A DNA stretch of 64,000 bases from Gimesia aquarii (GTDB lineage Bacteria > Planctomycetota > Planctomycetia > Planctomycetales > Planctomycetaceae). Location: the NCBI RefSeq assembly GCF_007748175.1, contig NZ_CP037422.1:2687231-2751230 (forward strand), given 5' to 3'. Positions 1 through 64,000 of this stretch are shown here, one piece after another. The translations under genes and the position numbers were made by a program. The notes below the pieces were generated by a model. It worked only from the letters and a program-made list of their open reading frames with translations. It was not told the DNA's origin and made no database searches. Position 1 is the stretch's first letter. Every line of letters begins with the position of its first letter.

Positions 1-670
1 AAATCAAAACCTGCACTGGTGTGTTTGAAAGATGTTCTTCCGCACGAATCACATGTGTGATCTTCATTTGCGCGTCGTCAATCACACTCGCCAGATTATA
101 AAGAGGCGTCCCATTGGCCCGCATAATGACGGGATCGATCATCAGATTAGTATCAAATTCCACATACCCACGAACGGCATCTTCGATTTGTACTTTTTGA
201 TCGTGGGGAACCATCAGTCTCACGACAAAGGGTCGTTCTTCTGCAACATATTGATCTAGTTCATTCTGTGACAACTTCAATGAGGGTCTTTGTCGCATGA
301 ATCCGAGTTTTTCATCCCGATCTAATGGGATCTCTCCAGTCGGAACATAACACCGATAGGCTTTGCCTTCCGTCAATAGTTGATCGACGGCGGACCGATA
401 AAGGTCATTTCGCTCGGACTGAAAGTAAGGACCGTTGTCGCCTCCCACTTCGGGTCCTTCATCCCAATTCAGTCCCAACCATTTAAATGCTTGTAGAATG
501 GGATCGAGCGCTTCCGACAGATTGCGTTCCTGATCAGTGTCGTCGATGCGAAGAATAAATTGCCCACCGTTGTGCCGTGCCCAGAGCCAGTTAAATAAAG
601 CAGTCCGCATACCTCCAATATGCATGTAGCCTGTTGGACTAGGGGCAAAACGGGTTCGAACGGTACTCAT
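1..670 (-). CDS. gltX: Glutamyl-tRNA synthetase, N-terminal part (cut by window edge)
   Basis: This class I aminoacyl-tRNA synthetase charges tRNA-Glu with glutamate in the cytoplasm. The minus-strand reading frame starts at the ATG at 670 and runs off the left edge after about 223 codons, so only the catalytic Rossmann half is present. The start reads [20 protein letters not shown], which contains the HIGH-class ATP-binding motif in its HIGG form, followed by [15 protein letters not shown] and [10 protein letters not shown], both classic for GltX. The [10 protein letters not shown] and AYRCY stretches also fit. The KMSKS loop and anticodon-binding domain lie outside the window. A discriminating or non-discriminating enzyme cannot be told apart from this half. 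The family call is very safe. Confidence 0.95.
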
Positions 671-909
671 AAAAATGCTCTTATTATTTCTCTTGGCTGC
701 CAAAAACGAGAGGATTCCTGAAATCTCAAACGTACGATACTAGAAAGTTTCGCACGGTAATCAGGATCGGGACGACCGATCATAAAAGACCTTCGAGCGT
801 TCGACAAGTATCTTTAAGGATTCAACTTAGCGCAATACTGCGTTTTCCGCAAATTCTCTCTCAACGTACCGGTCTTGACGCTCCTCTTGATGCGACCTAG
901 CATTTCCTT

Positions 910-1575
910 ATGAAACGTTTTTTACTACTTCTCTTTGTACTACTGCTCCTGCTGGGAGGAGTCACAGGAGGCCTTTATTGGTCTTCTGCTCAGGTTCCTG
1001 AATTTTATCAGGCAGCACTTCAGGCCGAATCGAAACCGGAAGTCCGGCAGCAAAAAGCCAAACAGTTCGTTCAACGTTCGATGCAACTGGTGAATGATGT
1101 ACACAATCATGAACCACAATGGTCACAGGAATTTAGCGAACAACAGATTAATGCATGGCTGGCAGAAGAATTGCATCAAAAATACAACGAGTGGGTACCA
1201 AAAGGAATTTCTGATCCAAGAATCAAGTTTGGAAACGATCAGGTCGAATTGGGATTCCGTTTGTCATTGAAAAAATGGTCGGGCATCATCAGTCTGAAAT
1301 TCAAGCCCTGGTTACTGAAAAAAAATCGCCTTGTTCTTGAGCTGGAAAACGCGCGGGCTGGGTTACTCCCTATTCCAATTGAAGAAGCAATCGCAGATTT
1401 GATCCAGGAAGCACGTAAGGATGGCTGGCATATTGAATGGGGGCAAAATAATGGCAACGACGCGTTAATCGTGAACCTGGATCATGGCAAAAATGAATTG
1501 CCCGACTTGACGGCCTTGGAAGTTCAACCTGGTCTGTTTCGCATTGCCGGAAAAGCAGTTGCTGAAAACCAATAA
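910..1575 (+). CDS. Membrane-anchored, YpmS/DUF2140-like hypothetical protein
   Basis: I do not recognise a named family with certainty. The 221-residue product begins with a strongly hydrophobic segment (about residues 4-27, FLLLLFVLLLLLGG), a signal anchor that should leave the rest outside the inner membrane. Residues 75-95 (FSEQQINAWLAEELHQKY) followed by alternating beta-strand-like stretches (VELGFRLSLKKWSGIISLKF) and LPIPIEEAIADLI resemble the YpmS/DUF2140 layout, a lipid-binding-like fold. That comparison is by eye only. It starts at ATG 910 about 240 bases from the divergent gltX start, and ends 6 bases before the convergent phosphoesterase gene. Confidence 0.6.
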   Translation: MKRFLLLLFVLLLLLGGVTGGLYWSSAQVPEFYQAALQAESKPEVRQQKAKQFVQRSMQLVNDVHNHEPQWSQEFSEQQINAWLAEELHQKYNEWVPKGISDPRIKFGNDQVELGFRLSLKKWSGIISLKFKPWLLKKNRLVLELENARAGLLPIPIEEAIADLIQEARKDGWHIEWGQNNGNDALIVNLDHGKNELPDLTALEVQPGLFRIAGKAVAENQ

Positions 1576-1581
1576 ACCACA

Positions 1582-1956
1582 TTAAAAAAACGCGGTGTAA
1601 TTGAACGACCACTGGTTTTCCTGGTCCGTTTTTTTGAGTGTGACCCGTCCCGCCAGTTCTTCTCCTGTTAACAATGCCACAATTGAATCATCGCTCCGTT
1701 CCAGAAGTGAAAACGTACCGCGGTCCCACTGCTGAACCTCACCACGATCTCCAGAGACTGGTCCCTCGTAATCCAGATAAACCAGCCGATGATCGGGCAG
1801 CACTTCGGCAACCAGATCGATTGACGATTCATCCGATGTCGGATCAATGGCTGGTGGCTCATTGAGACGCCAGGTTTTAAGCACGCTTTCTTCTTCCAAC
1901 ATCAGGTCCCAATGCAATTGAGGATGGTCATGGCGAAGTATGACAAATTGTCTCAT
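1582..1956 (-). CDS. Stand-alone LigD-type 3'-phosphoesterase domain protein
   Basis: The 124-residue product matches the 3'-phosphoesterase (PE) module normally fused to DNA ligase D in bacterial non-homologous end joining, where it trims 3' phosphates and ribonucleotides. The N-terminus has the RHDHPQLHWDLMLE signature and LKTWRL, and the second half has YLDYEGPVSGDRGEV followed by WDRGTF, as in LigD. Three residues line up with the known active site: His9, Asp17 and His56, with the 8-residue His-Asp spacing kept. No ligase, primase or Ku gene is next to it. Such single-domain proteins occur in many bacteria and their substrate is uncertain. It lies 11 bases downstream of the glycosyltransferase stop and could share its transcript. 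Confidence 0.82.
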   Translation of the reverse strand: MRQFVILRHDHPQLHWDLMLEEESVLKTWRLNEPPAIDPTSDESSIDLVAEVLPDHRLVYLDYEGPVSGDRGEVQQWDRGTFSLLERSDDSIVALLTGEELAGRVTLKKTDQENQWSFNYTAFF

Positions 1957-1967
1957 AAAATAACTCT

Positions 1968-3089
1968 TCAGGAAATCGATTGATTGATGAGTTGATCCCA
2001 GTGCTGAAAATATTGTGTCACGGAAAACCGTTGCGTCACTTCTAACGCATTGACGGCAAATTTCTTTCGTAGTGTTTTATCACTCATTAAATGCTTGAGA
2101 GTATTAGCCATTTCAGTAACATTTCCCGGTGGTATCAATAACCCATCGATTCCGGAGCGAATGATCTCTGCCGGTCCACTATCACAATCAAGACTGATAC
2201 AGGCCAAACCACGTGACATCGCCTGTAACAGTGCATTAGGAAACCCTTCATATCTCGATGGAAGTACAAACAGCTTTCCCTGGTCCAGAATGAGTTCAGG
2301 ATCTTCCACCCAACCCTTCAATTCGATCTGGTTTTGTAATCCACGTTCATCAATAGTCGCTTGTAATGATTCACGTAACGGCCCCTCTCCTAAAATGCAT
2401 AACTTCCATTCGGGAAATTCAGCCGCCAGTAAAGTAAACGCATCGATTAATAAATCAAAACCCTTTTCATAAGAAAGCCGACCCATACCAAAAATCACAT
2501 TCGACTCCGGCCGTGAGTTAAGCGATTGTTCTGTGACAATCGGAACTTGTGCTGAACGAGGAATGGGAACGGCATTCGGAATGACTTCGATTTGTAAGGG
2601 TCGCATCCAGGATTTGAAAAATTCAGCAACTCCTTGAGTTTGAACAATCAATTTGATCGCTCGTGGATAGGTTCGTTTTCGCAAAAAAGACCACAGTCGC
2701 CCGATCGGATGATGCCGCGGGTCAGAACGTTCTGAGATCAGAACAGGCCAGTTCGCTTTTCGCGCTGCCAGCAACGTCAAAACGTTCATGCGATCAGTAA
2801 GACTGATGACAACATCGGGTCGAGACTCCGTAACCATTTCCCGCAATCGTCTGACACGCAGCCTGTTATTAAACACTGCTTGAATCAGATGCTTCGAGTC
2901 CTGCATCACACCTAAAGCATACCGCTGGACTGATTCTGAAAGCGTAAACGTATCAGTTTTCGCAGAATCCAAGGTAATGAGAGTGACCGAATCCCCGACG
3001 TGCGCCCAGTGGTTTGCCATCATGGTGGCAACACCTTCTGCACCGCCGAAGCTGAGAGAAGGAACCGTAATCGTCAGTCTTCGAGACAA
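1968..3089 (-). CDS. Glycosyltransferase, GT4 family
   Basis: This 373-residue GT-B fold enzyme probably transfers a sugar from a nucleotide donor to a surface glycan or lipid carrier. The N-terminal acceptor domain shows SFGGAEGVATMM (about residues 13-24). The C-terminal donor domain has IFGMGRLSYEKGFDLLIDAF (about 199-218), LGEGPLRESL and RYEGFPNALLQAM (279-291). In the usual EX7E donor motif the first Glu is residue 281, but the second position is Gln289, a substitution worth noting. The start is TTG at 3089: a TGA stop lies six codons upstream in frame and no ATG is available before the conserved N-terminus. The acceptor cannot be inferred from the neighbours. Confidence 0.88.
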   Translation of the reverse strand: MSRRLTITVPSLSFGGAEGVATMMANHWAHVGDSVTLITLDSAKTDTFTLSESVQRYALGVMQDSKHLIQAVFNNRLRVRRLREMVTESRPDVVISLTDRMNVLTLLAARKANWPVLISERSDPRHHPIGRLWSFLRKRTYPRAIKLIVQTQGVAEFFKSWMRPLQIEVIPNAVPIPRSAQVPIVTEQSLNSRPESNVIFGMGRLSYEKGFDLLIDAFTLLAAEFPEWKLCILGEGPLRESLQATIDERGLQNQIELKGWVEDPELILDQGKLFVLPSRYEGFPNALLQAMSRGLACISLDCDSGPAEIIRSGIDGLLIPPGNVTEMANTLKHLMSDKTLRKKFAVNALEVTQRFSVTQYFQHWDQLINQSIS

Positions 3090-3367
3090 AGTATTCGATG
3101 CCCTTCATGTAAGCTGTTGTCAGAATAAGAGATACAACAGCGAAATATGTACACGGTCCACGGAATTAAGCGTATCGGATCTGAGGTAGATCGGCAAGGG
3201 GGAAACGTTCCAGTGAAACTTCCTCTTTAAAATTTGCTCTACACGATCATTCGAAAATCTGTTACATTTCGGCTCCATTCTTCGGTCTCTCATCTCCAGA
3301 TGGACTGGCATAGTTTTCCACAGATTCCTACTTCTTTTCCGTCATACACATTACCACGGATGGTACT

Positions 3368-4396
3368 ATGGCCCTGATACCCAAATTCAAACTTCCGTTC
3401 CTCAGATCATGGAAATCACGTGGGCTGACTTTATTACTGGTCAGTCTGCTTGGTGGAGGAATGTTTCATTTTGGAATCAAACCGAAGCAGGTCACAAACT
3501 GGATTACTGATTTCGTCTCTTCTACGATTTCCAGTTCGACGCCATCAGACTGGGATTCCACCGAAATTGACCTGCCGCAATCTGAAAATACTATTCGGAT
3601 CGCTACATTTAATATTCAGGTGTTTGGTCAAAGCAAAATGAAAAAACCACAAGTACCTCAAATTCTGGCACGTATTATCCAGCAGTTTGATGTAGTCGCT
3701 GTACAGGAAATTCGTTCGCAGGATCAATCATTTATGGACGAATTCTTGAGCATTGTTAACTCTGGAAACCACCGTTATGCCTACCTGATTGGTCCCAGAT
3801 TGGGAAGAACTGCCAGCAAGGAACAGTACGCCTACTTCTATAATACCGAACGAATTGCTGTAAACGACAAATGGACTTATACGGTGATCGACAAATACGA
3901 CAAGTTGCATCGCCCCCCTTACATTGCTCATTTTCAGACATTGAGCTCTTCCAGCAAGCAGCCGTTTACGTTTTCTTTAATCAATATTCACACCGACCCG
4001 GATGAAACGAAACAAGAACTGAATGTTCTGGACGATGTTTACCGAGTCGTTTCCAACGATGGCAGCCAGGAAGACGATGTCATCTTGCTTGGCGATTTGA
4101 ATGTTAATGATCGGAATCTGGGAGAGCTGGGAATGGTCCCCGATCTCATGTGGACCGTCTCCAAAACCCCCACGAATACCCGAAAATCAAAACAATATGA
4201 CAATATCTTGTTCAGCCGTCACCGTTCGCAGGAATTCACCGGAAAGTCTGGCATTTATGATTTCAAAACACGCTTTGGGTTAACTGAAAAAGAAGCCCTG
4301 GTCGTTTCCGATCATTTACCGGTCTGGGCAGAATTTCATGTTTCGGAAAATGGATTTGCGCGTCAAGCCTCGGCAAGGCAATCTGAAACACGCTGA
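3368..4396 (+). CDS. Endonuclease/exonuclease/phosphatase (EEP, DNase I-like) family protein
   Basis: A 342-residue metal-dependent phosphodiesterase-type enzyme with an N-terminal membrane anchor (about residues 19-36, GLTLLLVSLLGGGMFHFGI), so the catalytic domain probably faces the periplasm. EEP motifs appear in order: IRIATFNIQVFG (Asn of motif 1), VVAVQEIRS (metal-binding Glu), SLINIHTDPDE, ILLGDLNVND (catalytic Asp-x-Asn) and VSDHLPVWAEF (Asp-His pair). Family members cut DNA, RNA, phospholipids or phosphoinositides; the pattern here is closest to DNase I-like proteins but the substrate is unknown. It is divergent from the glycosyltransferase (278-base gap) and convergent with the next gene (13-base gap). 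Confidence 0.87.
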   Translation: MALIPKFKLPFLRSWKSRGLTLLLVSLLGGGMFHFGIKPKQVTNWITDFVSSTISSSTPSDWDSTEIDLPQSENTIRIATFNIQVFGQSKMKKPQVPQILARIIQQFDVVAVQEIRSQDQSFMDEFLSIVNSGNHRYAYLIGPRLGRTASKEQYAYFYNTERIAVNDKWTYTVIDKYDKLHRPPYIAHFQTLSSSSKQPFTFSLINIHTDPDETKQELNVLDDVYRVVSNDGSQEDDVILLGDLNVNDRNLGELGMVPDLMWTVSKTPTNTRKSKQYDNILFSRHRSQEFTGKSGIYDFKTRFGLTEKEALVVSDHLPVWAEFHVSENGFARQASARQSETR

Positions 4397-4409
4397 AAAC
4401 AACCTGAAT

Positions 4410-5606
4410 TCATCGATCTTCTGAATCGGTTGTATGTAATGTCAATAGACTGATTTCCGGACGGCAGAACAAGCGTAACGGATGAATCCCTGACACACCA
4501 CGGCTGACGTGCAACACAGTCGAACCACGGGCAAACGTCCCACTTGCATAACGCGTCCCGTGTAAACTCGGCGTAAAGACCGGGCCAATCAAAGGGAAGC
4601 GGACCTGCCCGCCATGAGTGTGACCGGCAAGTACCAGGTCATACCCCTGTCGAACAGCCCAATGAAAATTATCGGGGGTGTGACTGACGAGCAAGAGGAA
4701 GTCAGACTCTGCTCCACTACCTTCCTCTATAGCTGGTTGCTTGAGTTCCGGATGCGCTCCCATCCAGGGGACTTCGGTTCCCGCCAGTAGCAGCGTGTGT
4801 CCTTCATACTCCAAAAGAAATGGCTCAGTAGTCAGATCGATCCAACCTGCTTTCATCAAAGTCTCTCGAATCTGAAGACTATCCTGATGCCAGTCATGAT
4901 TACCTAGTATAAAAAAACACCCCAAAGGTGCTTGCATCGGGCTCAGTGTGTCGTCCAGCCAGTCGAGACATTTCATTTCGTCTATGAGGTCACCAGCGAA
5001 GATAATCAGATCAGGCTCTGTTTCCTGAGCAATCCGACATAGCTCGATAAAATACTCACGTTTCAAAGTACCAGAAAAATGTAAGTCGCTCAAATGCAAG
5101 ATTCTCAGACCTTCCCAGTTCGCCGGTAGTCGGGGAAGTTCGAATTTTTTCTCCGTGAATTCCACACTAAAAATCTGGTTAAAGGGAAGACCGGCCAGAT
5201 AATGATAGGGCCCCTCTCCGATCAGATCCTGATTGAGTCGCTGGCGGATGTGGATCAGCTCAGACTGGTGTTCGGTCTGTTGTCGTGGTGGTTTGTAAAG
5301 CAGATGGCGAAACCCGGAATACAAGAAGCCCAGAAATCCCAAGGCACACACGAATAGGACAGGCTTCCACCAAAAAGGGAGTTGATTCCAGTCCCCACCT
5401 ACCAGAACCCCTGGAGTATACAGGCCCACAGAGAGAAAAAGCACTATGGGAAATAGAACCATTAATAGCTCCAGCACATGCCTCAGTCTCTTAAGGCGGA
5501 CATCGTGTATCGGCAGAGCGTGTGTGCGATTGATGACCACGATCCAGAGCTCAGCATGGCCGACTGATAGCACCAGCAATATCAATCCATTGGCTATTGC
5601 TTCCAT
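4410..5606 (-). CDS. Membrane-bound metallophosphoesterase (calcineurin-like)
   Basis: The 398-residue product has about three hydrophobic segments in the first 105 residues and then a calcineurin-like catalytic domain. The dimetal motifs are all present in order: LHLSDLHFSG (D-x-H), IIFAGDLIDE (GD), ILGNHDWH (GNHD), LLVSHTPDNF and LAGHTHGGQVRFP (GHxH). The architecture resembles the YkuE/YaeI type of peripheral or membrane metallophosphoesterases; for some of these lipid or UDP-sugar substrates have been proposed, but nothing here decides the substrate. The start is ATG 5606. It stands alone as a minus-strand gene and is divergent from the UbiD gene with about 215 bases between them. Confidence 0.88.
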   Translation of the reverse strand: MEAIANGLILLVLSVGHAELWIVVINRTHALPIHDVRLKRLRHVLELLMVLFPIVLFLSVGLYTPGVLVGGDWNQLPFWWKPVLFVCALGFLGFLYSGFRHLLYKPPRQQTEHQSELIHIRQRLNQDLIGEGPYHYLAGLPFNQIFSVEFTEKKFELPRLPANWEGLRILHLSDLHFSGTLKREYFIELCRIAQETEPDLIIFAGDLIDEMKCLDWLDDTLSPMQAPLGCFFILGNHDWHQDSLQIRETLMKAGWIDLTTEPFLLEYEGHTLLLAGTEVPWMGAHPELKQPAIEEGSGAESDFLLLVSHTPDNFHWAVRQGYDLVLAGHTHGGQVRFPLIGPVFTPSLHGTRYASGTFARGSTVLHVSRGVSGIHPLRLFCRPEISLLTLHTTDSEDR

Positions 5607-5821
5607 AATGATCTTTACATAATTCGCTGAAAATAGATCTTAAGATAAGAAAAAAATACGACTGCAGGCGAATCATAGAAGATCGATGCTGGAATGCAAA
5701 CATAAACGGAACAGCAATCCAGTGTTCACTGGACTTCTGCGTGGTATAATTCTTCAGCAACCGTTAATCTGCTCATGGCGACAACGAATAATTAATTTTG
5801 CATGAATGGAACAGGGCCCCG

Positions 5822-7651
5822 ATGGGATACCGAGGACTGCGTGAGTGTGTCAACGACCTGGAACGGACGAACCAGTTAATCCGAATTGAACAAGAGATCG
5901 ATGCCAATTTAGAGGCGGCGGAAATCCAACGCCGTGTCTATCAGGCAGGCGGCCCTGCCATTTATTTTGCTAATGTGCGAAATTGCAGATTCCCGATGGT
6001 CAGTAATCTGTTTGGTACACTCGAACGCACGCAATATATTTTTCGCGATGCCTTAGCGGCTGTGAATCATCTCGTGGAATTAAAAGTAGATCCTTCCCAA
6101 TTCTGGAAGCACCCCCTGCGCTATCTCGATGTTCCTTTCTCTTTGTTACACATGCTGCCGCGTTCTCGCTCCCGTGGTGCCGTTATTGAAAATCAAATTC
6201 AGCTTCAGGACCTGCCCCAACTCCGAAGTTGGCCTGATGACGGTGGCCCTTTTGTCACTCTGCCTCAAGTCTATACAGAATCGCCCAAACGTGGCGGCTT
6301 AATGAACTCTAATCTGGGGATGTACCGAATTCAACTGGCTGGAAATGAGTATCAACCGAATCAACAGATCGGACTGCATTACCAGATTCACCGTAGCATT
6401 GGTGTTCATCATGCCGAAGCAATTGAAAAAGGAGAGCCTCTGAAAGTCAATATTTTTGTTGGTGGCGCTCCTGCGATGACGCTCTCTGCTGTGATGCCAT
6501 TGCCGGAAGGACTTTCGGAACTCACTTTTGCCGGTGCTTTGAGCAAACGCGCCATTCGTATGATTCGGAATAAAAACGGCCTGCCGATTTACGCTGATGC
6601 CGACTTTTGTATTACAGGCTGGGTCGATCCGGAACAATTACTTCCCGAAGGACCTTTTGGCGATCATCTGGGTTACTACAGTCTGGCTCACCCCTTTCCT
6701 GTGATGAATGTGGAATCCGTCTACCACCGCAATGATGCCATCTGGCCATTCACTGTCGTCGGCAGACCTCCTCAGGAAGATACCGCTTTTGGAGCCATCA
6801 TCCATGAGATCACAGGACCTGCGATTCCCTCGGTCATTCCAGGCGTGCATCAGGTACATGCCGTCGATGCTGCGGGCGTCCATCCCTTACTACTGGCAGT
6901 GGGGAGCGAACGTTACACTCCTTACGATAAAGAGCGTAAACCACAGGAAATTTTAACCAACGCAAATGCCATTCTGGGACAGGGCCAATTAAGCCTGGCT
7001 AAATATCTGATGATTGTGGCCCATGAAGATGCCCCTGAATTGGATGCAGAAGATATCGGAGCATTTTTGACACATTTACTGGAGCGTATCGATTGGAAAC
7101 GAGACTTGCATTTTCAAACCTGCACAACAATGGATACGCTTGATTATTCGGGAACAGGCTTTAATTCTGGCTCTAAAGTCGTGATGGCGGCCGCTGGTCC
7201 GAAAAAACGTGCCCTACCGACATCCATTCCTGATAATTTCTCACTACCAGCTGGATTTTCTGATCCGAAACTCTGCCACCCTGGTATTCTGGCTATCAGG
7301 GCACCAGCATTTGAGGAAAACAATCAAGACCTCCCTCGTTTTTGTAACGAACTGCCGTTAGCTCATCCCATCAATGAATTCCCGCTGACTGTACTCGTCG
7401 ATGACAGCCCCTTCACCGCCGCCACTCTGAATAATTTTCTGTGGACGGTTTTCACCCGCTCCAATCCCGCCAGTGATATTGATGGCATAAAAGCATTTAT
7501 AGAAAACAAACATTGGGGCTGCCAGGGTTCGCTGGTGATTGATGCACGCATCAAGCCACACCATGCGCCTCCTTTAATTGAAGATCCTGAAATTACCAAA
7601 CGAGTCGATCAACTTGGTGCGCCGGGTGGTCCCTTACATGGGATTATCTAG
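5822..7651 (+). CDS. UbiD family prenyl-FMN-dependent decarboxylase
   Basis: A 609-residue member of the UbiD superfamily, which removes carboxyl groups from aromatic or unsaturated acids using prenylated FMN. The start MGYRGLRECVNDLE is the usual UbiD N-terminus, so I prefer ATG 5822 to the TTG 24 bases upstream. Other hallmarks are the GPFGDHLGYYS segment with the catalytic acidic region, HRNDAIWPFTVVGRPPQEDT, and IVVAHED-like IVAHEDAPELDAEDI. It is longer than the roughly 490-residue ubiquinone enzyme, which would suit a menaquinone-pathway (MqnL-like) or aromatic-acid decarboxylase. No UbiX-type prenyltransferase is in the window. Its TAG stop overlaps the stop of the convergent gene by three bases (CTAG). 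Confidence 0.9.
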   Translation: MGYRGLRECVNDLERTNQLIRIEQEIDANLEAAEIQRRVYQAGGPAIYFANVRNCRFPMVSNLFGTLERTQYIFRDALAAVNHLVELKVDPSQFWKHPLRYLDVPFSLLHMLPRSRSRGAVIENQIQLQDLPQLRSWPDDGGPFVTLPQVYTESPKRGGLMNSNLGMYRIQLAGNEYQPNQQIGLHYQIHRSIGVHHAEAIEKGEPLKVNIFVGGAPAMTLSAVMPLPEGLSELTFAGALSKRAIRMIRNKNGLPIYADADFCITGWVDPEQLLPEGPFGDHLGYYSLAHPFPVMNVESVYHRNDAIWPFTVVGRPPQEDTAFGAIIHEITGPAIPSVIPGVHQVHAVDAAGVHPLLLAVGSERYTPYDKERKPQEILTNANAILGQGQLSLAKYLMIVAHEDAPELDAEDIGAFLTHLLERIDWKRDLHFQTCTTMDTLDYSGTGFNSGSKVVMAAAGPKKRALPTSIPDNFSLPAGFSDPKLCHPGILAIRAPAFEENNQDLPRFCNELPLAHPINEFPLTVLVDDSPFTAATLNNFLWTVFTRSNPASDIDGIKAFIENKHWGCQGSLVIDARIKPHHAPPLIEDPEITKRVDQLGAPGGPLHGII

Positions 7652-8478
7652 GACTTTGGTAGATGCTTAAGTAATCGCCGCGCTTTACTTTTCCAACGAA
7701 TGAACTTGCGCGCGATTCCCCGCGGACTTCCGTTAATATCAAGCAACATGCCTTGCAAAGTTTTACGCGCGGCCTGGTGGTCACCTGCTTCTGCTTCCAA
7801 TGTTGCCAGCATAAACATGGCCTCAGGTTGTCGCCAACGTTTTGTATGTTTTGTCAGATGCTCTCTGGCTTTTTCTGATGTATCTAATTGACAGATCGTT
7901 TTACAATACAACAGCGAAACGTCGCCAAACTTGTATTCGGGATCGGCTTCCAGAATGAGGTGACAACGGGTTTTTGCGCTCTCATATTTCTTAAGCTGCA
8001 TTTCAATTTGTGCGGCCCCCCACAACGCTTGCAGGTTATCCGGTTCTTTATTCAATGCTTGAAGATAGGCATCTAAACTTTTCTGCTGAATACCAGCCTC
8101 TTTCAAGGCATCTCCCCAACGCACAAACTGGTAGGCATTACCAATTTGTAACGCCGCTGTCTCCAGTTCATTGATGCGACGCTGATGAAATAAGGGTCTA
8201 GCAAATTCTGGAAGCTGAAATTGATTGGTAGGCAACCAGCGAATAAAGAAATAAATGAACGCTCCAAAAGGCTGGAATACCAGAATCACCCAAAACCATA
8301 AAAAACGATCCGGATCTTTGCGGACACAATCGACCAGCATCCAGATCATAAATATAAAATAAAGAAACCAGAAGGCGTCCCAAACAAATCCCATCACAGG
8401 CGACGGCGCACCATAAGAATAGGAATCATTCAGATAAGGATTTGAAGGAGGAACTGAAGGTTCTTCTTGCGCAAACAT
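7648..8478 (-). CDS. Membrane protein with PLDc_N-like anchor and TPR repeats
   Basis: The 276-residue product has two membrane segments near the N-terminus (about residues 27-48 and 58-81) with the sequence style of the phospholipase-D/transporter N-terminal anchor: WMLVDCVRKDPDRFLWFWVI and QPFGAFIYFFIRWLP. The cytoplasmic part (about 100-260) is helical and TPR-like, with SLDAYLQALNKEPDNLQALW followed by a second copy, KYESAKTRCHLILEADPEY, and a third with EAGDHQAARKTL. TPRs bind partner proteins, so it probably acts as a scaffold in the membrane. It lies 42 bases downstream of sppA on the same strand and may be co-transcribed with it. The exact role is unknown. Confidence 0.7.
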   Translation of the reverse strand: MFAQEEPSVPPSNPYLNDSYSYGAPSPVMGFVWDAFWFLYFIFMIWMLVDCVRKDPDRFLWFWVILVFQPFGAFIYFFIRWLPTNQFQLPEFARPLFHQRRINELETAALQIGNAYQFVRWGDALKEAGIQQKSLDAYLQALNKEPDNLQALWGAAQIEMQLKKYESAKTRCHLILEADPEYKFGDVSLLYCKTICQLDTSEKAREHLTKHTKRWRQPEAMFMLATLEAEAGDHQAARKTLQGMLLDINGSPRGIARKFIRWKSKARRLLKHLPKS

Positions 8479-8520
8479 ATGCTCGCTTTACATCTGGTAG
8501 ACATACGGGCCTAATTCAAC

Positions 8521-9555
8521 TTATTGCCAGCCAGGCAAATCTCCCATCCATGAAGCGAGATACATCGCCCTTGGAACTGTGGATTCTAAAAGTGCCTGCT
8601 TGCGGTTCTCCACCTGACTTGCTTCTGCAGATCCCAGCAATATATCAGCCAGGGATGCAGGATGATTATACTTGATCACGCGAACTTTTTTGAGTCCGAT
8701 CTTTTCTTGTAAACCAGCTATGGCATCTTCTTGATAACCGATCTCGTCTATCAAACCGTTCTCTTTTGCATCGATAGCAGGATAGATCTGCCCTGTTGCT
8801 AATTTTTTTACCTGTTCATAATCAAGATTCTTTCGATTGTCTGTGATGACATTTAAAAAGCGTTGATAAGACTCATCCAGAATATGATCCCAGATGGCGC
8901 GTTCCCGTTTGGTGAGATTTCGAAACGGATTCAACGCATCTTTGAATTCTCCCGTCTTTAATGGATCTGATACCACACCTACTTTTTCAGCCAGCCCACT
9001 CATATCAAAACGGGGAATAATCACTCCTAAGGAACCGGTCCATGTTGTCGGTTCTGCAAAGATGACTCCGTCCTCACCAGAACCCATCGCTATGTAATAT
9101 CCTCCCGAAGCTGCCATCCGCTTCATATAAACGAAAATCGGTTTCTTCTTACTCAGTTCAGACAGACGGTGATAGATTTGTTGACTATCAGCCACAAAAC
9201 CTCCTGGACTGTCAATTTCCAGCAAGATACCTCTGACCTGATCATCTTCCTTTGCTTTTTTGATCGATTTCAAAATTCGCTCAGTGAAGGGAGGCATAAT
9301 TGTCCCTGTGACAGAAATTATGGCAATCTTTTCTGTCGCATATCGATCACCTGCCTCAAATTGCTCAGTGGGGCCACCACTAGACATAAAATATTCTTGA
9401 TATAAGGCATAAAAACTCAAATTGACAATTAACGAGATCAATAAGAGTAAAACCAATCCACGTACCAGCCAACGACGTCTGGGAGGACCTTGTTTCTCAC
9501 TCTGATGAGTGGTGGTCATGCTCTTTGAAACGGGTTTCTGCTGAGAATCATCCAT
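8521..9555 (-). CDS. sppA: Signal peptide peptidase SppA (S49 family)
   Basis: A 344-residue serine protease that degrades leftover signal peptides in the membrane. A single transmembrane segment (about residues 31-52) anchors the catalytic domain on the outer face of the inner membrane. S49 hallmarks are GILLEIDSPGGFVADSQQIY, the nucleophile region KRMAASGGYYIAMG with Ser150, TGSLGVIIPRFD, and the general-base region LKTGEFKDALNPFR with Lys200/205. The length fits the short one-domain type found in Bacillus rather than the duplicated E. coli form. The start is ATG 9555. The following TPR membrane gene is close enough to be in the same operon. Confidence 0.92.
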   Translation of the reverse strand: MDDSQQKPVSKSMTTTHQSEKQGPPRRRWLVRGLVLLLLISLIVNLSFYALYQEYFMSSGGPTEQFEAGDRYATEKIAIISVTGTIMPPFTERILKSIKKAKEDDQVRGILLEIDSPGGFVADSQQIYHRLSELSKKKPIFVYMKRMAASGGYYIAMGSGEDGVIFAEPTTWTGSLGVIIPRFDMSGLAEKVGVVSDPLKTGEFKDALNPFRNLTKRERAIWDHILDESYQRFLNVITDNRKNLDYEQVKKLATGQIYPAIDAKENGLIDEIGYQEDAIAGLQEKIGLKKVRVIKYNHPASLADILLGSAEASQVENRKQALLESTVPRAMYLASWMGDLPGWQ

Positions 9556-9978
9556 ATAAGTAACTCTCTAATCTTAAGGTACTTCCTATTGAGGAAACGG
9601 CTATATTCACTGAATCCAACCTGAAATAGTACAGACTCCACCGAGTTTAAAATAGGAAGATTACAAACGATAGCAATCCTACAGCAAGATTATCAATAAA
9701 AACGGTCGTTCGGGTTATTTCAAAGATCCCGGCGGAATCTACTCCTACAATCGACATAGGCATCAAAATGTGACCAGATTCACGACGATAGAAAACGCAG
9801 CAGGGCTGTTCTGCATGGTTATGTCGATTATGCGGAACTAATCATTTGAAAGCAATATTCCGAATAAATGAAGACTCGTCAATTCGAGAAAACATTCAGA
9901 ATGCAACTTTATTGAGTGCTTCCTCATGGATTCCATTTGGTTAAGGCTCAAGACTTAGGAAGCAGGAGATTTCAGGAG
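9556..9978. other. Intergenic region, divergent promoters expected
   Basis: About 420 bases separate sppA and the divergent YHS-like gene. I see no coding pattern, no tRNA and no strong inverted repeat. Only promoters for the two flanking genes are expected here. Confidence 0.5.
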
Positions 9979-11793
9979 ATGAAGGCAGGAACAAGCTTCT
10001 CCGCTCGCGTTTTAATTTTCAGCGCGATTTCTGGCTTAATGCTCACGAATTTGAACTTACTGTCGGCGGATCCATCTTCCGTTAAAGTGAGTTCAAAGAA
10101 AATACAAAGCAAAAAACCAGCGCGGAACCCACAAAGTACGTTATTAGATGCCATTCAACGTGAAATGCATTCAGCACGCAGTGGCACAAAACCACGTGCC
10201 ATTTTTCCAAAACAGGAAAAGAAAAATACACAGATACAACAAGTCGGTTTGACTTTGAATCCAAAATCATTATTTCAAAAAAGAAGTACTGGTTCTGCAC
10301 AAAAGAAACCAGAACAGAAACGCCCAGTCATCGTTCGTGGTGGTCAAAAATCAACTGCTGCAACTCCGCAATATCAGACTGCCGTTCCACGACCTAATGC
10401 AAGGTCAGGCCAAAGTGAGATTCAACGCCAGTTGGAGGCATTATACCGTCGCGATGGCCGGGCAATGCCTCCCATGCAGCTCAACGCTTTGCCACAAACA
10501 GCCGGAGCAAATTCTGCCAGCGGACGGGGTGTAGTCAATCGGCCTCAACCTTCAAACGCCCAGCCAGCTCCTCAAAATATTGTGAGAACGCCCTCTCAAA
10601 ATGGTTTGCAACAACCAAATGTAAAAAGAAAATGGTATGAAAAGTTCTTACCAAGAAAAGCAAACCAAACTCCCAAACGACTTCAACAATCAAATCAATA
10701 TGTCAAAAAAGCACCACTCAGCTCGCCTGCAACCAAAAAACCAGTTTCGTCGGCTCAGCCTCAATTACCAACTGCACCAGCTCCTGAAACTCAAACAGTT
10801 GTAACGACTCCGCAAAAACCAGTCGAAAATGAAGCGTCCGTTGCGAATACTGTAGCTCCATCGACTGAGAAACTGAGTGATGAAGAACAGGAAGAAGCAG
10901 CCAAAGGACTTGAAGAACAAAAAATAGCTGAAACGAAGGAAACCGATGAAACTCAGTTTACCGAAGAAAAAATAACAGAAACCAGTCCTGAAAACGTAGT
11001 TCTCGAAGATGAATTTAAGAATCTGTTTCCAGATATGTCTGAAGAAGCTGCCGATAATTTAGTCAAACCCAAGGCCGAAAAGAAAGAGAAGGAAGCAGTC
11101 AAAACTCCCTTCAGTGGTTTGGTGCTTGAAGAAGAAGGCTTGAAGAAGTCTGATGAAAAACAAAAAACAAAAACGACAACTCCTGAGAAGGAAGCGACTC
11201 CTCAGATTGCTAAGGAAGAGTCCAAAAAAGAATTTAATCCCTTTGAACCTCAAACCGATCCAGTAGTTGAACCTAAAAAGGAAACGGATTCTGGTAAAAA
11301 AGTAGTCAAAAAAGAGCTGGAACTACCTAAAGAGAATCCATTCAAACCACAACCAGAACAAAAAAAGAAGACTCAACCGGCACCAATTCCCGCCAGTAAG
11401 ATTGCGACCAGCGACTATCGTGATCCGATTGAAAAGAAATTAGCACTCATTGCCAGTCGCGGCAATATTAAAGGTTTAAAGGGATTCTGCCCCGTTGCCT
11501 TACGAGAGAATCGACTTTTGGTCGACGCACGACCTGAATTCAGCTCTTCCTTTAAATCCATGAACTATCAGTTTGCTTCACTGGAGAACAAAGTGAAGTT
11601 CGACCGTGAACCTGCAAAATATGCTCCCGCTGCCGGAGGCAGTGACATTGTCCTGTTAGTTGATCATCAGGATGACAAAGAAGGGACTTTGGATTTTGCA
11701 TCCTGGTACAAAGGCAGACTCTACTTGTTCAGTACCAAAACTAATATGGATCTATTTATGAAAACGCCGGCTCTCTATGTTGGTGTCGAATAA
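9979..11793 (+). CDS. Exported Lys/Glu/Pro-rich protein with C-terminal YHS-like domain
   Basis: The 604-residue product starts with a signal peptide (MKAGTSFSARVLIFSAISGL, cleavage likely after LLSA). It continues with a long low-complexity linker rich in Lys, Gln, Pro, then Glu/Lys (about residues 25-490). The last 110 residues are globular: IKGLKGFCPVALRENR, YQFASLENKVKFDREPAKYA, PAAGGSDIVLL and GRLYLFSTKTNMDLFMKTP. These resemble the YHS pattern (GYCPV, Y-x-F-x-S-x-x-x-x-x-x-F, P-x-x-YAPA), a small domain in metal-handling proteins, present here perhaps as one and a half copies. ATG 9979 is chosen because AGGAG lies 10 bases upstream and a signal peptide follows directly; the GTG 63 bases earlier would precede it with a charged leader. 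A clean terminator follows. Confidence 0.75.
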   Translation: MKAGTSFSARVLIFSAISGLMLTNLNLLSADPSSVKVSSKKIQSKKPARNPQSTLLDAIQREMHSARSGTKPRAIFPKQEKKNTQIQQVGLTLNPKSLFQKRSTGSAQKKPEQKRPVIVRGGQKSTAATPQYQTAVPRPNARSGQSEIQRQLEALYRRDGRAMPPMQLNALPQTAGANSASGRGVVNRPQPSNAQPAPQNIVRTPSQNGLQQPNVKRKWYEKFLPRKANQTPKRLQQSNQYVKKAPLSSPATKKPVSSAQPQLPTAPAPETQTVVTTPQKPVENEASVANTVAPSTEKLSDEEQEEAAKGLEEQKIAETKETDETQFTEEKITETSPENVVLEDEFKNLFPDMSEEAADNLVKPKAEKKEKEAVKTPFSGLVLEEEGLKKSDEKQKTKTTTPEKEATPQIAKEESKKEFNPFEPQTDPVVEPKKETDSGKKVVKKELELPKENPFKPQPEQKKKTQPAPIPASKIATSDYRDPIEKKLALIASRGNIKGLKGFCPVALRENRLLVDARPEFSSSFKSMNYQFASLENKVKFDREPAKYAPAAGGSDIVLLVDHQDDKEGTLDFASWYKGRLYLFSTKTNMDLFMKTPALYVGVE

Positions 11794-11825
11794 TTTGTGA
11801 GCTTTGTTCCTGCTGCTCCTAGATG

Positions 11826-11865
11826 GCTCCCGATAATTAATGCAATTATCGGGAGCTTTCTTTTT
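11826..11865 (+). terminator. Rho-independent terminator
   Basis: A perfect 13-bp stem (GCTCCCGATAATT paired with AATTATCGGGAGC, loop AATGC) is followed by TTTCTTTTT. It ends the YHS-like gene and sits just before the convergent synthase gene. Confidence 0.92.
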
Positions 11866-11887
11866 GAACCCCAAAGCTCATTTTGTT

Positions 11888-12787
11888 TCACCTGGCAGAG
11901 CGAACAGAAAACCAACGCGAAGAAACGATTGCTTCGCCTGCGATCAATAATTTCCGCCAGCGAGGTAATCCTGCCCGGGATGAGTAAACATCGTAATCCA
12001 CACGTTCAATTTGATTAAGAATACCACCATAAATTCGGTACATGGCTCTTAAGATTCCTTGTCCGGCGGGTGAGATATAATCAATCAGACGTTCCGACTT
12101 CTGGTAAAATGCTCGCGTCCTTTGCACCTCAAACTGCATTAAATTTTTAAAGCGTTCATCATAAATCTGTGCCTGGATATCGGAACGTGAGTAATGGAAC
12201 TGCTCTAAATCCTCCACAGGCAAATACACTCGTCCCTGATCGACATCCTCTGTCAGATCGCGGAGGATGTTTGTCATTTGGAACGCCAGTCCACATTCGA
12301 TTCCCGCATCGAATGCACGGTCATCATGAAACCCCCAAATGTGGATACAACACAACCCCACAACGCCTGCAACGTGATAACAATATTCTGCTAATTCATC
12401 AAATGTCTGATAAGAAACAGGTTGCAAATCGGACTCGACCCCCGAAATCACATCAAAAAAATAGTGTTCCGGAATTTCATAACGTTGAATGATATCGAGT
12501 AGCGCGGGAAAGCAGGGATGATAAAATTCATCTGAGAATTGCTTTCCACTTGCTAACGCCTGCTGGAGTTCTGATCGCCACTCCCTTAATGATGCAAGAC
12601 GTTCCTCAAACGAACGTTGTGGATCATCACCCAAATCATCAACGTTTCTCATATAGGCATACAGGACGCACATCGCCCGGAACTGTTCTTTACGCAAAGC
12701 AAGAAATGAATAGTAGAAATTCCCTGCTGTCTGTTTTGCCAGATGCTGGCAGTACGCATAAGAATGAGAAAGAGAGAGCGCGGTCAT
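11888..12787 (-). CDS. Squalene/phytoene synthase family protein (HpnD/CrtB-like)
   Basis: A 299-residue trans-isoprenyl diphosphate synthase that joins two C15 or C20 prenyl diphosphates head to head, the entry to hopanoids/squalene or carotenoids. The first substrate-binding motif is YAYMRNVDDLGDDP (about residues 43-56) and the second is MTNILRDLTEDVDQGRVYLP (about 181-200). FYYSFLALRKEQFRAMCVLY and YCYHVAGVVGLCC are also typical. Planctomycetes usually make squalene through HpnC/HpnD/HpnE, and HpnD-type presqualene diphosphate synthase is a good candidate, but CrtB cannot be excluded because neither HpnC, HpnE nor a desaturase is nearby. ATG 12787 precedes the conserved N-terminus. Confidence 0.88.
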   Translation of the reverse strand: MTALSLSHSYAYCQHLAKQTAGNFYYSFLALRKEQFRAMCVLYAYMRNVDDLGDDPQRSFEERLASLREWRSELQQALASGKQFSDEFYHPCFPALLDIIQRYEIPEHYFFDVISGVESDLQPVSYQTFDELAEYCYHVAGVVGLCCIHIWGFHDDRAFDAGIECGLAFQMTNILRDLTEDVDQGRVYLPVEDLEQFHYSRSDIQAQIYDERFKNLMQFEVQRTRAFYQKSERLIDYISPAGQGILRAMYRIYGGILNQIERVDYDVYSSRAGLPRWRKLLIAGEAIVSSRWFSVRSAR

Positions 12788-13260
12788 CGAATCTATCGGG
12801 TCGTCGAATAAGGTGCAGGATATCTAACAGACGTCAACCATGATAACCAGAGAACTCTCAAATGAAAATCCGTTTGTTTTCAAGTAGCGTCTCTTGATTC
12901 ATTAAAAATAAAAAAGAATTCAACCCCTGAAACAGAATTTTTGCTCGTAGATTTTATCGACGCTCCATCCGAAGGAATAACAGGGGTGAAAACAGAATTT
13001 CTACGTTGATTTTACATCATTCGCCCTAAAACATAGACAAAAAAGCGTTTTTGCCGACTCACTCTCTTGATGTAGCAGGATGTAAAAACCACTCGAAAAT
13101 CTTGAAAAATACGACCGTTCAGGCACGGCATAACCACGCCCCCAGAAACTGTTGCAATTAATTTGCATTAGAGATTGACTTCCGCAAACCATTTGCAATA
13201 ATGATTGCATTGTTACAGAATTTTATATCTTTATACCGACTAACGTCCCGGAGTTTAGAG
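12788..13260. other. AT-rich intergenic region with operator-like palindromes at its right end
   Basis: About 470 bases separate the divergent synthase and DUF1559 genes. The left part shows no coding sense. The right part carries the palindrome array described separately. Confidence 0.6.
13153..13209. promoter_or_regulatory. Array of Fur-family-like operator palindromes
   Basis: Three overlapping or adjacent inverted repeats lie 50-110 bases before the DUF1559 start. They are TGCAA-TTAAT-TTGCA at 13153-13167, GCAAA-CCA-TTTGC at 13184-13196 and TGCAAT-AATG-ATTGCA at 13194-13209. TGCAA-N-TTGCA palindromes resemble the Fur/Mur/Zur type of site known from alphaproteobacteria. The palindromes are visible directly; the regulator is inferred, and no fur or zur gene is in the window. 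Confidence 0.55.
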
Positions 13261-14163
13261 ATGAAGAGACTCAAGAAAACTCAGCGTGGCTTTACTTTGA
13301 TTGAGCTTCTGGTGGTGATTGCAATCATCGCGATTCTGATTGCGTTGCTGTTACCAGCCGTACAACAGGCACGTGAAGCAGCTCGCCGCAGCACCTGCAA
13401 GAATAATTTAAAACAAATAGGGCTGGCACTTCATAATTATAATGAGACCCACAATATCTTACCTTCAGGTTGGATTGGCGTTGAACCCGGGGTAGGATCC
13501 AATGTTGAGTTTGGTAGCGGCTGGGGTTGGGGAACCATGGCTCTCCCTTATCTTGATCAAGCACCTCTCTACAATCAAATCGACTTTAATCTCGATATAA
13601 ATGATCCTGCTCAGACTGCTGGTTTAATCGATCAAATTTTACCAGCGTTCCGTTGCCCTTCTGATCCTGCCCCTAACACGTTTGAACTAGAAGAAGAGGG
13701 AAATCCAGGAAATGTTTTAGCGGTACTGGCGCTCGCTAATTACATTGGAGTCTTTGGAAGCGATGAATTAGATGACTGTGAGATTGTTCCCGCAGGCTCA
13801 GCCTGTCAAAGTACCGGGCTTTTCTTTCATAACAGTAACACACGCTTTCGTGATATTACTGACGGCCTCTCACAAACACTGTTTGTAGGTGAACGAAAAA
13901 CAGATCCGAATTTCGGCTGGTATACTACCTGGGTGGGAGCCGTCCCTGAAGGCGAAGAAACGTTTGCTCGCGTCCTGGGGGCAACAGACCATACTCCTAA
14001 CGATCCCGCTTCTCACTTCGATGACTTCAGCAGTAACCACACAGGTGGTGCCCAGTTTGTCTTCGGAGATGGACGCGTCCGATTCATTTCTGAGAACATT
14101 GATTTGGGAGTCTATCGGGCTCTCTCAAGTATCAGAGGCGGAGAAGTCACGGATTTCGACTAA
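13261..14163 (+). CDS. DUF1559 domain protein with type IV pilin-like N-terminus
   Basis: A 300-residue member of the large planctomycete DUF1559 (SBP_bac_10) family. The start has a short basic leader ending in [20 protein letters not shown], the prepilin cleavage and methylation signal with the Glu5-equivalent, then [20 protein letters not shown]. The C-terminus has the usual SNHTGGAQFVFGDGRVRFIS and ALSSIRGGEV. Such proteins are processed by a prepilin peptidase and sit in the envelope; their exact role is unsettled. I choose ATG 13261, with GGAG seven bases upstream, over the ATG 60 bases earlier because it puts the leader at normal length. A palindrome array upstream suggests metal-dependent control, and a strong terminator follows. 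Confidence 0.9.
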   Translation: MKRLKKTQRGFTLIELLVVIAIIAILIALLLPAVQQAREAARRSTCKNNLKQIGLALHNYNETHNILPSGWIGVEPGVGSNVEFGSGWGWGTMALPYLDQAPLYNQIDFNLDINDPAQTAGLIDQILPAFRCPSDPAPNTFELEEEGNPGNVLAVLALANYIGVFGSDELDDCEIVPAGSACQSTGLFFHNSNTRFRDITDGLSQTLFVGERKTDPNFGWYTTWVGAVPEGEETFARVLGATDHTPNDPASHFDDFSSNHTGGAQFVFGDGRVRFISENIDLGVYRALSSIRGGEVTDFD

Positions 14164-14214
14164 GATCAGAACATGATATGAACAACCACGTGTAATTGAA
14201 GGTGCTGTGCGAGG

Positions 14215-14252
14215 CGACCAGACATTTTGTAATGTCTGGTCGTTTTTTATTT
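14215..14252 (+). terminator. Rho-independent terminator after the DUF1559 gene
   Basis: A perfect 12-bp stem (CGACCAGACATT with AATGTCTGGTCG, loop TTGT) is followed by TTTTTTATTT. Confidence 0.93.
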
Positions 14253-14347
14253 CCAGAAGATCACAAACAGGCTTTGCAGGCACTTAATAGCCGGATAACC
14301 TAGAAGTAGACTGTGACCGTTGTCTTTTCTATTTCCAAGGGGATCTC

Positions 14348-16036
14348 GTGATCAACATGATATGGAACCCAAAACACACGCTTCAATTGTTTTTTGTTTT
14401 GCTTGTCACATGTAGTTTTGTTTTCCCGTCTGGCAGAGTTGCTGCAGATCTGGCTTTGTTACAGGCTCCCGTAAAAAATCAAACAACCTCCGTTCCACAG
14501 TGTACTCTGACGCTACGTCTGGTGGAACAAAATCAGAATGGTAGTAAACAAAATATTCCGGGGATGCTCCGTATCTTGGACACAAACGGAAAGCCTCTCA
14601 CCTTACCCGAATTACTTAAACGTGGGACGGGAATCAGTAAAAAGTCGACTTCAAAACAAGGAGGTATACACAGTTGGTATGTCGTTCCTGAGGAAGTACA
14701 ACTGAAACTGCTAAAAGCCAAATTGATCTTACAGGCGTTTTCCGGTCTGGAAACAGAGCTCACTCAGAAAACCATCGACCTCACTGATAAAATATCGGAA
14801 GACGTTACACTCAATCTCAACCGCTTTTCTAACCTGAGTCCAGACTATAAAACGGCAAATACACATCTCCATTTGATGCGGCTTACCAAACCGGAATGTA
14901 ATGAATACTTAGCACAAATTCCTTTCGCGGATCGACTTGATCTTGTATTCATCTCATATCTGGAACGCGCTGTCGCAGATAAAACTTACATTACCAATCG
15001 GTACTCGATGGCAGATCTGAACGCATTATCGAAGGCATCAGGCGTTCTATTTGGCTGGGGTGAAGAACATCGACATAATAGTTCAGGATATGATGAAGGT
15101 TATGGTCATGTTATGCTGCTGGATATTAAAAAACTGATTCAACCGGTGAGTATTGGTCCTGGTATCATGAAACAGGGAACCGATGGTATTCCCTTATCAC
15201 GGGGAATTAAAACCGCGCTTCAAGATCAGGCCACTGTCATCTGGTGCCATAATGCCTGGGGAATGGAATCGACTCCTAACATCGTTCAAGGTAAAGTTCA
15301 CGCCTTGAATATCTTCGATGGCGGAACCCGCAGCTCCTATGAAGACAGTTTTTACAAATATCTGAACGCAGGTTATAAAACTCCGTTTTCAACCGGAACC
15401 GATTGGTTTCAGTACGACTTTTCCCGGGTCTATGCAGCTGTAAAATCTCCTTTATCAACTTCAACCTGGCTGGAAAGCTTAAAAGCAGGACGAACCTTCA
15501 TCACAAACGGCCCATTACTGGATCTGCGAATCAATCACAAAACAATCGGAGACCAGTTAAAACTTTCAACGGAAAAGAATCAAATCACAATTCGCGCTAC
15601 CGGGACAGGACGGATTGATTTTGAAAAACTGGAGCTAATACATAACGGCAAGGTCATAGCCACGCAGAAAACCTCACCGCTAAAGAACCATTTTGAAGCA
15701 CAAATCGACCTGAAGTTAGAAATCGACCAACCCGGCTGGATTGCTTTAAGAACACCATCTCCCTCCGTTCCTAAGGATCCCAAACGAAAGCAGATGACAC
15801 CACTCAATGAGTATGGTCGTGAATTATTTTCGCATACAAGCCCGATTTATCTCGAATGGGAAGGTCGTTCGATATTTGATCAGAATCAGGCTCAAATGTT
15901 TCTGGAAGAGATGAAACAAAATCGAGAGAAAATTACGAAACAATTCCGGTTTGCTGATGACCTGGAACGCGCCCATGTTTTAGATGTTTACTCAGATGGA
16001 ATTGAGAAACTTACTGGTCAAATCGAATCACCGTAA
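14348..16036 (+). CDS. CehA/McbA-family metallohydrolase, exported
   Basis: A 562-residue secreted protein with an N-terminal signal peptide (hydrophobic LQLFFVLLVTCSFVF) and a PHP-like CehA/McbA metallohydrolase domain. Family members hydrolyse esters or amides such as carbaryl; the natural substrates in planctomycetes are unknown. Metal-ligand candidates are in NTHLHLMRL (about residue 174), LFGWGEEHRHNSSG (about 235), VIWCHNAWGMES and STGTDWF. The last third (about 390-500) is beta-rich with KAGRTFITNGPLLDLRI, the usual C-terminal module. Start: GTG 14348 lies four bases after AAGGGGA; ATG 14357 is an alternative. A second, longer CehA/McbA gene lies 380 bases away, convergent. Confidence 0.82.
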   Translation: MINMIWNPKHTLQLFFVLLVTCSFVFPSGRVAADLALLQAPVKNQTTSVPQCTLTLRLVEQNQNGSKQNIPGMLRILDTNGKPLTLPELLKRGTGISKKSTSKQGGIHSWYVVPEEVQLKLLKAKLILQAFSGLETELTQKTIDLTDKISEDVTLNLNRFSNLSPDYKTANTHLHLMRLTKPECNEYLAQIPFADRLDLVFISYLERAVADKTYITNRYSMADLNALSKASGVLFGWGEEHRHNSSGYDEGYGHVMLLDIKKLIQPVSIGPGIMKQGTDGIPLSRGIKTALQDQATVIWCHNAWGMESTPNIVQGKVHALNIFDGGTRSSYEDSFYKYLNAGYKTPFSTGTDWFQYDFSRVYAAVKSPLSTSTWLESLKAGRTFITNGPLLDLRINHKTIGDQLKLSTEKNQITIRATGTGRIDFEKLELIHNGKVIATQKTSPLKNHFEAQIDLKLEIDQPGWIALRTPSPSVPKDPKRKQMTPLNEYGRELFSHTSPIYLEWEGRSIFDQNQAQMFLEEMKQNREKITKQFRFADDLERAHVLDVYSDGIEKLTGQIESP

Positions 16037-16147
16037 ATACCGTTAAATCGGTGTCTTGAGTCTCAGAGACTTATTGCCTAAAATAGAGCAATCGAGCAGG
16101 AACGACATTAAAGCCTGCCATATTTGACTTCAGAAAGTTCTTTCGAA

Positions 16148-16411
16148 ATGATCCGATTCAATCTCGCTTTAGTTTCTCTCATTACCCTGGTCAGTTCTTC
16201 ACAGCTCTTTGCCCATCCCGGACATGGAAATGAAGTCGCCAATAATCCCCATGGGCTTCTGCATTATCTGACCGAACCGGTTCACTTCATGCCGGTTGCC
16301 GCAATAGGAGTGGTTGTTCTCCTGTTCGTGACAGGGAGAAAATTTATGCAACGTTCTCGCAATCGTCAACAGGCAGTGATCATTTCCCGCGAAATCGAAA
16401 AAGAGAAGTAA
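16148..16411 (+). CDS. Small His-containing membrane protein
   Basis: An 87-residue product with a signal peptide (MIRFNLALVSLITLVSSS, cleaved probably after LFA), a short His-rich external stretch (HPGHGNEVANNPHGLLHYL, HF), one transmembrane segment (about residues 45-65) and a basic cytoplasmic tail. I do not know the family by name; the HPGHG signature recalls small accessory proteins near HupE/UreJ-type metal transporters, but no transporter is here. ATG 16148 is chosen over the TTG at 16124 because it gives a normal signal peptide. It sits between two CehA/McbA genes and ends 5 bases before the convergent one. Confidence 0.6.
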   Translation: MIRFNLALVSLITLVSSSQLFAHPGHGNEVANNPHGLLHYLTEPVHFMPVAAIGVVVLLFVTGRKFMQRSRNRQQAVIISREIEKEK

Positions 16412-16416
16412 TTGAT

Positions 16417-18894
16417 TCAATTGATTTCGGCAGCTTCCTCAGCACGTTGAAGATAAGTGCGAATCGCCCGTTGATATGTTTGCTCTGCTTCGCCTCGTTC
16501 ATGCGCGGCAATTTTTTGATGACGATTTTTCCATAACAGCTTGATGGATTCTGCACACCATAGCGCGCTCTCGCGCGAGGCACGAATGGGACGTTCTTTC
16601 ACGATAACATTCACCGGGTTAGTATGCAGTTGTGGAAATTGCCGTAATGCAATCCAACTGCTTTGTGTTACAGGAACAGTGAATTTGAGTTGATGAATTT
16701 GTCCATCAGCGGGAACAGATTTTTTGGCCACGACTTCGCCATTGCAAACAATCTCTACCAATCTTTGTCCCCCCGTTACATAATCGGAATTTCGTGGTGC
16801 ATGCAAAATACGCGTATCTCCCTGTGCGCGGCGACCCTCGGGGGGATTTAATAATCCGTAGGCAACTGCTTTAGGAGTCTCTGGAGCAAAAGAAACTGTT
16901 GCATTGATTTCTACTGTTGTCGGCACTTGAAGTGCAACATCTTCAAAACCCGGGGACTGACCATTCACCTGAAAATTCAAAGCATGAGCAAAACCATCGG
17001 ACACATATGAACGTCCCTGTTTGATTCCCAGGCACCATTGGCTGAAATCAATTTCGTCTATCTCTCCCAATTGTACGTAAACTCTCCCCTGCCCCACGCG
17101 ACGACTACTCATACAAGGAAAATCCGTTTCACCACTGACTTTGAGCGGATAGCCACAGTTTAATATATGGTACCATGTGTTCCACTCTGGAATACGTTCC
17201 GTATCCATCGCGCTGACGAAGTCACAAACGCCTTCCGCAGTGCTCACACAAATTTCCATGGCACCACCTCCATTCATCTCCGGTACTGCCAGATTCGGTA
17301 ATTCATCAGCCGCCTGTTCCAAAGCAATCGTTAATTCTTGCACATTCAATTCGGCGTTCTTATCGTTATCAATATCAGTGAATGGCTTAGGCAGTAGCCC
17401 CTTAGCTGCTTCAGCAGAATTCAACGTTTGTGACTGGTTTTGGTCAAGATTCTGTATCAGTCTCTGTGCTGCCTGCGGCGGATTGACTCGCAGAGCGGAA
17501 TGCGGAAAGCCGGTTACGCCCCCTTGTTCCTGACACCAGCGCATGACAGGTACAGTCCAGCTTGGCCACCCCCTGGTTGTCCCCAACGTGCCGGGATAGG
17601 TTTGATTCTGTAAGTTGAGTAAACAAACATGTCCCAATGCAGCTGAACCAAAACCACTGATTTCCAAATCATATTTCAACAAAGTCAGCGGCTCGCTCAC
17701 ACGATCGGCGGTAGAACCAAAGAACTGTCGCTGTGCCTCAAAACAAGGTCCCCAGGTTAACACGCATCCTACATTCAAACCCTCACCCTTAACCTGGTTG
17801 AACATATCGCGAGGAGTGACTCCTTTCGTCGGATTATCATAGTGCGCACAACCGGCTGCGTGGATATGGTGATCTCCAGAGTAAAATCCGAATTTGCGAG
17901 GATTAACCCAACGTTTCAATTGAATCTCAATTGTCTTAGGAGCATCTTTTGATACAGTCACTTTTTTGGTCAATCTCTGATATTCCGGCCCTCGGCTAAA
18001 TTCCAGATCTAAAACTCCTGAAGGGAGTAAAACGGTGTCGCCGTCTTGTCGATAGATTTGTGGTTGAAAAAAGAAATCGGGAGCCAGCCGCTTTGCCTGT
18101 AAAGGATAAACTCGTCCTTGTGGATCGCGAAACTCCAGCCGTGCTGCCGAGGGTTGACCGTCATAATCTTTGATCGAAAGTTTCACGGGCACAGCTGGTT
18201 GAACATGAAACAAAACAGGTACTTCTCCGCGAAAGCCAATATCCTGAGTTCCCGCACCCACATCGAACCCTAAAGTCGCTTCCCGTTTACCAGATTCATG
18301 GCCATAAATTAAAGCAATCGCATATTCCACCTCGAGACCACTTAACTTGACTGTCATAGGGCTCGCCTGAAACATTTCCACTTCCAGAAAACGATCCTTT
18401 TTGCTGTTAATATTCTGGTTCCGATTTAATTCGGTTTGTGCCTGCCGCTTCAAACTGTTTAATGCGGCTCCCGAATAAACGGGGCCTGCTTGAGGACTGG
18501 AAATCTGTAACTGTCGTGTGACAGTGCTGTGGTTAATGATCTTGATTATAAAAGGTGTGAACCCTCCCTGCTGTAGATTTGCCTGCGCGGGTCCTCGGGC
18601 TACTTTAGTGCGTACTTCGGGATTCAAAGAAACAATACAGAGAACCTCTGAATCAAGTAATTGCTGAATTGTCTTGGAATCGCGTTGCTCACAGGCGGAT
18701 CTCAGTTTTTGAGTCAACGGTTTTGAAAGTGGTGAACCCAAATAATTCAATGCATTGATGAGCCGTTTCACATTGGCTCCGAGTGGCTGCCCTTCCACTT
18801 CTTCAAAAACAGCCTGTTGTTGAGCCGCCCAGACTATATGACAGGGGACCAGAGTTAATATCAGGCAGAATGAAATTCGACAAATAGAAGCCAT
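16417..18894 (-). CDS. CehA/McbA-family metallohydrolase with internal EF-hand pair
   Basis: An 825-residue exported protein. It has a signal peptide (residues 1-23, ending VWA), a beta-rich region (about 90-330) and a PHP-like CehA/McbA domain beginning FYSGDHHIHAAGCAHYDN (GDHHIH about residues 340-345). Further likely metal ligands are TGFPHSALRV (about 461-470) and GETDFPCMSS. Between these lie two canonical 12-residue EF-hand loops: DQNQSQTLNSAE (484-495) and DNDKNAELNVQE (509-520), each with acidic or polar ligands at 1, 3, 5 and Glu at 12, and Leu at 8. Calcium binding inside the catalytic domain is therefore likely. The tail (about 690-790) is a beta module with GEVVAKKSVPADG. The substrate is unknown. 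Start ATG 18894. Confidence 0.82.
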   Translation of the reverse strand: MASICRISFCLILTLVPCHIVWAAQQQAVFEEVEGQPLGANVKRLINALNYLGSPLSKPLTQKLRSACEQRDSKTIQQLLDSEVLCIVSLNPEVRTKVARGPAQANLQQGGFTPFIIKIINHSTVTRQLQISSPQAGPVYSGAALNSLKRQAQTELNRNQNINSKKDRFLEVEMFQASPMTVKLSGLEVEYAIALIYGHESGKREATLGFDVGAGTQDIGFRGEVPVLFHVQPAVPVKLSIKDYDGQPSAARLEFRDPQGRVYPLQAKRLAPDFFFQPQIYRQDGDTVLLPSGVLDLEFSRGPEYQRLTKKVTVSKDAPKTIEIQLKRWVNPRKFGFYSGDHHIHAAGCAHYDNPTKGVTPRDMFNQVKGEGLNVGCVLTWGPCFEAQRQFFGSTADRVSEPLTLLKYDLEISGFGSAALGHVCLLNLQNQTYPGTLGTTRGWPSWTVPVMRWCQEQGGVTGFPHSALRVNPPQAAQRLIQNLDQNQSQTLNSAEAAKGLLPKPFTDIDNDKNAELNVQELTIALEQAADELPNLAVPEMNGGGAMEICVSTAEGVCDFVSAMDTERIPEWNTWYHILNCGYPLKVSGETDFPCMSSRRVGQGRVYVQLGEIDEIDFSQWCLGIKQGRSYVSDGFAHALNFQVNGQSPGFEDVALQVPTTVEINATVSFAPETPKAVAYGLLNPPEGRRAQGDTRILHAPRNSDYVTGGQRLVEIVCNGEVVAKKSVPADGQIHQLKFTVPVTQSSWIALRQFPQLHTNPVNVIVKERPIRASRESALWCAESIKLLWKNRHQKIAAHERGEAEQTYQRAIRTYLQRAEEAAEIN

Positions 18895-18956
18895 TCGCTA
18901 CACCTTTGGTTCAGTTTTCGAGCAACCATTCGGAACTGCTATTTAGTTTCAGATAA

Positions 18957-20126
18957 CTATTCGACTGAGAATTTATGAACTGTCGTCTGCTCGTAGACTT
19001 TTCCGGGTTTAAGAATCGTGTTCGGAAATTCCGGTTGATTTGGCGAGTCAGGAAAATGCTGTGTCTCCAGGCAGAACCCACCATGTTTCTGATACCCACC
19101 ACTGGCTTCGGTTCCATCCAGGAAATTTCCTGTATAAAATTGAACGCCGGGTTCGGTAGTAAAAATTTCCATGACTCTGCCAGATTGTGGATCTTTGACC
19201 CGCGCACAGAAGGCAGGCTGTTTTTCTAATGGATTGATCACCCAGCAATGATCATATCCCCCTTCCACCTGCTCGATACGTTCGCCAATTTTATGTGCTG
19301 TGGTAAAGTCCATCGGGGTGTCTTTCACAATTGCCAGCTCTCCTGTAGGAATAGCAACCTCTGAAACGGGGAGATAGCGATTGCAATTCAAAATCAACTC
19401 ATGATCCAGAATATTCTCTTTCCCGGCCAGATTCCAATAACAATGGTTTGTAACATTTATCGGCGTTGCCTGATCACTGGTCGCCGTATAATCGATTTTG
19501 AATTCATTCTCATTATTGAGGGAGTAAACCACTTTTAATGTCAGTTTTCCCGGATACCCTTCCTCACCATCTGGACTCACATAACTTAAACGAACTCCAA
19601 CTTCATCAGGATCGGAAAAACTCTCAGCAGCCCACACTTTCTTATCAAAGCCCTGTTCGCCTCCATGCAAATGACTGGGAGGATTATTCTGGGCGAGCTG
19701 ATATTCTTTTCCATCCAGAGTAAATTTTCCCTCAGCGATTCGATTCGCATATCGACCACAAATCGCACCGAAATAAGGCCCCTTTTTTTCATACTCTGCT
19801 AAAGTATTAAATCCAAGGGTCACGTTTTCAGTCTTTCCCTCACGATCTGGTACGTAAACGGCGGTAACAATGGCGCCGTAGTTGATGATATTAACGCTCA
19901 CCCCTTTCTCATTTGAAAGTAGAAACTGAGTAATCTCCTGGCCATCAGCGGTTGTTCCATACGGTTCGCTTTGAACTGCCAATTGAAATTCACTTTCTGT
20001 ATTCATCTCAGTATCCTTCTCTGGAGCAGGCTCGATAGACTCTGTAGTTTGCGGTTGTTCCTGTGAACAACCAGCGAGCACGATTAATAGACCTAACAAA
20101 CAAGTACATCGTTTCCAGCGATTCAT
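18957..20126 (-). CDS. galM: Aldose 1-epimerase (galactose mutarotase), lipoprotein
   Basis: A 389-residue enzyme interconverting alpha and beta anomers of aldoses such as galactose and glucose. The N-terminus is a lipoprotein signal (LLGLLIVLAGCSQEQ, lipobox LAGC), so it acts in the periplasm on a membrane anchor. GalM motifs: NYGAIVTAVYVPDREGK, GRYANRIAEGKFTLDG, NNPPSHLHGG, the catalytic His region INVTNHCYWNLAG, YDHCWVIN, TTEPGVQFYTGNF and the catalytic Glu region FCLETQHFPDSPN. The start ATG 20126 has AGGAT upstream. It follows the CehA/McbA gene direction (gap 62 bases), so the two may be co-transcribed with galM first. Confidence 0.93.
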   Translation of the reverse strand: MNRWKRCTCLLGLLIVLAGCSQEQPQTTESIEPAPEKDTEMNTESEFQLAVQSEPYGTTADGQEITQFLLSNEKGVSVNIINYGAIVTAVYVPDREGKTENVTLGFNTLAEYEKKGPYFGAICGRYANRIAEGKFTLDGKEYQLAQNNPPSHLHGGEQGFDKKVWAAESFSDPDEVGVRLSYVSPDGEEGYPGKLTLKVVYSLNNENEFKIDYTATSDQATPINVTNHCYWNLAGKENILDHELILNCNRYLPVSEVAIPTGELAIVKDTPMDFTTAHKIGERIEQVEGGYDHCWVINPLEKQPAFCARVKDPQSGRVMEIFTTEPGVQFYTGNFLDGTEASGGYQKHGGFCLETQHFPDSPNQPEFPNTILKPGKVYEQTTVHKFSVE

Positions 20127-20764
20127 CAAAGTATCCTCTTCTTGAAAGCCAGTGCCATTGATAGACTCAATCCTCGACCTGCATCAAACCAGAATAACAA
20201 ATCCAACAACAAATGTAATCCAGAAACAAAATTTGTATTAATAAGCCATCTATGGTCGAGAACATTACTTTTTCAATACGGTACGTTTTTTTCAAATGCG
20301 AACAGCAATCTCTCATTCTGATGAATCCAAGTCAGTTCAGCAAAGTACACATCACTGGGTTTACTCGGCATGGAAACCGAACGCATTCGCCCCCATTTGT
20401 GGCAGTTGACTTTACTTTCATAACTGATTTCACAATTTTGACTTCTAACGTCAAATTGTCATAACCTTATTGACCACATCTATCTCATGCATTCATATGG
20501 ACACTATCCATTCTTTAAAATTTGAAGATTATGGACTAATAATTGACTTAAACAACTATATGCTAATCACTTAAGCGAATATAAAAATGACACCCAAAAC
20601 TACATCAAAACCAATGTTTTACTAGCTATAATTGAGAGTAGGTGAATCAAAGAAGCAGAAATTTTAGTTGAGACATCAAAAACTTCAGCAATTTTCCATC
20701 ATTTCTCCTCTCTTTTGCGTAATGGAAATATAGCGTGTCATTAACGCGGAGAGGGGAGGTAGAC
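20127..20764. other. Long AT-rich intergenic region
   Basis: About 640 bases between the divergent galM and sigma-factor genes. The sequence is AT-rich with no credible frame, repeat array or RNA gene that I can see. It probably holds the promoters of both genes; I cannot place them with confidence. Confidence 0.5.
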
Positions 20765-21397
20765 ATGCAGTTAAAAATGGTCGATAAAAAAATAGAAGAA
20801 AAAGAATCTCTATCATCTGGCGGCGTAACCAGTGACGCACGTTTGGTAGAGGCAGCTCGCAAGGGTGATGACAGTGCATTCGGTGAGTTAGTCCTTCGCT
20901 ATGAGAGACGACTTATTCGTGTGATCATTCAGTTTGTCAAAAGCCCGGAGTTAGCTGAAGATCTGGCGCAGGACACTTTCCTGAAAAGTTATGAGCGGCT
21001 CGATCAATTCGATACATCCAGACGGTTCGGTCCCTGGTTATTTCGAATTGGGGTCAATCATGCGTTAGATTATCTTCGTAAACAAAAAAGAAGAGGTTGG
21101 TGGTTATTATTTAGTGATAGCCCCTCCGATTCTCCCTTTGACCCGGCTGTTCCGGATCCGAGGGCCAAAATTGATATTAATCAAGAAGTGCAAGCCATTC
21201 TGGAAGAGATTCCTGAAAAGTACCGAACTGTGCTTGTGCTTCGAGATCTGGAAAACTTTTCTACTTCTGAAATAGCCGCCATTCTGGATCGAAAAGAAGC
21301 TACAATTCGATGGCGACTGGCTGAAGCAAGAAATCGTTTCCAAAAACTATGGTCTAGCCGACAAAATGTTGAAACCTCCATGTCGAGCAAGGAATAA
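20765..21397 (+). CDS. ECF-type RNA polymerase sigma factor
   Basis: A 210-residue sigma-70 family factor with region 2 (SAFGELVLRYERRLIRVIIQ, LAEDLAQDTFLKSYERLDQF, FGPWLFRIGVNHALDYLRK) and region 4 (EIPEKYRTVLVLRDLENFST, EIAAILDRKEATIRWRLAEA). These bind core polymerase and the -10 and -35 elements. There is no region 1 or 3, as in ECF factors. ATG 20765 is chosen because GAGGGGAGGT lies 6 bases upstream; the GTG 30 bases earlier would overlap that site. A zinc-finger anti-sigma gene begins 6 bases after the stop, the usual arrangement for a stimulus-controlled pair. Confidence 0.93.
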   Translation: MQLKMVDKKIEEKESLSSGGVTSDARLVEAARKGDDSAFGELVLRYERRLIRVIIQFVKSPELAEDLAQDTFLKSYERLDQFDTSRRFGPWLFRIGVNHALDYLRKQKRRGWWLLFSDSPSDSPFDPAVPDPRAKIDINQEVQAILEEIPEKYRTVLVLRDLENFSTSEIAAILDRKEATIRWRLAEARNRFQKLWSSRQNVETSMSSKE

Positions 21398-21403
21398 AGA
21401 GAC

Positions 21404-21967
21404 ATGCACTGCGCACAATGCAATGGTTTGAAATCACGGGTCGCCCTCGCAGTTGGTAACGACTTATCTGGTTCAGAACTTGAACTTTTAGAAAAACAAC
21501 TCAAGAACTGTGATCAATGCCGCTCTCAATACGAAGAGTTGCAAAAAAGCTATGACGCACTTCAGAAACAGTTGGACAGTGCACCTGTGCCTTCCTTACA
21601 AGACAGTGTCTGGCCTAAAGTCTCAGCTAAGATTGCTGCACAACGCCGAAAAAATCGTCCTACCAGGTTCAACTTCTTGTTGCCTACCTTGACGACGGTT
21701 GCCTGCTGTCTGGCTTTGCTTCTGGTGACAAATTCGCCTAACCCTGTACAACAAACTTTCCCTACTCCAACGAAATCTTATCATCCCGTTTTCATCGGTG
21801 ATCAGAATCTGAGTCCCGTTGATAATGTGATTCGTAAATTTCCGGAAAGACAGTGGGGATTACCTGAAACATCACCCGCAATCGACACGAATCCTTACGG
21901 ATATAATCTGCCTCGTTTAAGGCACGATTCAACAAATTTGAACGACTTACATTCCGTTAAATTTTAA
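21404..21967 (+). CDS. Putative anti-sigma factor with zf-HC2-like N-terminus
   Basis: A 187-residue single-pass membrane protein directly after the sigma gene. The N-terminal domain carries Cys3 and Cys6 (HCAQC) and a C-x-x-C pair in QLKNCDQCRSQYEEL, like the zinc-binding anti-sigma (ZAS) domain. The His of the normal HxxxCxxC is replaced by Gln, so zinc binding may be altered. Residues 45-70 are helical, and a membrane segment follows (about 91-108, LLPTLTTVACCLALLLV). The outer domain is short (about 75 residues) and Pro/Asn-rich. It should hold the sigma factor at the membrane until a signal comes. Position and topology support the call more than sequence does. Confidence 0.78.
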   Translation: MHCAQCNGLKSRVALAVGNDLSGSELELLEKQLKNCDQCRSQYEELQKSYDALQKQLDSAPVPSLQDSVWPKVSAKIAAQRRKNRPTRFNFLLPTLTTVACCLALLLVTNSPNPVQQTFPTPTKSYHPVFIGDQNLSPVDNVIRKFPERQWGLPETSPAIDTNPYGYNLPRLRHDSTNLNDLHSVKF

Positions 21968-21989
21968 GATACCTGCATCTTTCCAAACT

Positions 21990-22020
21990 AAGGCTGGTCA
22001 ATCGACCAGCCTTTTTTTTA
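21990..22020 (+). terminator. Rho-independent terminator of the sigma/anti-sigma operon
   Basis: Stem AGGCTGGTC with GACCAGCCT, loop AATC, followed by eight T residues. It marks the end of the two-gene unit. Confidence 0.93.
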
Positions 22021-22094
22021 TGATGGTGAGCAGTAGAGCGCCTTTCACCACCAACCTGATGTAAATCATGTGACACGGGAATGTATAACTACTC

Positions 22095-23027
22095 ATGTCG
22101 ATTACCATCTCTTTAGCAACCAAAGCCGAAAAATCAGAGGCTTCGGCTTTTATCTTTGCGGACGCAGCAGAAGCTGAGCGAGAGTCACAGACTCAGGATT
22201 TCATGAAATCGATTTCTTCAGGAGAAATCGATAAAACTCAAATTCTGATCGCGAGAGATTCAGGTGCGCTGATTGGAGTAGGAGTTCTGATATTCACAGA
22301 TTTAACAACGGCATTCTTATGGCCTCCGTTTACGAAACGTGACGACTGTGCAGAAGCAATTCTACAGGAAATGGCTATACGTATCGACCAATCCAAAGCC
22401 AGTATCGGTCAATCCTTGCTGGAACCAGGACAGATGAATCATCGACGGTTGCTGAGCCGTAATGGATTTCCTCATTTAACCAACCTGATGTTCATGAGAC
22501 ATCCTCTGACCAAACTGAGTCAAGCCACTTTAAATGATGAGCATTTGCAGTGGATCAAATTTGATGAACACAAAAACCGCAAACGATTCCTGGATTTGCT
22601 GGAGCTAACACATCAGTCTTCTCATGATTGCCCCGCACTGAATCAATCTCGAACTGCTGAAGAATCATTAGAATCTCACCGGAGTTCAGGAGATTCTGAC
22701 CAGAATCACTGGTATCTGTGTCATCGAAATGGAGTCGATCTAGGCGTACTACTGATGACTGAACACAAAAAAGATAATGTCTGGGAAGTCGTCTACATGG
22801 GAGTGGCTCCAGAATATCGGGGAAACGGGTACGGTGCTACTTTGATTCAACATGGATTACTGGAAGCCCAGACCCACAGCCAGACGGCTGTCATACTCGC
22901 CGTTGATTACAAAAATTCCTATGCGATAAAGATTTATGAAGAATTGGGATTTGTGAGTCAATACACTTTGAGTGTTCATGCGCGGATCTGTTCTCGTTTT
23001 CCCGAAAAAAAAACAACAAATCAATAA
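22095..23027 (+). CDS. GNAT family acetyltransferase, possibly tandem-domain
   Basis: A 310-residue protein with two GNAT-like halves. The first (about residues 1-135) is weakly conserved, with ILIARDSGALIGVGVLIFTD. The second (about 150-305) has the acetyl-CoA loop VAPEYRGNGYGATLIQHGLL and the C-terminal AVILAVDYKNSYAIKIYEEL, typical of active GNAT domains. The two-domain layout resembles mycothiol synthase-like and other tandem GNATs. The acetyl acceptor is unknown. It lies between the sigma operon terminator and the dnaA-like gene, on the same strand as both, with about 350 bases to dnaA. Confidence 0.8.
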   Translation: MSITISLATKAEKSEASAFIFADAAEAERESQTQDFMKSISSGEIDKTQILIARDSGALIGVGVLIFTDLTTAFLWPPFTKRDDCAEAILQEMAIRIDQSKASIGQSLLEPGQMNHRRLLSRNGFPHLTNLMFMRHPLTKLSQATLNDEHLQWIKFDEHKNRKRFLDLLELTHQSSHDCPALNQSRTAEESLESHRSSGDSDQNHWYLCHRNGVDLGVLLMTEHKKDNVWEVVYMGVAPEYRGNGYGATLIQHGLLEAQTHSQTAVILAVDYKNSYAIKIYEELGFVSQYTLSVHARICSRFPEKKTTNQ

Positions 23028-23375
23028 ACAGGTTTTGAACAAACAAGCGTTCTCTTTCTGTGAATTTTTTTCTGCGAAATTTGTCATTTTCTACTGGTAA
23101 AACAGCTTTTGATTTCGGTCTCAAAAATCTGAAGAAAATCCTCTCCGTTTCTGTTTGACTCTTTGTTAAATCAAGCTAGTATCAGAAGCACTGAATGAGT
23201 TAACGCAGCGGGCTGGAAGACAATTGCCTGAGATCTTCCTGATGCTGTTCACAATGGAGCTTTTTAGCGCATCATTTCCCTATAAATTTCACGACTATGA
23301 TTTTTACAGAAGAGCAGGATTTCGCTTTTCTTATGTTATAGTAGAGGGATTGTGCGCGCAAGGGGAGGGTGCAAG
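23028..23375. other. Intergenic region upstream of the dnaA-like gene
   Basis: About 350 bases. I looked for DnaA boxes (TTATNCACA and its complement) and found no cluster, so it does not look like a replication origin by eye. AGGGGAGGGT at 23361-23370 is a strong ribosome binding site for the following gene. Confidence 0.5.
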
Positions 23376-24905
23376 ATGCAACCCAAGTCTTTGGCAGTGG
23401 AGGGTACGCTTTGTGGGTCAACACAAAAGCAACCAACGGAAGCCAAGCTGGGGCCTGTAAATACCGAAACAAGTGAGCAATCGATTACGCAATTGCTCGC
23501 GCAGCAGGTCGGTGAACGCAGCTTCCAGAACTGGTTTGCAGGAAAAGTCAGCTTCAAAATAGAAGGCAATCTTCTCACCATAGGCGTTGCCAGTCCATTT
23601 TTGCTGAGCTGGATGCAAAAAAAGTTTTCTTCCCAAATCTACGCGACGGCTCTTGCCTGTATTGGTTCCTCAGCGGAATATCGGTTCGAAGTGAATCCTG
23701 ATCTGGTTCAAGTTTCAAATAACAAAACCTCAAATAGAGAGCCAACTCACTCGACTACTGTAACTTTAGAAACAAATCCCTCTTCTTTGAGTTCAAAAAA
23801 CACATCAGGTGAGCACAAGCGAAGTGATCAAAAGAATTTAAAAAAAGAAGTATCGCGTTACAAAGGCAGGCTCTTTTCGAACCTTTCAACATTTGTAACT
23901 GGCAAGTCAAACCAACTGGCGTATACGGCAACGCTTCAAGCCAGTGATCAGCCGGGAGTGCTTTACAACCCACTCTTTATTCACGGTGGAGTCGGTGTAG
24001 GTAAAACTCACCTTTTAGAAGGATTCTATCGCAAAGTCCGTCAACTCTATCCTTCATTGCAAGTCGTTTTTCTTACATCAGAATCATTCGGAAACTACTT
24101 CTCGAAAGCATTACAAGAAAGGTCTGTTCCCAGTTTTCGTCAGCGATTCCGAAATGTTGATGTGCTCATCATCGATGATGTTGATTTTTTTGAATCCAAA
24201 CGGATCTTTCAGGAAGAGCTCTTACACACGATCAAACATTTGGAAAGCCATGGCCGACAACTCGTTTTTTCGTCAGACAGACACCCACGCCTGCTAACGA
24301 AAATGAGTGAGGAACTTACGACTCGGTTTCTCTCAGGACTAGTCTGTCGTGTGGAATCACCTGAAATCGAGTTGAGACTCGAGATTGCACGACAACGCGC
24401 TTTGAAATTAAAGACTCCCATCACAATGGGTGCTTTGGAATATGTTTCCAGACGATTTACCAATAATGTCCGGGAACTGGAAGGCGCCATGAACTGTCTG
24501 CAAACGTATCACGTCATGACGAAGCAGAAAATCACGACTTCAATGGCACGTCAGATTCTGGCTGATCTGGAACGTGATTGTATCCGAATTGTTAAACTCG
24601 ACGATATTAAACAAATCGTATGTTCTACCTTCGGCATCTCTGAAGCAGATTTGAAATCATCGCGCAGAGCCAGGAATATCAGCCAACCTCGAATGCTGGC
24701 TATGTTTCTTGGAAGAAAATTAACGCAAGCGGCATATAGTGAAATTGGAGAGTTCTTTGGAGGTCGTAATCACAGCACTGTGATGTTCGCAGAAAAACAG
24801 GTCAGAAAATGGCTTGAAAATCGATCTTCGATTCAAGTTGCCTTACAAGAATGGCCTATGGAAGAAATCATCGAATCTCTCGAACAACAGCTCTTAGCCA
24901 GCTAA
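23376..24905 (+). CDS. dnaA: Chromosomal replication initiator DnaA, divergent
   Basis: A 509-residue DnaA-type AAA+ protein that would bind and melt an origin. Domain I (about residues 36-90) has SITQLLAQQVGERSFQNWF and LTIGVASPFLLSWM. Domain II is a variable linker. Domain III begins FVTGKSNQLAYTAT, with Walker A GGVGVGKTHLLEG (about 204-216), Walker B DVLIIDDVDFFESKRIFQEE and the sensor/Arg-finger region LTTRFLSGLVCRVESPEIEL. Domain IV has RNISQPRMLAMFLGRKLTQA and the DNA-binding signature EIGEFFGGRNHSTVMFAEKQ, where the usual Asp of GGRDH is Asn. Start ATG 23376 has an excellent SD. dnaN, recF and gyrB are not adjacent, so this may be either the main or a second DnaA. Confidence 0.87.
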   Translation: MQPKSLAVEGTLCGSTQKQPTEAKLGPVNTETSEQSITQLLAQQVGERSFQNWFAGKVSFKIEGNLLTIGVASPFLLSWMQKKFSSQIYATALACIGSSAEYRFEVNPDLVQVSNNKTSNREPTHSTTVTLETNPSSLSSKNTSGEHKRSDQKNLKKEVSRYKGRLFSNLSTFVTGKSNQLAYTATLQASDQPGVLYNPLFIHGGVGVGKTHLLEGFYRKVRQLYPSLQVVFLTSESFGNYFSKALQERSVPSFRQRFRNVDVLIIDDVDFFESKRIFQEELLHTIKHLESHGRQLVFSSDRHPRLLTKMSEELTTRFLSGLVCRVESPEIELRLEIARQRALKLKTPITMGALEYVSRRFTNNVRELEGAMNCLQTYHVMTKQKITTSMARQILADLERDCIRIVKLDDIKQIVCSTFGISEADLKSSRRARNISQPRMLAMFLGRKLTQAAYSEIGEFFGGRNHSTVMFAEKQVRKWLENRSSIQVALQEWPMEEIIESLEQQLLAS

Positions 24906-24932
24906 ATTCCTCAACCTGGTCGTGAGCTCTGA

Positions 24933-27068
24933 TCAATACTGACCTTGCTGCGCTGGAAAGTGGTAAGGTGATGCTTGTTGTTGTGCTCCCCATTGAACGG
25001 GAGAGGATATTTGCTGGTTTGGTTCCGGGTTATGAGAACGGACATTCGCTGGAGCAAACGCAGGGTTATTAGAATACATTGCAGACTGAGGTACTGATGA
25101 AGGAATTTCATGAATTCTTCCAAGATTCCGATTCTGCGTAGCTGAATTGAAACCATTCATCTGCAAAGTTTGTTGATTTGAAAACTCGTAACCAGCCTGA
25201 CTAATTCCACGAGATATCTGCTGCTGATAGGTTGGCTGCCCTGTGCCGACCTGGCGAATGCTTTGACCACCTGTTTGATAAACATTCTGTTGAGGAACTT
25301 GTGCCGATGCAGGTATTGGATTGCTTGTCGGAATTTGTGAAGACATTAGGGGTGAACTATTTGGATGATTCGACTTACCTTCGGCAACCGGAAACATTTG
25401 GCCGGGTCCCATGTTCATACCAGTACGGACAGCTTCCTTGACCAACTGCTGCTCATGATTCTGCTGAATGTTTTCAGAATGCGATCTCTGCTGCTGTGGT
25501 GGAGACTGGGTTGAATTGATTTGATAGTTAGGAAATTGCCCGGGAGACTGATACTGTCTGCCGTACATCGGTTGGCCTGCACGCGGAACATTCGCAGGTG
25601 CCATTTGCTGCCTTCGCATCTGCTGTTGTTGTCGCGGAGTCATGTTTCGAGGTTGTCTCTGCTGCATGGACTGCCTCCCTTGAACCACAGGGTTCCTGTA
25701 TTGCTGCTGTTGGATCTGTGATGGAGAAAGTGGACGCGCTGTTCGGTTTTGAATCTGCTGCTGTTGTTTTTGTTGTTGCTGTGCTTTCGATGCCCAATAA
25801 TTCGAAGCTTCAACTGCCTGGGTGATGCCTGGATCACCTGCCGGTGGCCAAGCTTGAATTTGAGGTGCTTTGGCTCCAGATGTAGGAGCGGTTTCTGAGG
25901 GATTCACCATTAAAGGCGGAGTATCCTGAACATTCCCGGTCGCTTGATTGGGGTAACCAGTGACTTGCTTTGTCATCAGTTGATTCGGACTGATTGAAGG
26001 CAACTGCTGATCACCTCGCGCCTGAATAGCACGGTCTCTTTCCCGCTTCATCATTTCTGCGATCTGCAATGTAGGATTGTTTCCTGATGGATTCACCATT
26101 TGAAGGGATGAGGATTGTCCACTGCCTCCGCCACCCACATGTTGGATATTCTGATCATAGTCTGTCTGAAATTGACCCGCAGTTTGAATTCCCCCCATTG
26201 TATTTTCCGGTCCTACCATTTGTACGTTATGCGGCTTTGCGCCTCCTTGGGCCAAAGTAGGATTCGGTTCAACGCCCGGGAAGAGTTGGGCAAATTTCAA
26301 CTGCGCTTGAGCCTCTCCCCCCGTCATACGAAACAGAGACAACGCCTGATCATATTGTCCCATTCGTCCATAGTACCAACCGAGATGATCGAGAGAGCGT
26401 CTGTGACCTGGTTGATATTTGAGTGCTTCATGCAAGTATTTCTCACCATAATCATCACGTCCCTGTAACATATAGGAATAGCCAATATCACTGAGAAGAT
26501 CAGCATTCGAGGGATCTAGTTTTAATGCTTTCAGATAATAAGCTTCAGCCGTAGGAAAGTTGTTCTTTTTATCTTCAATAATTGCGAGTCGATGCAAGGC
26601 CCCAAAATTGTCAGGGTCAAGTGTGAGAACACGCTGATAGTACCCTTGCGCTTTCTCAATATTTCCACTGCGGTCGGCATCATAAGCCAGATTTAATTCA
26701 CGAATCACTGTGGTATCGTTTGACTCCAAGGGAGCTGGTTCTGTGGAACTGATAGGTAAAATTTTGGATTCCGTTGGACGAGTAAGATGGTTCTGATTTT
26801 GGTTGGGTGTCGAAAGTTCTGCCAGGCTGGCCGACGGATCTGGTTGGGAATTCCGCCGATTTCTCTCAGATTGTCCTTTCTGTCTCTCAACAGCCATCGC
26901 TTCTCTTAAACTTTTCTGTATTTCAGACTCATTCTTCATTTCAGATGAATCTTGGGCAAATGAATCCGATAATTGAGAATTTCTGGCGAAAGGACCAGAC
27001 TGGCATCCATATATTAAGATGGAAAGCAATGACAGGAATACAACATGTTGAAACATACGAGTTTTCAT
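24933..27068 (-). CDS. TPR lipoprotein with long Gln-rich tail (TadD-like)
   Basis: A 711-residue lipoprotein: signal and lipobox in VVFLSLLSILIYGCQSGPFA. A TPR domain (about residues 118-260) has tandem units such as GNIEKAQGYYQRVLTLDPDN, NFPTAEAYYLKALKLDPSNA and DDYGEKYLHEALKYQPGHRR. From about 265 on the chain is low-complexity, rich in Gln, Pro, Asn and Ser with short QQQ runs. The TPR-lipoprotein layout resembles TadD, the pilotin-like helper of Flp/Tad secretins, and it is the third gene after a secretin and an OmpA/CpaD-like lipoprotein on the same strand. The long tail is not part of TadD and may span or coat the envelope. The 500-base gap with a terminator upstream argues for a separate transcript. 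Confidence 0.72.
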   Translation of the reverse strand: MKTRMFQHVVFLSLLSILIYGCQSGPFARNSQLSDSFAQDSSEMKNESEIQKSLREAMAVERQKGQSERNRRNSQPDPSASLAELSTPNQNQNHLTRPTESKILPISSTEPAPLESNDTTVIRELNLAYDADRSGNIEKAQGYYQRVLTLDPDNFGALHRLAIIEDKKNNFPTAEAYYLKALKLDPSNADLLSDIGYSYMLQGRDDYGEKYLHEALKYQPGHRRSLDHLGWYYGRMGQYDQALSLFRMTGGEAQAQLKFAQLFPGVEPNPTLAQGGAKPHNVQMVGPENTMGGIQTAGQFQTDYDQNIQHVGGGGSGQSSSLQMVNPSGNNPTLQIAEMMKRERDRAIQARGDQQLPSISPNQLMTKQVTGYPNQATGNVQDTPPLMVNPSETAPTSGAKAPQIQAWPPAGDPGITQAVEASNYWASKAQQQQKQQQQIQNRTARPLSPSQIQQQQYRNPVVQGRQSMQQRQPRNMTPRQQQQMRRQQMAPANVPRAGQPMYGRQYQSPGQFPNYQINSTQSPPQQQRSHSENIQQNHEQQLVKEAVRTGMNMGPGQMFPVAEGKSNHPNSSPLMSSQIPTSNPIPASAQVPQQNVYQTGGQSIRQVGTGQPTYQQQISRGISQAGYEFSNQQTLQMNGFNSATQNRNLGRIHEIPSSVPQSAMYSNNPAFAPANVRSHNPEPNQQISSPVQWGAQQQASPYHFPAQQGQY
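25440..25790. repeat. CAG/CTG-biased coding repeat (poly-Gln tracts)
   Basis: Within the TPR lipoprotein gene, clusters of CTG and TTG triplets on this strand encode runs of Gln on the other strand. Such tracts can vary in length between strains. Confidence 0.6.
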
Positions 27069-27575
27069 CGGGTATCAACCTTAACTCAGCGAATACAGAT
27101 CGTGCTGCTTCATTTAAATTTATGATTTGTTTAAAGCCAGCAATCTGGATGAAGCACAATCGACTCAATTCCAAGTGCACTAATGAAATCACATATTTTT
27201 AGACGGATTCCAGTCTCGGCCTGCATTAGATTGAATATTGATTTTGCTTCTTTTACTGGATTGTCAGCAAGAAAAGTATATTTGTGGATTGAGGGACTTT
27301 GAGAGAGAATTGATTTAATGTGAGGCGAGGATTTTAAGCTGATTCCCAAATCGTGTCGATACGAGTTTTGAAAATAAATTGAAAGACAATATTCGATCGA
27401 CATCCCGAGATCTGACCGCTGTTTGAACAAAATCTACAAGAACAATTCTTCTTAAATTCCTGTCAAATATGAATTTAAAAAACGCCACAGGAGAAATGAT
27501 TCTCTTGTGACGTTTTGATTGTCCTACTTGGAAAGCCTGTGACAGATCTTGTGAAGATAGCTAATTCAGGCGAAT
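27069..27575. other. Intergenic region with a terminator near its right end
   Basis: About 500 bases between the OmpA-like and TPR lipoprotein genes. Besides the hairpin at 27473-27518, I see no gene, RNA or repeat; short open frames here lack ribosome sites and family features. Confidence 0.5.
27473..27518 (-). terminator. Rho-independent terminator (likely works both ways)
   Basis: The 16-base arms AAAACGCCACAGGAGA and TCTCTTGTGACGTTTT pair with one C/A mismatch and one wobble around an AATGAT loop. The A-run on the left gives a T-run on the minus strand, ending the glycine-rich lipoprotein transcript. Confidence 0.85.
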
Positions 27576-28169
27576 TTAAAATCCACCACCGCCAAATCCA
27601 CCACCACCAAAGCCACCACCGCCGAAACCGCCACCGCCGAAACCACCACCAAAGCCGCCACCAAATCCACCACGAGTAAAGAGGAATCGGTAGTAGTCGA
27701 TTTCCGCTTCTCGGGAATTCAATGACCGCCCATAAGGGGTTGCAACAAAGGTGCGCTGGTCAGCATCCTGGTTTCCCAGATCTGTTAAAATCCGAGCAAC
27801 CAGTTGACGTCGAAATGCATCAAGTTCCGGGGCATAATTATTATCACTGCGTTCAACAATTACCGGATAAGGAGCACTTCTCATCCGTGCTCCGATTTCG
27901 AGAATGTGATCTTTTCCGTTTGTGGTAAGTTCGGCACTATTCTCGACAAATTCATTTCGGTTGATAATAAAATCGACCGCCTCGGCATTGGACTCCATTG
28001 TGTGATAATGCGCTCGATTCACACTACCCAGTGGATAGACTTCAGGAATTGCTAATGAGCGTTTGTGTAATCCCCACTGGCCACCACCGCCCCAACCACA
28101 GCAACCTGCTACCAGCAGTATGCAGAACGAAGCAAGAACCAGTTTTTGTATTATTGGTAATCGGGCCAT
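27576..28169 (-). CDS. OmpA/CpaD-like lipoprotein with Gly-rich tail
   Basis: A 197-residue lipoprotein: signal LVLASFCILLVAGCCGWGGG with lipobox VAGC. The middle (about residues 60-150) reads AEAVDFIINRNEFVENSAEL, LTTNGKDHILEIGARM, YPVIVERSDNN and LDAFRRQLVARILTDLG, a pattern like a degenerate OmpA-type peptidoglycan-binding domain or the CpaD/RcpB lipoprotein of Tad systems. The end is a tandem GGGF/GGF tail of about 30 residues. Start ATG 28169 is preferred: GAGGG lies 5 bases upstream, and the TTG at 28181 and ATG 28172 give poorer spacing. It follows the secretin gene by 170 bases on the same strand and probably works with it in the outer membrane. Confidence 0.65.
   Translation of the reverse strand: MARLPIIQKLVLASFCILLVAGCCGWGGGGQWGLHKRSLAIPEVYPLGSVNRAHYHTMESNAEAVDFIINRNEFVENSAELTTNGKDHILEIGARMRSAPYPVIVERSDNNYAPELDAFRRQLVARILTDLGNQDADQRTFVATPYGRSLNSREAEIDYYRFLFTRGGFGGGFGGGFGGGGFGGGGFGGGGFGGGGF
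27578..27668. repeat. Tandem repeat encoding GGGF/GGF units
   Basis: A run of about 15-base units (close to CCACCACCGCCGAAA) encodes the glycine/phenylalanine tail of the OmpA/CpaD-like lipoprotein. Unit number may vary between strains. Confidence 0.85.
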
Positions 28170-28341
28170 CATGTCCCTCAATTGTTATTTTATACGATGT
28201 TTTATCTTATATTGATTTTCAAAACACGAAATTCAGTTATAAGATTCAGACAAATCGTATTTCAGTATCAATTCTATGATTCACGTTCCATGAGCTGAAA
28301 ACCCATTGAACAATAAATATTTAGTTCTCGTACTTCGAGAG

Positions 28342-30522
28342 TTACTTCCCTCGACCGATCCAGGGAAATTTTGATTGACTCTTTGGTGATTCAGAAGAAT
28401 CAATTCGTTTTTTAGGATCCACATAACCTGCTGGTTGGACCCAATTATTGTTGTTTCTACCAGTCTTCGTGTTCTGGAATCTATCTTTGATCATCTGGGT
28501 AAAGCGCGGCTGATTTTGTTGTGATAGATTTCCTCGATTCAAATTCTGAGCCTGAGGTCCACTTGCTGCCGGTGCGGGTGGTGGAAGTGATGGCGGCTGA
28601 TTTGAATGAACCGGCCTCGGTGGTCTTACCGGCCTCGTTTGACTCGGAAACGGACGACTGGGAGGAATAGGCTGTGCTGCTGCACCGTTCTGATAAGTTC
28701 CCGTACTCACTGGAGGATAGTAAGGTGAAGCGGGTGCTGGATTAAATGGCTGATAACCGACTTCCACACCGCGGCCCGCTCCTCGTCCATACGGTTGCAG
28801 TTGGTAAACCCCGGTATCCGGTGCCCCTTCAGTCATATTGTACTTGTATAATTCTTTATCATGAGGCACTGTCACCTCGAAACCTGGATAAGGTGGCACT
28901 TCATCTTCTTCCATAGGCCTGACTAGTTGAGGAGTCACTGTAATCAGTAATTCCGATTCCCCCTGACTCGATTGTTTCGAGCTGAATAAATAACCGCCAA
29001 CGAGAGGAAGTTCTCCTAACCAGGGAATACGTGTCACTCCAGTCGTTGTATCATGCCCGAACAAACCTGCTAGCACGATTGTCTGGCCTTCGCGTAACTC
29101 GACAGTTGTCTGGGCTCTTCTGGAATCCAAACCCGGAATACCGGAGACTGCGTTATTGTCGTTGATTTGGCTATATTCCGGAACGATTCGCATACGAATC
29201 AAATCTTTGTCAATCACAATTGGTGTCACTACGATTGAGGTACCAAAACCTCGGAACGTGGTTGATGTTCCCTGGGCTCCCCCTACCCCCACAATCGTAG
29301 GTACCGCAAATTCACCACCGGCCAGAAAACTCGCTGAGTGCCCACTTAATACGGTTAAAGTCGGCCGAGCCATAATTTTTGTTGTACCATTCTGAGCCAA
29401 TGCATTAATGAGTACATTCACTTCACCTGCTTCAAAAATACCGGTCAAAGTCGAAGGAACGCCACCCATCGTTGAACCAATAAAATGTCGACCATTGTCA
29501 AACAGAACACTTAAATCCACACCCAGTTGTCTCAACATCGTTCGGTTCAGTTGCGCAATTGTCACATGAATCATCACTTGAAATTCTCCAGGAATCTCAA
29601 GCATATTAACAATTAATGAGGACGCATAATCAAGATCAACGCCACCATATGTAGAGTCAATGCCAGCCCCCCCATATCCAAAACCAGTTGAATAAGGCTG
29701 TGGCCCACCAAGATTTCCATCCAGACTGATCACTTCTCCCCGAATGACAGAAAGAATATGGGCGGCCTCTGTTGCATCAGCAGCTTCCCCTTTGACAATG
29801 ATTTTCCGTGAAAGCGGGATCAAGTATACTTTGCTGTTAGGAAATAAGACTGCTAATTTTCGTTCCAGTTTGCCGTAGTCGATTCGTCTCTGATCACCGT
29901 AGTCAGGGTCCTGTATGGTATGGACAAGATAGGTAATGGGAGTTTCATCGCCTTCAAACCAGAGCGTAAGAGTGGTTGTTCCCAGTTCCAAACCAACAAT
30001 GGCCACTTCCGTAGGCGAGTAAGTAACAAATTCAATGATCGAAGGATCCGCAATCGCATATCGCCGAATTCGGGAATTCGTAATCACCAACTGACTACGG
30101 CGAATAATGATTTCCATTTCATCAAAGATTCCGGGAGTTGAACGGATCTGTGAAGGTAGTGGTTTTCTGGTAATACGTCCTGTATCCTGAACCATACGAA
30201 TGCTTGGACCATGCGCAGGTACTTGCCCATTCGGAATCGGTACAATTCCGTTCTGTACTGGCATTACTCCCTGAGGTTGCTGAACATAGGGACTTTGCTG
30301 AAATTGTCCAGAGTTATTTGAGGGAACTTGAACTTGTGCTGGTACATACTGATCTCCCCTTGGAACAGGCTGAGGCAATTGGATCATCGATGGGCCCTGA
30401 GCGAGTACCAACTGCGCACAAACGACATTTGCCAGTACAATAGCAATCAGCTTTGTGAGATCTTGAAATCGATTCTTTTCAAAATTTCGAAGTGCCCGTC
30501 CGTGGCAGTTCTGTTTGAACAT
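28342..30522 (-). CDS. Type II/III secretin, CpaC/RcpA-like
   Basis: A 726-residue outer-membrane secretin. After a signal peptide (ending VLAQGPS) and a Pro/Gln-rich stretch, residues 130-200 form the pilus-assembly N-terminal domain: RRSQLVITNSRIRRYAIADP, SPTEVAIVGLELGTTTLTLW. A BON/N1-like part follows (LIPLSRKIIVKGEAADATEA), then the secretin domain (about 305-560) with FQVMIHVTIAQLNRTMLRQL, MARPTLTVLSGHSASFLAGG, ELREGQTIVLAGLFGHDTTT, PWLGELPLVGGYLFSSK and SELLITVTPQLVRPM. The tail is Pro-rich. This order is that of CpaC/RcpA, the pore of Flp pilus/Tad systems. The ATPase and inner-membrane TadB/C genes are not here. Start ATG 30522. Confidence 0.9.
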   Translation of the reverse strand: MFKQNCHGRALRNFEKNRFQDLTKLIAIVLANVVCAQLVLAQGPSMIQLPQPVPRGDQYVPAQVQVPSNNSGQFQQSPYVQQPQGVMPVQNGIVPIPNGQVPAHGPSIRMVQDTGRITRKPLPSQIRSTPGIFDEMEIIIRRSQLVITNSRIRRYAIADPSIIEFVTYSPTEVAIVGLELGTTTLTLWFEGDETPITYLVHTIQDPDYGDQRRIDYGKLERKLAVLFPNSKVYLIPLSRKIIVKGEAADATEAAHILSVIRGEVISLDGNLGGPQPYSTGFGYGGAGIDSTYGGVDLDYASSLIVNMLEIPGEFQVMIHVTIAQLNRTMLRQLGVDLSVLFDNGRHFIGSTMGGVPSTLTGIFEAGEVNVLINALAQNGTTKIMARPTLTVLSGHSASFLAGGEFAVPTIVGVGGAQGTSTTFRGFGTSIVVTPIVIDKDLIRMRIVPEYSQINDNNAVSGIPGLDSRRAQTTVELREGQTIVLAGLFGHDTTTGVTRIPWLGELPLVGGYLFSSKQSSQGESELLITVTPQLVRPMEEDEVPPYPGFEVTVPHDKELYKYNMTEGAPDTGVYQLQPYGRGAGRGVEVGYQPFNPAPASPYYPPVSTGTYQNGAAAQPIPPSRPFPSQTRPVRPPRPVHSNQPPSLPPPAPAASGPQAQNLNRGNLSQQNQPRFTQMIKDRFQNTKTGRNNNNWVQPAGYVDPKKRIDSSESPKSQSKFPWIGRGK

Positions 30523-30979
30523 CCGCAGTCGCTCCCCAATTACCTACTCAGAGGAAAATGGCAATTTGCGTTATCATTGAGTCCTTGTTTCATGTTAGAG
30601 AACAACCAGAGGGCTCATAGAACATGACTTAGAATCAAAAATAACGTTTATCAAATGTCAGCAAATTTTCCTTAACTTGCTGTATATCAATCATTTCAGT
30701 GTATGATTCAAAATGCCCCAATCGACTTGGATCTCGACGAAGTTGTTCCGAACCTCAAATCCAATGAACGCAATTTGGGTAAATACATACCACATTGTAT
30801 TGTTTGTATCGGCTAATCATGAAAAGAGGATTAGAATGGATCGACTTATTTTTCCTCTTCTACGGAACGTCACACCTTTTACGCCGCTATTTTAGTAGCA
30901 ATAAAAAAACCCAGGCTTAAAGCCTGGGCGATGGGATTCAGTCAAATCAGCCTTAAAAACTGTTCATTTTATTAGTGAA
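30523..30979. other. Intergenic region between secretin and small secreted-protein gene
   Basis: About 450 bases, AT-rich. It holds the terminator at 30901-30928 and presumably the secretin promoter. A 60-codon plus-strand frame at 30713 shows no family features and I do not call it a gene. Confidence 0.5.
30901..30928 (-). terminator. Rho-independent terminator of the small secreted-protein gene
   Basis: Stem CCCAGGCT with AGCCTGGG around a short TAA loop; the A-run at 30903-30909 becomes a T-run on the minus strand, about 50 bases after the gene's stop. Confidence 0.9.
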
Positions 30980-31558
30980 TCACCAGCGATAGTTTGTGTC
31001 ACGATTATAAGTAGGAGCCCCTGGATTATACCAAGGCCGCCTGTAACTGTATGAGGGGAAACGGAAATGCCCATACTCGTGCGACCGATAAAACCCGGGT
31101 CCAAAGTGCCTTGTATAAGGATCAGATGACAGAGCCTGGTCTTGCATTCCTGTATTCGCACTATGATAACCACCATACCAAGTCTGTCCCGCATGCATAC
31201 CCACGCTAGGTCCAGTCATTCCATAAGTACTTCCTGGGCCTTGAGTAGCGCTATAGTAATAAGGTGTTCCCACTTGGGGTGCAATATTGTTGGGTAACCA
31301 ATATTGATTTCCACCCCGCACATAAGGCCCCCCCTGATAACCAGGGACAGGACGTGTAATCGCATCAGGATTTTGATTCTGCGGAGCATTTTGAGGTGCG
31401 ACGTTCGCAGCGGGATCTGGACTGGGTGAAACTGAGCTTGGTGGAGGAGGTAATGTCGATGATTTCCCTAAATCAGCCCCTGGTATCACGGGATCATCAG
31501 CGTATAGAGGAGCAACACCGATCAATAATATCGTTATTATAATTTTAATTTGTGGCAT
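30980..31558 (-). CDS. Small secreted Pro/Tyr-rich protein
   Basis: A 192-residue exported protein with a signal peptide (MPQIKIIITILLIGVAPLYA) and a Pro/Asn/Gln-rich linker (about residues 35-95). The Tyr/Gly/Arg-rich C-terminus contains RHFGPGFYRSHEYGHFRFP and SYRRPWYNPGAP. I recall similar short secreted proteins with HFRFP and SYRRPWY motifs from planctomycetes; no function is known to me. Low complexity and the lack of Cys suggest a structural or surface-layer role, but this is a guess. It has its own terminator and lies divergent from another small secreted-protein gene 535 bases away. Confidence 0.7.
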   Translation of the reverse strand: MPQIKIIITILLIGVAPLYADDPVIPGADLGKSSTLPPPPSSVSPSPDPAANVAPQNAPQNQNPDAITRPVPGYQGGPYVRGGNQYWLPNNIAPQVGTPYYYSATQGPGSTYGMTGPSVGMHAGQTWYGGYHSANTGMQDQALSSDPYTRHFGPGFYRSHEYGHFRFPSYSYRRPWYNPGAPTYNRDTNYRW

Positions 31559-32093
31559 GGTTAGTCCCTTACATCTCGTGTAAGAATTTCAGAATATCAT
31601 CAAACGATGACCAAAAAACGCATCAATCACAATTTTGAATAGCTTTTATTGTGAATCCATGCTGAATCTATCAATGATCGCGATTACTGTCTGGATATCT
31701 GAACCGGGTCGACTTTTGAATTATCTGAACCACATGAGCGATCAATCCGCTCACAGAACTACCAGTCACTTCTCGCGTCTACTATTAAACCTACACCATT
31801 TTTAGGTAAGTCGAGATGAAATCCGTAAAAAAGGATTCGCTCCTCTACCGGATTCGGCAGATATTGCCGTTCCATTTTGACTGGATGATCTAACCCGATT
31901 TAAAAATATTCAGGTTATAGCGCGCTTATGTGATTTACATCTTACGATTTTTATGATGAACCTGAAGGAACGGGTATTTGATTATCCGATAAATAAGTTA
32001 TGCGAGAAATGACTCAGCCCACGAAAATTAATCATTGTTACGATTCACAAAACAGAAATAGTCACTGTTGAGTGACGTAGAGGAATTTCGGAT
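31559..32093. other. Intergenic region between two divergent secreted-protein genes
   Basis: About 535 bases of AT-rich sequence. I see no gene, RNA or repeat. GAGGA at about 32081 is the ribosome binding site for the right-hand gene. Confidence 0.5.
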
Positions 32094-32672
32094 ATGTCTA
32101 CGACTTTTTTTGCGATTGCCATTACAGCTGCCCTCGGTGGAGATCCTGCGATTTCTAATGGGGCCTATTATGGTGCCACCGAGATTCCTGGCGGAGCTTA
32201 TTATCCAACGACAGATGGCCCCGTTACGAGCGGCGGAGTCACTGGTGGAATCTTTGGAGACGAGTTATATCCCTTCGATTCACAACACCCCTGGCAGCAT
32301 GGATATTTTCAGGAAATTTCACCTTATAGCGGCTATCATTTTTTCAGGCCCTATAATTACCGACACGTTCTCTCACAAAGTCAGGTGGCTGCGGGATGGG
32401 GAATCACCCCACAACTTACTTATTCACAACATTTCTGGAATCGATACCAGGAACAAGCTGCCTGGAAGAACTATGCACTTCCTCGGCGAGAGAAGGATCT
32501 GGAACGAATTCAGCAACGAAAGGAAGCCCTCAAGCGGCAGACTTCCTACTATCAACAACAACCTGTGATGGTCCCCGTTCAATACCAGCAGCAGTTTCAA
32601 CCACAACAACAGTTTCAGCAACAGCCGATCCAGATCCAAAGCCCAGAACTCAGTCAAGCTCCGAGATATTAA
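32094..32672 (+). CDS. Small secreted Tyr/Gln-rich protein
   Basis: A 192-residue protein with a short hydrophobic start (TTFFAIAITAALGG), a Gly/Tyr-rich part, then a distinctive core: DSQHPWQHGYFQEISPYSGY, HFFRPYNYRHVLSQSQVAAG and YSQHFWNRYQEQAAW (about residues 63-125). The end is a Gln-rich tail (YQQQPVMVPVQYQQQFQPQQ). I associate the FRPYNYRHV-type core with planctomycete-specific secreted proteins of unknown function. GAGGA sits 9 bases before ATG 32094. It and the divergent 192-residue neighbour share aromatic, Arg-rich cores, so they may act in the same envelope structure; that is inference. Confidence 0.7.
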   Translation: MSTTFFAIAITAALGGDPAISNGAYYGATEIPGGAYYPTTDGPVTSGGVTGGIFGDELYPFDSQHPWQHGYFQEISPYSGYHFFRPYNYRHVLSQSQVAAGWGITPQLTYSQHFWNRYQEQAAWKNYALPRREKDLERIQQRKEALKRQTSYYQQQPVMVPVQYQQQFQPQQQFQQQPIQIQSPELSQAPRY

Positions 32673-32700
32673 TCATCGGTGATACTCAGCGTTGGCAGAA

Positions 32701-33783
32701 TCAAGCGTCAGCAGTAGAAAGCACGCGAGAAACTTCCTCTTTCGTAACCGGCTGAATCAAACCCTGTTCTGTGATGATTCCCTTGATATACTTCGCAGGG
32801 GTCACATCAAAGGCAGGATTGTAAACATCGACACCTTCGGGGGCTGTCTGTTTGCCAAATCCATTCGTAATCTCTTCAGCAAGACGTTCTTCGATCGGAA
32901 TTTGATTGCCACTCTCTAAACTCAGGTCAAATGTGCTGGAAGGTGCAGCGATATAAAAAGGAATTCCATGCGCATGCGCCAATAAGGCTACCGAGTAAGT
33001 TCCAATTTTATTCGCAGCGTCTCCATTGGCGGCGATACGATCTGCACCGGTAACTACTGCCTGGATTTTCTTTTCCTGCATCACCCAACCAGCCATGGAA
33101 TCACTAATTAAAGTAACCGGTATCTCGCGTTGCATGAGCTCCCAGGTTGTCAGGCGTGCTCCTTGTAGCAACGGTCTGGTTTCATCTGCATACACGTGAA
33201 TTTCTTTTCCCTGTCGCGCCGCTTCAAAGAAAACAGAGAGCGCAGTACCACCTCCTGAAGTTGCCAGCCCCCCTGCATTGCAGTGTGTGAGAACACCATC
33301 CCCTTTTGCCAGCAATCTGGCTCCCACTTCACCAATTTTATGGCACATCTGTAAATCTTCCTGCTCAATCTTCAGTGCGTCATCCAACAAACGCTGATGC
33401 ATTTCACCGCCGGAAAGTTCTGGAGAAAGATCGGCCAGTTTTTGCAATCGTTCGAGTGCCCAGAACAGGTTGACAGCCGTGGGTCGACTTCCCGCTAAGT
33501 ATTCCGAAACCTCTTTCAATCTCTGATCAAAGCGGCCACGGTCTGAACCAGCAACGGTCTGCAGTCCCAATATCACTCCGTAAGCAGCGGCGATTCCAAT
33601 TGCGGGCGCTCCGCGAACTCGAAGCTTTTTAATTGCTTCCCAAACGGTCTCAACGGTGCGGCATTCAATCTCTCGAAACTCAGTTGGAAGTAAGGTCTGG
33701 TCGATCATCTGAAGATATCCATCTGTTCCACCGATCCAGCGCAGTGTTGCAACATCAGCCCCTGTTTCATTTTCAATTTTCAT
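32701..33783 (-). CDS. mtnA: S-methyl-5-thioribose-1-phosphate isomerase
   Basis: A 360-residue enzyme of the methionine salvage pathway; it converts 5-methylthioribose 1-phosphate to the ribulose form. eIF2B-like family motifs are clear: VRGAPAIGIAAAYGVILGL (about residues 54-72), VLTHCNAGGLATSGGGTALS with the catalytic Cys, ADETRPLLQGARLTTWEL, ISDSMAGWVM, and VVTGADRIAANGDAANKIGT with the catalytic Asp. FYIAAPSSTFD and IPIEER close the domain. Length is normal. No other salvage gene (mtnK, mtnB, mtnP) is in the window, so it is unlinked here. Start ATG 33783. Confidence 0.96.
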   Translation of the reverse strand: MKIENETGADVATLRWIGGTDGYLQMIDQTLLPTEFREIECRTVETVWEAIKKLRVRGAPAIGIAAAYGVILGLQTVAGSDRGRFDQRLKEVSEYLAGSRPTAVNLFWALERLQKLADLSPELSGGEMHQRLLDDALKIEQEDLQMCHKIGEVGARLLAKGDGVLTHCNAGGLATSGGGTALSVFFEAARQGKEIHVYADETRPLLQGARLTTWELMQREIPVTLISDSMAGWVMQEKKIQAVVTGADRIAANGDAANKIGTYSVALLAHAHGIPFYIAAPSSTFDLSLESGNQIPIEERLAEEITNGFGKQTAPEGVDVYNPAFDVTPAKYIKGIITEQGLIQPVTKEEVSRVLSTADA

Positions 33784-34016
33784 AACCGTTCATCTTCCCT
33801 GTAATACAAATCCTAAAATCAAATTTGATGTATGATGCTGATTTTAATCAAAATCAGCTCAAACAAAAAACCCACTGCTTTCACTCTGTTTTCCATTGAT
33901 TCTGGTAATCTCCCTTTGGTATGCTCAAGCTGACACACCTTATTTAAGATCCCTAAATATCACAGGGTTTCCTACCTGAGTCACTTTCAATTGCTGTATA
34001 TCAAGGAATCAATGCC

Positions 34017-34700
34017 ATGTTTCAACTTTCTGTTAAAAGTTTCACTACACTCTGTTTATTTATGAGTGCCTGTTTCTGTGTCACTCAACCCGCTGATCTG
34101 ATTGCTGAAGAGCATTGTGATAGCGATTTTGTAAGTATCTTCAATGGAAAATCATTAGATGGCTGGCAAGGTGCCACTAATGGTTATTACGCCAAAGACG
34201 GTATGCTCATCAGTAAAAAGGAAAGTGGTGGTAATTTATTTACCAACAAAGAATACAAAAACTTTATTCTGCGATTTGATTTCAAACTGGAACCCGGAGC
34301 CAATAATGGTATTGGATTTCATGTTCCTCTCAAACCTAAAACCAGCCCCGCCTATGCAGGTAAAGAAATTCAAATCCTCGACGATACCGCGAAAAAATAT
34401 GCCAAGTTACAAAATTATCAGTATCATGGCTCATTATATGGAACCGCACCAGCGAAGCGAGGGCACCTCAAACCAGTGGGTGAATGGAATTCCCAGGAAA
34501 TTATGGTTGATGGAAATAAGCTGAAAGTGGTTTTGAACGGAACGACCATTGTCGATTTCGATATGGCCGATGCTAAGAAAAACGGTACGATTGATGGCAA
34601 GGAGCACCCCGGTTTGAAACGAGACAAAGGACATATTTGTCTGTGTGGTCATGGTGCCAAAATTGAGTTTAAAAACATGCGCATCAAAGAGCTTCCCTAA
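34017..34700 (+). CDS. DUF1080 (3-keto-disaccharide hydrolase-type) secreted protein
   Basis: A 227-residue exported protein: signal peptide in residues 1-28 (TTLCLFMSACFCVTQ core), then a concanavalin-like DUF1080 domain. Hallmarks are FVSIFNGKSLDGWQGATNGY, GGNLFTNKEYKNFILRFDFK, GANNGIGFHVPL, EIQILDDTAKKYAKL, YQYHGSLYGTAP and EWNSQEIMVDGNKLKVVLNG. DUF1080 proteins bind or cleave sugars, some acting as 3-keto-glycoside hydrolases. The next gene, 46 bases on, encodes a Gfo/Idh/MocA oxidoreductase, a common partner that could make or reduce 3-keto sugars. The pair is very likely an operon. Confidence 0.92.
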   Translation: MFQLSVKSFTTLCLFMSACFCVTQPADLIAEEHCDSDFVSIFNGKSLDGWQGATNGYYAKDGMLISKKESGGNLFTNKEYKNFILRFDFKLEPGANNGIGFHVPLKPKTSPAYAGKEIQILDDTAKKYAKLQNYQYHGSLYGTAPAKRGHLKPVGEWNSQEIMVDGNKLKVVLNGTTIVDFDMADAKKNGTIDGKEHPGLKRDKGHICLCGHGAKIEFKNMRIKELP

Positions 34701-34746
34701 TTTGCTCCCATTATTCTAATTAGATATAGAAACAGGATTGGTACTT

Positions 34747-36036
34747 ATGAGTTCTGAAAAGAAAAAGACTTCCTCTGAAGTGACTCGTCGAACTTTTCTC
34801 CAAGCTGGTAGTACCGCTGCTGCCGGCCTGGCTTGGACAGCACAAAGCTATGGAAGTATTCTCGGCGCCAATGACCGGATTCGCATCGGTTTCCTTGGCG
34901 CTGGAGGAATGGCAAATGCCCACATGAATACGTTCAATGCGATTCGCGAAAAGAATAATCTGGAAGCTATCGCAGTCGCTGACTGCTGGAAAAAGCGCGC
35001 TGACGAAGGCAAAGAAAAAACGGGAGCCAAACATGCTTTTTCTGATTATCAAAAAGTTTTGGAAATCAAAGACATCGACTATGTCACGATTGCGACTCCG
35101 GAACATTGGCACGCGCAGATGACAATCGATGCTTTGGATTCTGGTAAAGCCGTCTATTGTGAAAAACCAATGACGCACAGTATTCCAGAAGCACAGGCGG
35201 TCATCAAAAAACAGAAAGCGACCAAGCTCCCGATTCAGGTCGGCGTACAAGGCATGTCTGATGATTCCTACAGCTCTGCCGCGAAAGCAATCGAACAAGG
35301 TGTTATTGGCCAGGTCGTTCAAGCGCAAATAGAGTACGTTCGGCGTTATGGATCACAGGGCCCGTGGCGTCGTCCCGGTCTGAAGGATGATGAACCGAAG
35401 CCTGCCGATTTGAACTGGAATGCCTGGCTCGGAAAGGCTCCGAAAACAGACTGGAATCCACATCATTATTATGAGTGGCGAAACTACTCTCAATATTCGG
35501 GTGGGATTTGTACTGACCTCTTCATCCACCGCATCACGCGTATTATGAAAGCCTGTAATTTGCTTTATCCACGTCGTGTTGTGGGTATGGGAGGTATCTG
35601 GCAATGGCGCGATGATCGCAACCTGCCAGACAACTTTGAAATGATTTGTGAGTACCCACGCGGCATGACGGTCTATGTTCTCGGGACGATGAGTAACCGT
35701 GTCGGCATCGACCACCTCATTCGAGGCTATCGTGGCACACTCTACTTCACTTCATCTGGCTGGGTCGCCAAAGATAAAGATGGTAAGGTTCTGGCAGAGC
35801 ATAAAAAGTCTGGTGCAGAAGATACGAAGCTGCATCATACGAATCTGCAAAATCACTTACGCAACGGTGAAAAATTGAATTGCCCCAGTGAATTAGGGTT
35901 AGCAGGTGTTGTCGCTGTCAACATGGCAAATGAGTCCTGGAGATCCGGTCACATGATGGGCTGGGATACCAAACAAGAAAAAATGGTTCCCGCTAACACA
36001 CTGAACCTCAGCCACTATCCCGAGAACGATTCCTGA
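34747..36036 (+). CDS. Gfo/Idh/MocA family oxidoreductase, Tat-exported
   Basis: A 429-residue NAD(P)-dependent oxidoreductase. The N-terminus carries a twin-arginine signal (SEVTRRTFLQAGSTAAAGLA), so it is exported folded with cofactor. The Rossmann motif is IRIGFLGAGGMANAHMNTF; next come DIDYVTIATPEHWHAQMTID and the EKP motif AVYCEKPMTHSIPEAQ. The C-terminal part has YSGGICTDLFIHRITRIM and NHLRNGEKLNCPSELGLAGV. Substrates in the family are sugars and sugar derivatives. ATG 34747 is preferred to the TTG nine bases before because it follows AGGA at a workable distance. It forms an operon with the DUF1080 gene and ends at a strong terminator. Confidence 0.93.
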   Translation: MSSEKKKTSSEVTRRTFLQAGSTAAAGLAWTAQSYGSILGANDRIRIGFLGAGGMANAHMNTFNAIREKNNLEAIAVADCWKKRADEGKEKTGAKHAFSDYQKVLEIKDIDYVTIATPEHWHAQMTIDALDSGKAVYCEKPMTHSIPEAQAVIKKQKATKLPIQVGVQGMSDDSYSSAAKAIEQGVIGQVVQAQIEYVRRYGSQGPWRRPGLKDDEPKPADLNWNAWLGKAPKTDWNPHHYYEWRNYSQYSGGICTDLFIHRITRIMKACNLLYPRRVVGMGGIWQWRDDRNLPDNFEMICEYPRGMTVYVLGTMSNRVGIDHLIRGYRGTLYFTSSGWVAKDKDGKVLAEHKKSGAEDTKLHHTNLQNHLRNGEKLNCPSELGLAGVVAVNMANESWRSGHMMGWDTKQEKMVPANTLNLSHYPENDS

Positions 36037-36111
36037 TCAAACACGTGTCAGTCTCGCGATGATTCCCATCCTAAATTGTGATTGACAAATTCAGGAATAT
36101 TGAAATTCACG

Positions 36112-36142
36112 AAAACGACCTGTATTCAGGTCGTTTTTTTAT
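36112..36142 (+). terminator. Rho-independent terminator of the DUF1080/oxidoreductase operon
   Basis: Stem AACGACCTG with CAGGTCGTT, loop TATT, then a run of seven T residues. Confidence 0.92.
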
Positions 36143-36576
36143 TTCTTGACTTACTCCTGCACCTCCTTAAACTGCGCGATTTGCGTCGCGCGCGTGGGAA
36201 TGTTTTCCAGACAGTGAAAATGGTTGCCCCTGTTGATCTCAGCACTATCAAAAACCAGTTGTTTTTTCATTTTGTACAATGAACAAATTAAAGACGTTCA
36301 AAATCATCAGTCGTTTTTTTGCTGCTATCGAACCGCATCACAGACATTTCGCGACATTTCAGGTTAGCATCATCGGTGTTTCATCTCGTATCGCGTGCCG
36401 ATCAACGCTTGACTCATTCACGCCATTGAAGATGATCACACATTGAAATCACTCAACAGTAAAACAACTCTGATACTTCAAATGGCTCATACACGATTCA
36501 AGTCCCATTTTACTCGATCTTGAAGCGATCGATAGAGATGAAAATCTATCATTAGTAAACGAGCATGAATCGCAAC
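36143..36576. other. Intergenic region between convergent units
   Basis: About 430 bases with no credible gene or repeat. A GCG/CGC-rich patch at about 36175-36195 (GCGCGATTTGCGTCGCGCGC) could fold, but has no T-run and I do not call it. Confidence 0.45.
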
Positions 36577-37866
36577 TTACTTCTCTGGTTCTAATAAAGG
36601 CAAACGTTCCCACACCTGTTTTAATTCTGGTACTGTTTCGGGAAGAATCGATAACAAATTCTGACGATCAAAAGGCGATAGACCCGCGTACTCATTCGAC
36701 CGATCAGTTCCCTTTAAAACCTGGTGCAGTCGCTCATACACGTGGGAACGAACCGGTAATGGTAAAGATTGAAACGCCGCAGAATAAATCATATAGCTAC
36801 ACGGAAACGCGAACAGTCGCTGCTGTAAGTCAAACTGCCTCAGAGACCGACCTTGTGAATCAAAAGGGCCGCGTCCGGTGAACTCATTTGCAAAAGCCGA
36901 TGTGCCTTGAATCGGAAATTTGAGCTGTGCTTCACCCACGAACAACAGGTGCTTAACAAGCTGCTCGGCCTCTGATTTCCAAACCGCATCCTCTTTCAGC
37001 TCTTCACCACGGTGCTTATCAATCTGCCATGCATAGTTCGTTCGAATCATAAAATTCTGGGAATCAATTTGATGTTCAAAGACCATCAATGCTATGAGAT
37101 CACTATGAGGAGCAGGATAAGCAGCCACATTGGTCAGTTTTGTCAGATCTTTAACATTCACACCGGTCCTGTTGACGACAGGTTTTTTGGGCCGCTTTGA
37201 TGATGGCAGATGGAAATTTCCCATATGCGGTGTTTCGCCATGTGTTCCCGTCACATACCAGCCTCCCCAGCGTTTGGATAAGGGGCTGGAGTGGTCTGTG
37301 CGAAAGCTTCCCGCTGAGAGAACCGGCAAACCTTCAGGATCAACAAACATCGATCGCACTAAAAGTCCCGGAACATTCTTTGTGCGTGTTGAAGAATGGC
37401 AGGTCATACAGCGCGCCACCTGTCGCTGAAAGTGAGGTTTTGCTGGAGTTTGTTCAAGTGTGTAAAACACCAGTCCCAGCTTTTCATCGGAAACTATCAT
37501 CTCAATCAGCCCATCCTGAACATAGCCAACATAGGCTTCATCATTAAAGTAAATAGACCGTGGCCGTTCCCTTCCAATTAAGGGACGTTGCATGCTGGTT
37601 TTCCCAAACGTCAACATCTGTGAAGAGACAGAAATTTTCAACTCCTTGAGTAACGGAAGCAGATACCCAAAATTGTCAGCAAACTTCCATGTCTTTCGGT
37701 TTGCATTCAATTCTTTCTGTAATTCGGTAATGACATTCTGAGGAGTCGCATCGCTGTAGTTGATCGGTGCCGCTTCAAAATCGAGGGGAGGAGCAGCCCA
37801 CAACAGGCTGCTCCTGACACCAATAATAAAAGTCATCATCACAATGATTCTCAGGTGATCGCTCAT
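36577..37866 (-). CDS. Exported single-CxxCH (cytochrome c-like) protein
   Basis: A 429-residue exported protein: signal peptide in the first 25 residues (ending LLWAAP). At about residue 172 it has ARCMTCHSSTRTKNVPG, one CxxCH heme-attachment motif. Around it are conserved-looking blocks: RSIYFNDEAYVGYVQDG, LGLVFYTLEQ, SAGSFRTDHSSPLSKRWGGW, YVTGTHGETPHMGN and NLLSILPETVPEL. I know this family from planctomycetes and verrucomicrobia as an uncharacterised cytochrome-like protein; electron transfer in the periplasm is likely but unproven. Its ATG overlaps the stop of the PQQ-propeller gene (ATGA), so translation is coupled. Confidence 0.8.
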   Translation of the reverse strand: MSDHLRIIVMMTFIIGVRSSLLWAAPPLDFEAAPINYSDATPQNVITELQKELNANRKTWKFADNFGYLLPLLKELKISVSSQMLTFGKTSMQRPLIGRERPRSIYFNDEAYVGYVQDGLIEMIVSDEKLGLVFYTLEQTPAKPHFQRQVARCMTCHSSTRTKNVPGLLVRSMFVDPEGLPVLSAGSFRTDHSSPLSKRWGGWYVTGTHGETPHMGNFHLPSSKRPKKPVVNRTGVNVKDLTKLTNVAAYPAPHSDLIALMVFEHQIDSQNFMIRTNYAWQIDKHRGEELKEDAVWKSEAEQLVKHLLFVGEAQLKFPIQGTSAFANEFTGRGPFDSQGRSLRQFDLQQRLFAFPCSYMIYSAAFQSLPLPVRSHVYERLHQVLKGTDRSNEYAGLSPFDRQNLLSILPETVPELKQVWERLPLLEPEK

Positions 37867-39371
37867 TGAGAGTCTCCTTCCCTGGAACTGACCTTCACCG
37901 TTTTTTCTTGACGGTCAACGGAAACCAGTTTCCGAATGCAATACAATTTGCTGCCTGTCCGCATGACAAGCGATCCATTCACTGCAGCATACCCGTATTG
38001 GACCGGGTCAGCAAAAATCAATCCGTTACGTGTCCGCGGCCGTCCTCCAGAGTTTCGTTCAGATCGCTGTGTTGAGCGCGGCTTGCGAGCTGCTTCCTCA
38101 CGCCGTTTAAGATCAGCGTCTCCGGCTGCAGTAGCGCCATCAAACAGTTCATTTTGAGCAAGTTCCTGAAACTCACGTCCTGCAGCGATCACCGTTGTTA
38201 AACCATCCTTGCCAGGAAAATAGATACGGTCACCAAGTCCGAATGGTGTTGCCCAGCAAGGCTGACGTAAACGTTTAATGTAAACCTGCTTGCCTGTGGC
38301 GACATCAAAACAATAAACAACACCGACTTTATTCACCCAGTATGCCAATCCCTGATGTACCATTGGCGAACCGAATGAAGGCATCGCTTTATTCGTTTTC
38401 CAGAGTATCTTCTGTTGATACTCCTCTCCCACCCGTTTCACCTGCATGGCGAAGTTCGATTTCTTGGCATCAGCCAGCCGCTCATCATGCATGCCAGGTG
38501 AGGCACTGATGAGAAACTTGCCATCACCAAAAGAAGTCGGCGTGCAGGCCCTGTTGCCGCCGACTTCTTCAAACGTCCACAACTGCTTACCAGTTGTCGG
38601 GTCGTAACCATCAATGCTGCCACTTGAACTACAGACAATCTGATCTGCCTGATTGACCTTTAATACTGTGGGCGATGCATAACTCTGTCGGCTGAAACGT
38701 TCGGTTTTCCATTTCGTTTTGCCAGTCTGTTTATCAACAGCCAGTAAATAGGAGGGGCCTTCGTGATCAATCAATACAACAACTGTGTCTGCAGTCTGTG
38801 TCAAAGAAGCGGCCAAGCCGATCCGCACTTCAAATTCACCATAATCATCGGTCAGCGAGCGAGACCAGATTTTCTTGCCCGCATGATCCAGCGCCACCAG
38901 GTTTCCGGTTTCAAAAAAAGCATAAATGTGCCTCGCATCAACTACGGGAGTCGGAGCAGAACGGCTTTGAAAATAATTGGCACGCACCGGTTGTGAAGAT
39001 GCTGTTTTGAAGTCCCAGACCAACTTCCCTGTTGCAAGATCCAAGGCAACAACGTGACAGTCGTTTTTCATTGCCCCTTCAATCGAAGTCACAAAGACAC
39101 GATCTCCCCAGATCACCGGACTCGACTGTCCTTTACCGGGAAACTCAGTCTGCCACGCAATATTTTCCTGGGGAGACCAGATAAGCGGTATGGATTCAGC
39201 GGCAATCGCGGTCGCTCCTGCCCCCTGAAAGGCGGGCCAACGTTGTATTTTTGAATCTTCAGATGGTGTCTCTTCTGCTATGCAGAGTACACAAGCAAAA
39301 CATACGATACCGGCAGACAGAATGGTAACTAGCCAACTTGTCAGTCCCGGTTTGAAACAATTTCTATTCAT
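37863..39371 (-). CDS. PQQ-type beta-propeller (BamB-like) exported protein
   Basis: A 502-residue exported protein with a signal peptide (TSWLVTILSAGIVCFACVLC) and a PQQ-like eight-bladed propeller. Repeated blades read HVVALDLATGKLVWDFKT, NLVALDHAGKKIWSRSL, LLAVDKQTGKTKWKTE, IDGYDPTTGKQLWTFEE and VYCFDVATGKQVYIKRL. Such propellers act as binding platforms or, with PQQ, as dehydrogenases; the catalytic residues of PQQ dehydrogenases are not obvious, so a binding role is more likely. ATG 39371 is chosen over ATG 39392 because AGGAG lies 9 bases before it. It lies between a DUF1559 gene and a CxxCH gene on one strand. Confidence 0.88.
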   Translation of the reverse strand: MNRNCFKPGLTSWLVTILSAGIVCFACVLCIAEETPSEDSKIQRWPAFQGAGATAIAAESIPLIWSPQENIAWQTEFPGKGQSSPVIWGDRVFVTSIEGAMKNDCHVVALDLATGKLVWDFKTASSQPVRANYFQSRSAPTPVVDARHIYAFFETGNLVALDHAGKKIWSRSLTDDYGEFEVRIGLAASLTQTADTVVVLIDHEGPSYLLAVDKQTGKTKWKTERFSRQSYASPTVLKVNQADQIVCSSSGSIDGYDPTTGKQLWTFEEVGGNRACTPTSFGDGKFLISASPGMHDERLADAKKSNFAMQVKRVGEEYQQKILWKTNKAMPSFGSPMVHQGLAYWVNKVGVVYCFDVATGKQVYIKRLRQPCWATPFGLGDRIYFPGKDGLTTVIAAGREFQELAQNELFDGATAAGDADLKRREEAARKPRSTQRSERNSGGRPRTRNGLIFADPVQYGYAAVNGSLVMRTGSKLYCIRKLVSVDRQEKTVKVSSREGDSQ

Positions 39372-39446
39372 TTCAGTTTCTCCTGGAAACATGGAATTTA
39401 AGATTACCTTGCTTAGGTTTTTGAATAACAGGTTTAATCTTACCTG

Positions 39447-40478
39447 CTAAAACTCACCAATCACTTCCCCACCATTTTTGGTGCCGAGTGCACGCCAGAG
39501 ATTAAGATCGATATTGTTACTGACAAATCGCACCGAGGCATCACCCAGGCCGATATGCACACCACCCACATGCATGCTGCGTGCAGCAAACCATCCGTAT
39601 CCATTACGATGCACATCGGGAGTTTGAGGATTTGGCGTCATATATGTATTGAATGTCGTCATGTGCTCGCGACCCCAGATCCAGGAACCGCGTCCACGAC
39701 CGTCAAAGTTCCCGGCGGCTGCGGCAGCTGCGGCAATATCCGGATTATGTCCCGGCGCACTCGTGAAGCCTTCACCGGGAGCTCCCAATCCGCCACCTCG
39801 ATATCGGGCCATCTGGCGTTGAGGGTCAGAGACTAGACCACTGCCGTCCAACTTGTTCCCCATCAGTGACTCTGAAAGGATCAATGTATTCGTTGAGCCG
39901 TCAGTCAGATCCCGAAATCGGCTGGCCGATCCCATAAAAAACATTCCATTCGTTTGTGCGCGTGTGTCGTAATTTGTGTCTGTTCCATCACCAGTACAGA
40001 CCACATAATTCGTCCCGGCAAACTGAGCATTTCCTGTATTGGCATTTTGGAAAATGGGCGATTCCGGCTCACTCGGACAAAGAAATAATGGTAATACCTG
40101 GCCCGCGACGACAGTATGCACCGGGTTCAGGGACTGGCTGCCCCCCGATCCCAACATCAGTGGAACTTCAAAATCGATCAAATTCTGTAAGTTTGCCTGA
40201 TCAACAAAAGGGAGAATCCGCGCTTGAACCGAATAGCCATACGTGCTTGCTGAGGACAGCCCGGGAAACACAGTGTAGGCACTCTCATAATTATGAATCG
40301 CCAGCCCAATCTGTTTCATATTATTCTTACATTGAGCACGTCGGGCAGCTTCCCGCGCCTGTTGCACAGCAGGCAGCAATAACGCAATCAAAATCGCAAT
40401 GATGGCTATCACCACCAACAGTTCTATTAAAGTGAAACCTCGGCTCCCACGCCGAAAACCTCTCATAGGAAATAACAT
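39447..40478 (-). CDS. DUF1559 domain protein with type IV pilin-like N-terminus
   Basis: A 343-residue DUF1559 protein. The leader [13 protein letters not shown] is followed by [20 protein letters not shown], then [20 protein letters not shown]. The C-terminal part has [20 protein letters not shown] and [14 protein letters not shown], the family ending. Processing by a prepilin peptidase and envelope location are expected. ATG 40478 is chosen because GAGGAA lies 5 bases before it; the TTG at 40499 overlaps that site and ATG 40463 is possible. Together with the PQQ and CxxCH genes downstream (gaps 75 and -4 bases) it forms a three-gene operon. Confidence 0.9.
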
Positions 40479-40757
40479 TGTGTTCCTCGCAAATATCAAA
40501 TAGTAAAGTTCGTATGTTCCAACTAGCCGCGCGCCATTTTCGCGCAGAAGTGAACGAGAGCTTTTAAAAAGTAGTCAGCAGTCTGTCTCCGCGAGGTCGA
40601 TGCGGCCGGTGGTAGCACGCTCACAGCAGGTCTTAACCCATCTTTGTGGAGAGCGAGCCGCGTCCCACCGTAAGCGTACTAGCACAAGCCGCACGCCAAT
40701 CCGAAAGCTTGGTTCTCAGCGCGCAGCAGCGCACTGGAATTTAGAGCCCGGGCGGAT
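40479..40757. other. GC-richer intergenic region, possible decayed repeat
   Basis: About 280 bases with visibly higher GC than the surroundings and clusters such as GCGCGCAGCAGCGCAC. I see no frame worth calling. It contains one copy of a 13-base inverted repeat whose partner lies on the other side of the Cys-rich gene. Confidence 0.5.
40645..40657 (+). repeat. Inverted repeat, left copy (TGTGGAGAGCGAG)
   Basis: Perfect 13-base match to the complement of 41474-41486, flanking the Cys-rich protein gene. It could be a remnant of a mobile element end or coincidence. Confidence 0.5.
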
Positions 40758-41423
40758 TCAGGCAACAGTGGTGGAATTCACCATCAGGCGAGGCGGTGGT
40801 TCAGGTGGTTCTGCCGCGGATCGTGGAGCTGTGGTAGAAGTGGGACGCGTCCACACCACAAGATCAGAGTAGGAGACCATTGCTTGAACTTCAGGCAAAA
40901 TTGCCCAAGGCAGGCTGTTCCAGAAAAGCCCCTGTCCCTGACACTTCTGAGCGAATACTCCAATGACAAAAAAAGTTTCATTCTCTTCAGCTGAAACTTC
41001 AAAAGAAGTTGTTTTCTCTGGTTCATCTGAAGAGGTACAGCAATTCTCTGAACTCGCTACGACAATTTCCTGCTGGGAAGATTTTTTTTGTTTCGTGCAA
41101 CATCCCTCGGTCTGACACACAGATTCAGTAGCCTCTTTCTCTGCTGCAGCAATCACATAAGTTGGAGGTGTGACACGATTTGCCTTAGACCAAGCAACTT
41201 TTTCCTTGTTACTGAAACAGCAGCAACTCTTCCAGCACTGCTCCGCAGAGCGACAGCCACAAGGTCGGTTCTGGCAGGGATAAGGCGTCGATTGGTCTTT
41301 TTTAAGAGGTGATTTCGAGCTGGTTGGCAGGGGAACGAATGAGGCGCACAAAGCAAACAGTACCAGCAGGCTAACCAACCTGCGTACGCTGACGTTCCTT
41401 TTTAATCCGAGCCAAACAAACAT
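40758..41423 (-). CDS. Cys-rich protein of planctomycete type (CGC/CCC motifs)
   Basis: A 221-residue protein with a hydrophobic segment (about residues 11-32, VRRLVSLLVLFALCASFVPL) followed by a Cys-rich block: PCQNRPCGCRSAEQCWKSCC and CFSNKEKVAWSKANRVTPP. Three more Cys groups follow (VCQTEGCCTKQKK, ENCCTSSDEPE). The end is Pro/Arg-rich (SAAEPPEPPPRLM). I recognise the CGC-CW-CCC pattern from uncharacterised planctomycete proteins often near metal-efflux genes, so metal binding is a reasonable guess, though none is next door. ATG 41423 has CGAGGT seven bases upstream; the TTG at 41459 is weaker. Confidence 0.75.
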   Translation of the reverse strand: MFVWLGLKRNVSVRRLVSLLVLFALCASFVPLPTSSKSPLKKDQSTPYPCQNRPCGCRSAEQCWKSCCCFSNKEKVAWSKANRVTPPTYVIAAAEKEATESVCQTEGCCTKQKKSSQQEIVVASSENCCTSSDEPEKTTSFEVSAEENETFFVIGVFAQKCQGQGLFWNSLPWAILPEVQAMVSYSDLVVWTRPTSTTAPRSAAEPPEPPPRLMVNSTTVA

Positions 41424-41473
41424 GAATGGACCTCGCGCCGACTGACTTCGACGCTGCAAAAACCCTTTGTTGA

Positions 41474-41486
41474 CTCGCTCTCCACA
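41474..41486 (-). repeat. Inverted repeat, right copy
   Basis: CTCGCTCTCCACA, exact complement of the copy at 40645-40657, lying about 50 bases upstream of the Cys-rich gene's start. Confidence 0.5.
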
Positions 41487-41652
41487 GATTCAAGACTATC
41501 AGGAACCTCTCTGCAAAGCAAGGAAACGCCTGGAAATGACTTCAAATACACTAAGCAATAAAGAAATCATCGGAGCGAAAATTGACTGCAAGATCGCAAT
41601 AGAAATGAATTAGACAATCCAAAAGGAAGGACAGTAACTCAACGTCGAATTC

Positions 41653-42522
41653 TTATAACGCACCACTACCAGTCAGGATGACACGGATCGTTCGAAACAG
41701 GATCTTCAAGTCATTCCAAAAACAGCAGTTTTGTAAGTACATCAAGTCCAGCGAGACTTTTCTGCGAAAGCCTTCCACATTGTTATCGTACCCGTTCACA
41801 ATTTGAGCCACTCCTGTCAGTCCCGGCTTCAAACCAAGACGATTGAGATAATTGGGAATTTCCTTGCTCAAACCTTCGATGAATTCCGGACGTTCGGGAC
41901 GCGGACCAACTAAGGTCATTTCCCCTTTGAGTACGTTCCAAAGTTGAGGAAGCTCATCCAATCGCGTTTTTCGCATGAAGCGTCCCAGCCGCGTCACTCG
42001 TGGATCGCCCTGGACAGCAAACTGAGCACCATTCTTTTCGGCATCTACCGTCATCGTGCGAAATTTATACAGAGTAAAGGGCATCCCATAGCCTGTTTCA
42101 TCACGACGATCAGCATGCGTTCGACGATCAGTGGCAATTCCGACTTCAGACAGATCAAGTTGTTCCTTGCGACGATCAGTTTTCGTTTGATTTCTCAGAT
42201 TTAAGCCGACTCGGGTCTGCTTGAAAATCGCAGGTCCCGGAGAGCTGAGCTTGACGACAATCACCAGAATCAACAGTAAGGGAGAAAGAACTATCAGCAT
42301 GATTGAAGAGACTATGATATCGAGTATTCGTTTGCAAAGTCGAGTTCGTTCAGATAAACAACGCACGTCGACTCGTGGTTCATCCAGATCAAGCCGAGTC
42401 AGCCAACCTGTTGAGCGCCATATTTCGACATCCATGTACCCTTTGACCAAATCCGACAACTCTCCCTGAGGGATCGCACTTTTAAAGGGCATACTCGATT
42501 GGCCTGCTGTCGCTGAACTCAT
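41653..42522 (-). CDS. Sugar transferase (polyprenyl glycosylphosphotransferase)
   Basis: A 289-residue membrane enzyme that loads the first sugar-phosphate onto undecaprenyl phosphate for exopolysaccharide or O-antigen. It has the single-membrane-segment form: RILDIIVSSIMLIVLSPLLL (about residues 62-81), PGPAIFKQTRVG, YKFRTMTVDAEKNG, TRLGRFMRKTRLDELPQLWN, LKGEMTLVGPRPERPEF and LKPGLTGVAQIVNGYDN. Between TRVG and YKFRTM lies an unusual insertion of about 40 residues rich in DRR (KTDRRKEQ, TDRRTHADRRDE). ATG 42522 is used; the TTG 30 bases before is less likely. No other polysaccharide gene is adjacent. Confidence 0.93.
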   Translation of the reverse strand: MSSATAGQSSMPFKSAIPQGELSDLVKGYMDVEIWRSTGWLTRLDLDEPRVDVRCLSERTRLCKRILDIIVSSIMLIVLSPLLLILVIVVKLSSPGPAIFKQTRVGLNLRNQTKTDRRKEQLDLSEVGIATDRRTHADRRDETGYGMPFTLYKFRTMTVDAEKNGAQFAVQGDPRVTRLGRFMRKTRLDELPQLWNVLKGEMTLVGPRPERPEFIEGLSKEIPNYLNRLGLKPGLTGVAQIVNGYDNNVEGFRRKVSLDLMYLQNCCFWNDLKILFRTIRVILTGSGAL

Positions 42523-42833
42523 TGGGAAAACGCTTTCATCTGAAACGAACAAACTGTGATCAAAAGCCCCTTCACATCAACTCAATCTGTCCACCTGCGT
42601 TTTGTGGAATTCACTACAGGCAAATATCATACACAGAATGCTTTGATCAGCCATTGATTGAAACTGCTGGTAACTTTTGTTGCGGGGCCGAGAGTACAAG
42701 TCTAAAACTCACCAGAGTTTACTTTTAAAGTCATTACGCTTAAAAGTTAGCTCGTAGTTTGAGCAGTGAATCCCGATGTTTCTAGAATTCATCAAGTAAC
42801 CCTTGCTCAACTCCATTCTGGAGCAAATGACAC
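42523..42833. other. Intergenic region
   Basis: About 310 bases between the sugar transferase start and the phosphorylase terminator. No gene or repeat seen. Confidence 0.45.
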
Positions 42834-42882
42834 AAAAAAAACGGCCACAGGAAAGATGACAAATCCATCTCCTGTAACCGTT
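42834..42882 (-). terminator. Rho-independent terminator of the glucan phosphorylase gene
   Basis: Imperfect stem AACGGCCACAGGAAAGATG with CATCTCCTGTAACCGTT, with an eight-A run on the left that gives a T-run on the minus strand, 40 bases past the stop codon. Confidence 0.8.
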
Positions 42883-42922
42883 ATGACGATTGTAACGCGT
42901 AACTACTCTTTACGCGTCGATC

Positions 42923-45076
42923 TTAGAGCGAAGCGTCTCCCTTGATTTGGCTTGAAAGTCCGCCGGCTGCAGGCAGGTACATTTTTTCTGCATAATCCAT
43001 CACCATCCGGTCTGCATTGAACCGCCAGCCTAAAGTTCGAATGGCTCGCTTCATTCGGGAAATCCAACCAAGGGGAAGGTCATCCTCATTTCGGTCATAA
43101 TAAAGTGGAATGACTTCTTCGTTCAACACTTTCATCAGATTAAGACCATCTCGATCATCCTGGATTTCCTGATTGACGTGTGTTCGTCCTTTACCAATGG
43201 CAAAACCATTTTGACCATCGAAGGCTTCTGCCCACCATCCATCCAGAATAGAACAGTTGAGCCCACCGTTTAATACCACTTTCTGCCCACTGGTTCCGGA
43301 TGCTTCAAGTGGACGACGCGGGTTGTTCAGCCAGACATCAACCCCTTGAACGAGATGTCGTCCCAGATTGATGTCATAATTTTCAAGCAACACAATTTTT
43401 CCACGGAACGGTGGCTCTTGTGTTAATTTGAATATTCTTTGCACAATCTGCTTACCTCGTTCGTCGGCAGGATGTGCCTTACCCGCAAAGATAAATTGTA
43501 CCGGCCGATCTGAATCCTCAATAATCTTGAGAAATGTATCCATATCCTTCATCACAAGGTCGGCACGTTTATAAGGGGCAAAACGCCTCGCAAAACCAAT
43601 CAGCAACGCATCTGGATTCAAAGCGGTTTTCAAGTGGCTGATTTCGCTCTCAGAATTACCTCGTCGATGTGCCTGCTTGACCAATGATTCACGAGCATAA
43701 ATAATCAGACGATTTTTTAATGACTGATGCGTTTCCCAAAGATCTCCGGGGGAAATCTCTTCAATTCCAGACCAGACATTTGACTCCCCTGTATGGTAAT
43801 ACCATTGAGTCGGCAATACACGGTCGTAGATCACACGCATCGGCGCAGCCAACCAGGTTGGCATATGAACGCCATTTGTAATGTGACCGACCGGAATTTC
43901 TTCCTCACTTCGCCAGGGCCACAAAGAGGCCCACATACGACGGCTCACGACTCCATGCAGGTTTGATACCGCGTTCGCCAGACGACTCAATTTGAAGGCG
44001 AGCACGGTCATACAAAAAGTTTCTCCTTCATTCTGAGGATCGACTCGGCCTAAGCTCATCAACGCATGGTGATCCAAGCCCAGTTGATCCCCCAACGGTC
44101 CTACATGTTCTTCGACCAGACCCGGGTCAAACCGGTCATGACCTGCCGGAACGGGAGTGTGTGTTGTGAAGACACAGGCAGCAGCAACATCGCGTAACGC
44201 ATCATCAAAAGAGAATCCATCTTCATGCATTCGGTTGCGTACACGCTCCAAGGGAGCAAATGCCGAGTGCCCTTCATTCATGTGAATGACGCTTGGCTCA
44301 ATTCCGATGGCCTCCAGAGCCTTCACACCACCGATTCCCAGCATGATCTCTTGGCGAATACGCGTTCGCTGATCGCCACCATACAACCGTGCGGTCAAAT
44401 GTCGATCTTCTTCACTATTTTCAGAAATGTCAGTATCGAGTAAATAGAGGGCAACGCGTCCGACATCAATCCGCCACACCTTGGCAAAGATTTCACCGGT
44501 GCGTGTGACGACTGAAATCACAACCGGTTTCCCCTCTGGCGTGAAGGCTGGTGAAATTGGCAAGTGACTCGTTTTTGCTTCGGTATAAGACTCCTGCTGC
44601 CAACCCTCTTTATCGATATGCTGAGAGAAGTACCCTTCTCCATAAAACAATCCGACAGCCACGAGAGGCAGACCAAGGTCAGAGGCACTTTTCAGATGGT
44701 CACCCGCCAGCACTCCTAAACCGCCGGAATAAATGTGTAATGATTCGTGAATCCCAAACTCAGCCGAGAAATAGGCGGCACAGCGGTGTCCCAGAATTGT
44801 GGCATTCGTTGAACCCCACGTATCCGATCGCTCCATGTATTCCTGCCAACGGCGATAGGCAACATTCACACGGGAATGCAAACTGAGATTACTAAGTTTG
44901 TCTTCCAGTTGTTCTGGAGAATACTCTTTCAGTAATAAAACTGGATTATGATCGAGTTCAGACCATTTCTCCGGATCAATCAGATGAAAAATCTGCGTCA
45001 CATCAGGCTGCCAACTCCACCAGAGATTCCCGGCCAAGTCACATAGTTTCTCATAAACTGTTTTTTTTATAGACAT
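42923..45076 (-). CDS. glgP: Alpha-glucan (glycogen) phosphorylase, GT35
   Basis: A 717-residue PLP-dependent enzyme that releases glucose 1-phosphate from glycogen or maltodextrin. It is of the short bacterial/archaeal type: the start [20 protein letters not shown] is typical. Other motifs are [101 protein letters not shown], and the PLP-region [20 protein letters not shown] followed by [20 protein letters not shown] 45076 has GGATGGA upstream and matches the family start; the GTG 48 bases before is less likely. It is divergent from nnrD. Confidence 0.95.
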
Positions 45077-45488
45077 TAAAAATCCATCCAATCCATTACG
45101 ATTTATGCAGTTCTGCTTTTCCACAGATTCTTTCAGTGGTTAATGATCATTCCATTCTCACAACTTTGTTGAACCAGCAGAAGTGAGTACTGAGCGTATC
45201 ATAGAAAAAACGTTTCATTCAAAAAAGGGACTCAAAGTATACTTAACCACCCAAAAACGGGGAGTCTTATTGGTCACCGATTCAGTATGTTAAATCGAAC
45301 TTCCCATTATTCCCTCCATCCCAGTTATCCCATCCATCCTATGCTAGCTCTAAAAATTCCATAGACTTCCCAAGTACAACAGAAAAACAGGTTATACTAA
45401 AATAATAATCTGTTGATATCTCCTGTTCAGCGTCCAAAATGATACCTCATTTTAGTGACGTTGTTTGAATTTGAAAGAAGTTTTTGCG
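45077..45488. other. Intergenic region between divergent glgP and nnrD
   Basis: About 410 bases, AT-rich, expected to hold both promoters. No gene or structured repeat seen. GAAAGAAG at about 45472 is the ribosome site for nnrD. Confidence 0.5.
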
Positions 45489-46364
45489 ATGAATATTCAG
45501 CGAGTTTCCGATCTACCTTCACCACCTGTCCGTCCGGAAAACTCTCATAAGGGAACGTTCGGTAAAGTACTGATTATCGCTGGCAGTTCCGGTATGAGTG
45601 GCGCTGCCTGCCTCTCTGGCATGGGTGCATTACGTGGCGGATCGGGGCTGGTTTTTCTGGCCATTCCTGAATCGATCCAATCGATTGTCGCTACTGTGAA
45701 TGCCTGTTATTTGACCATTCCGTTACAGAACGATCAACAAGGCAATCTATCTGAGTCATCCAAAACACATTTATTCAACCAACTTCATGATTTTGACGCC
45801 GTTGCTATCGGTCCCGGTTGTGGGCAACACACATGGGTCCAGGAAGTGACGCTCAAGCTTTACACAGAACTCAAGCAGACATTGATTGTTGATGCAGATG
45901 GTCTGAATGCGATCGCCACTTCAGGTAGACCGTTACCAAAAGCAACAGGCCCCCGGATTCTGACTCCGCACCCGGGTGAGTTTTCACGTTTGATCAATCT
46001 GTCAACCACTGAAATTGCCCAACAACGAGAGGAGCTTTCCATTGCGTTTGCAAAACAACATCAAGTTGTGTTGTTACTGAAAGGGTCACACTCACTCATT
46101 ACAGACGGCACTCGGATCGCCGTCAATACAACGGGCAACAGTGGTTTGGCTACTGGTGGTAGCGGTGATGTACTTACCGGATTAATCACTTCACTGGCCG
46201 GTCAAGGACTGGAAGCTTTTGAAGCCGCGCAACTGGCCGCACACTTGCATGGACGAGCAGGAGATCTCGCCGCACAACAACTATCGCAGCCTGCCCTGAT
46301 CGCCTCTGATCTTCCCGACTACCTGCCTGAAGCCTGGTTAGAATTACTTCAAAGTCAAAATTGA
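45489..46364 (+). CDS. nnrD: ADP/ATP-dependent NAD(P)H-hydrate dehydratase
   Basis: A 291-residue ribokinase-like enzyme that repairs hydrated NADH/NADPH. It is a single-domain NnrD without the NnrE epimerase half. Motifs: GTFGKVLIIAGSSGMSGAAC (about residues 23-42), VAIGPGCGQHTWVQ, LIVDADGLNAIA, RILTPHPGEFSRLI, VVLLLKGSHSLI and NSGLATGGSGDVLTGLITSL with the phosphate-binding GSGDVLTG. ATG 45489 has a purine-rich site upstream and gives the normal length; the TTG at 45465 would overlap that site. No epimerase gene is nearby. Confidence 0.93.
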   Translation: MNIQRVSDLPSPPVRPENSHKGTFGKVLIIAGSSGMSGAACLSGMGALRGGSGLVFLAIPESIQSIVATVNACYLTIPLQNDQQGNLSESSKTHLFNQLHDFDAVAIGPGCGQHTWVQEVTLKLYTELKQTLIVDADGLNAIATSGRPLPKATGPRILTPHPGEFSRLINLSTTEIAQQREELSIAFAKQHQVVLLLKGSHSLITDGTRIAVNTTGNSGLATGGSGDVLTGLITSLAGQGLEAFEAAQLAAHLHGRAGDLAAQQLSQPALIASDLPDYLPEAWLELLQSQN

Positions 46365-46408
46365 CGAAGCATCTACAGTGTTACCGCCTGTAAATCGTCT
46401 TGATCCGC

Positions 46409-47629
46409 TTACTTTGTTTTTTGCGTTACGGACTGATTGGCTGGCATGGGATATACAGGTGCATTCGCATCCGGCGTTCGTTTCAATAGTTCGGAGAGTT
46501 GAAACCCATAATATTTCTGATTCGCAGCAGGGCTGCCATCACTGCTCGCATTGGCTACCCATAATTTCGTTGATTTTGGCTCGAATAACACATTATGTAA
46601 ATTCGATTTCATCGCGACAGGACGGCTCATCAGCTTGATCGCAGATTCGGCGGTGAACGAGCCATGCCCTTGTTTGACTCGCTTGGAAAGCTCTTGATAG
46701 CGATCTCCGGCTGAGAGTAAAGCGGCATCCTTCACTGCGTTCGGTAACAGGGGATGAGCTTCCCCGGGCTGAATCAGTTCCATCTTCTCCCAGGAAGTCG
46801 CCATACCAACCGCTCGATTGGTTTTGCCGTCGGCAATCACATAATAATACTCACAAGTACGATAGTTATCGCGAAACACGGCAATCGCCTCATCCAGATC
46901 TTTGGCAGTTTCTAAAACTTCACGCACGAGAAACGCCATCGGCACACCAGACCAATGCCCTAAACCTCTTCCTCCCATTTCTCCAATGGAAACGGATTTC
47001 ATGTTCATCCCGGTCACAGATCCGATGAATCCGGCATACGAAACGTTCACAAACGGGATGCCGCCCTTTGGTTCTGCGACGACTAATACCGCATGATCCT
47101 GTAAACCCCAGTCACAGGCATAGTCCAGAACACGTCCGTGATAGAGAGTTCCATCTTTCGTAGCAGAATTCGCAATCGAAAACCCACTACAATGAAACAT
47201 CTCCGGAATAAAATTCGTGGCCCGCACATCTTCGAAAGCAATCTCTGCACCTGCTGCCAAACCTTTCATTTCCTCAACATACTTTTGAGGAGTGTAAGGC
47301 TTTTGAATTTGAACAATCGTTTCAATCGCCTGCCGTGGTTTTAATTTTACAAGCCCCAAATCTACGAGTGTCGTGTCTCCCTTATCATTTAAGAGAGTAT
47401 ACATATTCTTGCGAATACTCTCTTTAAGAAGGACTCCCTGTTGATACCCCATTTCATAATGAGTTCCTTTAAGATGGAGCACCAGATAGCCATCAACCTT
47501 CTCCAACCATCCCTCACCACAGCGTGCAATCGTCTTACTCTCAGCAGAAGCCGTGACAGACGAAAACAAGACCACAGCCAGTAGTACTAATGAGCATAAA
47601 CCTGAGAATTGGCGCGGGGTACGAAACAT
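46409..47629 (-). CDS. C45-family autoproteolytic acyltransferase/hydrolase, exported
   Basis: A 406-residue exported protein: signal peptide with LCSLVLLAVVLFSSVTASAE. The mature part begins like the acyl-CoA:isopenicillin acyltransferase/phospholipase B-like group: GTHYEMGYQQGVLLKESIRK, then YVEEMKGLAAGA and DVRATNFIPEMFHCSGFSIA, where Cys is the likely self-cleaving nucleophile. TLYHGRVLDYACDW, VNVSYAGFIGSVTGMNMKSV and GEMGGRGLGHWSGVP follow. Members cleave or form amides of acyl groups; the substrate here is unknown. ATG 47629 has AAAGGAT upstream and leads straight into the signal peptide; the ATG at 47662 is less likely. Confidence 0.82.
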   Translation of the reverse strand: MFRTPRQFSGLCSLVLLAVVLFSSVTASAESKTIARCGEGWLEKVDGYLVLHLKGTHYEMGYQQGVLLKESIRKNMYTLLNDKGDTTLVDLGLVKLKPRQAIETIVQIQKPYTPQKYVEEMKGLAAGAEIAFEDVRATNFIPEMFHCSGFSIANSATKDGTLYHGRVLDYACDWGLQDHAVLVVAEPKGGIPFVNVSYAGFIGSVTGMNMKSVSIGEMGGRGLGHWSGVPMAFLVREVLETAKDLDEAIAVFRDNYRTCEYYYVIADGKTNRAVGMATSWEKMELIQPGEAHPLLPNAVKDAALLSAGDRYQELSKRVKQGHGSFTAESAIKLMSRPVAMKSNLHNVLFEPKSTKLWVANASSDGSPAANQKYYGFQLSELLKRTPDANAPVYPMPANQSVTQKTK

Positions 47630-47973
47630 ACGAAGATCCTTTTCACTTTTCAGAACCATCATTGAAAATGGAAAATGAGTTGATTTCAGACAAGACCCTT
47701 ATTATGACAAATCAGCAGAAAGTTACAAAATCAATTCTTCCTGTTGTCAACAAAAAATGAACATAAAAACACATTTCAGACTCGCATCATAAATCAGATG
47801 CTCATAGACTTGAAATAGTCCACCTGAATGTGTGAAGATTACGGCTTGAAGACCCGCAGTAACTGTAAATACCTCATGTGTTTCTCTCCGGTTTCAGGAA
47901 ATGCTGCGGGAATCGTTAGTATCTTCACACGTGGATTTTACGTCTTTTCATTCGATCTTTGTTAGTAGTCTTT
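47630..47973. other. Intergenic region between divergent C45 hydrolase and MMPL genes
   Basis: About 340 bases, AT-rich, with no gene, RNA or repeat I can support. Promoters for both genes are expected. Confidence 0.45.
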
Positions 47974-50442
47974 ATGTTCCGAGTCTTAGGCAACACTGTT
48001 GTCCGGTATTGGCAAATTTTTCTTACTGGCTGGATTTTGGCATTAGTAGGAATTTCGTATGCTGCCCCCGAATGGTCAACAGTAGTACAAAATGGTGAGT
48101 TCGCGTTTCTGCCGGGGGACTCTCCCAGTCTCTTGGGAGAAAAATTGTTTAAGCGCGCTTTCCCAGATGATCTACTCGCCAGTAGTATTGTGATCGTTGT
48201 TCGCCGTGAACATGGTGATCAGGGTCTAACTGAAAAAGACCTCAAGTTTATCGAGGAAGATCTCAAACCACGACTTGAAGAGATTGCAGAACGTGAGGGA
48301 GGCTACGCAACCGAAAATGATGGTACGGGGCCTCCCGAAAAAACGTCTAATATCTCACGCATTCGGACGTTCACAGACAAATCGATAGGAGATTTATTAC
48401 AAAGCGAAGATAACAAAGCTTCGCTGGTGATTGTTGAGCTCTCGACAGAATTTCTTGACCAAAGCAATGCAAAAACGGTCGCGAATATTGAGCACTTAAT
48501 TCAACACGACGATGAATTCAAAAAAGAAATCGAGCCAGGTTTAGACATCACACTCAGCGGCATTGCTACGGTCGGTCGCGATATGATGCGCGCTGCAAAT
48601 CAAAGTGCGGAAGCAACCGAACTCTGGACTGTTTTACTGGTCGTACTGTTACTGATCATCATTTACCGTGCTCCGATCCTGGCGTTAATACCATTATTCA
48701 CGGTTTTTGTTTCTGTGAAGATTGCCCTTTCGGTTCTGGCGATCCTGGGAGACTGGGGGTATGTCGGACTCTTTTCCGGGATTGAGGTCTACGTGACAGT
48801 CATACTCTACGGAGCGGGAGTGGATTATTGCCTGTTCCTGATTGCCCGTCACCGTGAAGAACTCGATAAGGAATGTACTTTCAAGGAGGCGATTTCCAAC
48901 TCCATCGCCACGGTGGGAGCCGCGCTGGCCGCCAGTGCAGGGACCACCATGTGTGGAATCGGGATGATGGTTTTCGCACAGTTTGGTAAATTCCAACAGG
49001 CTGGCATTGCGATGTCGTTGAGTCTGTTTTTTGTATTGATGGCTTCGTTGACACTGAGCCCTGCGCTACTCTGTCTGGCTGGACGATTTGCTTACTGGCC
49101 ACAATCGTTCAATGAACGAGTTGCGATCTCCGCAGGCTGGCTGACTCCCTCCAGCGTCATGGCGCGACTCATGCAACGCAATTGGGCCGGTTCTCTTTGG
49201 GAATCAGTCTCGAACGCTTTACTTAAAAGTCCGGGTAAAATCTGGCTGTCAACATTTCTGGTCCTGTTTCCGTTTGCACTGATCAGTATCGCCTGTTATG
49301 GGAATTTGAGTTATGGCCTGCTTTCAGAACTTCCCAGTGAAGACCCCAGTGTTGTGGGAACCAAGGCAGTACAAGGACATTACCCCGCTGGCGCAACCGG
49401 ACCTCTGACTTTATTATTCCAAAACCCGAATATTGATTTTTCAAATTCCCAGGGTCGCGAAGCAATCGAAACGCTCACTGAGGCATTACTGAGCCAAAAA
49501 GAAGCTCTGGGCATCGCAGACATTCGCAATATGATCAAGCCGTTTGGCATTGATGCGGAAGATGAAATGGAAAAGGCCAAAGATTTGCGAGGACTAGCAA
49601 AAATAAAGGCCATCAGCCGTATTAAGGTCATTAAAAACTATTATGTCAGCTTAGAACCTGATCTCGAAAATCATGTGACACGCATGGACCTTGTGCTCGA
49701 GAAGGATCCCTTTTCACACGACAGTATGATGCAACTCGAACGTGTGAAGGCTGCCGTCAGTAAATCCCTTCCCAAAGATCTGCGCAATGACACGAAGCTC
49801 TTTTATATCGGTGCCACCGCGAGCATCAGCGACCTGAAAGAAGTAACAGACGAAGACCAGGCCCGCATCGATATACTCGTACTGGGTAGTGTATTTCTCA
49901 TTCTGGTGATCTTGTTAAGACGCCCTGCGATTTCTGCCTATCTGATCGTGAGTGTCTTTTTCAGTTATCTGGTCACTCTGGGAGTGACATTTACTGTCTT
50001 TTGGGCGCTTGACCCGGAAAACTTTGCCGGGCTGGACTGGAAAGTCCCCATGTTTCTCTTCACGATTCTGATCGCTGTCGGTGAAGACTATAATATCTAT
50101 CTCATTACGCGTATTGATGAAGAGCAAAAAACCAAAGGTCCTGTTGAAGGTGTGATCTCTGCTCTCAAGAAGACGGGCGGCATCATCTCCAGTTGCGGAA
50201 TCATTATGGCGGGTACCTTCTCATCGCTCATGGCAGGTACCCTGGTTGGAATGCAGCAACTCGGTTTTGCACTCGCGTTTGGAGTGTTGCTCGATACGTT
50301 TATCATCCGGCCAATCATTGTGCCCGCGTACCTCATCATGCTCTATCGCGGCTACTTCGGTTCCTGGGGGAAATATCTAGGCGCTGCCCAGTTTCTGGAA
50401 GCAAAGCCTCAACCCGAACTCGATTCGACACATGTCAAATAA
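47974..50442 (+). CDS. MMPL/RND-family transporter
   Basis: An 822-residue integral membrane transporter of the RND superfamily, MMPL branch, probably exporting lipids or hydrophobic compounds with the proton gradient. It has the two-repeat layout: one membrane segment at the N-terminus, an external domain (about residues 35-200), five segments (about 205-380: LWTVLLVVLLLIIIYRAPIL, VTVILYGAGVDYCLFLIARH, SAGTTMCGIGMMVFAQFGKF), a second external domain (about 450-630) and the matching second set (ILVLGSVFLILVILL, FLFTILIAVGEDYNIYLITR, SSCGIIMAGTFSSLMAGTLV). GAGVDYCLFL and AVGEDYNIYL are the paired MMPL motifs with the buried Asp. Start ATG 47974; a TTG 15 bases earlier is possible. Confidence 0.92.
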   Translation: MFRVLGNTVVRYWQIFLTGWILALVGISYAAPEWSTVVQNGEFAFLPGDSPSLLGEKLFKRAFPDDLLASSIVIVVRREHGDQGLTEKDLKFIEEDLKPRLEEIAEREGGYATENDGTGPPEKTSNISRIRTFTDKSIGDLLQSEDNKASLVIVELSTEFLDQSNAKTVANIEHLIQHDDEFKKEIEPGLDITLSGIATVGRDMMRAANQSAEATELWTVLLVVLLLIIIYRAPILALIPLFTVFVSVKIALSVLAILGDWGYVGLFSGIEVYVTVILYGAGVDYCLFLIARHREELDKECTFKEAISNSIATVGAALAASAGTTMCGIGMMVFAQFGKFQQAGIAMSLSLFFVLMASLTLSPALLCLAGRFAYWPQSFNERVAISAGWLTPSSVMARLMQRNWAGSLWESVSNALLKSPGKIWLSTFLVLFPFALISIACYGNLSYGLLSELPSEDPSVVGTKAVQGHYPAGATGPLTLLFQNPNIDFSNSQGREAIETLTEALLSQKEALGIADIRNMIKPFGIDAEDEMEKAKDLRGLAKIKAISRIKVIKNYYVSLEPDLENHVTRMDLVLEKDPFSHDSMMQLERVKAAVSKSLPKDLRNDTKLFYIGATASISDLKEVTDEDQARIDILVLGSVFLILVILLRRPAISAYLIVSVFFSYLVTLGVTFTVFWALDPENFAGLDWKVPMFLFTILIAVGEDYNIYLITRIDEEQKTKGPVEGVISALKKTGGIISSCGIIMAGTFSSLMAGTLVGMQQLGFALAFGVLLDTFIIRPIIVPAYLIMLYRGYFGSWGKYLGAAQFLEAKPQPELDSTHVK

Positions 50443-50466
50443 CGAACCGGAACAGGATCATTCCAC

Positions 50467-51264
50467 TCAGCGAGGTGTATGAATAATCAACTCGGGCAAC
50501 GCAGCTGATCGAGAACCACTGACTGGTGGATTATCGGCAGGACGAAACGTGAAGACGGCAGAGAATTTAGGTTGATCGGTATAATTGCGGGTGGCTGCAT
50601 GAAATGTGCGACAGTGGAAGAACAAGACATCCCCCGGATGTAATTCCGCAGAAATACCCGTCTTTATCAATTCCTGATTCTCTGGAGCATCAGGTCTCAG
50701 GAAAATACGATCATCCAGGCGATGTTGTTCAAATTCCATCCGGTGGGTTCCGGGAATGACCTTCAAACATCCGTTGTCCAGAGTTTCCTCTCCCAGAGCA
50801 ACCCAGACGCTGATCAATTCTTTCCGTTCAAAAGACCAGAAGCGGATATCCTGATGCCACATCGTATCGCTGCTGAATTCGGGCTGCTTGGTCATAATAC
50901 AATTATGATGAGCCAACGGCATTACATAGTCTGGCCCCAATAACTGAGCCAGCCGTCCTACCAATACAGGATGGTTCACCAGTTCCGTAAAACACATGCC
51001 CCGGCTGTGTGCCTGCTTCAATCGACGCACTGTTTCCCCGCCCATCACATTCCGAGAAGGAGGTGAGCCCGGGTATTCCACATCGGCCTCATACTCTACC
51101 GGTTCGACCACATTGGCCAGCCCCTCTTTCGTCGCCGCCAGCATTTCTTGCCTGAGTGACTCGGGGCAAAGATTCCGCAGAATCAGGTATCCGTCATTCT
51201 CGAATTTTTCAACTTCTTCTGACGTTAATAGATCATTTGTGAGGGATCGTGATGGTGAAGACAT
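50467..51264 (-). CDS. Phytanoyl-CoA dioxygenase (PhyH) family protein
   Basis: A 265-residue Fe(II)/2-oxoglutarate-dependent oxygenase. Iron ligands fit the His-x-Asp...His facial triad: MWHQDIRFW (His and Asp) and VLFFHCRTFHAATRNYTD (distal His and 2-oxoglutarate Arg). EKFENDGYLILRNLCPESL at the start and NGCLKVIPGTHRMEFEQHR in the middle are typical of PhyH proteins. The substrate cannot be told from sequence; bacterial members hydroxylate natural products, ectoine or lipids. It lies 24 bases from the convergent MMPL gene. Start ATG 51264. Confidence 0.92.
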   Translation of the reverse strand: MSSPSRSLTNDLLTSEEVEKFENDGYLILRNLCPESLRQEMLAATKEGLANVVEPVEYEADVEYPGSPPSRNVMGGETVRRLKQAHSRGMCFTELVNHPVLVGRLAQLLGPDYVMPLAHHNCIMTKQPEFSSDTMWHQDIRFWSFERKELISVWVALGEETLDNGCLKVIPGTHRMEFEQHRLDDRIFLRPDAPENQELIKTGISAELHPGDVLFFHCRTFHAATRNYTDQPKFSAVFTFRPADNPPVSGSRSAALPELIIHTPR

Positions 51265-51471
51265 TGTTTTGTGCTCTAATTATTGAAAACCCAAGCCGGA
51301 ACCAAATCCATATAACACATTTACCAGCTTGACACACCCGCATATGATACAGTTCGCCCCGAAAATATTAAAGGATATACCATTTTTCCACTCTAGTTCT
51401 CTACATGGCTACTTAAAGACTTATTTAGGAACTCGGGTAATTCGTCGAGCCTCCGCATATCGTGTGTACAA

Positions 51472-51930
51472 TTATTCGTTTTCTCTATGTACTACTAACT
51501 CAAAGCCCGGTTTGGGATTGAGTATCGAATCTTTGATCAAGTCCGGTTTGAGTACAACATCACAGAGCTTAGCTCGCGGTATCCACTCAAATATTTCACT
51601 GCTACTTTTCTCTTTACTATGAATCTCATCTGAAATCCACTCGACCTCATAAATGGTGCATATCTCATGAAAGTGTATGCCATCCAGATCAAAAAAATTC
51701 TCGACGATGACTGCAGGCCGAATCACCTCGAACCCCACACCAATTTCCTCGGTCAATTCCCGCCACAACGCTGAGTGAGAGTCTTCATTCGTTTTAATCC
51801 GTCCCCCCGGAAGAAACCACCAGTCCTGCCCCCGGAAACGGCATAACAGCACATCTGCCCCGTGCGTCACAATCGCCGCCACCCGCAAATTAATTCGATA
51901 GCCATTCAAATCAACACTGATGTCACTCAT
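51472..51930 (-). CDS. NUDIX hydrolase
   Basis: A 152-residue NUDIX enzyme hydrolysing a nucleoside diphosphate linked to another moiety. The Nudix box reads GGRIKTNEDSHSALWRELTE then EIG, fitting GX5EX7REUXEEXGU exactly. The N-terminal strand RVAAIVTHGADVLLCRF and WWFLPGG fit the fold. The substrate is unknown: ADP-ribose, NADH or modified nucleotides are all possible. A macro-domain gene lies in the same gene run, which makes ADP-ribose-type substrates attractive but unproven. Start ATG 51930. Confidence 0.9.
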   Translation of the reverse strand: MSDISVDLNGYRINLRVAAIVTHGADVLLCRFRGQDWWFLPGGRIKTNEDSHSALWRELTEEIGVGFEVIRPAVIVENFFDLDGIHFHEICTIYEVEWISDEIHSKEKSSSEIFEWIPRAKLCDVVLKPDLIKDSILNPKPGFELVVHRENE

Positions 51931-51993
51931 TCGAAATCCTTGAGCTGAGGAAGTTTTTTTTCAGTTTGTAGAGAACACAACCTCAGAGCGTTT

Positions 51994-52055
51994 TCTCCTA
52001 AACGATCATGCCTTCTTTTAATAAGGATACTTGAGCAAAGATACCGACACACTGA
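51994..52055 (-). pseudogene. Relic of a nitrilase-family 3' end
   Basis: On the minus strand this stretch translates as VGIFAQVSLLKEGMIV, a stop, then E. The intact amidase gene at 55671-56408 ends SVVTQVPLLEEGMIVQEITF. At the DNA level 51994-52041 matches 55682-55729 at 37 of 48 positions with a 16-base exact block. The Gln codon after MIV is now TAG. This looks like the last piece of a decayed copy of that gene; upstream of it I can find no further homology. Confidence 0.65.
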
Positions 52056-52170
52056 TTCATTTTTTTGTCTTCGCAGACATACATTATATTGAATTTCATC
52101 AGATGATTCTGAACCAAAAGCATAAGGCAATTACTTTAATTCAGTACCTGGTTGCGCAGTCGAGCCATGC

Positions 52171-52554
52171 TCAATAATCAACCTCAAAGTGCCATTTAAT
52201 ACCATGCTTTGCCGCTAAATTTAGGAGTCTTTCACACTCTTGTAAGTCGTCTGTGATCCCCTCTGTTTGCCCTGCAGAATGCCCTAGTAATGCTCGAACT
52301 GTAGTTAGGCCTTCTTCAGCTGAAAACTGTTGAAGTGCTGGTAACTCAATATTATCTGAGTCCACTCCTTCATCTGCTAAAAAATCTGCGGCGTGTTCGG
52401 GATCAATACTGAAAAAATCGGAAAGGGGACACACTCCAAGATCGCGTGCCACTTGATCAAGTGAATCAGTAGCACGGGCCAGACATTTCCCATCCATGAA
52501 AGAATCGACCCCCTCAATTTCGCGTTCTAAGACTATGAAATATGCTACTCCCAT
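52171..52554 (-). CDS. Acidic hypothetical protein
   Basis: A 127-residue acidic cytoplasmic protein with no signal peptide or membrane segment. It starts GVAYFIVLEREIEGVDSFMD then GKCLARATDSLDQVARDLGV, with PLSDFFSIDPEHAADFL and HGIKWHFEVDY at the end. I have a weak memory of similar short proteins (YFIVLE start, G-K-x-LA, PL-x-DFFS) in many bacteria, always without a known function. GAGGAA upstream of ATG 52554 supports translation. It lies in the run of small minus-strand genes downstream of the DUF2314-ankyrin gene. Confidence 0.7.
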   Translation of the reverse strand: MGVAYFIVLEREIEGVDSFMDGKCLARATDSLDQVARDLGVCPLSDFFSIDPEHAADFLADEGVDSDNIELPALQQFSAEEGLTTVRALLGHSAGQTEGITDDLQECERLLNLAAKHGIKWHFEVDY

Positions 52555-52758
52555 ATCATTTCCTCGTGTTGTGTTGTCTGACTGATAGCAACATCACACA
52601 CTGTTATTGATACATGTTGTATCCAGACAAAAAAGGGAAAGTTCGTTTTATAATATAGCTCTGATATCACAACGGCAACATAGATAACGACATAACCATT
52701 CGCTTTGAGTGACTTGAAAATTGATAATAAAATCTCTTTGCCGAAACCTATGATCAAA

Positions 52759-53577
52759 TCATTTCGACAACAGCGAAATCACATGTTTCCAGCCAAAGAT
52801 GCGGGCCAAATCCAGGGCGGTATCACCGTCCGGTGTTTTTAAGTTTTTATCAGCGCCATGCTTCAGTAGAATTTTGACAATCGTGGCATTCCCTGCCAGA
52901 GCATCGCGGTGTAGCATCGTCCAGCCATCTTCGTCGGTCGCGTGTAACGGCTCCTTCGATTCGCGCAGGGATTCCTTCAGTGATTCCCCCATGTTAATAC
53001 TCATCGGATGTTCGATCATGGCCCGCCGTTGCTTTTCCGGGTCAACGACGGACTTTTTGCCAAACAGACCCAGGAAACCTGATTTCTGCTCTGGCTGTAC
53101 ATAAACCACTTCGATCTCCTCCGGATCGCCAAAATCCAGGCCCCAGGCCTGATCATGTTCTTTTCTCTCTCGAGGCGACATCCGCGAGCGAAGCAGGTTC
53201 ACAGTATAAGCACCATAAACTTTTCCCTGAATCGCAAACATCCAGTCGGTGATTTCAGACAGGGGCTCACAGACGGGATCTCCGGCACTCATATTCGTCA
53301 ACCATGCAGGCGAATTGAGCAGTGTGCCCGTGAATTCCTTGCCGTCACATTGAATATCGCTGACCCACATATGCTCGGTATCTGTATCGCCGGGAGCGAC
53401 ATCAGGATCGTGAAAGGCAAATTTCACTGCAGCCAAATCCAGTCCCGGAACGATGCGACGGTATTCCCACGACAGCTCCCGCCAGAAATAACGGAATGAT
53501 TTTCGTGCCCGTTTACTGGTAGCGACCATCTCCGGGTCATCACCTTGATACATCACGATATTCTCTTCATTACTCAT
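52759..53577 (-). CDS. DUF2314 domain protein with C-terminal ankyrin repeats
   Basis: A 272-residue cytoplasmic protein. Residues 60-165 fit DUF2314: EHMWVSDIQCDGKEFTGTLL, SPAWLTNMSAGDPVC, EITDWMFAIQGKVYGAYTVN, LLRSRMSPRERKEHDQAWGL and DFGDPEEI. After a linker with IEHPMSINMGESL come two ankyrin-like repeats (about 217-270): DEDGWTMLHRDALAGNATIV, KILLKHGADKNLKTPDGDTA and LDLARIFGWKHVISLL. DUF2314 has no known role; ankyrins bind proteins. A purine-rich site precedes ATG 53577. It may share a transcript with its neighbours. Confidence 0.85.
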   Translation of the reverse strand: MSNEENIVMYQGDDPEMVATSKRARKSFRYFWRELSWEYRRIVPGLDLAAVKFAFHDPDVAPGDTDTEHMWVSDIQCDGKEFTGTLLNSPAWLTNMSAGDPVCEPLSEITDWMFAIQGKVYGAYTVNLLRSRMSPRERKEHDQAWGLDFGDPEEIEVVYVQPEQKSGFLGLFGKKSVVDPEKQRRAMIEHPMSINMGESLKESLRESKEPLHATDEDGWTMLHRDALAGNATIVKILLKHGADKNLKTPDGDTALDLARIFGWKHVISLLSK

Positions 53578-53733
53578 GGCCCATTCCTTTCCTCAAAGAT
53601 TAAGTTGTGTCTCTCGGTTAACAGAACTGCCACAGTTCACTCATTTAATCACCACACAATTTTTCCTAAACATGCAGCTGCCAAAAGCCTATTATGGCAA
53701 TTCGCTCTTCACAATCACAAGCAGATTCTCAAA

Positions 53734-54399
53734 TTACCTGCTCGAATTGATTTCCTGTAGCATTCGCAGTTGCTGTGAATTGAGCCTAACTAACGGTCGT
53801 TTTGTTTGAATCAACTGCAGTGCAGCATCCGTTGTTTGCGAATGATCTAAGTAAACGAGTAGCATAGCTGCAAACAGACCAGTCCGGCCGTGACCTTCAG
53901 CGCAGTGAATCAATATCGTACCATCAAGGGCAGCAGTTTGTTCGATCCATTGGTTGAGCTGTTCCAGTGGAGGGACCAAGCCATCAAGAATTGGATATGA
54001 GAAATATCCTCCTGATCGCAATCCTTTAGGTTCATTGAATTCGCAGGTCAGATCAATCACATAATCAACATTGTTCGGTCGTTCGGTAGAGAACAATCTA
54101 CGACCAATGAAAAGCTTCTCAGTCAGTTGATTGACAGGAGGTTCGCGTCTTACAAGACGGAGTAAACACCATATCGACCAGAGATAAACTAAATACGGCA
54201 GCAATACGAGTTGATTGATGGGAGAAAGTAAACCACGTTCCGACTTACCAAATACGCGTGCCCCCAGTAAGAGATATCCCAGCGCAACAACGCCAAAGCT
54301 AAGAGCCGGCCAAAGCAACAGGTACCACCATCCACGGTAAATTACAGCAACGGCTGTCAGCAGAACGGCGACGATAAGAAAAAATAATCCATATTTCAT
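53734..54399 (-). CDS. Membrane-anchored dual-specificity phosphatase
   Basis: A 221-residue protein with about three N-terminal membrane segments (residues 1-21, 24-47 and 62-84) and a cytoplasmic DSP/PTP domain. The signature HCAEGHGRTG (residues 165-174) has the catalytic Cys166 and Arg172. YVIDLTCEFNEP supplies the usual general-acid region and KLFIGRRLFS the N-terminal strand. Bacterial DSPs act on phosphotyrosine, phosphoserine or phospholipids such as PGP; the membrane anchor makes a lipid substrate plausible (PTPMT1-like), but this is inference. No clear SD precedes ATG 54399. Confidence 0.85.
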   Translation of the reverse strand: MKYGLFFLIVAVLLTAVAVIYRGWWYLLLWPALSFGVVALGYLLLGARVFGKSERGLLSPINQLVLLPYLVYLWSIWCLLRLVRREPPVNQLTEKLFIGRRLFSTERPNNVDYVIDLTCEFNEPKGLRSGGYFSYPILDGLVPPLEQLNQWIEQTAALDGTILIHCAEGHGRTGLFAAMLLVYLDHSQTTDAALQLIQTKRPLVRLNSQQLRMLQEINSSR

Positions 54400-54529
54400 G
54401 AGGAGCGTGACTTTGACTTCAAATTGCTTTCATAGTAGATCATCACATCACAGAAATGAGACTGGCTAAGCTCGATCATCCATGCATCTGTCTTATAATC
54501 AAAAAAATAGTCTATCTGAATATAACACG

Positions 54530-55030
54530 TTAGCAGACAGTTTTCTCGTATTCATCACGCCTCAGACAATAGACAAAACAATCTTCGTCACCGAAACGGC
54601 GTCGTTCTGAAAACTGAAAACCGAGCCGTTCGTAAAATCGATGTGCGCGGGTATTCCGAGCCAGTGGATCTACGAGTACGGCTTTGACTTCGGAATTTGA
54701 AAAACACTGGTCAAGGGCCAACCGCATCATCGTTGTTCCATATCCCTTTCCCAGATCACTTGACTCTCCAATCCAAATGTCAATCGCTCGAAAACCTTTC
54801 TGAATATCGCCCCAATAGTGGGTCTCCTCTATGGCAGGATCAATAATTTGCAGAACTCCGATCGGCCGTTCGTCAACTACGGCGATCAGCTGTTTTCTCC
54901 ATACGGGGTCTCGATCAAGTTCCTGTTCCCAATTCCAATCACTATCAGGATCGCAGGCAATCACATGCGGTTGTTGATCCCAGTGCTGCAAGAGTGCTAA
55001 ATCTGAAAGACCGGCTTTGCGTAAATGCAT
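54530..55030 (-). CDS. GNAT acetyltransferase, AAC(6')-like
   Basis: A 166-residue GNAT enzyme. The start MHLRKAGLSDLALLQHWDQQ and the middle RAIDIWIGESSDLGKGYGTT with the acetyl-CoA loop GKGYGT resemble the aminoglycoside 6'-N-acetyltransferase group. VLVDPLARNTRAHRFYERLG FQF completes the fold. Environmental proteins of this type often have other substrates, so resistance cannot be concluded. It overlaps no neighbour, but the CYTH gene ends 38 bases upstream on the same strand, suggesting one transcript. Confidence 0.87.
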   Translation of the reverse strand: MHLRKAGLSDLALLQHWDQQPHVIACDPDSDWNWEQELDRDPVWRKQLIAVVDERPIGVLQIIDPAIEETHYWGDIQKGFRAIDIWIGESSDLGKGYGTTMMRLALDQCFSNSEVKAVLVDPLARNTRAHRFYERLGFQFSERRRFGDEDCFVYCLRRDEYEKTVC

Positions 55031-55068
55031 TTAGAATAATTCCACTAGCTCATAACAGAGGATTTCGA

Positions 55069-55554
55069 TTAGTTTTCGGTTCTGTAGGCAACAAATCTGA
55101 CCGCTTCATAACTACTGTCGGAACTGACTTCCTGAATGCAAAATGGAGGCGGCTCGCACTCGTAAGCATCGGCTTCGCTTTCAAACTCGGCCTCAACGAT
55201 GACCGGCGCCTTTTTCCCAACGACAACATTGATGCTGAAATCGACTCCCTGACAGGAATAAGAATACCGCTCCCTGATAAGCTCCTGTCCGGGGATGTGA
55301 GCAAGGGCATGATATTCTTCTCTGCTGAGGTAAAGATTGGTAATCGGCTCTGAGATTTTGCTCGTCTTTCCGTATTTTTTACAGAGCTTGTACTGCAATT
55401 CCCCCCGATATTCTACTTTTCTCAGTCTTAGTCGTGAGTTGTCGAGATACTTATCAGTGATGAGCTGCATTGGTAATGAGTCGAGTTCTGGCAACAATGT
55501 TTCATCCACCAACCAGCAACGTTCTATTTCTAACTCACTGTACTTCGGCTGCAT
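55069..55554 (-). CDS. CYTH domain protein
   Basis: A 161-residue triphosphate-tunnel metalloenzyme family member; relatives hydrolyse triphosphates or act as adenylate cyclase IV. The N-terminal ExExK signature appears as LEIERCW, with Glu9 and Glu11 kept and the Lys position occupied by Cys13. Alternating charged strands follow: DNSRLRLRKVEYRGELQYKL (Arg/Lys tunnel residues), RERYSYSCQGVDFSINVVV and VIVEAEFESEADAYE (acidic metal ligands). The missing Lys may change activity. Start ATG 55554. It probably shares a transcript with the GNAT gene downstream. Confidence 0.83.
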   Translation of the reverse strand: MQPKYSELEIERCWLVDETLLPELDSLPMQLITDKYLDNSRLRLRKVEYRGELQYKLCKKYGKTSKISEPITNLYLSREEYHALAHIPGQELIRERYSYSCQGVDFSINVVVGKKAPVIVEAEFESEADAYECEPPPFCIQEVSSDSSYEAVRFVAYRTEN

Positions 55555-55670
55555 AGATCACCAGATTCGCTTGAGATACATCATTTGCTGTTTTTCTGCA
55601 TAACCACATTGATAGAAGATGCCGCCAGCAATACCCACGATTAATTCTATATTCCTTAAAGATTACAATA

Positions 55671-56408
55671 TCAAAAAGTAATCTCCTGCACGATCATGCC
55701 TTCTTCCAGCAAGGGGACTTGAGTTACGACTGAACCATGTGGATCAATCAAAGCGGTGGGACCATAGGAAATCTGTCCGTCCCTCTCACCTGTAACGTCA
55801 GCAGAGATTAACCACAGCCCCGTTTCGATAGTCCTTTCTGCCCGGATTGTATTGTGTTTGAATTTCCAATTTTCCGCATTATTGTAGCTCAGCATGTTAT
55901 AACAGGGACAGACCATCAAGTGTGCGTTCTGATTCGCGATTGCCGCGGCACATTCTGAAAAGTTAGTATCATAACAAATATTGATTCCAAACCTCAGTCC
56001 TTCGACTTCAAAGATGGGAACCTTTTCTCCCAGCTCAAAAATTGATTCACCTGGGGCCAGTTTTGTCTTGCGATAACAGCCCAGTAACTCGCCCTGTTTT
56101 ACGACAATCGCCGAAATATAGAGTTTGTCTCCCTCTTTCTCGATCATGCCGATAACGAGTATCGGTTGAACCTTTGCAAGCCTTTTGAGAATGTCGGCAA
56201 ACGAATCGGAAGACACATCGACCGCGCGCTGCTGGGCTTGCTGTTCTTCAGCCACATATCCTTGCAGATAACTCTCCGGAAAGCAGACTAACTGTGCCCC
56301 CTGCTCTGACGCACGATCAGCGTAGTCAATCATCTTGTTCAAGGACTGTTCGATATCATCCTGGACATCAAGCAACTGACAAGCGGCAACGGTAGCACTC
56401 TGGTTCAT
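55671..56408 (-). CDS. Carbon-nitrogen hydrolase (nitrilase superfamily)
   Basis: A 245-residue amidase-type enzyme with the full Glu-Lys-Cys triad: CFPESYLQGY (Glu45), CYRKTKLAPGE (Lys114) and GINICYDTNFSE (Cys145). It lacks the long C-terminal extension of true nitrilases, which fits the amidase and carbamoylase branches. WLISADVTGERDGQISYGPT near the end is also typical. The substrate is unknown. A decayed piece of a second copy lies 3.6 kb away at 51994-52055. Start ATG 56408. Confidence 0.9.
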   Translation of the reverse strand: MNQSATVAACQLLDVQDDIEQSLNKMIDYADRASEQGAQLVCFPESYLQGYVAEEQQAQQRAVDVSSDSFADILKRLAKVQPILVIGMIEKEGDKLYISAIVVKQGELLGCYRKTKLAPGESIFELGEKVPIFEVEGLRFGINICYDTNFSECAAAIANQNAHLMVCPCYNMLSYNNAENWKFKHNTIRAERTIETGLWLISADVTGERDGQISYGPTALIDPHGSVVTQVPLLEEGMIVQEITF

Positions 56409-56628
56409 TTTCTTTGCTCACAGTTATTTTGATATGACTGAAAAGAAAAAAATGAAGGACAATGGATTTTACTTATCTCACATATATTTTAAATCCGACA
56501 GGTGTGCTCATTAGTCCGGCGTTCATAAAACACGATCATTTCGGGAGTTGGTTCGTTCAAGTATTGTTGTATCCTAAGTTAATGCGAAGGGTAAGTTCAA
56601 TACAAATTCTATCAGCTGACTATGACAT

Positions 56629-57288
56629 TCATTTTCCGATTAACCGATCGTGTCGTTTTCGTATTTGTGATGTGGTTTGTGGAAAGATAAATTTGCCCAT
56701 AATCACGTCTTCGATCGCGGCACGTACCTGCTTGGAACATTGTTCTGGATGGACTCGGCCGACTCCTGTACCAAGCCCCGGTAACGATACTGACTTCACA
56801 TGATTACGAACGGGTTCGCCAGTATATATGCCTGATGGAATTATTCCATCACGAATGAGTAGAAAGATCGCTCGAGCCGCGAGAAAAGGATTGATTGTTG
56901 AATCCAAGGTCACAGGAACTCGCATTGTCGGTGCGGCGATCAGAAACGGAAACGTTTCGTCCTGTGTTTCAACGAGTGTAGCAGCCCCAACAAGTAGTTC
57001 GCCGGCATGATCCTGCCTAATCTGTGTCTGTACGCGATCTTGCAGTGAGTGGCCGAATCGTTCCAAGTAAAGCCGATCAATACCACCATCCATAAACCCA
57101 AAGCTATTAGCAGGACTGACGATGGCATCACTCGCTTGATCGAAAATTGATCCCTCGTGAACACTTACGAAGGGTAGATCACCACACCAGCGCTGCCATG
57201 CCTGAACGAGTGCCTGATCAGTCGCAGCTAGTTTAATCTGCAGGCGTTTTTTTTGTGAGAGATACCTGTTGACATGGAAACGTTCCAT
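56629..57288 (-). CDS. Macro domain protein
   Basis: A 219-residue macro-domain protein, a fold that binds or hydrolyses ADP-ribose derivatives. After a short N-terminal helix region come VSVHEGSIFDQASDAIVSPA, NSFGFMDGGIDRLYLERFG and VGAATLVETQDETFPFLIAA, with the second-loop SVSLPGLGTGVGRVHPEQCS. NSFGFMDGGID corresponds to the catalytic/binding loop usually read NxxGxxGGVD, so binding of ADP-ribose is plausible. It is the first gene of the accessory run on this strand, 150 bases downstream of gltD. Start ATG 57288. Confidence 0.87.
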   Translation of the reverse strand: MERFHVNRYLSQKKRLQIKLAATDQALVQAWQRWCGDLPFVSVHEGSIFDQASDAIVSPANSFGFMDGGIDRLYLERFGHSLQDRVQTQIRQDHAGELLVGAATLVETQDETFPFLIAAPTMRVPVTLDSTINPFLAARAIFLLIRDGIIPSGIYTGEPVRNHVKSVSLPGLGTGVGRVHPEQCSKQVRAAIEDVIMGKFIFPQTTSQIRKRHDRLIGK

Positions 57289-57439
57289 CCAGTTGATGCA
57301 GCAATGAACTTAAATCTAAGACTTATAGTTCAGAGATGACACCAGATTAACGTTCGAAGTTCGGCCAATCAGAAAAGACGCTTTTCCGGCGCGCAAGCTC
57401 ATCCTCATTAACAGGTTAAACTGTTGTATAACCGAAGAC

Positions 57440-58948
57440 TTACGGCAGCTCAGTTGCGCCCATCAGGTAGCGATCGCATTCTCGGGCCGCGCCGCGGCCT
57501 TCGTTAATGGCCCAGACAATCAGGCTCTGGCCGCGTCGACAGTCGCCGGCAGCGAACACACCTTCGATGTTGGTCGTGTACTGCTCATGCTCGGCTTTGA
57601 AGTTCGAACGGGCATCGGTTTCCAGATTGAGCTGCTCACTGATGAGATGCTCGGGGCCTAAAAAGCCCAGTGCCAGGAAGACCAGATCGCATTCCAGGAC
57701 TTTTTCCGAACCAGGAACAACACTGAAGGGAGGACCGTTCTCGACCGGTTTGGACCAGTCGACTTCGCAGATCGTAAGTCCGGTTAGATTACCCTGCTCA
57801 TCACCGGTAAACTCGACCGTCGACATCTGGAACAGACGCGGATCTTTACCAAAGACGGCAGCCGCTTCTTCATGACCATAATCCACGCGGAAAATTTTAG
57901 GCCATTGAGGCCAGGGGTTATTCGCAGCCCGCTCAGCGGGTGGCTGCGGAACAATTTCGAGGTTAATCAGGCTTTCGCATTTCTGTCGCATTGCGGTTCC
58001 CAGACAATCGGTACCGGTATCACCACCGCCGATCACTACAACTTTCTTGCCTTCGGCATTGATGAAGTTTTCCACAGGCGAATTCTGATAGTGTGTATTT
58101 TCCAGACCCGATTCCAGCAGGCTCTGCGTATTCGCAGTCAGGTATTCCATTGCAAAATGGACTCCCTTGAGATCGCGTCCGGGAATGGGCAGATCGCGAG
58201 GCTTTGTTGCGCCAGTACAAATGACGACGGCATCGAAGTCCTTCATCAATTGATCGGCCTTAATGTCGACACCAATTGAAGTATTGGTGACAAATTCGAC
58301 TCCCTCGTCGGCCAGTAAATCGACACGTCGCTGTACAATCCACTTTTCCAGCTTCATGTTAGGTATACCATACATCAAGAGCCCGCCGATGCGATCGGCT
58401 CTCTCATAAACGGTGACGCTGTGGCCCGCGCTATTGAGTTGAGCGGCCGCCGACAATCCTGCGGGACCGGAACCAATCACAGCCACTTTCTTGCCGGTAC
58501 GCACTTTGGGAGGATTCGCAACAACCCAGCCCTGATCGAAAGCGTGATCGATAATCGAGTTTTCAATGTTCTTAATTGTCACAGCCGGTTCGTGTATTCC
58601 CAGCACACACGAGCCCTCACAGGGAGCCGGGCAAACGCGACCGGTAAACTCAGGGAAGTTATTCGTCTTATGTAGACTCTCAATCGCATCCTGCCAACGA
58701 CCGTGATAGACATGATCGTTCCACTCCGGAATCAAGTTATTGATCGGGCAGCCGGACGCCATTCCTGCCAGTGTTGTCCCGGTATGACAAAAAGGGATAC
58801 CGCAATCCATACAACGCGCGCCCTGGTTTGCGAGTTCTTCTTCAGTCAGATGCTCGTGAAACTCGTTCCAGTCCAGAATACGCAATTCAGGTTTTCTGTC
58901 TGCACCCAGTTCTCGTGGAAACTCCATGAAGCCTGTTGGCTTACCCAT
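57440..58948 (-). CDS. gltD: Glutamate synthase, small (beta) subunit
   Basis: A 502-residue NADPH-dependent subunit that feeds electrons to the large subunit for making glutamate from glutamine and 2-oxoglutarate. The N-terminal Cys-rich region [25 protein letters not shown] and [12 protein letters not shown] bind 4Fe-4S clusters. The FAD-binding motif is [20 protein letters not shown] (about residues 150-169), followed by [17 protein letters not shown]. The NADPH-binding motif is [20 protein letters not shown]. The end reads [20 protein letters not shown]. It follows gltB by 111 bases on the same strand, the usual order. Confidence 0.97.
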
Positions 58949-59059
58949 AATTCTATCTCACTCTAAAAAATGTGTTCGCTCTTCTTATAGAGAAGGAAAT
59001 GTTTCTGGAGACGCTCCTGTTTGTGCTTCAATTCAACAGGAGCGTCGGCCCAAGGCGTT

Positions 59060-62000
59060 TTAGACGCTGGCTGCTGCCTCAGCCTCTTCCGCCGCCATCT
59101 CCAGCAAAGCTCGTTTGTAATCAATGGGCATGACCTTCTTGAATAGCTCAAGTTCCGCCTCCCAGTTATCGATGATCGACCTGGCAACAGTCGAACCAGT
59201 AAATTTCCGATGATTATCAATCAGTGTTTTCAATTCTGCGATATCATCAGCATCTTCTACTTGTTCCAGTTCAATTGTTTCCAGATTGCAGTTTTGCAAC
59301 AACAGCCCATGAGGATCGTAGACATACGCGACTCCACCCGACATGCCGGCAGCAAAATTTCGACCGGTCTCACCGAGAATCACAGCACGACCGCCGGTCA
59401 TGTATTCACAACCATGATCGCCGATGCCTTCGACCACCGCCCTGGCACCTGAATTTCTGACACAGAAGCGTTCGGCGGCCTGACCGCGAATATACACTTC
59501 TCCTTCAGTGGCTCCGTAAAGATTTACGTTACCAACAATAATGTTTTCCTCAGGAGAAAATGTGGAATCCTCTGGTGGATAGATCACAATTCTTCCACCA
59601 CTTAGACCTTTACCGACATAGTCGTTCGCATCGCCTTCATGCTCAATCGTAATCCCATATGCCAGCCAGGCTCCCAGACTTTGTCCGGCAGATCCTTTGC
59701 TGTTGATGTGAATCGTTTCATCGGGCAATCCATCAGCACCATGATGTTTGGAAACTTCATGACTCAACATTGTGCCGAAAGTTCGATCAGTGTTTTTGAC
59801 TTTCACATCGACCACCACCGGCTCGCCATTTTGAATCGCGGGCTGACATTGATCGATGAGAATGTTATCGATGACCACTTCCAGGCCATGCTCCTGATCT
59901 CGAGTACAATAGGTCCCCACGTTGGGATGTGGCTTCTCAGCAAGCTTCAGAATGGGTGTCAGATCCAGATGCTTTGCCTTCCAGTGAGCAATTCCTTCAT
60001 CCAATTCCAGAACATCACTACGACCGACCATTTCATCCATCGTGCGGAAACCGAGTTCAGCCATGAGCTCACGCGCTTCTTCTGCCAGGAGGAAGAAGTA
60101 ATTCACCACGTGTTCGGGCTGACCGGCGAATTTCTTACGAAGTTCCGGATTCTGTGTTGCGATACCCACAGGACACGTATTGAGATGGCACTTACGCATC
60201 ATAATACAACCCATGGTAATCAGCGGCGCGGTTGAGAACCCAAATTCTTCGGCGCCCAGCAAACTGGCAACCACGATATCTCGACCAGTTTTTAATTGGC
60301 CATCCGTTTGTAATCGCACGCGGCTGCGCAGGTCATTCATGACAAGTGTCTGATGGGTTTCAGAAATCCCCAACTCCCAGGGCAGACCAGCATGCTTCAC
60401 GCTGGTCAGCGGAGAAGCACCGGTACCGCCTGAGGCGCCCGAGATCAGAATATTATCTGCGTGCCCTTTCGCGACACCTGAGGCAATCGTTCCCACACCC
60501 ACTTCAGAAACCAGCTTGACGCTGATCCGGGCGGAAGGATTCGTATTTTTCAAGTCGTAGATCAACTGTGACAAGTCTTCAATCGAATAAATGTCATGAT
60601 GCGGGGGTGGACTGATCAATCCAACACCGGGAGTCGAATGACGCACCGAAGCAATAATCTTATTGACCTTGTGCCCGGGTAATTCACCACCCTCTCCTGG
60701 TTTCGCACCTTGAGAAATCTTGATCTGTAACTCATCCGCATTGGTTAAATACCAGCTGGTCACACCAAACCGACCTGAGGCAATTTGCTTGATTGCGGAT
60801 CGCTTGGAATCTCCACTTTCCAGAGGTTTGAACCGCGAATAGTCTTCTCCTCCTTCTCCCGTATTACTTTTCCCGCCCAAACGGTTCATGGCAACAGCCA
60901 GCGCTTCATGAGATTCAGCAGAAATCGAACCATAACTCATCGCACCGGTACAGAAGCGTTTGACGATTTCCGTAACGGGTTCGACTTCATCCAGAGAAAT
61001 CGATTCTCTTTTTTTGAATTTCAATAGACCCCGCAAATGACATTCGCGAGTTGTCTGTTCGTTAACGGCTTTCGCAAACTGCTTGTAGGCATTTTTATCT
61101 CTGGAAGTCGCGGCAGCCTGCAGGTTGGCAATGTTTTCTGGTGACCACGAATGCTTTTCTCCATTCGCGCGCCAATGATAGACTCCGGGATTGGTCAGAC
61201 TGGATACCCGAACCTGATCCCTGTGAGGATAGCCGATGTCGTGCCGCATTTCGCTTTCTTGGGCTACGACATCAAAGCCGATTCCCTTAATTCGGCTGGC
61301 GGTGCCCGCAAAACAGGTATCGATGATTTCCTGATTCAGGCCGACGGCTTCAAAAATCTGTGCGCCTTTGTAACTTTGTAGCGTCGAGATGCCCATTTTG
61401 GCCATCACTTTTAACATCCCCTTACCAACCCCTTTACGGTAAGCGGCAACGATGGAATCCCGAGTCCATTCTGTCGCGTCCAGTTCGCCAGCTTCGAGAG
61501 AATGCCATAACGATTCAAACGCCATGTAAGGATTGATCGCGTCGGCACCATAACCAAATAGCAGACAGTGGTGATGAACTTCGCGGGCTTCACCCGTTTC
61601 CAGGACAATCCCGATTTGAGTGCGTTGCTCATTTCGTACTAAGTGATGATGAATGGCACCACAAGAAATGAGTGTCGGCAAACCAACTCGTTCCGCATTC
61701 ACAGCCCGGTCAGATAAGGTAATCAAACTAAAACCATCGGCAATCGCCTGTGACGCTTCTTCTCGAATCCGATCTAAAGCAACTCGGAATCCCGCTTCGC
61801 CCTCCGATTTAGGATAAGTGACATCAATCGTTTTATTTTTCCAGCCACGATAGTCCATCACTTTAATCGCAGCCATCTCTTCATTCGTAATGATTGGCTC
61901 AGGGATCAATAAACGATGACACTGCTCTTCAGTTGAATCTAATAAGTTACCTTCCGGACCGATATAACATTCGAGTGTCATGATCACTTCTTCACGAATC

Positions 62001-63676
62001 GAATCGATGGCCGGGTTCGTCACCTGGGCAAAGAGCTGGTGGAAGTAATCATACAGTAACCGAGACTGATCGCTGAGGCAGGCCAGAGCCGCATCATTAC
62101 CCATCGAGCCAATGGGATCTTTCTTGGCTTTGATCAGCGGAATCAACATGAACTTCAAAGTTTCAAATGTAAATCCGAAAGCCTGCATTCGCGACAGCAA
62201 TTCAGTTGTAGGAACATCCTCTACTTCATCAGCGGGGGGAATATCGTGCAAATGAATACGCTGATTTTGCAACCATTCATGATAAGGTCGCTCAGTGGAA
62301 TATTTTTCTTTGAGTTCTTCATCAGGAATCAGACGACCTTCTTCAAAGTCAACCAGGAACATTTTTCCTGGCTGCAAACGCCCCTTTTCTTTGACGATTT
62401 TGGGATCGACTTCCAGCACACCGACTTCACTGGCCATGATGACACGATCATCGTGGGTGACATAGTAACGACTGGGGCGTAAACCATTCCGGTCCAATAC
62501 GGCCCCAATACACTGACCGTCAGTAAAGGAAACCGAAGCTGGTCCGTCCCATGGTTCCTGAAGCGCAGAATGATATTCATAAAACGCACGCTTCGCGACA
62601 GAAATAGAATGGTGATTCTGCCAGGCTTCCGGAATCATCATCATCATGACTTCTGGTAACGGACGACCGGACATCAACAATAATTCCAGTGCATTGTCAA
62701 AGTTACCAGAATCGGAACAGTGAGGCTCAATGATCGGGAACAACTTCTTGAGGTCGGCACCAAACAGGTCACTGGACATCATCCCTTGTCGGGCATACAT
62801 CCAGTTTGCATTACCACGCAGGGTGTTGATTTCTCCGTTGTGTGCCATAAATCGACACGGCTGAGCACGATCCCAACTGGGAAAGGTGTTGGTAGAGAAA
62901 CGCGAGTGGACCATCGCCAGGTGACTGGTAAAATCCTCAGCCTGCAAATCCGGGTAGAACGGCATGACCTGATCGGGAGTTAACATCCCTTTGTAGACCA
63001 CAACTTTGCTGGACAGCGAACAGAAGTAGAACATCAAGCCCTGAGGTAGGCTCCCTTCACGTAACTGTCGGCTGGATGACTTCAATATAATATAGAGTTG
63101 TCGTTCCAGATCATCCTGATCCGCAATTTTTCCGTTGGGAGTCGAGATAAAAACCTGCTCCATCTGAGGCATCGCTCGTCGCGCGGAGGGACCGATGTCG
63201 GCTTTATCCGGATTAACCGGTAGTTCACGCCATCCCAAAACAACGAGTCCCTGATCCTGGGTGATTTCTTCAACGACTTTTTTGCAATGCTCACGCTGCG
63301 CAACATCGGTCGGTAAAAATACCACTCCCATCCCGTAGTTGTTCTGCTGAGGTAAGTCTAGATCCAGGTCCTGCTTGACAACTCTGGTCAGAAAATCGTG
63401 AGGAATCGAAACTAAAATTCCGGCACCATCACCGGTGTTTTCTTCGCAACCACACGCGCCTCGATGTGTCATATGACGCAGCATCTCGTCGGCATCGAGC
63501 ACAATTTGATGCGAACGTTTGCCTTTGATATGAGCGACAAATCCGACACCACAGCTATCGTGCTCGAATTCCGGATCATAAAGTCCGTGTGCTTCCGGCA
63601 GACGCCCCACTTGAAAAATGGAGTTTCGATTATTGTTTTCGGAATCAGTTCCACGCCGAACAGTTCGACTTGTCAT
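59060..63676 (-). CDS. gltB: Glutamate synthase, large (alpha) subunit
   Basis: A 1538-residue ammonia-channelling enzyme. A 41-residue propeptide should be removed to expose Cys42 (DSCGVGFVAHI) as the N-terminal nucleophile of the class II amidotransferase domain (about 42-430, with RFSTNTFPSWDRAQPCRFMA and HNGEINTLRGN). The central and FMN-binding synthase domains follow (GGKSNTGEGGEDYSRF, GQGAKPGEG-like SQGAKPGEGGELPGHKV, ISGASGGTGASPLTSVKHAG). The 3Fe-4S motif CIMMRKCHLNTC has the C-x5-C-x4-C spacing. The GXGXG domain closes the chain (GLSGGRIVIYPP, GRNFAAGMSGGVAYVYD). Length and motifs are those of the bacterial NADPH enzyme. Confidence 0.97.
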   Translation of the reverse strand: MTSRTVRRGTDSENNNRNSIFQVGRLPEAHGLYDPEFEHDSCGVGFVAHIKGKRSHQIVLDADEMLRHMTHRGACGCEENTGDGAGILVSIPHDFLTRVVKQDLDLDLPQQNNYGMGVVFLPTDVAQREHCKKVVEEITQDQGLVVLGWRELPVNPDKADIGPSARRAMPQMEQVFISTPNGKIADQDDLERQLYIILKSSSRQLREGSLPQGLMFYFCSLSSKVVVYKGMLTPDQVMPFYPDLQAEDFTSHLAMVHSRFSTNTFPSWDRAQPCRFMAHNGEINTLRGNANWMYARQGMMSSDLFGADLKKLFPIIEPHCSDSGNFDNALELLLMSGRPLPEVMMMMIPEAWQNHHSISVAKRAFYEYHSALQEPWDGPASVSFTDGQCIGAVLDRNGLRPSRYYVTHDDRVIMASEVGVLEVDPKIVKEKGRLQPGKMFLVDFEEGRLIPDEELKEKYSTERPYHEWLQNQRIHLHDIPPADEVEDVPTTELLSRMQAFGFTFETLKFMLIPLIKAKKDPIGSMGNDAALACLSDQSRLLYDYFHQLFAQVTNPAIDSIREEVIMTLECYIGPEGNLLDSTEEQCHRLLIPEPIITNEEMAAIKVMDYRGWKNKTIDVTYPKSEGEAGFRVALDRIREEASQAIADGFSLITLSDRAVNAERVGLPTLISCGAIHHHLVRNEQRTQIGIVLETGEAREVHHHCLLFGYGADAINPYMAFESLWHSLEAGELDATEWTRDSIVAAYRKGVGKGMLKVMAKMGISTLQSYKGAQIFEAVGLNQEIIDTCFAGTASRIKGIGFDVVAQESEMRHDIGYPHRDQVRVSSLTNPGVYHWRANGEKHSWSPENIANLQAAATSRDKNAYKQFAKAVNEQTTRECHLRGLLKFKKRESISLDEVEPVTEIVKRFCTGAMSYGSISAESHEALAVAMNRLGGKSNTGEGGEDYSRFKPLESGDSKRSAIKQIASGRFGVTSWYLTNADELQIKISQGAKPGEGGELPGHKVNKIIASVRHSTPGVGLISPPPHHDIYSIEDLSQLIYDLKNTNPSARISVKLVSEVGVGTIASGVAKGHADNILISGASGGTGASPLTSVKHAGLPWELGISETHQTLVMNDLRSRVRLQTDGQLKTGRDIVVASLLGAEEFGFSTAPLITMGCIMMRKCHLNTCPVGIATQNPELRKKFAGQPEHVVNYFFLLAEEARELMAELGFRTMDEMVGRSDVLELDEGIAHWKAKHLDLTPILKLAEKPHPNVGTYCTRDQEHGLEVVIDNILIDQCQPAIQNGEPVVVDVKVKNTDRTFGTMLSHEVSKHHGADGLPDETIHINSKGSAGQSLGAWLAYGITIEHEGDANDYVGKGLSGGRIVIYPPEDSTFSPEENIIVGNVNLYGATEGEVYIRGQAAERFCVRNSGARAVVEGIGDHGCEYMTGGRAVILGETGRNFAAGMSGGVAYVYDPHGLLLQNCNLETIELEQVEDADDIAELKTLIDNHRKFTGSTVARSIIDNWEAELELFKKVMPIDYKRALLEMAAEEAEAAASV

Positions 63677-64000
63677 CTTACTTCACCATTTAAACTAATG
63701 TTTAACAAAATCAATGCCGAATGGCATTTTGGTTTTTGCGAATGAACTTCGCACTCTTTCGGGATCGGCACTTTGCCTCCATCAGAATGATGGCTCCCTG
63801 GTCGGGATTTCTCCCACTACTTTCAATCGCTGGATCCCACCAACGCAGAAAAACACTTATCGAGAAACAACCAGATTACTCACGCGCTATCAGAGGACCG
63901 AACGAAAATGCATCATTATCGGGAGAGTTTTCGCTTTTTGAGGCTGATACCTCGGTCGATTCTCTGCGAGCGATAGAGAAATTAGCGGGGTCTTCGTGTA
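63677..64000. other. Region upstream of gltB
   Basis: About 320 bases to the window edge. I see no supported gene; it should hold the gltB promoter. I could not place promoter elements or an NtrC/leader signal. Confidence 0.45.

Follow-up and report, generated by a model that had tools for sequence, protein, structure and literature searches.

Tad (type IVc pilus) machines are reported to be encoded almost exclusively at a single locus (PMC6668835). The genes of Caulobacter crescentus are described as one cpa locus, in which the essential partner of the secretin CpaC is CpaD, predicted to be an OmpA-fold lipoprotein that surrounds the secretin, and the TadD relative CpaO is dispensable (PMC13170226). 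The Tad secretin RcpA of Pseudomonas depends for its assembly on the TPR lipoprotein TadD, which binds the final residues of RcpA (PMC10499894). The two-part arrangement of the Tad-like Kil apparatus of Myxococcus xanthus has been called a unique situation (PMC8460266). Among the titles and abstracts surveyed, none describes the gene trio considered here or its pairing with a distant motor cluster.

The window, the whole 64,000-nucleotide stretch analysed, covers positions 2,687,231 to 2,751,230 of the 7.22-Mb single-contig genome of Gimesia aquarii. Between window positions 24933 and 30522, three open reading frames on the same (-) strand encode a secretin (S1), a lipoprotein (O1), and a TPR lipoprotein (T1). 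An earlier note, made from the DNA letters alone, had read them as the outer-membrane half of a Tad/Flp-like apparatus, and the reading frames, their domains, and the match to RcpA agree. It is likely that the trio supplies the outer-membrane module for a Tad machine encoded in two places, that its inner-membrane half is a gene cluster elsewhere on the chromosome (set c, or system C), and that the whole arose by duplication of a complete system. Such a split arrangement would be unusual, given that Tad machines are normally encoded at one place. That the halves work together, and each role named below, we infer from genomes, through domains, gene order, trees, co-occurrence, and a moderate fold match.

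S1 (28342..30522, - strand) is a Tad-type, CpaC/RcpA-like secretin of 726 aa with a long Pro/Gln-rich C-terminal tail. It matches the Pfam families Secretin (E 4.6e-39) and T2SS-T3SS_pil_N (E 3.9e-11), and among solved structures its closest sequence relative is the Tad secretin RcpA (8odn, E 1.2e-35). Next comes 8jvb, a chain with a general name (9e-28), and the first chain named GspD follows at 2.3e-17. Among the PHROGs, S1 matches M13 protein IV only. An origin in a type II secretion system or a type IVa pilus, possibly served by DUF1559/N_methyl pseudopilins, would draw on the presence in the window of one DUF1559 protein with an N_methyl leader (13201-14163) and on the reportedly very large numbers of such proteins in Planctomycetales (PMC8567305). 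Nothing in the analysis ties the window's DUF1559 protein to the trio. RcpA outscores the GspD and PilQ chains by a wide margin, and the GspD and PilQ models stay far under their cut-offs. S1 was rejected on these grounds as a secretin of either kind, and the chance that it is one is very slight.

The gene for O1 (27576..28181, - strand) directly follows the secretin gene, the position expected of CpaD, and its product is a lipoprotein that combines a putative OmpA-like core with a Gly-rich tail. Judged by eye, both O1 and T1 have a lipobox Cys after a hydrophobic leader, with a less usual Tyr at -2 in T1, and the Cys is conserved among O proteins. O1 has no Pfam or NCBIfam family at cut-off. 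None of 30 O family members matches Pfam CpaD (PF09476) at E up to 1, in a search where an annotated Azospirillum CpaD, the positive control, scored 5.7e-30. Comparison of the O profile with CpaD by hhalign gave probabilities of 6.7% (E 0.0054) and 7.9% (E 0.0043), the E-values being those of a single comparison, and an unrelated control alignment gave 0.1%. With the model match absent and the hhalign probability under 8%, O1 was rejected as a member of Pfam CpaD.

The predicted structure of O1, with a pLDDT of about 90-96 across residues 71-140, has Pal as its best Foldseek match (E 0.01, prob 0.96; no match below 0.001). The 50 VIA rows for the model are mostly of OmpA, Pal, or MotB type with Z of 5.0-6.6, headed by a designed binder complex (6.7) and with EF-Tu also present at 5.2. 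Against solved structures, the O family profile gave weak OmpA-type matches, the best at E 0.081, below an unrelated chain at 0.054. The CpaD likeness that had been proposed for O1 therefore divides: O1 may fit the CpaD role by gene position, by its lipoprotein nature, and, moderately, by predicted fold, but not by sequence.

T1 (24933..27068, - strand) is a TPR lipoprotein with a Gln-rich tail and a possible TadD-like pilotin. Its TPR families lie at about residues 120-250 (best Pfam E 6.2e-17), and among the PHROGs it matches one family of unknown function. Gln makes up 19% of T1 residues 261-711, and Gly 77% of the last 31 residues of O1. Both of these tails, which had been called nonstandard, are real, but a Gly-rich tail is usual in O proteins from several families of the phylum. 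The C-termini of S1 relatives are variable and mostly basic, in contrast to the RcpA end to which TadD binds, which makes RcpA-like binding of T1 doubtful.

Related loci were compared as the best 80 of 94. Under a strict rule, S1 stands directly before O1 in 71 of the 77 with room; in the other six, S1 is hidden by an over-long O1 start call (four) or is absent (two). A same-strand TPR gene follows O1 at no more than 3 kb in 21 of 64 loci with room, and T1 is thus the weaker partner. Conservation of the gene order beyond close strains, which the earlier note had made a point to check, is accordingly clear for S1-O1 and less clear for T1.

Divergent to S1 is a gene for a small protein, N1b (32094..32672, + strand), with an FRPYNY motif and a Gln-rich tail. 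It keeps this orientation in 35 of 53 loci with room, and related genes adjoin a second trio in the same genome (S2, below) and three Tad clusters of family f5. The S1-side and S2-side forms are weakly similar (BLAST E ~1e-6 to 1e-4 for most pairs, in a small database). None of 15 members has a Pfam match, and the predicted model is poor (mean pLDDT 57.9). N1b is a possible fourth component of the system. Upstream of S1 lies N1_up (30980..31558, - strand), a small Gly/Pro/Tyr-rich protein kept in 14 of the best 80 of 94 loci. Between the two, a consensus scan placed a terminator-like hairpin with a T run (30909..30929, - strand), which suggests that S1 is transcribed separately from N1_up; the scan found 10 such sites, with 6.7 (sd 2.6) in shuffles. 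Promoter-like sites, at 9 found and 13.0 expected, showed no excess over shuffles.

Other neighbors of such loci are worth recording. Beside the trio, at window 23352-24905 (+ strand), lies a gene for DnaA, complete in its three Pfam domains, and 21 of the best 80 of 94 related loci also gave a DnaA-like match. Near some S1 trios, between MtnA and N1b, there is a protein of ~500-610 aa whose C-terminal part contains an O-like domain (L067 3419-4912, L111 3657, L122 3754, L147 4219), which sits elsewhere in other genomes; none was found in the window's genome, and the L067 copy has no Pfam match. On three rhizobial plasmids (L255, L256, L257), annotation places secretin-CpaD pairs next to type III secretion genes, and the short stretches examined include no Tad motor. 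Sinorhizobium meliloti plasmid p_1 (L246 3899-6144) carries in a row a secretin with a pilus N-terminal domain, a 98-aa unknown, and a TPR protein; with no Tad motor in the 9.2 kb examined, it is a motorless-looking parallel in another phylum.

The window itself holds none of the genome's T2SSE, T2SSF, or Flp_Fap matches, and tblastn with the genome's own CpaA, CpaB, CpaE, TadA, TadB, TadC, TadE, TadG, and Flp-like queries found nothing in it at E 1e-3. The earlier statement that TadA, TadB/C, prepilin peptidase, and Flp are missing from the window is borne out, and so is its suggestion of a motor encoded elsewhere: the genome has three TadA-TadB-TadC sets (a, b, and c), all outside the window, and three Tad-type secretins (S1, S2, and S3), none adjacent to a set. 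Set a, at 1.438 Mb, has no other Tad genes beside TadABC, and set b, at 3.44 Mb, adds CpaB and three small Flp-like genes. Set c, at ~6.629-6.636 Mb, reads CpaA-TadE-CpaB-TadG-TadA-TadB-TadC. Its Pfam matches (T2SSE, two T2SSF, RcpC, and Peptidase_A24) correspond to TadA, TadB, TadC, CpaB, and the prepilin peptidase, and the gene in the TadG position has no Pfam family. No secretin lies beside set c in this genome or in the 19 related clusters examined. S2, at 3.599 Mb, is part of a paralogous trio with O2 and T2, and S3, at 6.027 Mb, stands with CpaA, CpaB, and CpaE.

The c cluster has no TadZ/CpaE, the one CpaE-like gene being that with S3. It also has no recognised Flp gene, as judged with an Flp model that is insensitive here and also missed the Flp-like genes of set b; its one clear match in the genome is near the S3 locus. 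No extra pilin gene is conserved across 20 C clusters, where the conserved ORFs of at least 40 aa overlapped the known seven genes or flanked them.

The arrangement of these parts in other genomes points to a partner for S1. In three genomes of family f5 (G040, G049, G057), a trio related to S2/O2/T2 adjoins genes for CpaA, TadA, TadB, TadC, and Flp-like proteins; two of the three clusters also have a CpaB match. Outside the family, an S3-type secretin lies within 7 kb of TadA in 16 of 21 genomes, as read by eye and with the type assigned without a tree. S2 goes with set b on this evidence, and, as the S3-type secretins mostly have a TadA near them too, S1 should belong to set c by elimination.

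Co-occurrence fits this pairing. In a panel of 29 genomes of the family, O1 and set c are both present in 21 and both missing in eight, and S1 was found in 20 of the 21. The exception, G257, has O1, N1b, and set c and is missing the secretin between O1 and N1b (L266 187-1880). At that gap, O1 and N1b almost abut, which may reflect a deletion or an assembly fault.

A wider count took in 148 genomes of the family, with cut-offs set after the scores had been seen (O1 type, E up to ~1e-24; TadA_c type, at least 574 bits, against at most 505 for others). At E up to 1e-12, 110 of the 148 were matched, of which 106 were counted as O1 type and four (G344, G019, G017, G380) as O2 type. The first count gave 96 genomes with both O1 and TadA_c, 37 with neither, 10 with O1 only, and five with TadA_c only (Fisher p 2.6e-20, with relatedness ignored). 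A second search of the 15 exceptions brought out split or missed genes in nine, changing the count to 105 with both, 37 with neither, four with O1 only, and two with TadA_c only. It recovered pieces of TadA_c at 60% identity or more in six genomes (G018, G035, G330, G365, G395, G398) and S1 in three (G344, G357, G406). Some of the 37 genomes with neither were so counted from absence among the matches listed, and 19 of them were searched again with S1. The secretins of G351 and G374, at 41% identity, are not assignable to S1 or S2 by identity alone.

Among the four remaining O1-only genomes, G385 has a short O1 match with an in-frame stop, G341 has S1 split over two frames, and G335 (98% complete) and G391 (90%) have an intact-looking N1b-S1-O1 group with no TadA_c found. 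TadA_c was found without O1 in G333 (94% complete) and G381 (89%). In a genome of the same genus as the window's (G003), which has O1 and an S1 match, TadA_c runs in two frames through an in-frame TAG (L184 8341-9690) and is either a broken gene or a sequencing error.

Distances between the halves vary widely. The c cluster ends ~9 kb from O1 on the same contig in G353 and lies ~19 kb from T1 in G340, where S1 was not seen and the contig ends. The distance from O1 to TadA_c is 166-265 kb in the eight further single-contig genomes of the genus and 3.9 Mb in the window's genome. Along a 25-genome tree of set a proteins, the presence label changes five times, and four of these changes fall on well-supported branches; the two halves always change as one, in a number of pairs too small for significance at 0.05 in a sign test. 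Genera g9 and g47 each include genomes holding both halves and genomes holding neither; in genus g45, both halves occur in three genomes, neither in three, and O1 only in two.

Two other readings of the trio have to be weighed against these patterns. The earlier note had described the trio as one without a motor that may be a lineage-specific envelope system, and the trio could be a motorless structure or a secretin reused for another purpose. The surroundings are in keeping with this, as 79 of the best 80 of 94 related loci have no motor closer than 10 kb (a lone Flp-like match at L159 is the exception) and rhizobial plasmids carry annotated secretin-CpaD pairs without an adjacent Tad motor. 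The near-constant company of one motor cluster, set c, even in genomes where the halves lie far apart, argues against a trio that lacks a motor or forms a separate kind of envelope system, and this reading is highly improbable.

Alternatively, the trio could be a second outer-membrane exit of Tad system A or B that uses their motor. All three systems are homologous, and every secretin locus in the genome stands apart from the motors. Yet S1 is present without set b in several genomes (e.g., G207, G226, G029, G240, G318), it was not found in some genomes that have set b (G017, G019), and set a is present where S1 was not found (G023, G034, G218). Set c, moreover, would be left without a secretin. 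Sharing of the A or B motor is unlikely in the face of these distributions, and the pairing of the trio with set c is the preferred reading.

Trees bear on the origin of system C. In a secretin tree of 41 rows, S1 forms one clade made up of rows from the window's family (f1) only (100/100), in agreement with the earlier claim of a lineage-specific system, and this clade is nested in a group (100/99) that also takes in S2 of families f1 and f5 and a single f7 row. TadA_c likewise forms one clade (100/100) in the TadA tree and groups with TadA_b (100/97), with a long-branch warning for L094; this tree was built without L184, L185, L186, L188, L189, L202, L203, L213, L223, and L224. S1 and TadA_c thus share parent groups with S2 and TadA_b, a pattern consistent with a whole system having been duplicated before its halves separated. 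Probably, a B-type Tad system was duplicated in the ancestor of the family, and its halves came apart later.

The family holds further motor sets. In other genera, CpaE-TadA-TadB-TadC sets (L194, L201, L204, L207, L210, L219, L235) mostly have no secretin match in the locus and form a separate group in the TadA tree; two more CpaE-TadABC sets (L222 and L231) occur with a secretin of another type.

In the proposed machine, S1 would be the exit channel for the pilus. O1 would surround the secretin as a lipoprotein ring and anchor it to the outer membrane or the peptidoglycan, as has been proposed for CpaD, and T1 may aid the assembly of S1, as was shown for TadD. The CpaA-TadE-CpaB-TadG-TadABC cluster on the same chromosome would supply the inner-membrane half. 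The product may be either a short TadE-based filament or a pilus whose undetected pilin is encoded elsewhere, because a prepilin peptidase and a TadE-type pilin gene are present and Flp was not recognised with an insensitive model.

The surface of planctomycetes offers one place to look for such a product. The make-up of their crateriform structures is described as unknown; in Planctopirus limnophila, the large craters carry fibres of 12 nm and the small polar ones are linked to stalk fibres of 6 nm, and at least some craters join the outer and cytoplasmic membranes (PMC5394234). It is conceivable, if rather doubtful, that system C, in which an OmpA-fold lipoprotein with a Gly-rich tail would surround the secretin, builds one kind of crateriform structure. 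By the thresholds used, the Tad-type secretins of a putative P. limnophila genome (G226) number exactly two, S1 and S3, and its TadA genes are likewise two, those of sets a and c; matching its two systems to the two crater types would be a guess. The analysis names gene pairs that can be tested and offers a concrete candidate for the proteins of planctomycete surface craters and fibres.

Set beside the described systems, the trio most resembles CpaC-CpaD of Caulobacter crescentus, where a secretin gene is likewise followed by one for a lipoprotein with a predicted OmpA-like fold (PMC13170226). The constancy of O1 and the inconstancy of the TPR gene, the least constant of the three, resemble the Caulobacter pattern, in which the TPR protein CpaO is reported as dispensable (PMC13170226). 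Unlike CpaD, O1 has no Pfam match, lacks by eye the LGC..NLA segment of the aligned CpaD set, and carries a Gly-rich tail, and the trio stands apart from its presumed motor whereas the Caulobacter genes are described as one locus (PMC13170226). S1 and T1 recall RcpA-TadD of Pseudomonas aeruginosa in pairing a Tad secretin with a TPR lipoprotein, but RcpA is reported to need its last four residues for TadD (PMC10499894), and the S1 tail is long with a variable end. The closest counterpart within the genome is the paralogous S2/O2/T2 trio (L022 8524-12144), which has the same order and a weakly similar small divergent neighbor; it differs in its shorter tails, in a presumed motor set with three Flp-like genes, and in having f5 relatives that adjoin their motor.

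The Kil apparatus of Myxococcus xanthus is like system C in being a Tad-like apparatus in two distant clusters, and is said to be without TadG, RcpB, and TadD (PMC8460266). The division falls differently in the two: Kil keeps its ATPase with the secretin and has the platform at the other site (PMC8460266), whereas here the secretin and lipoproteins are apart from the ATPase and platform. One bacterial family appears to keep its Tad systems as separate outer-membrane and inner-membrane halves that can be matched by co-occurrence, and such a family appears to be new beside both the single-locus Tad machines and Kil.
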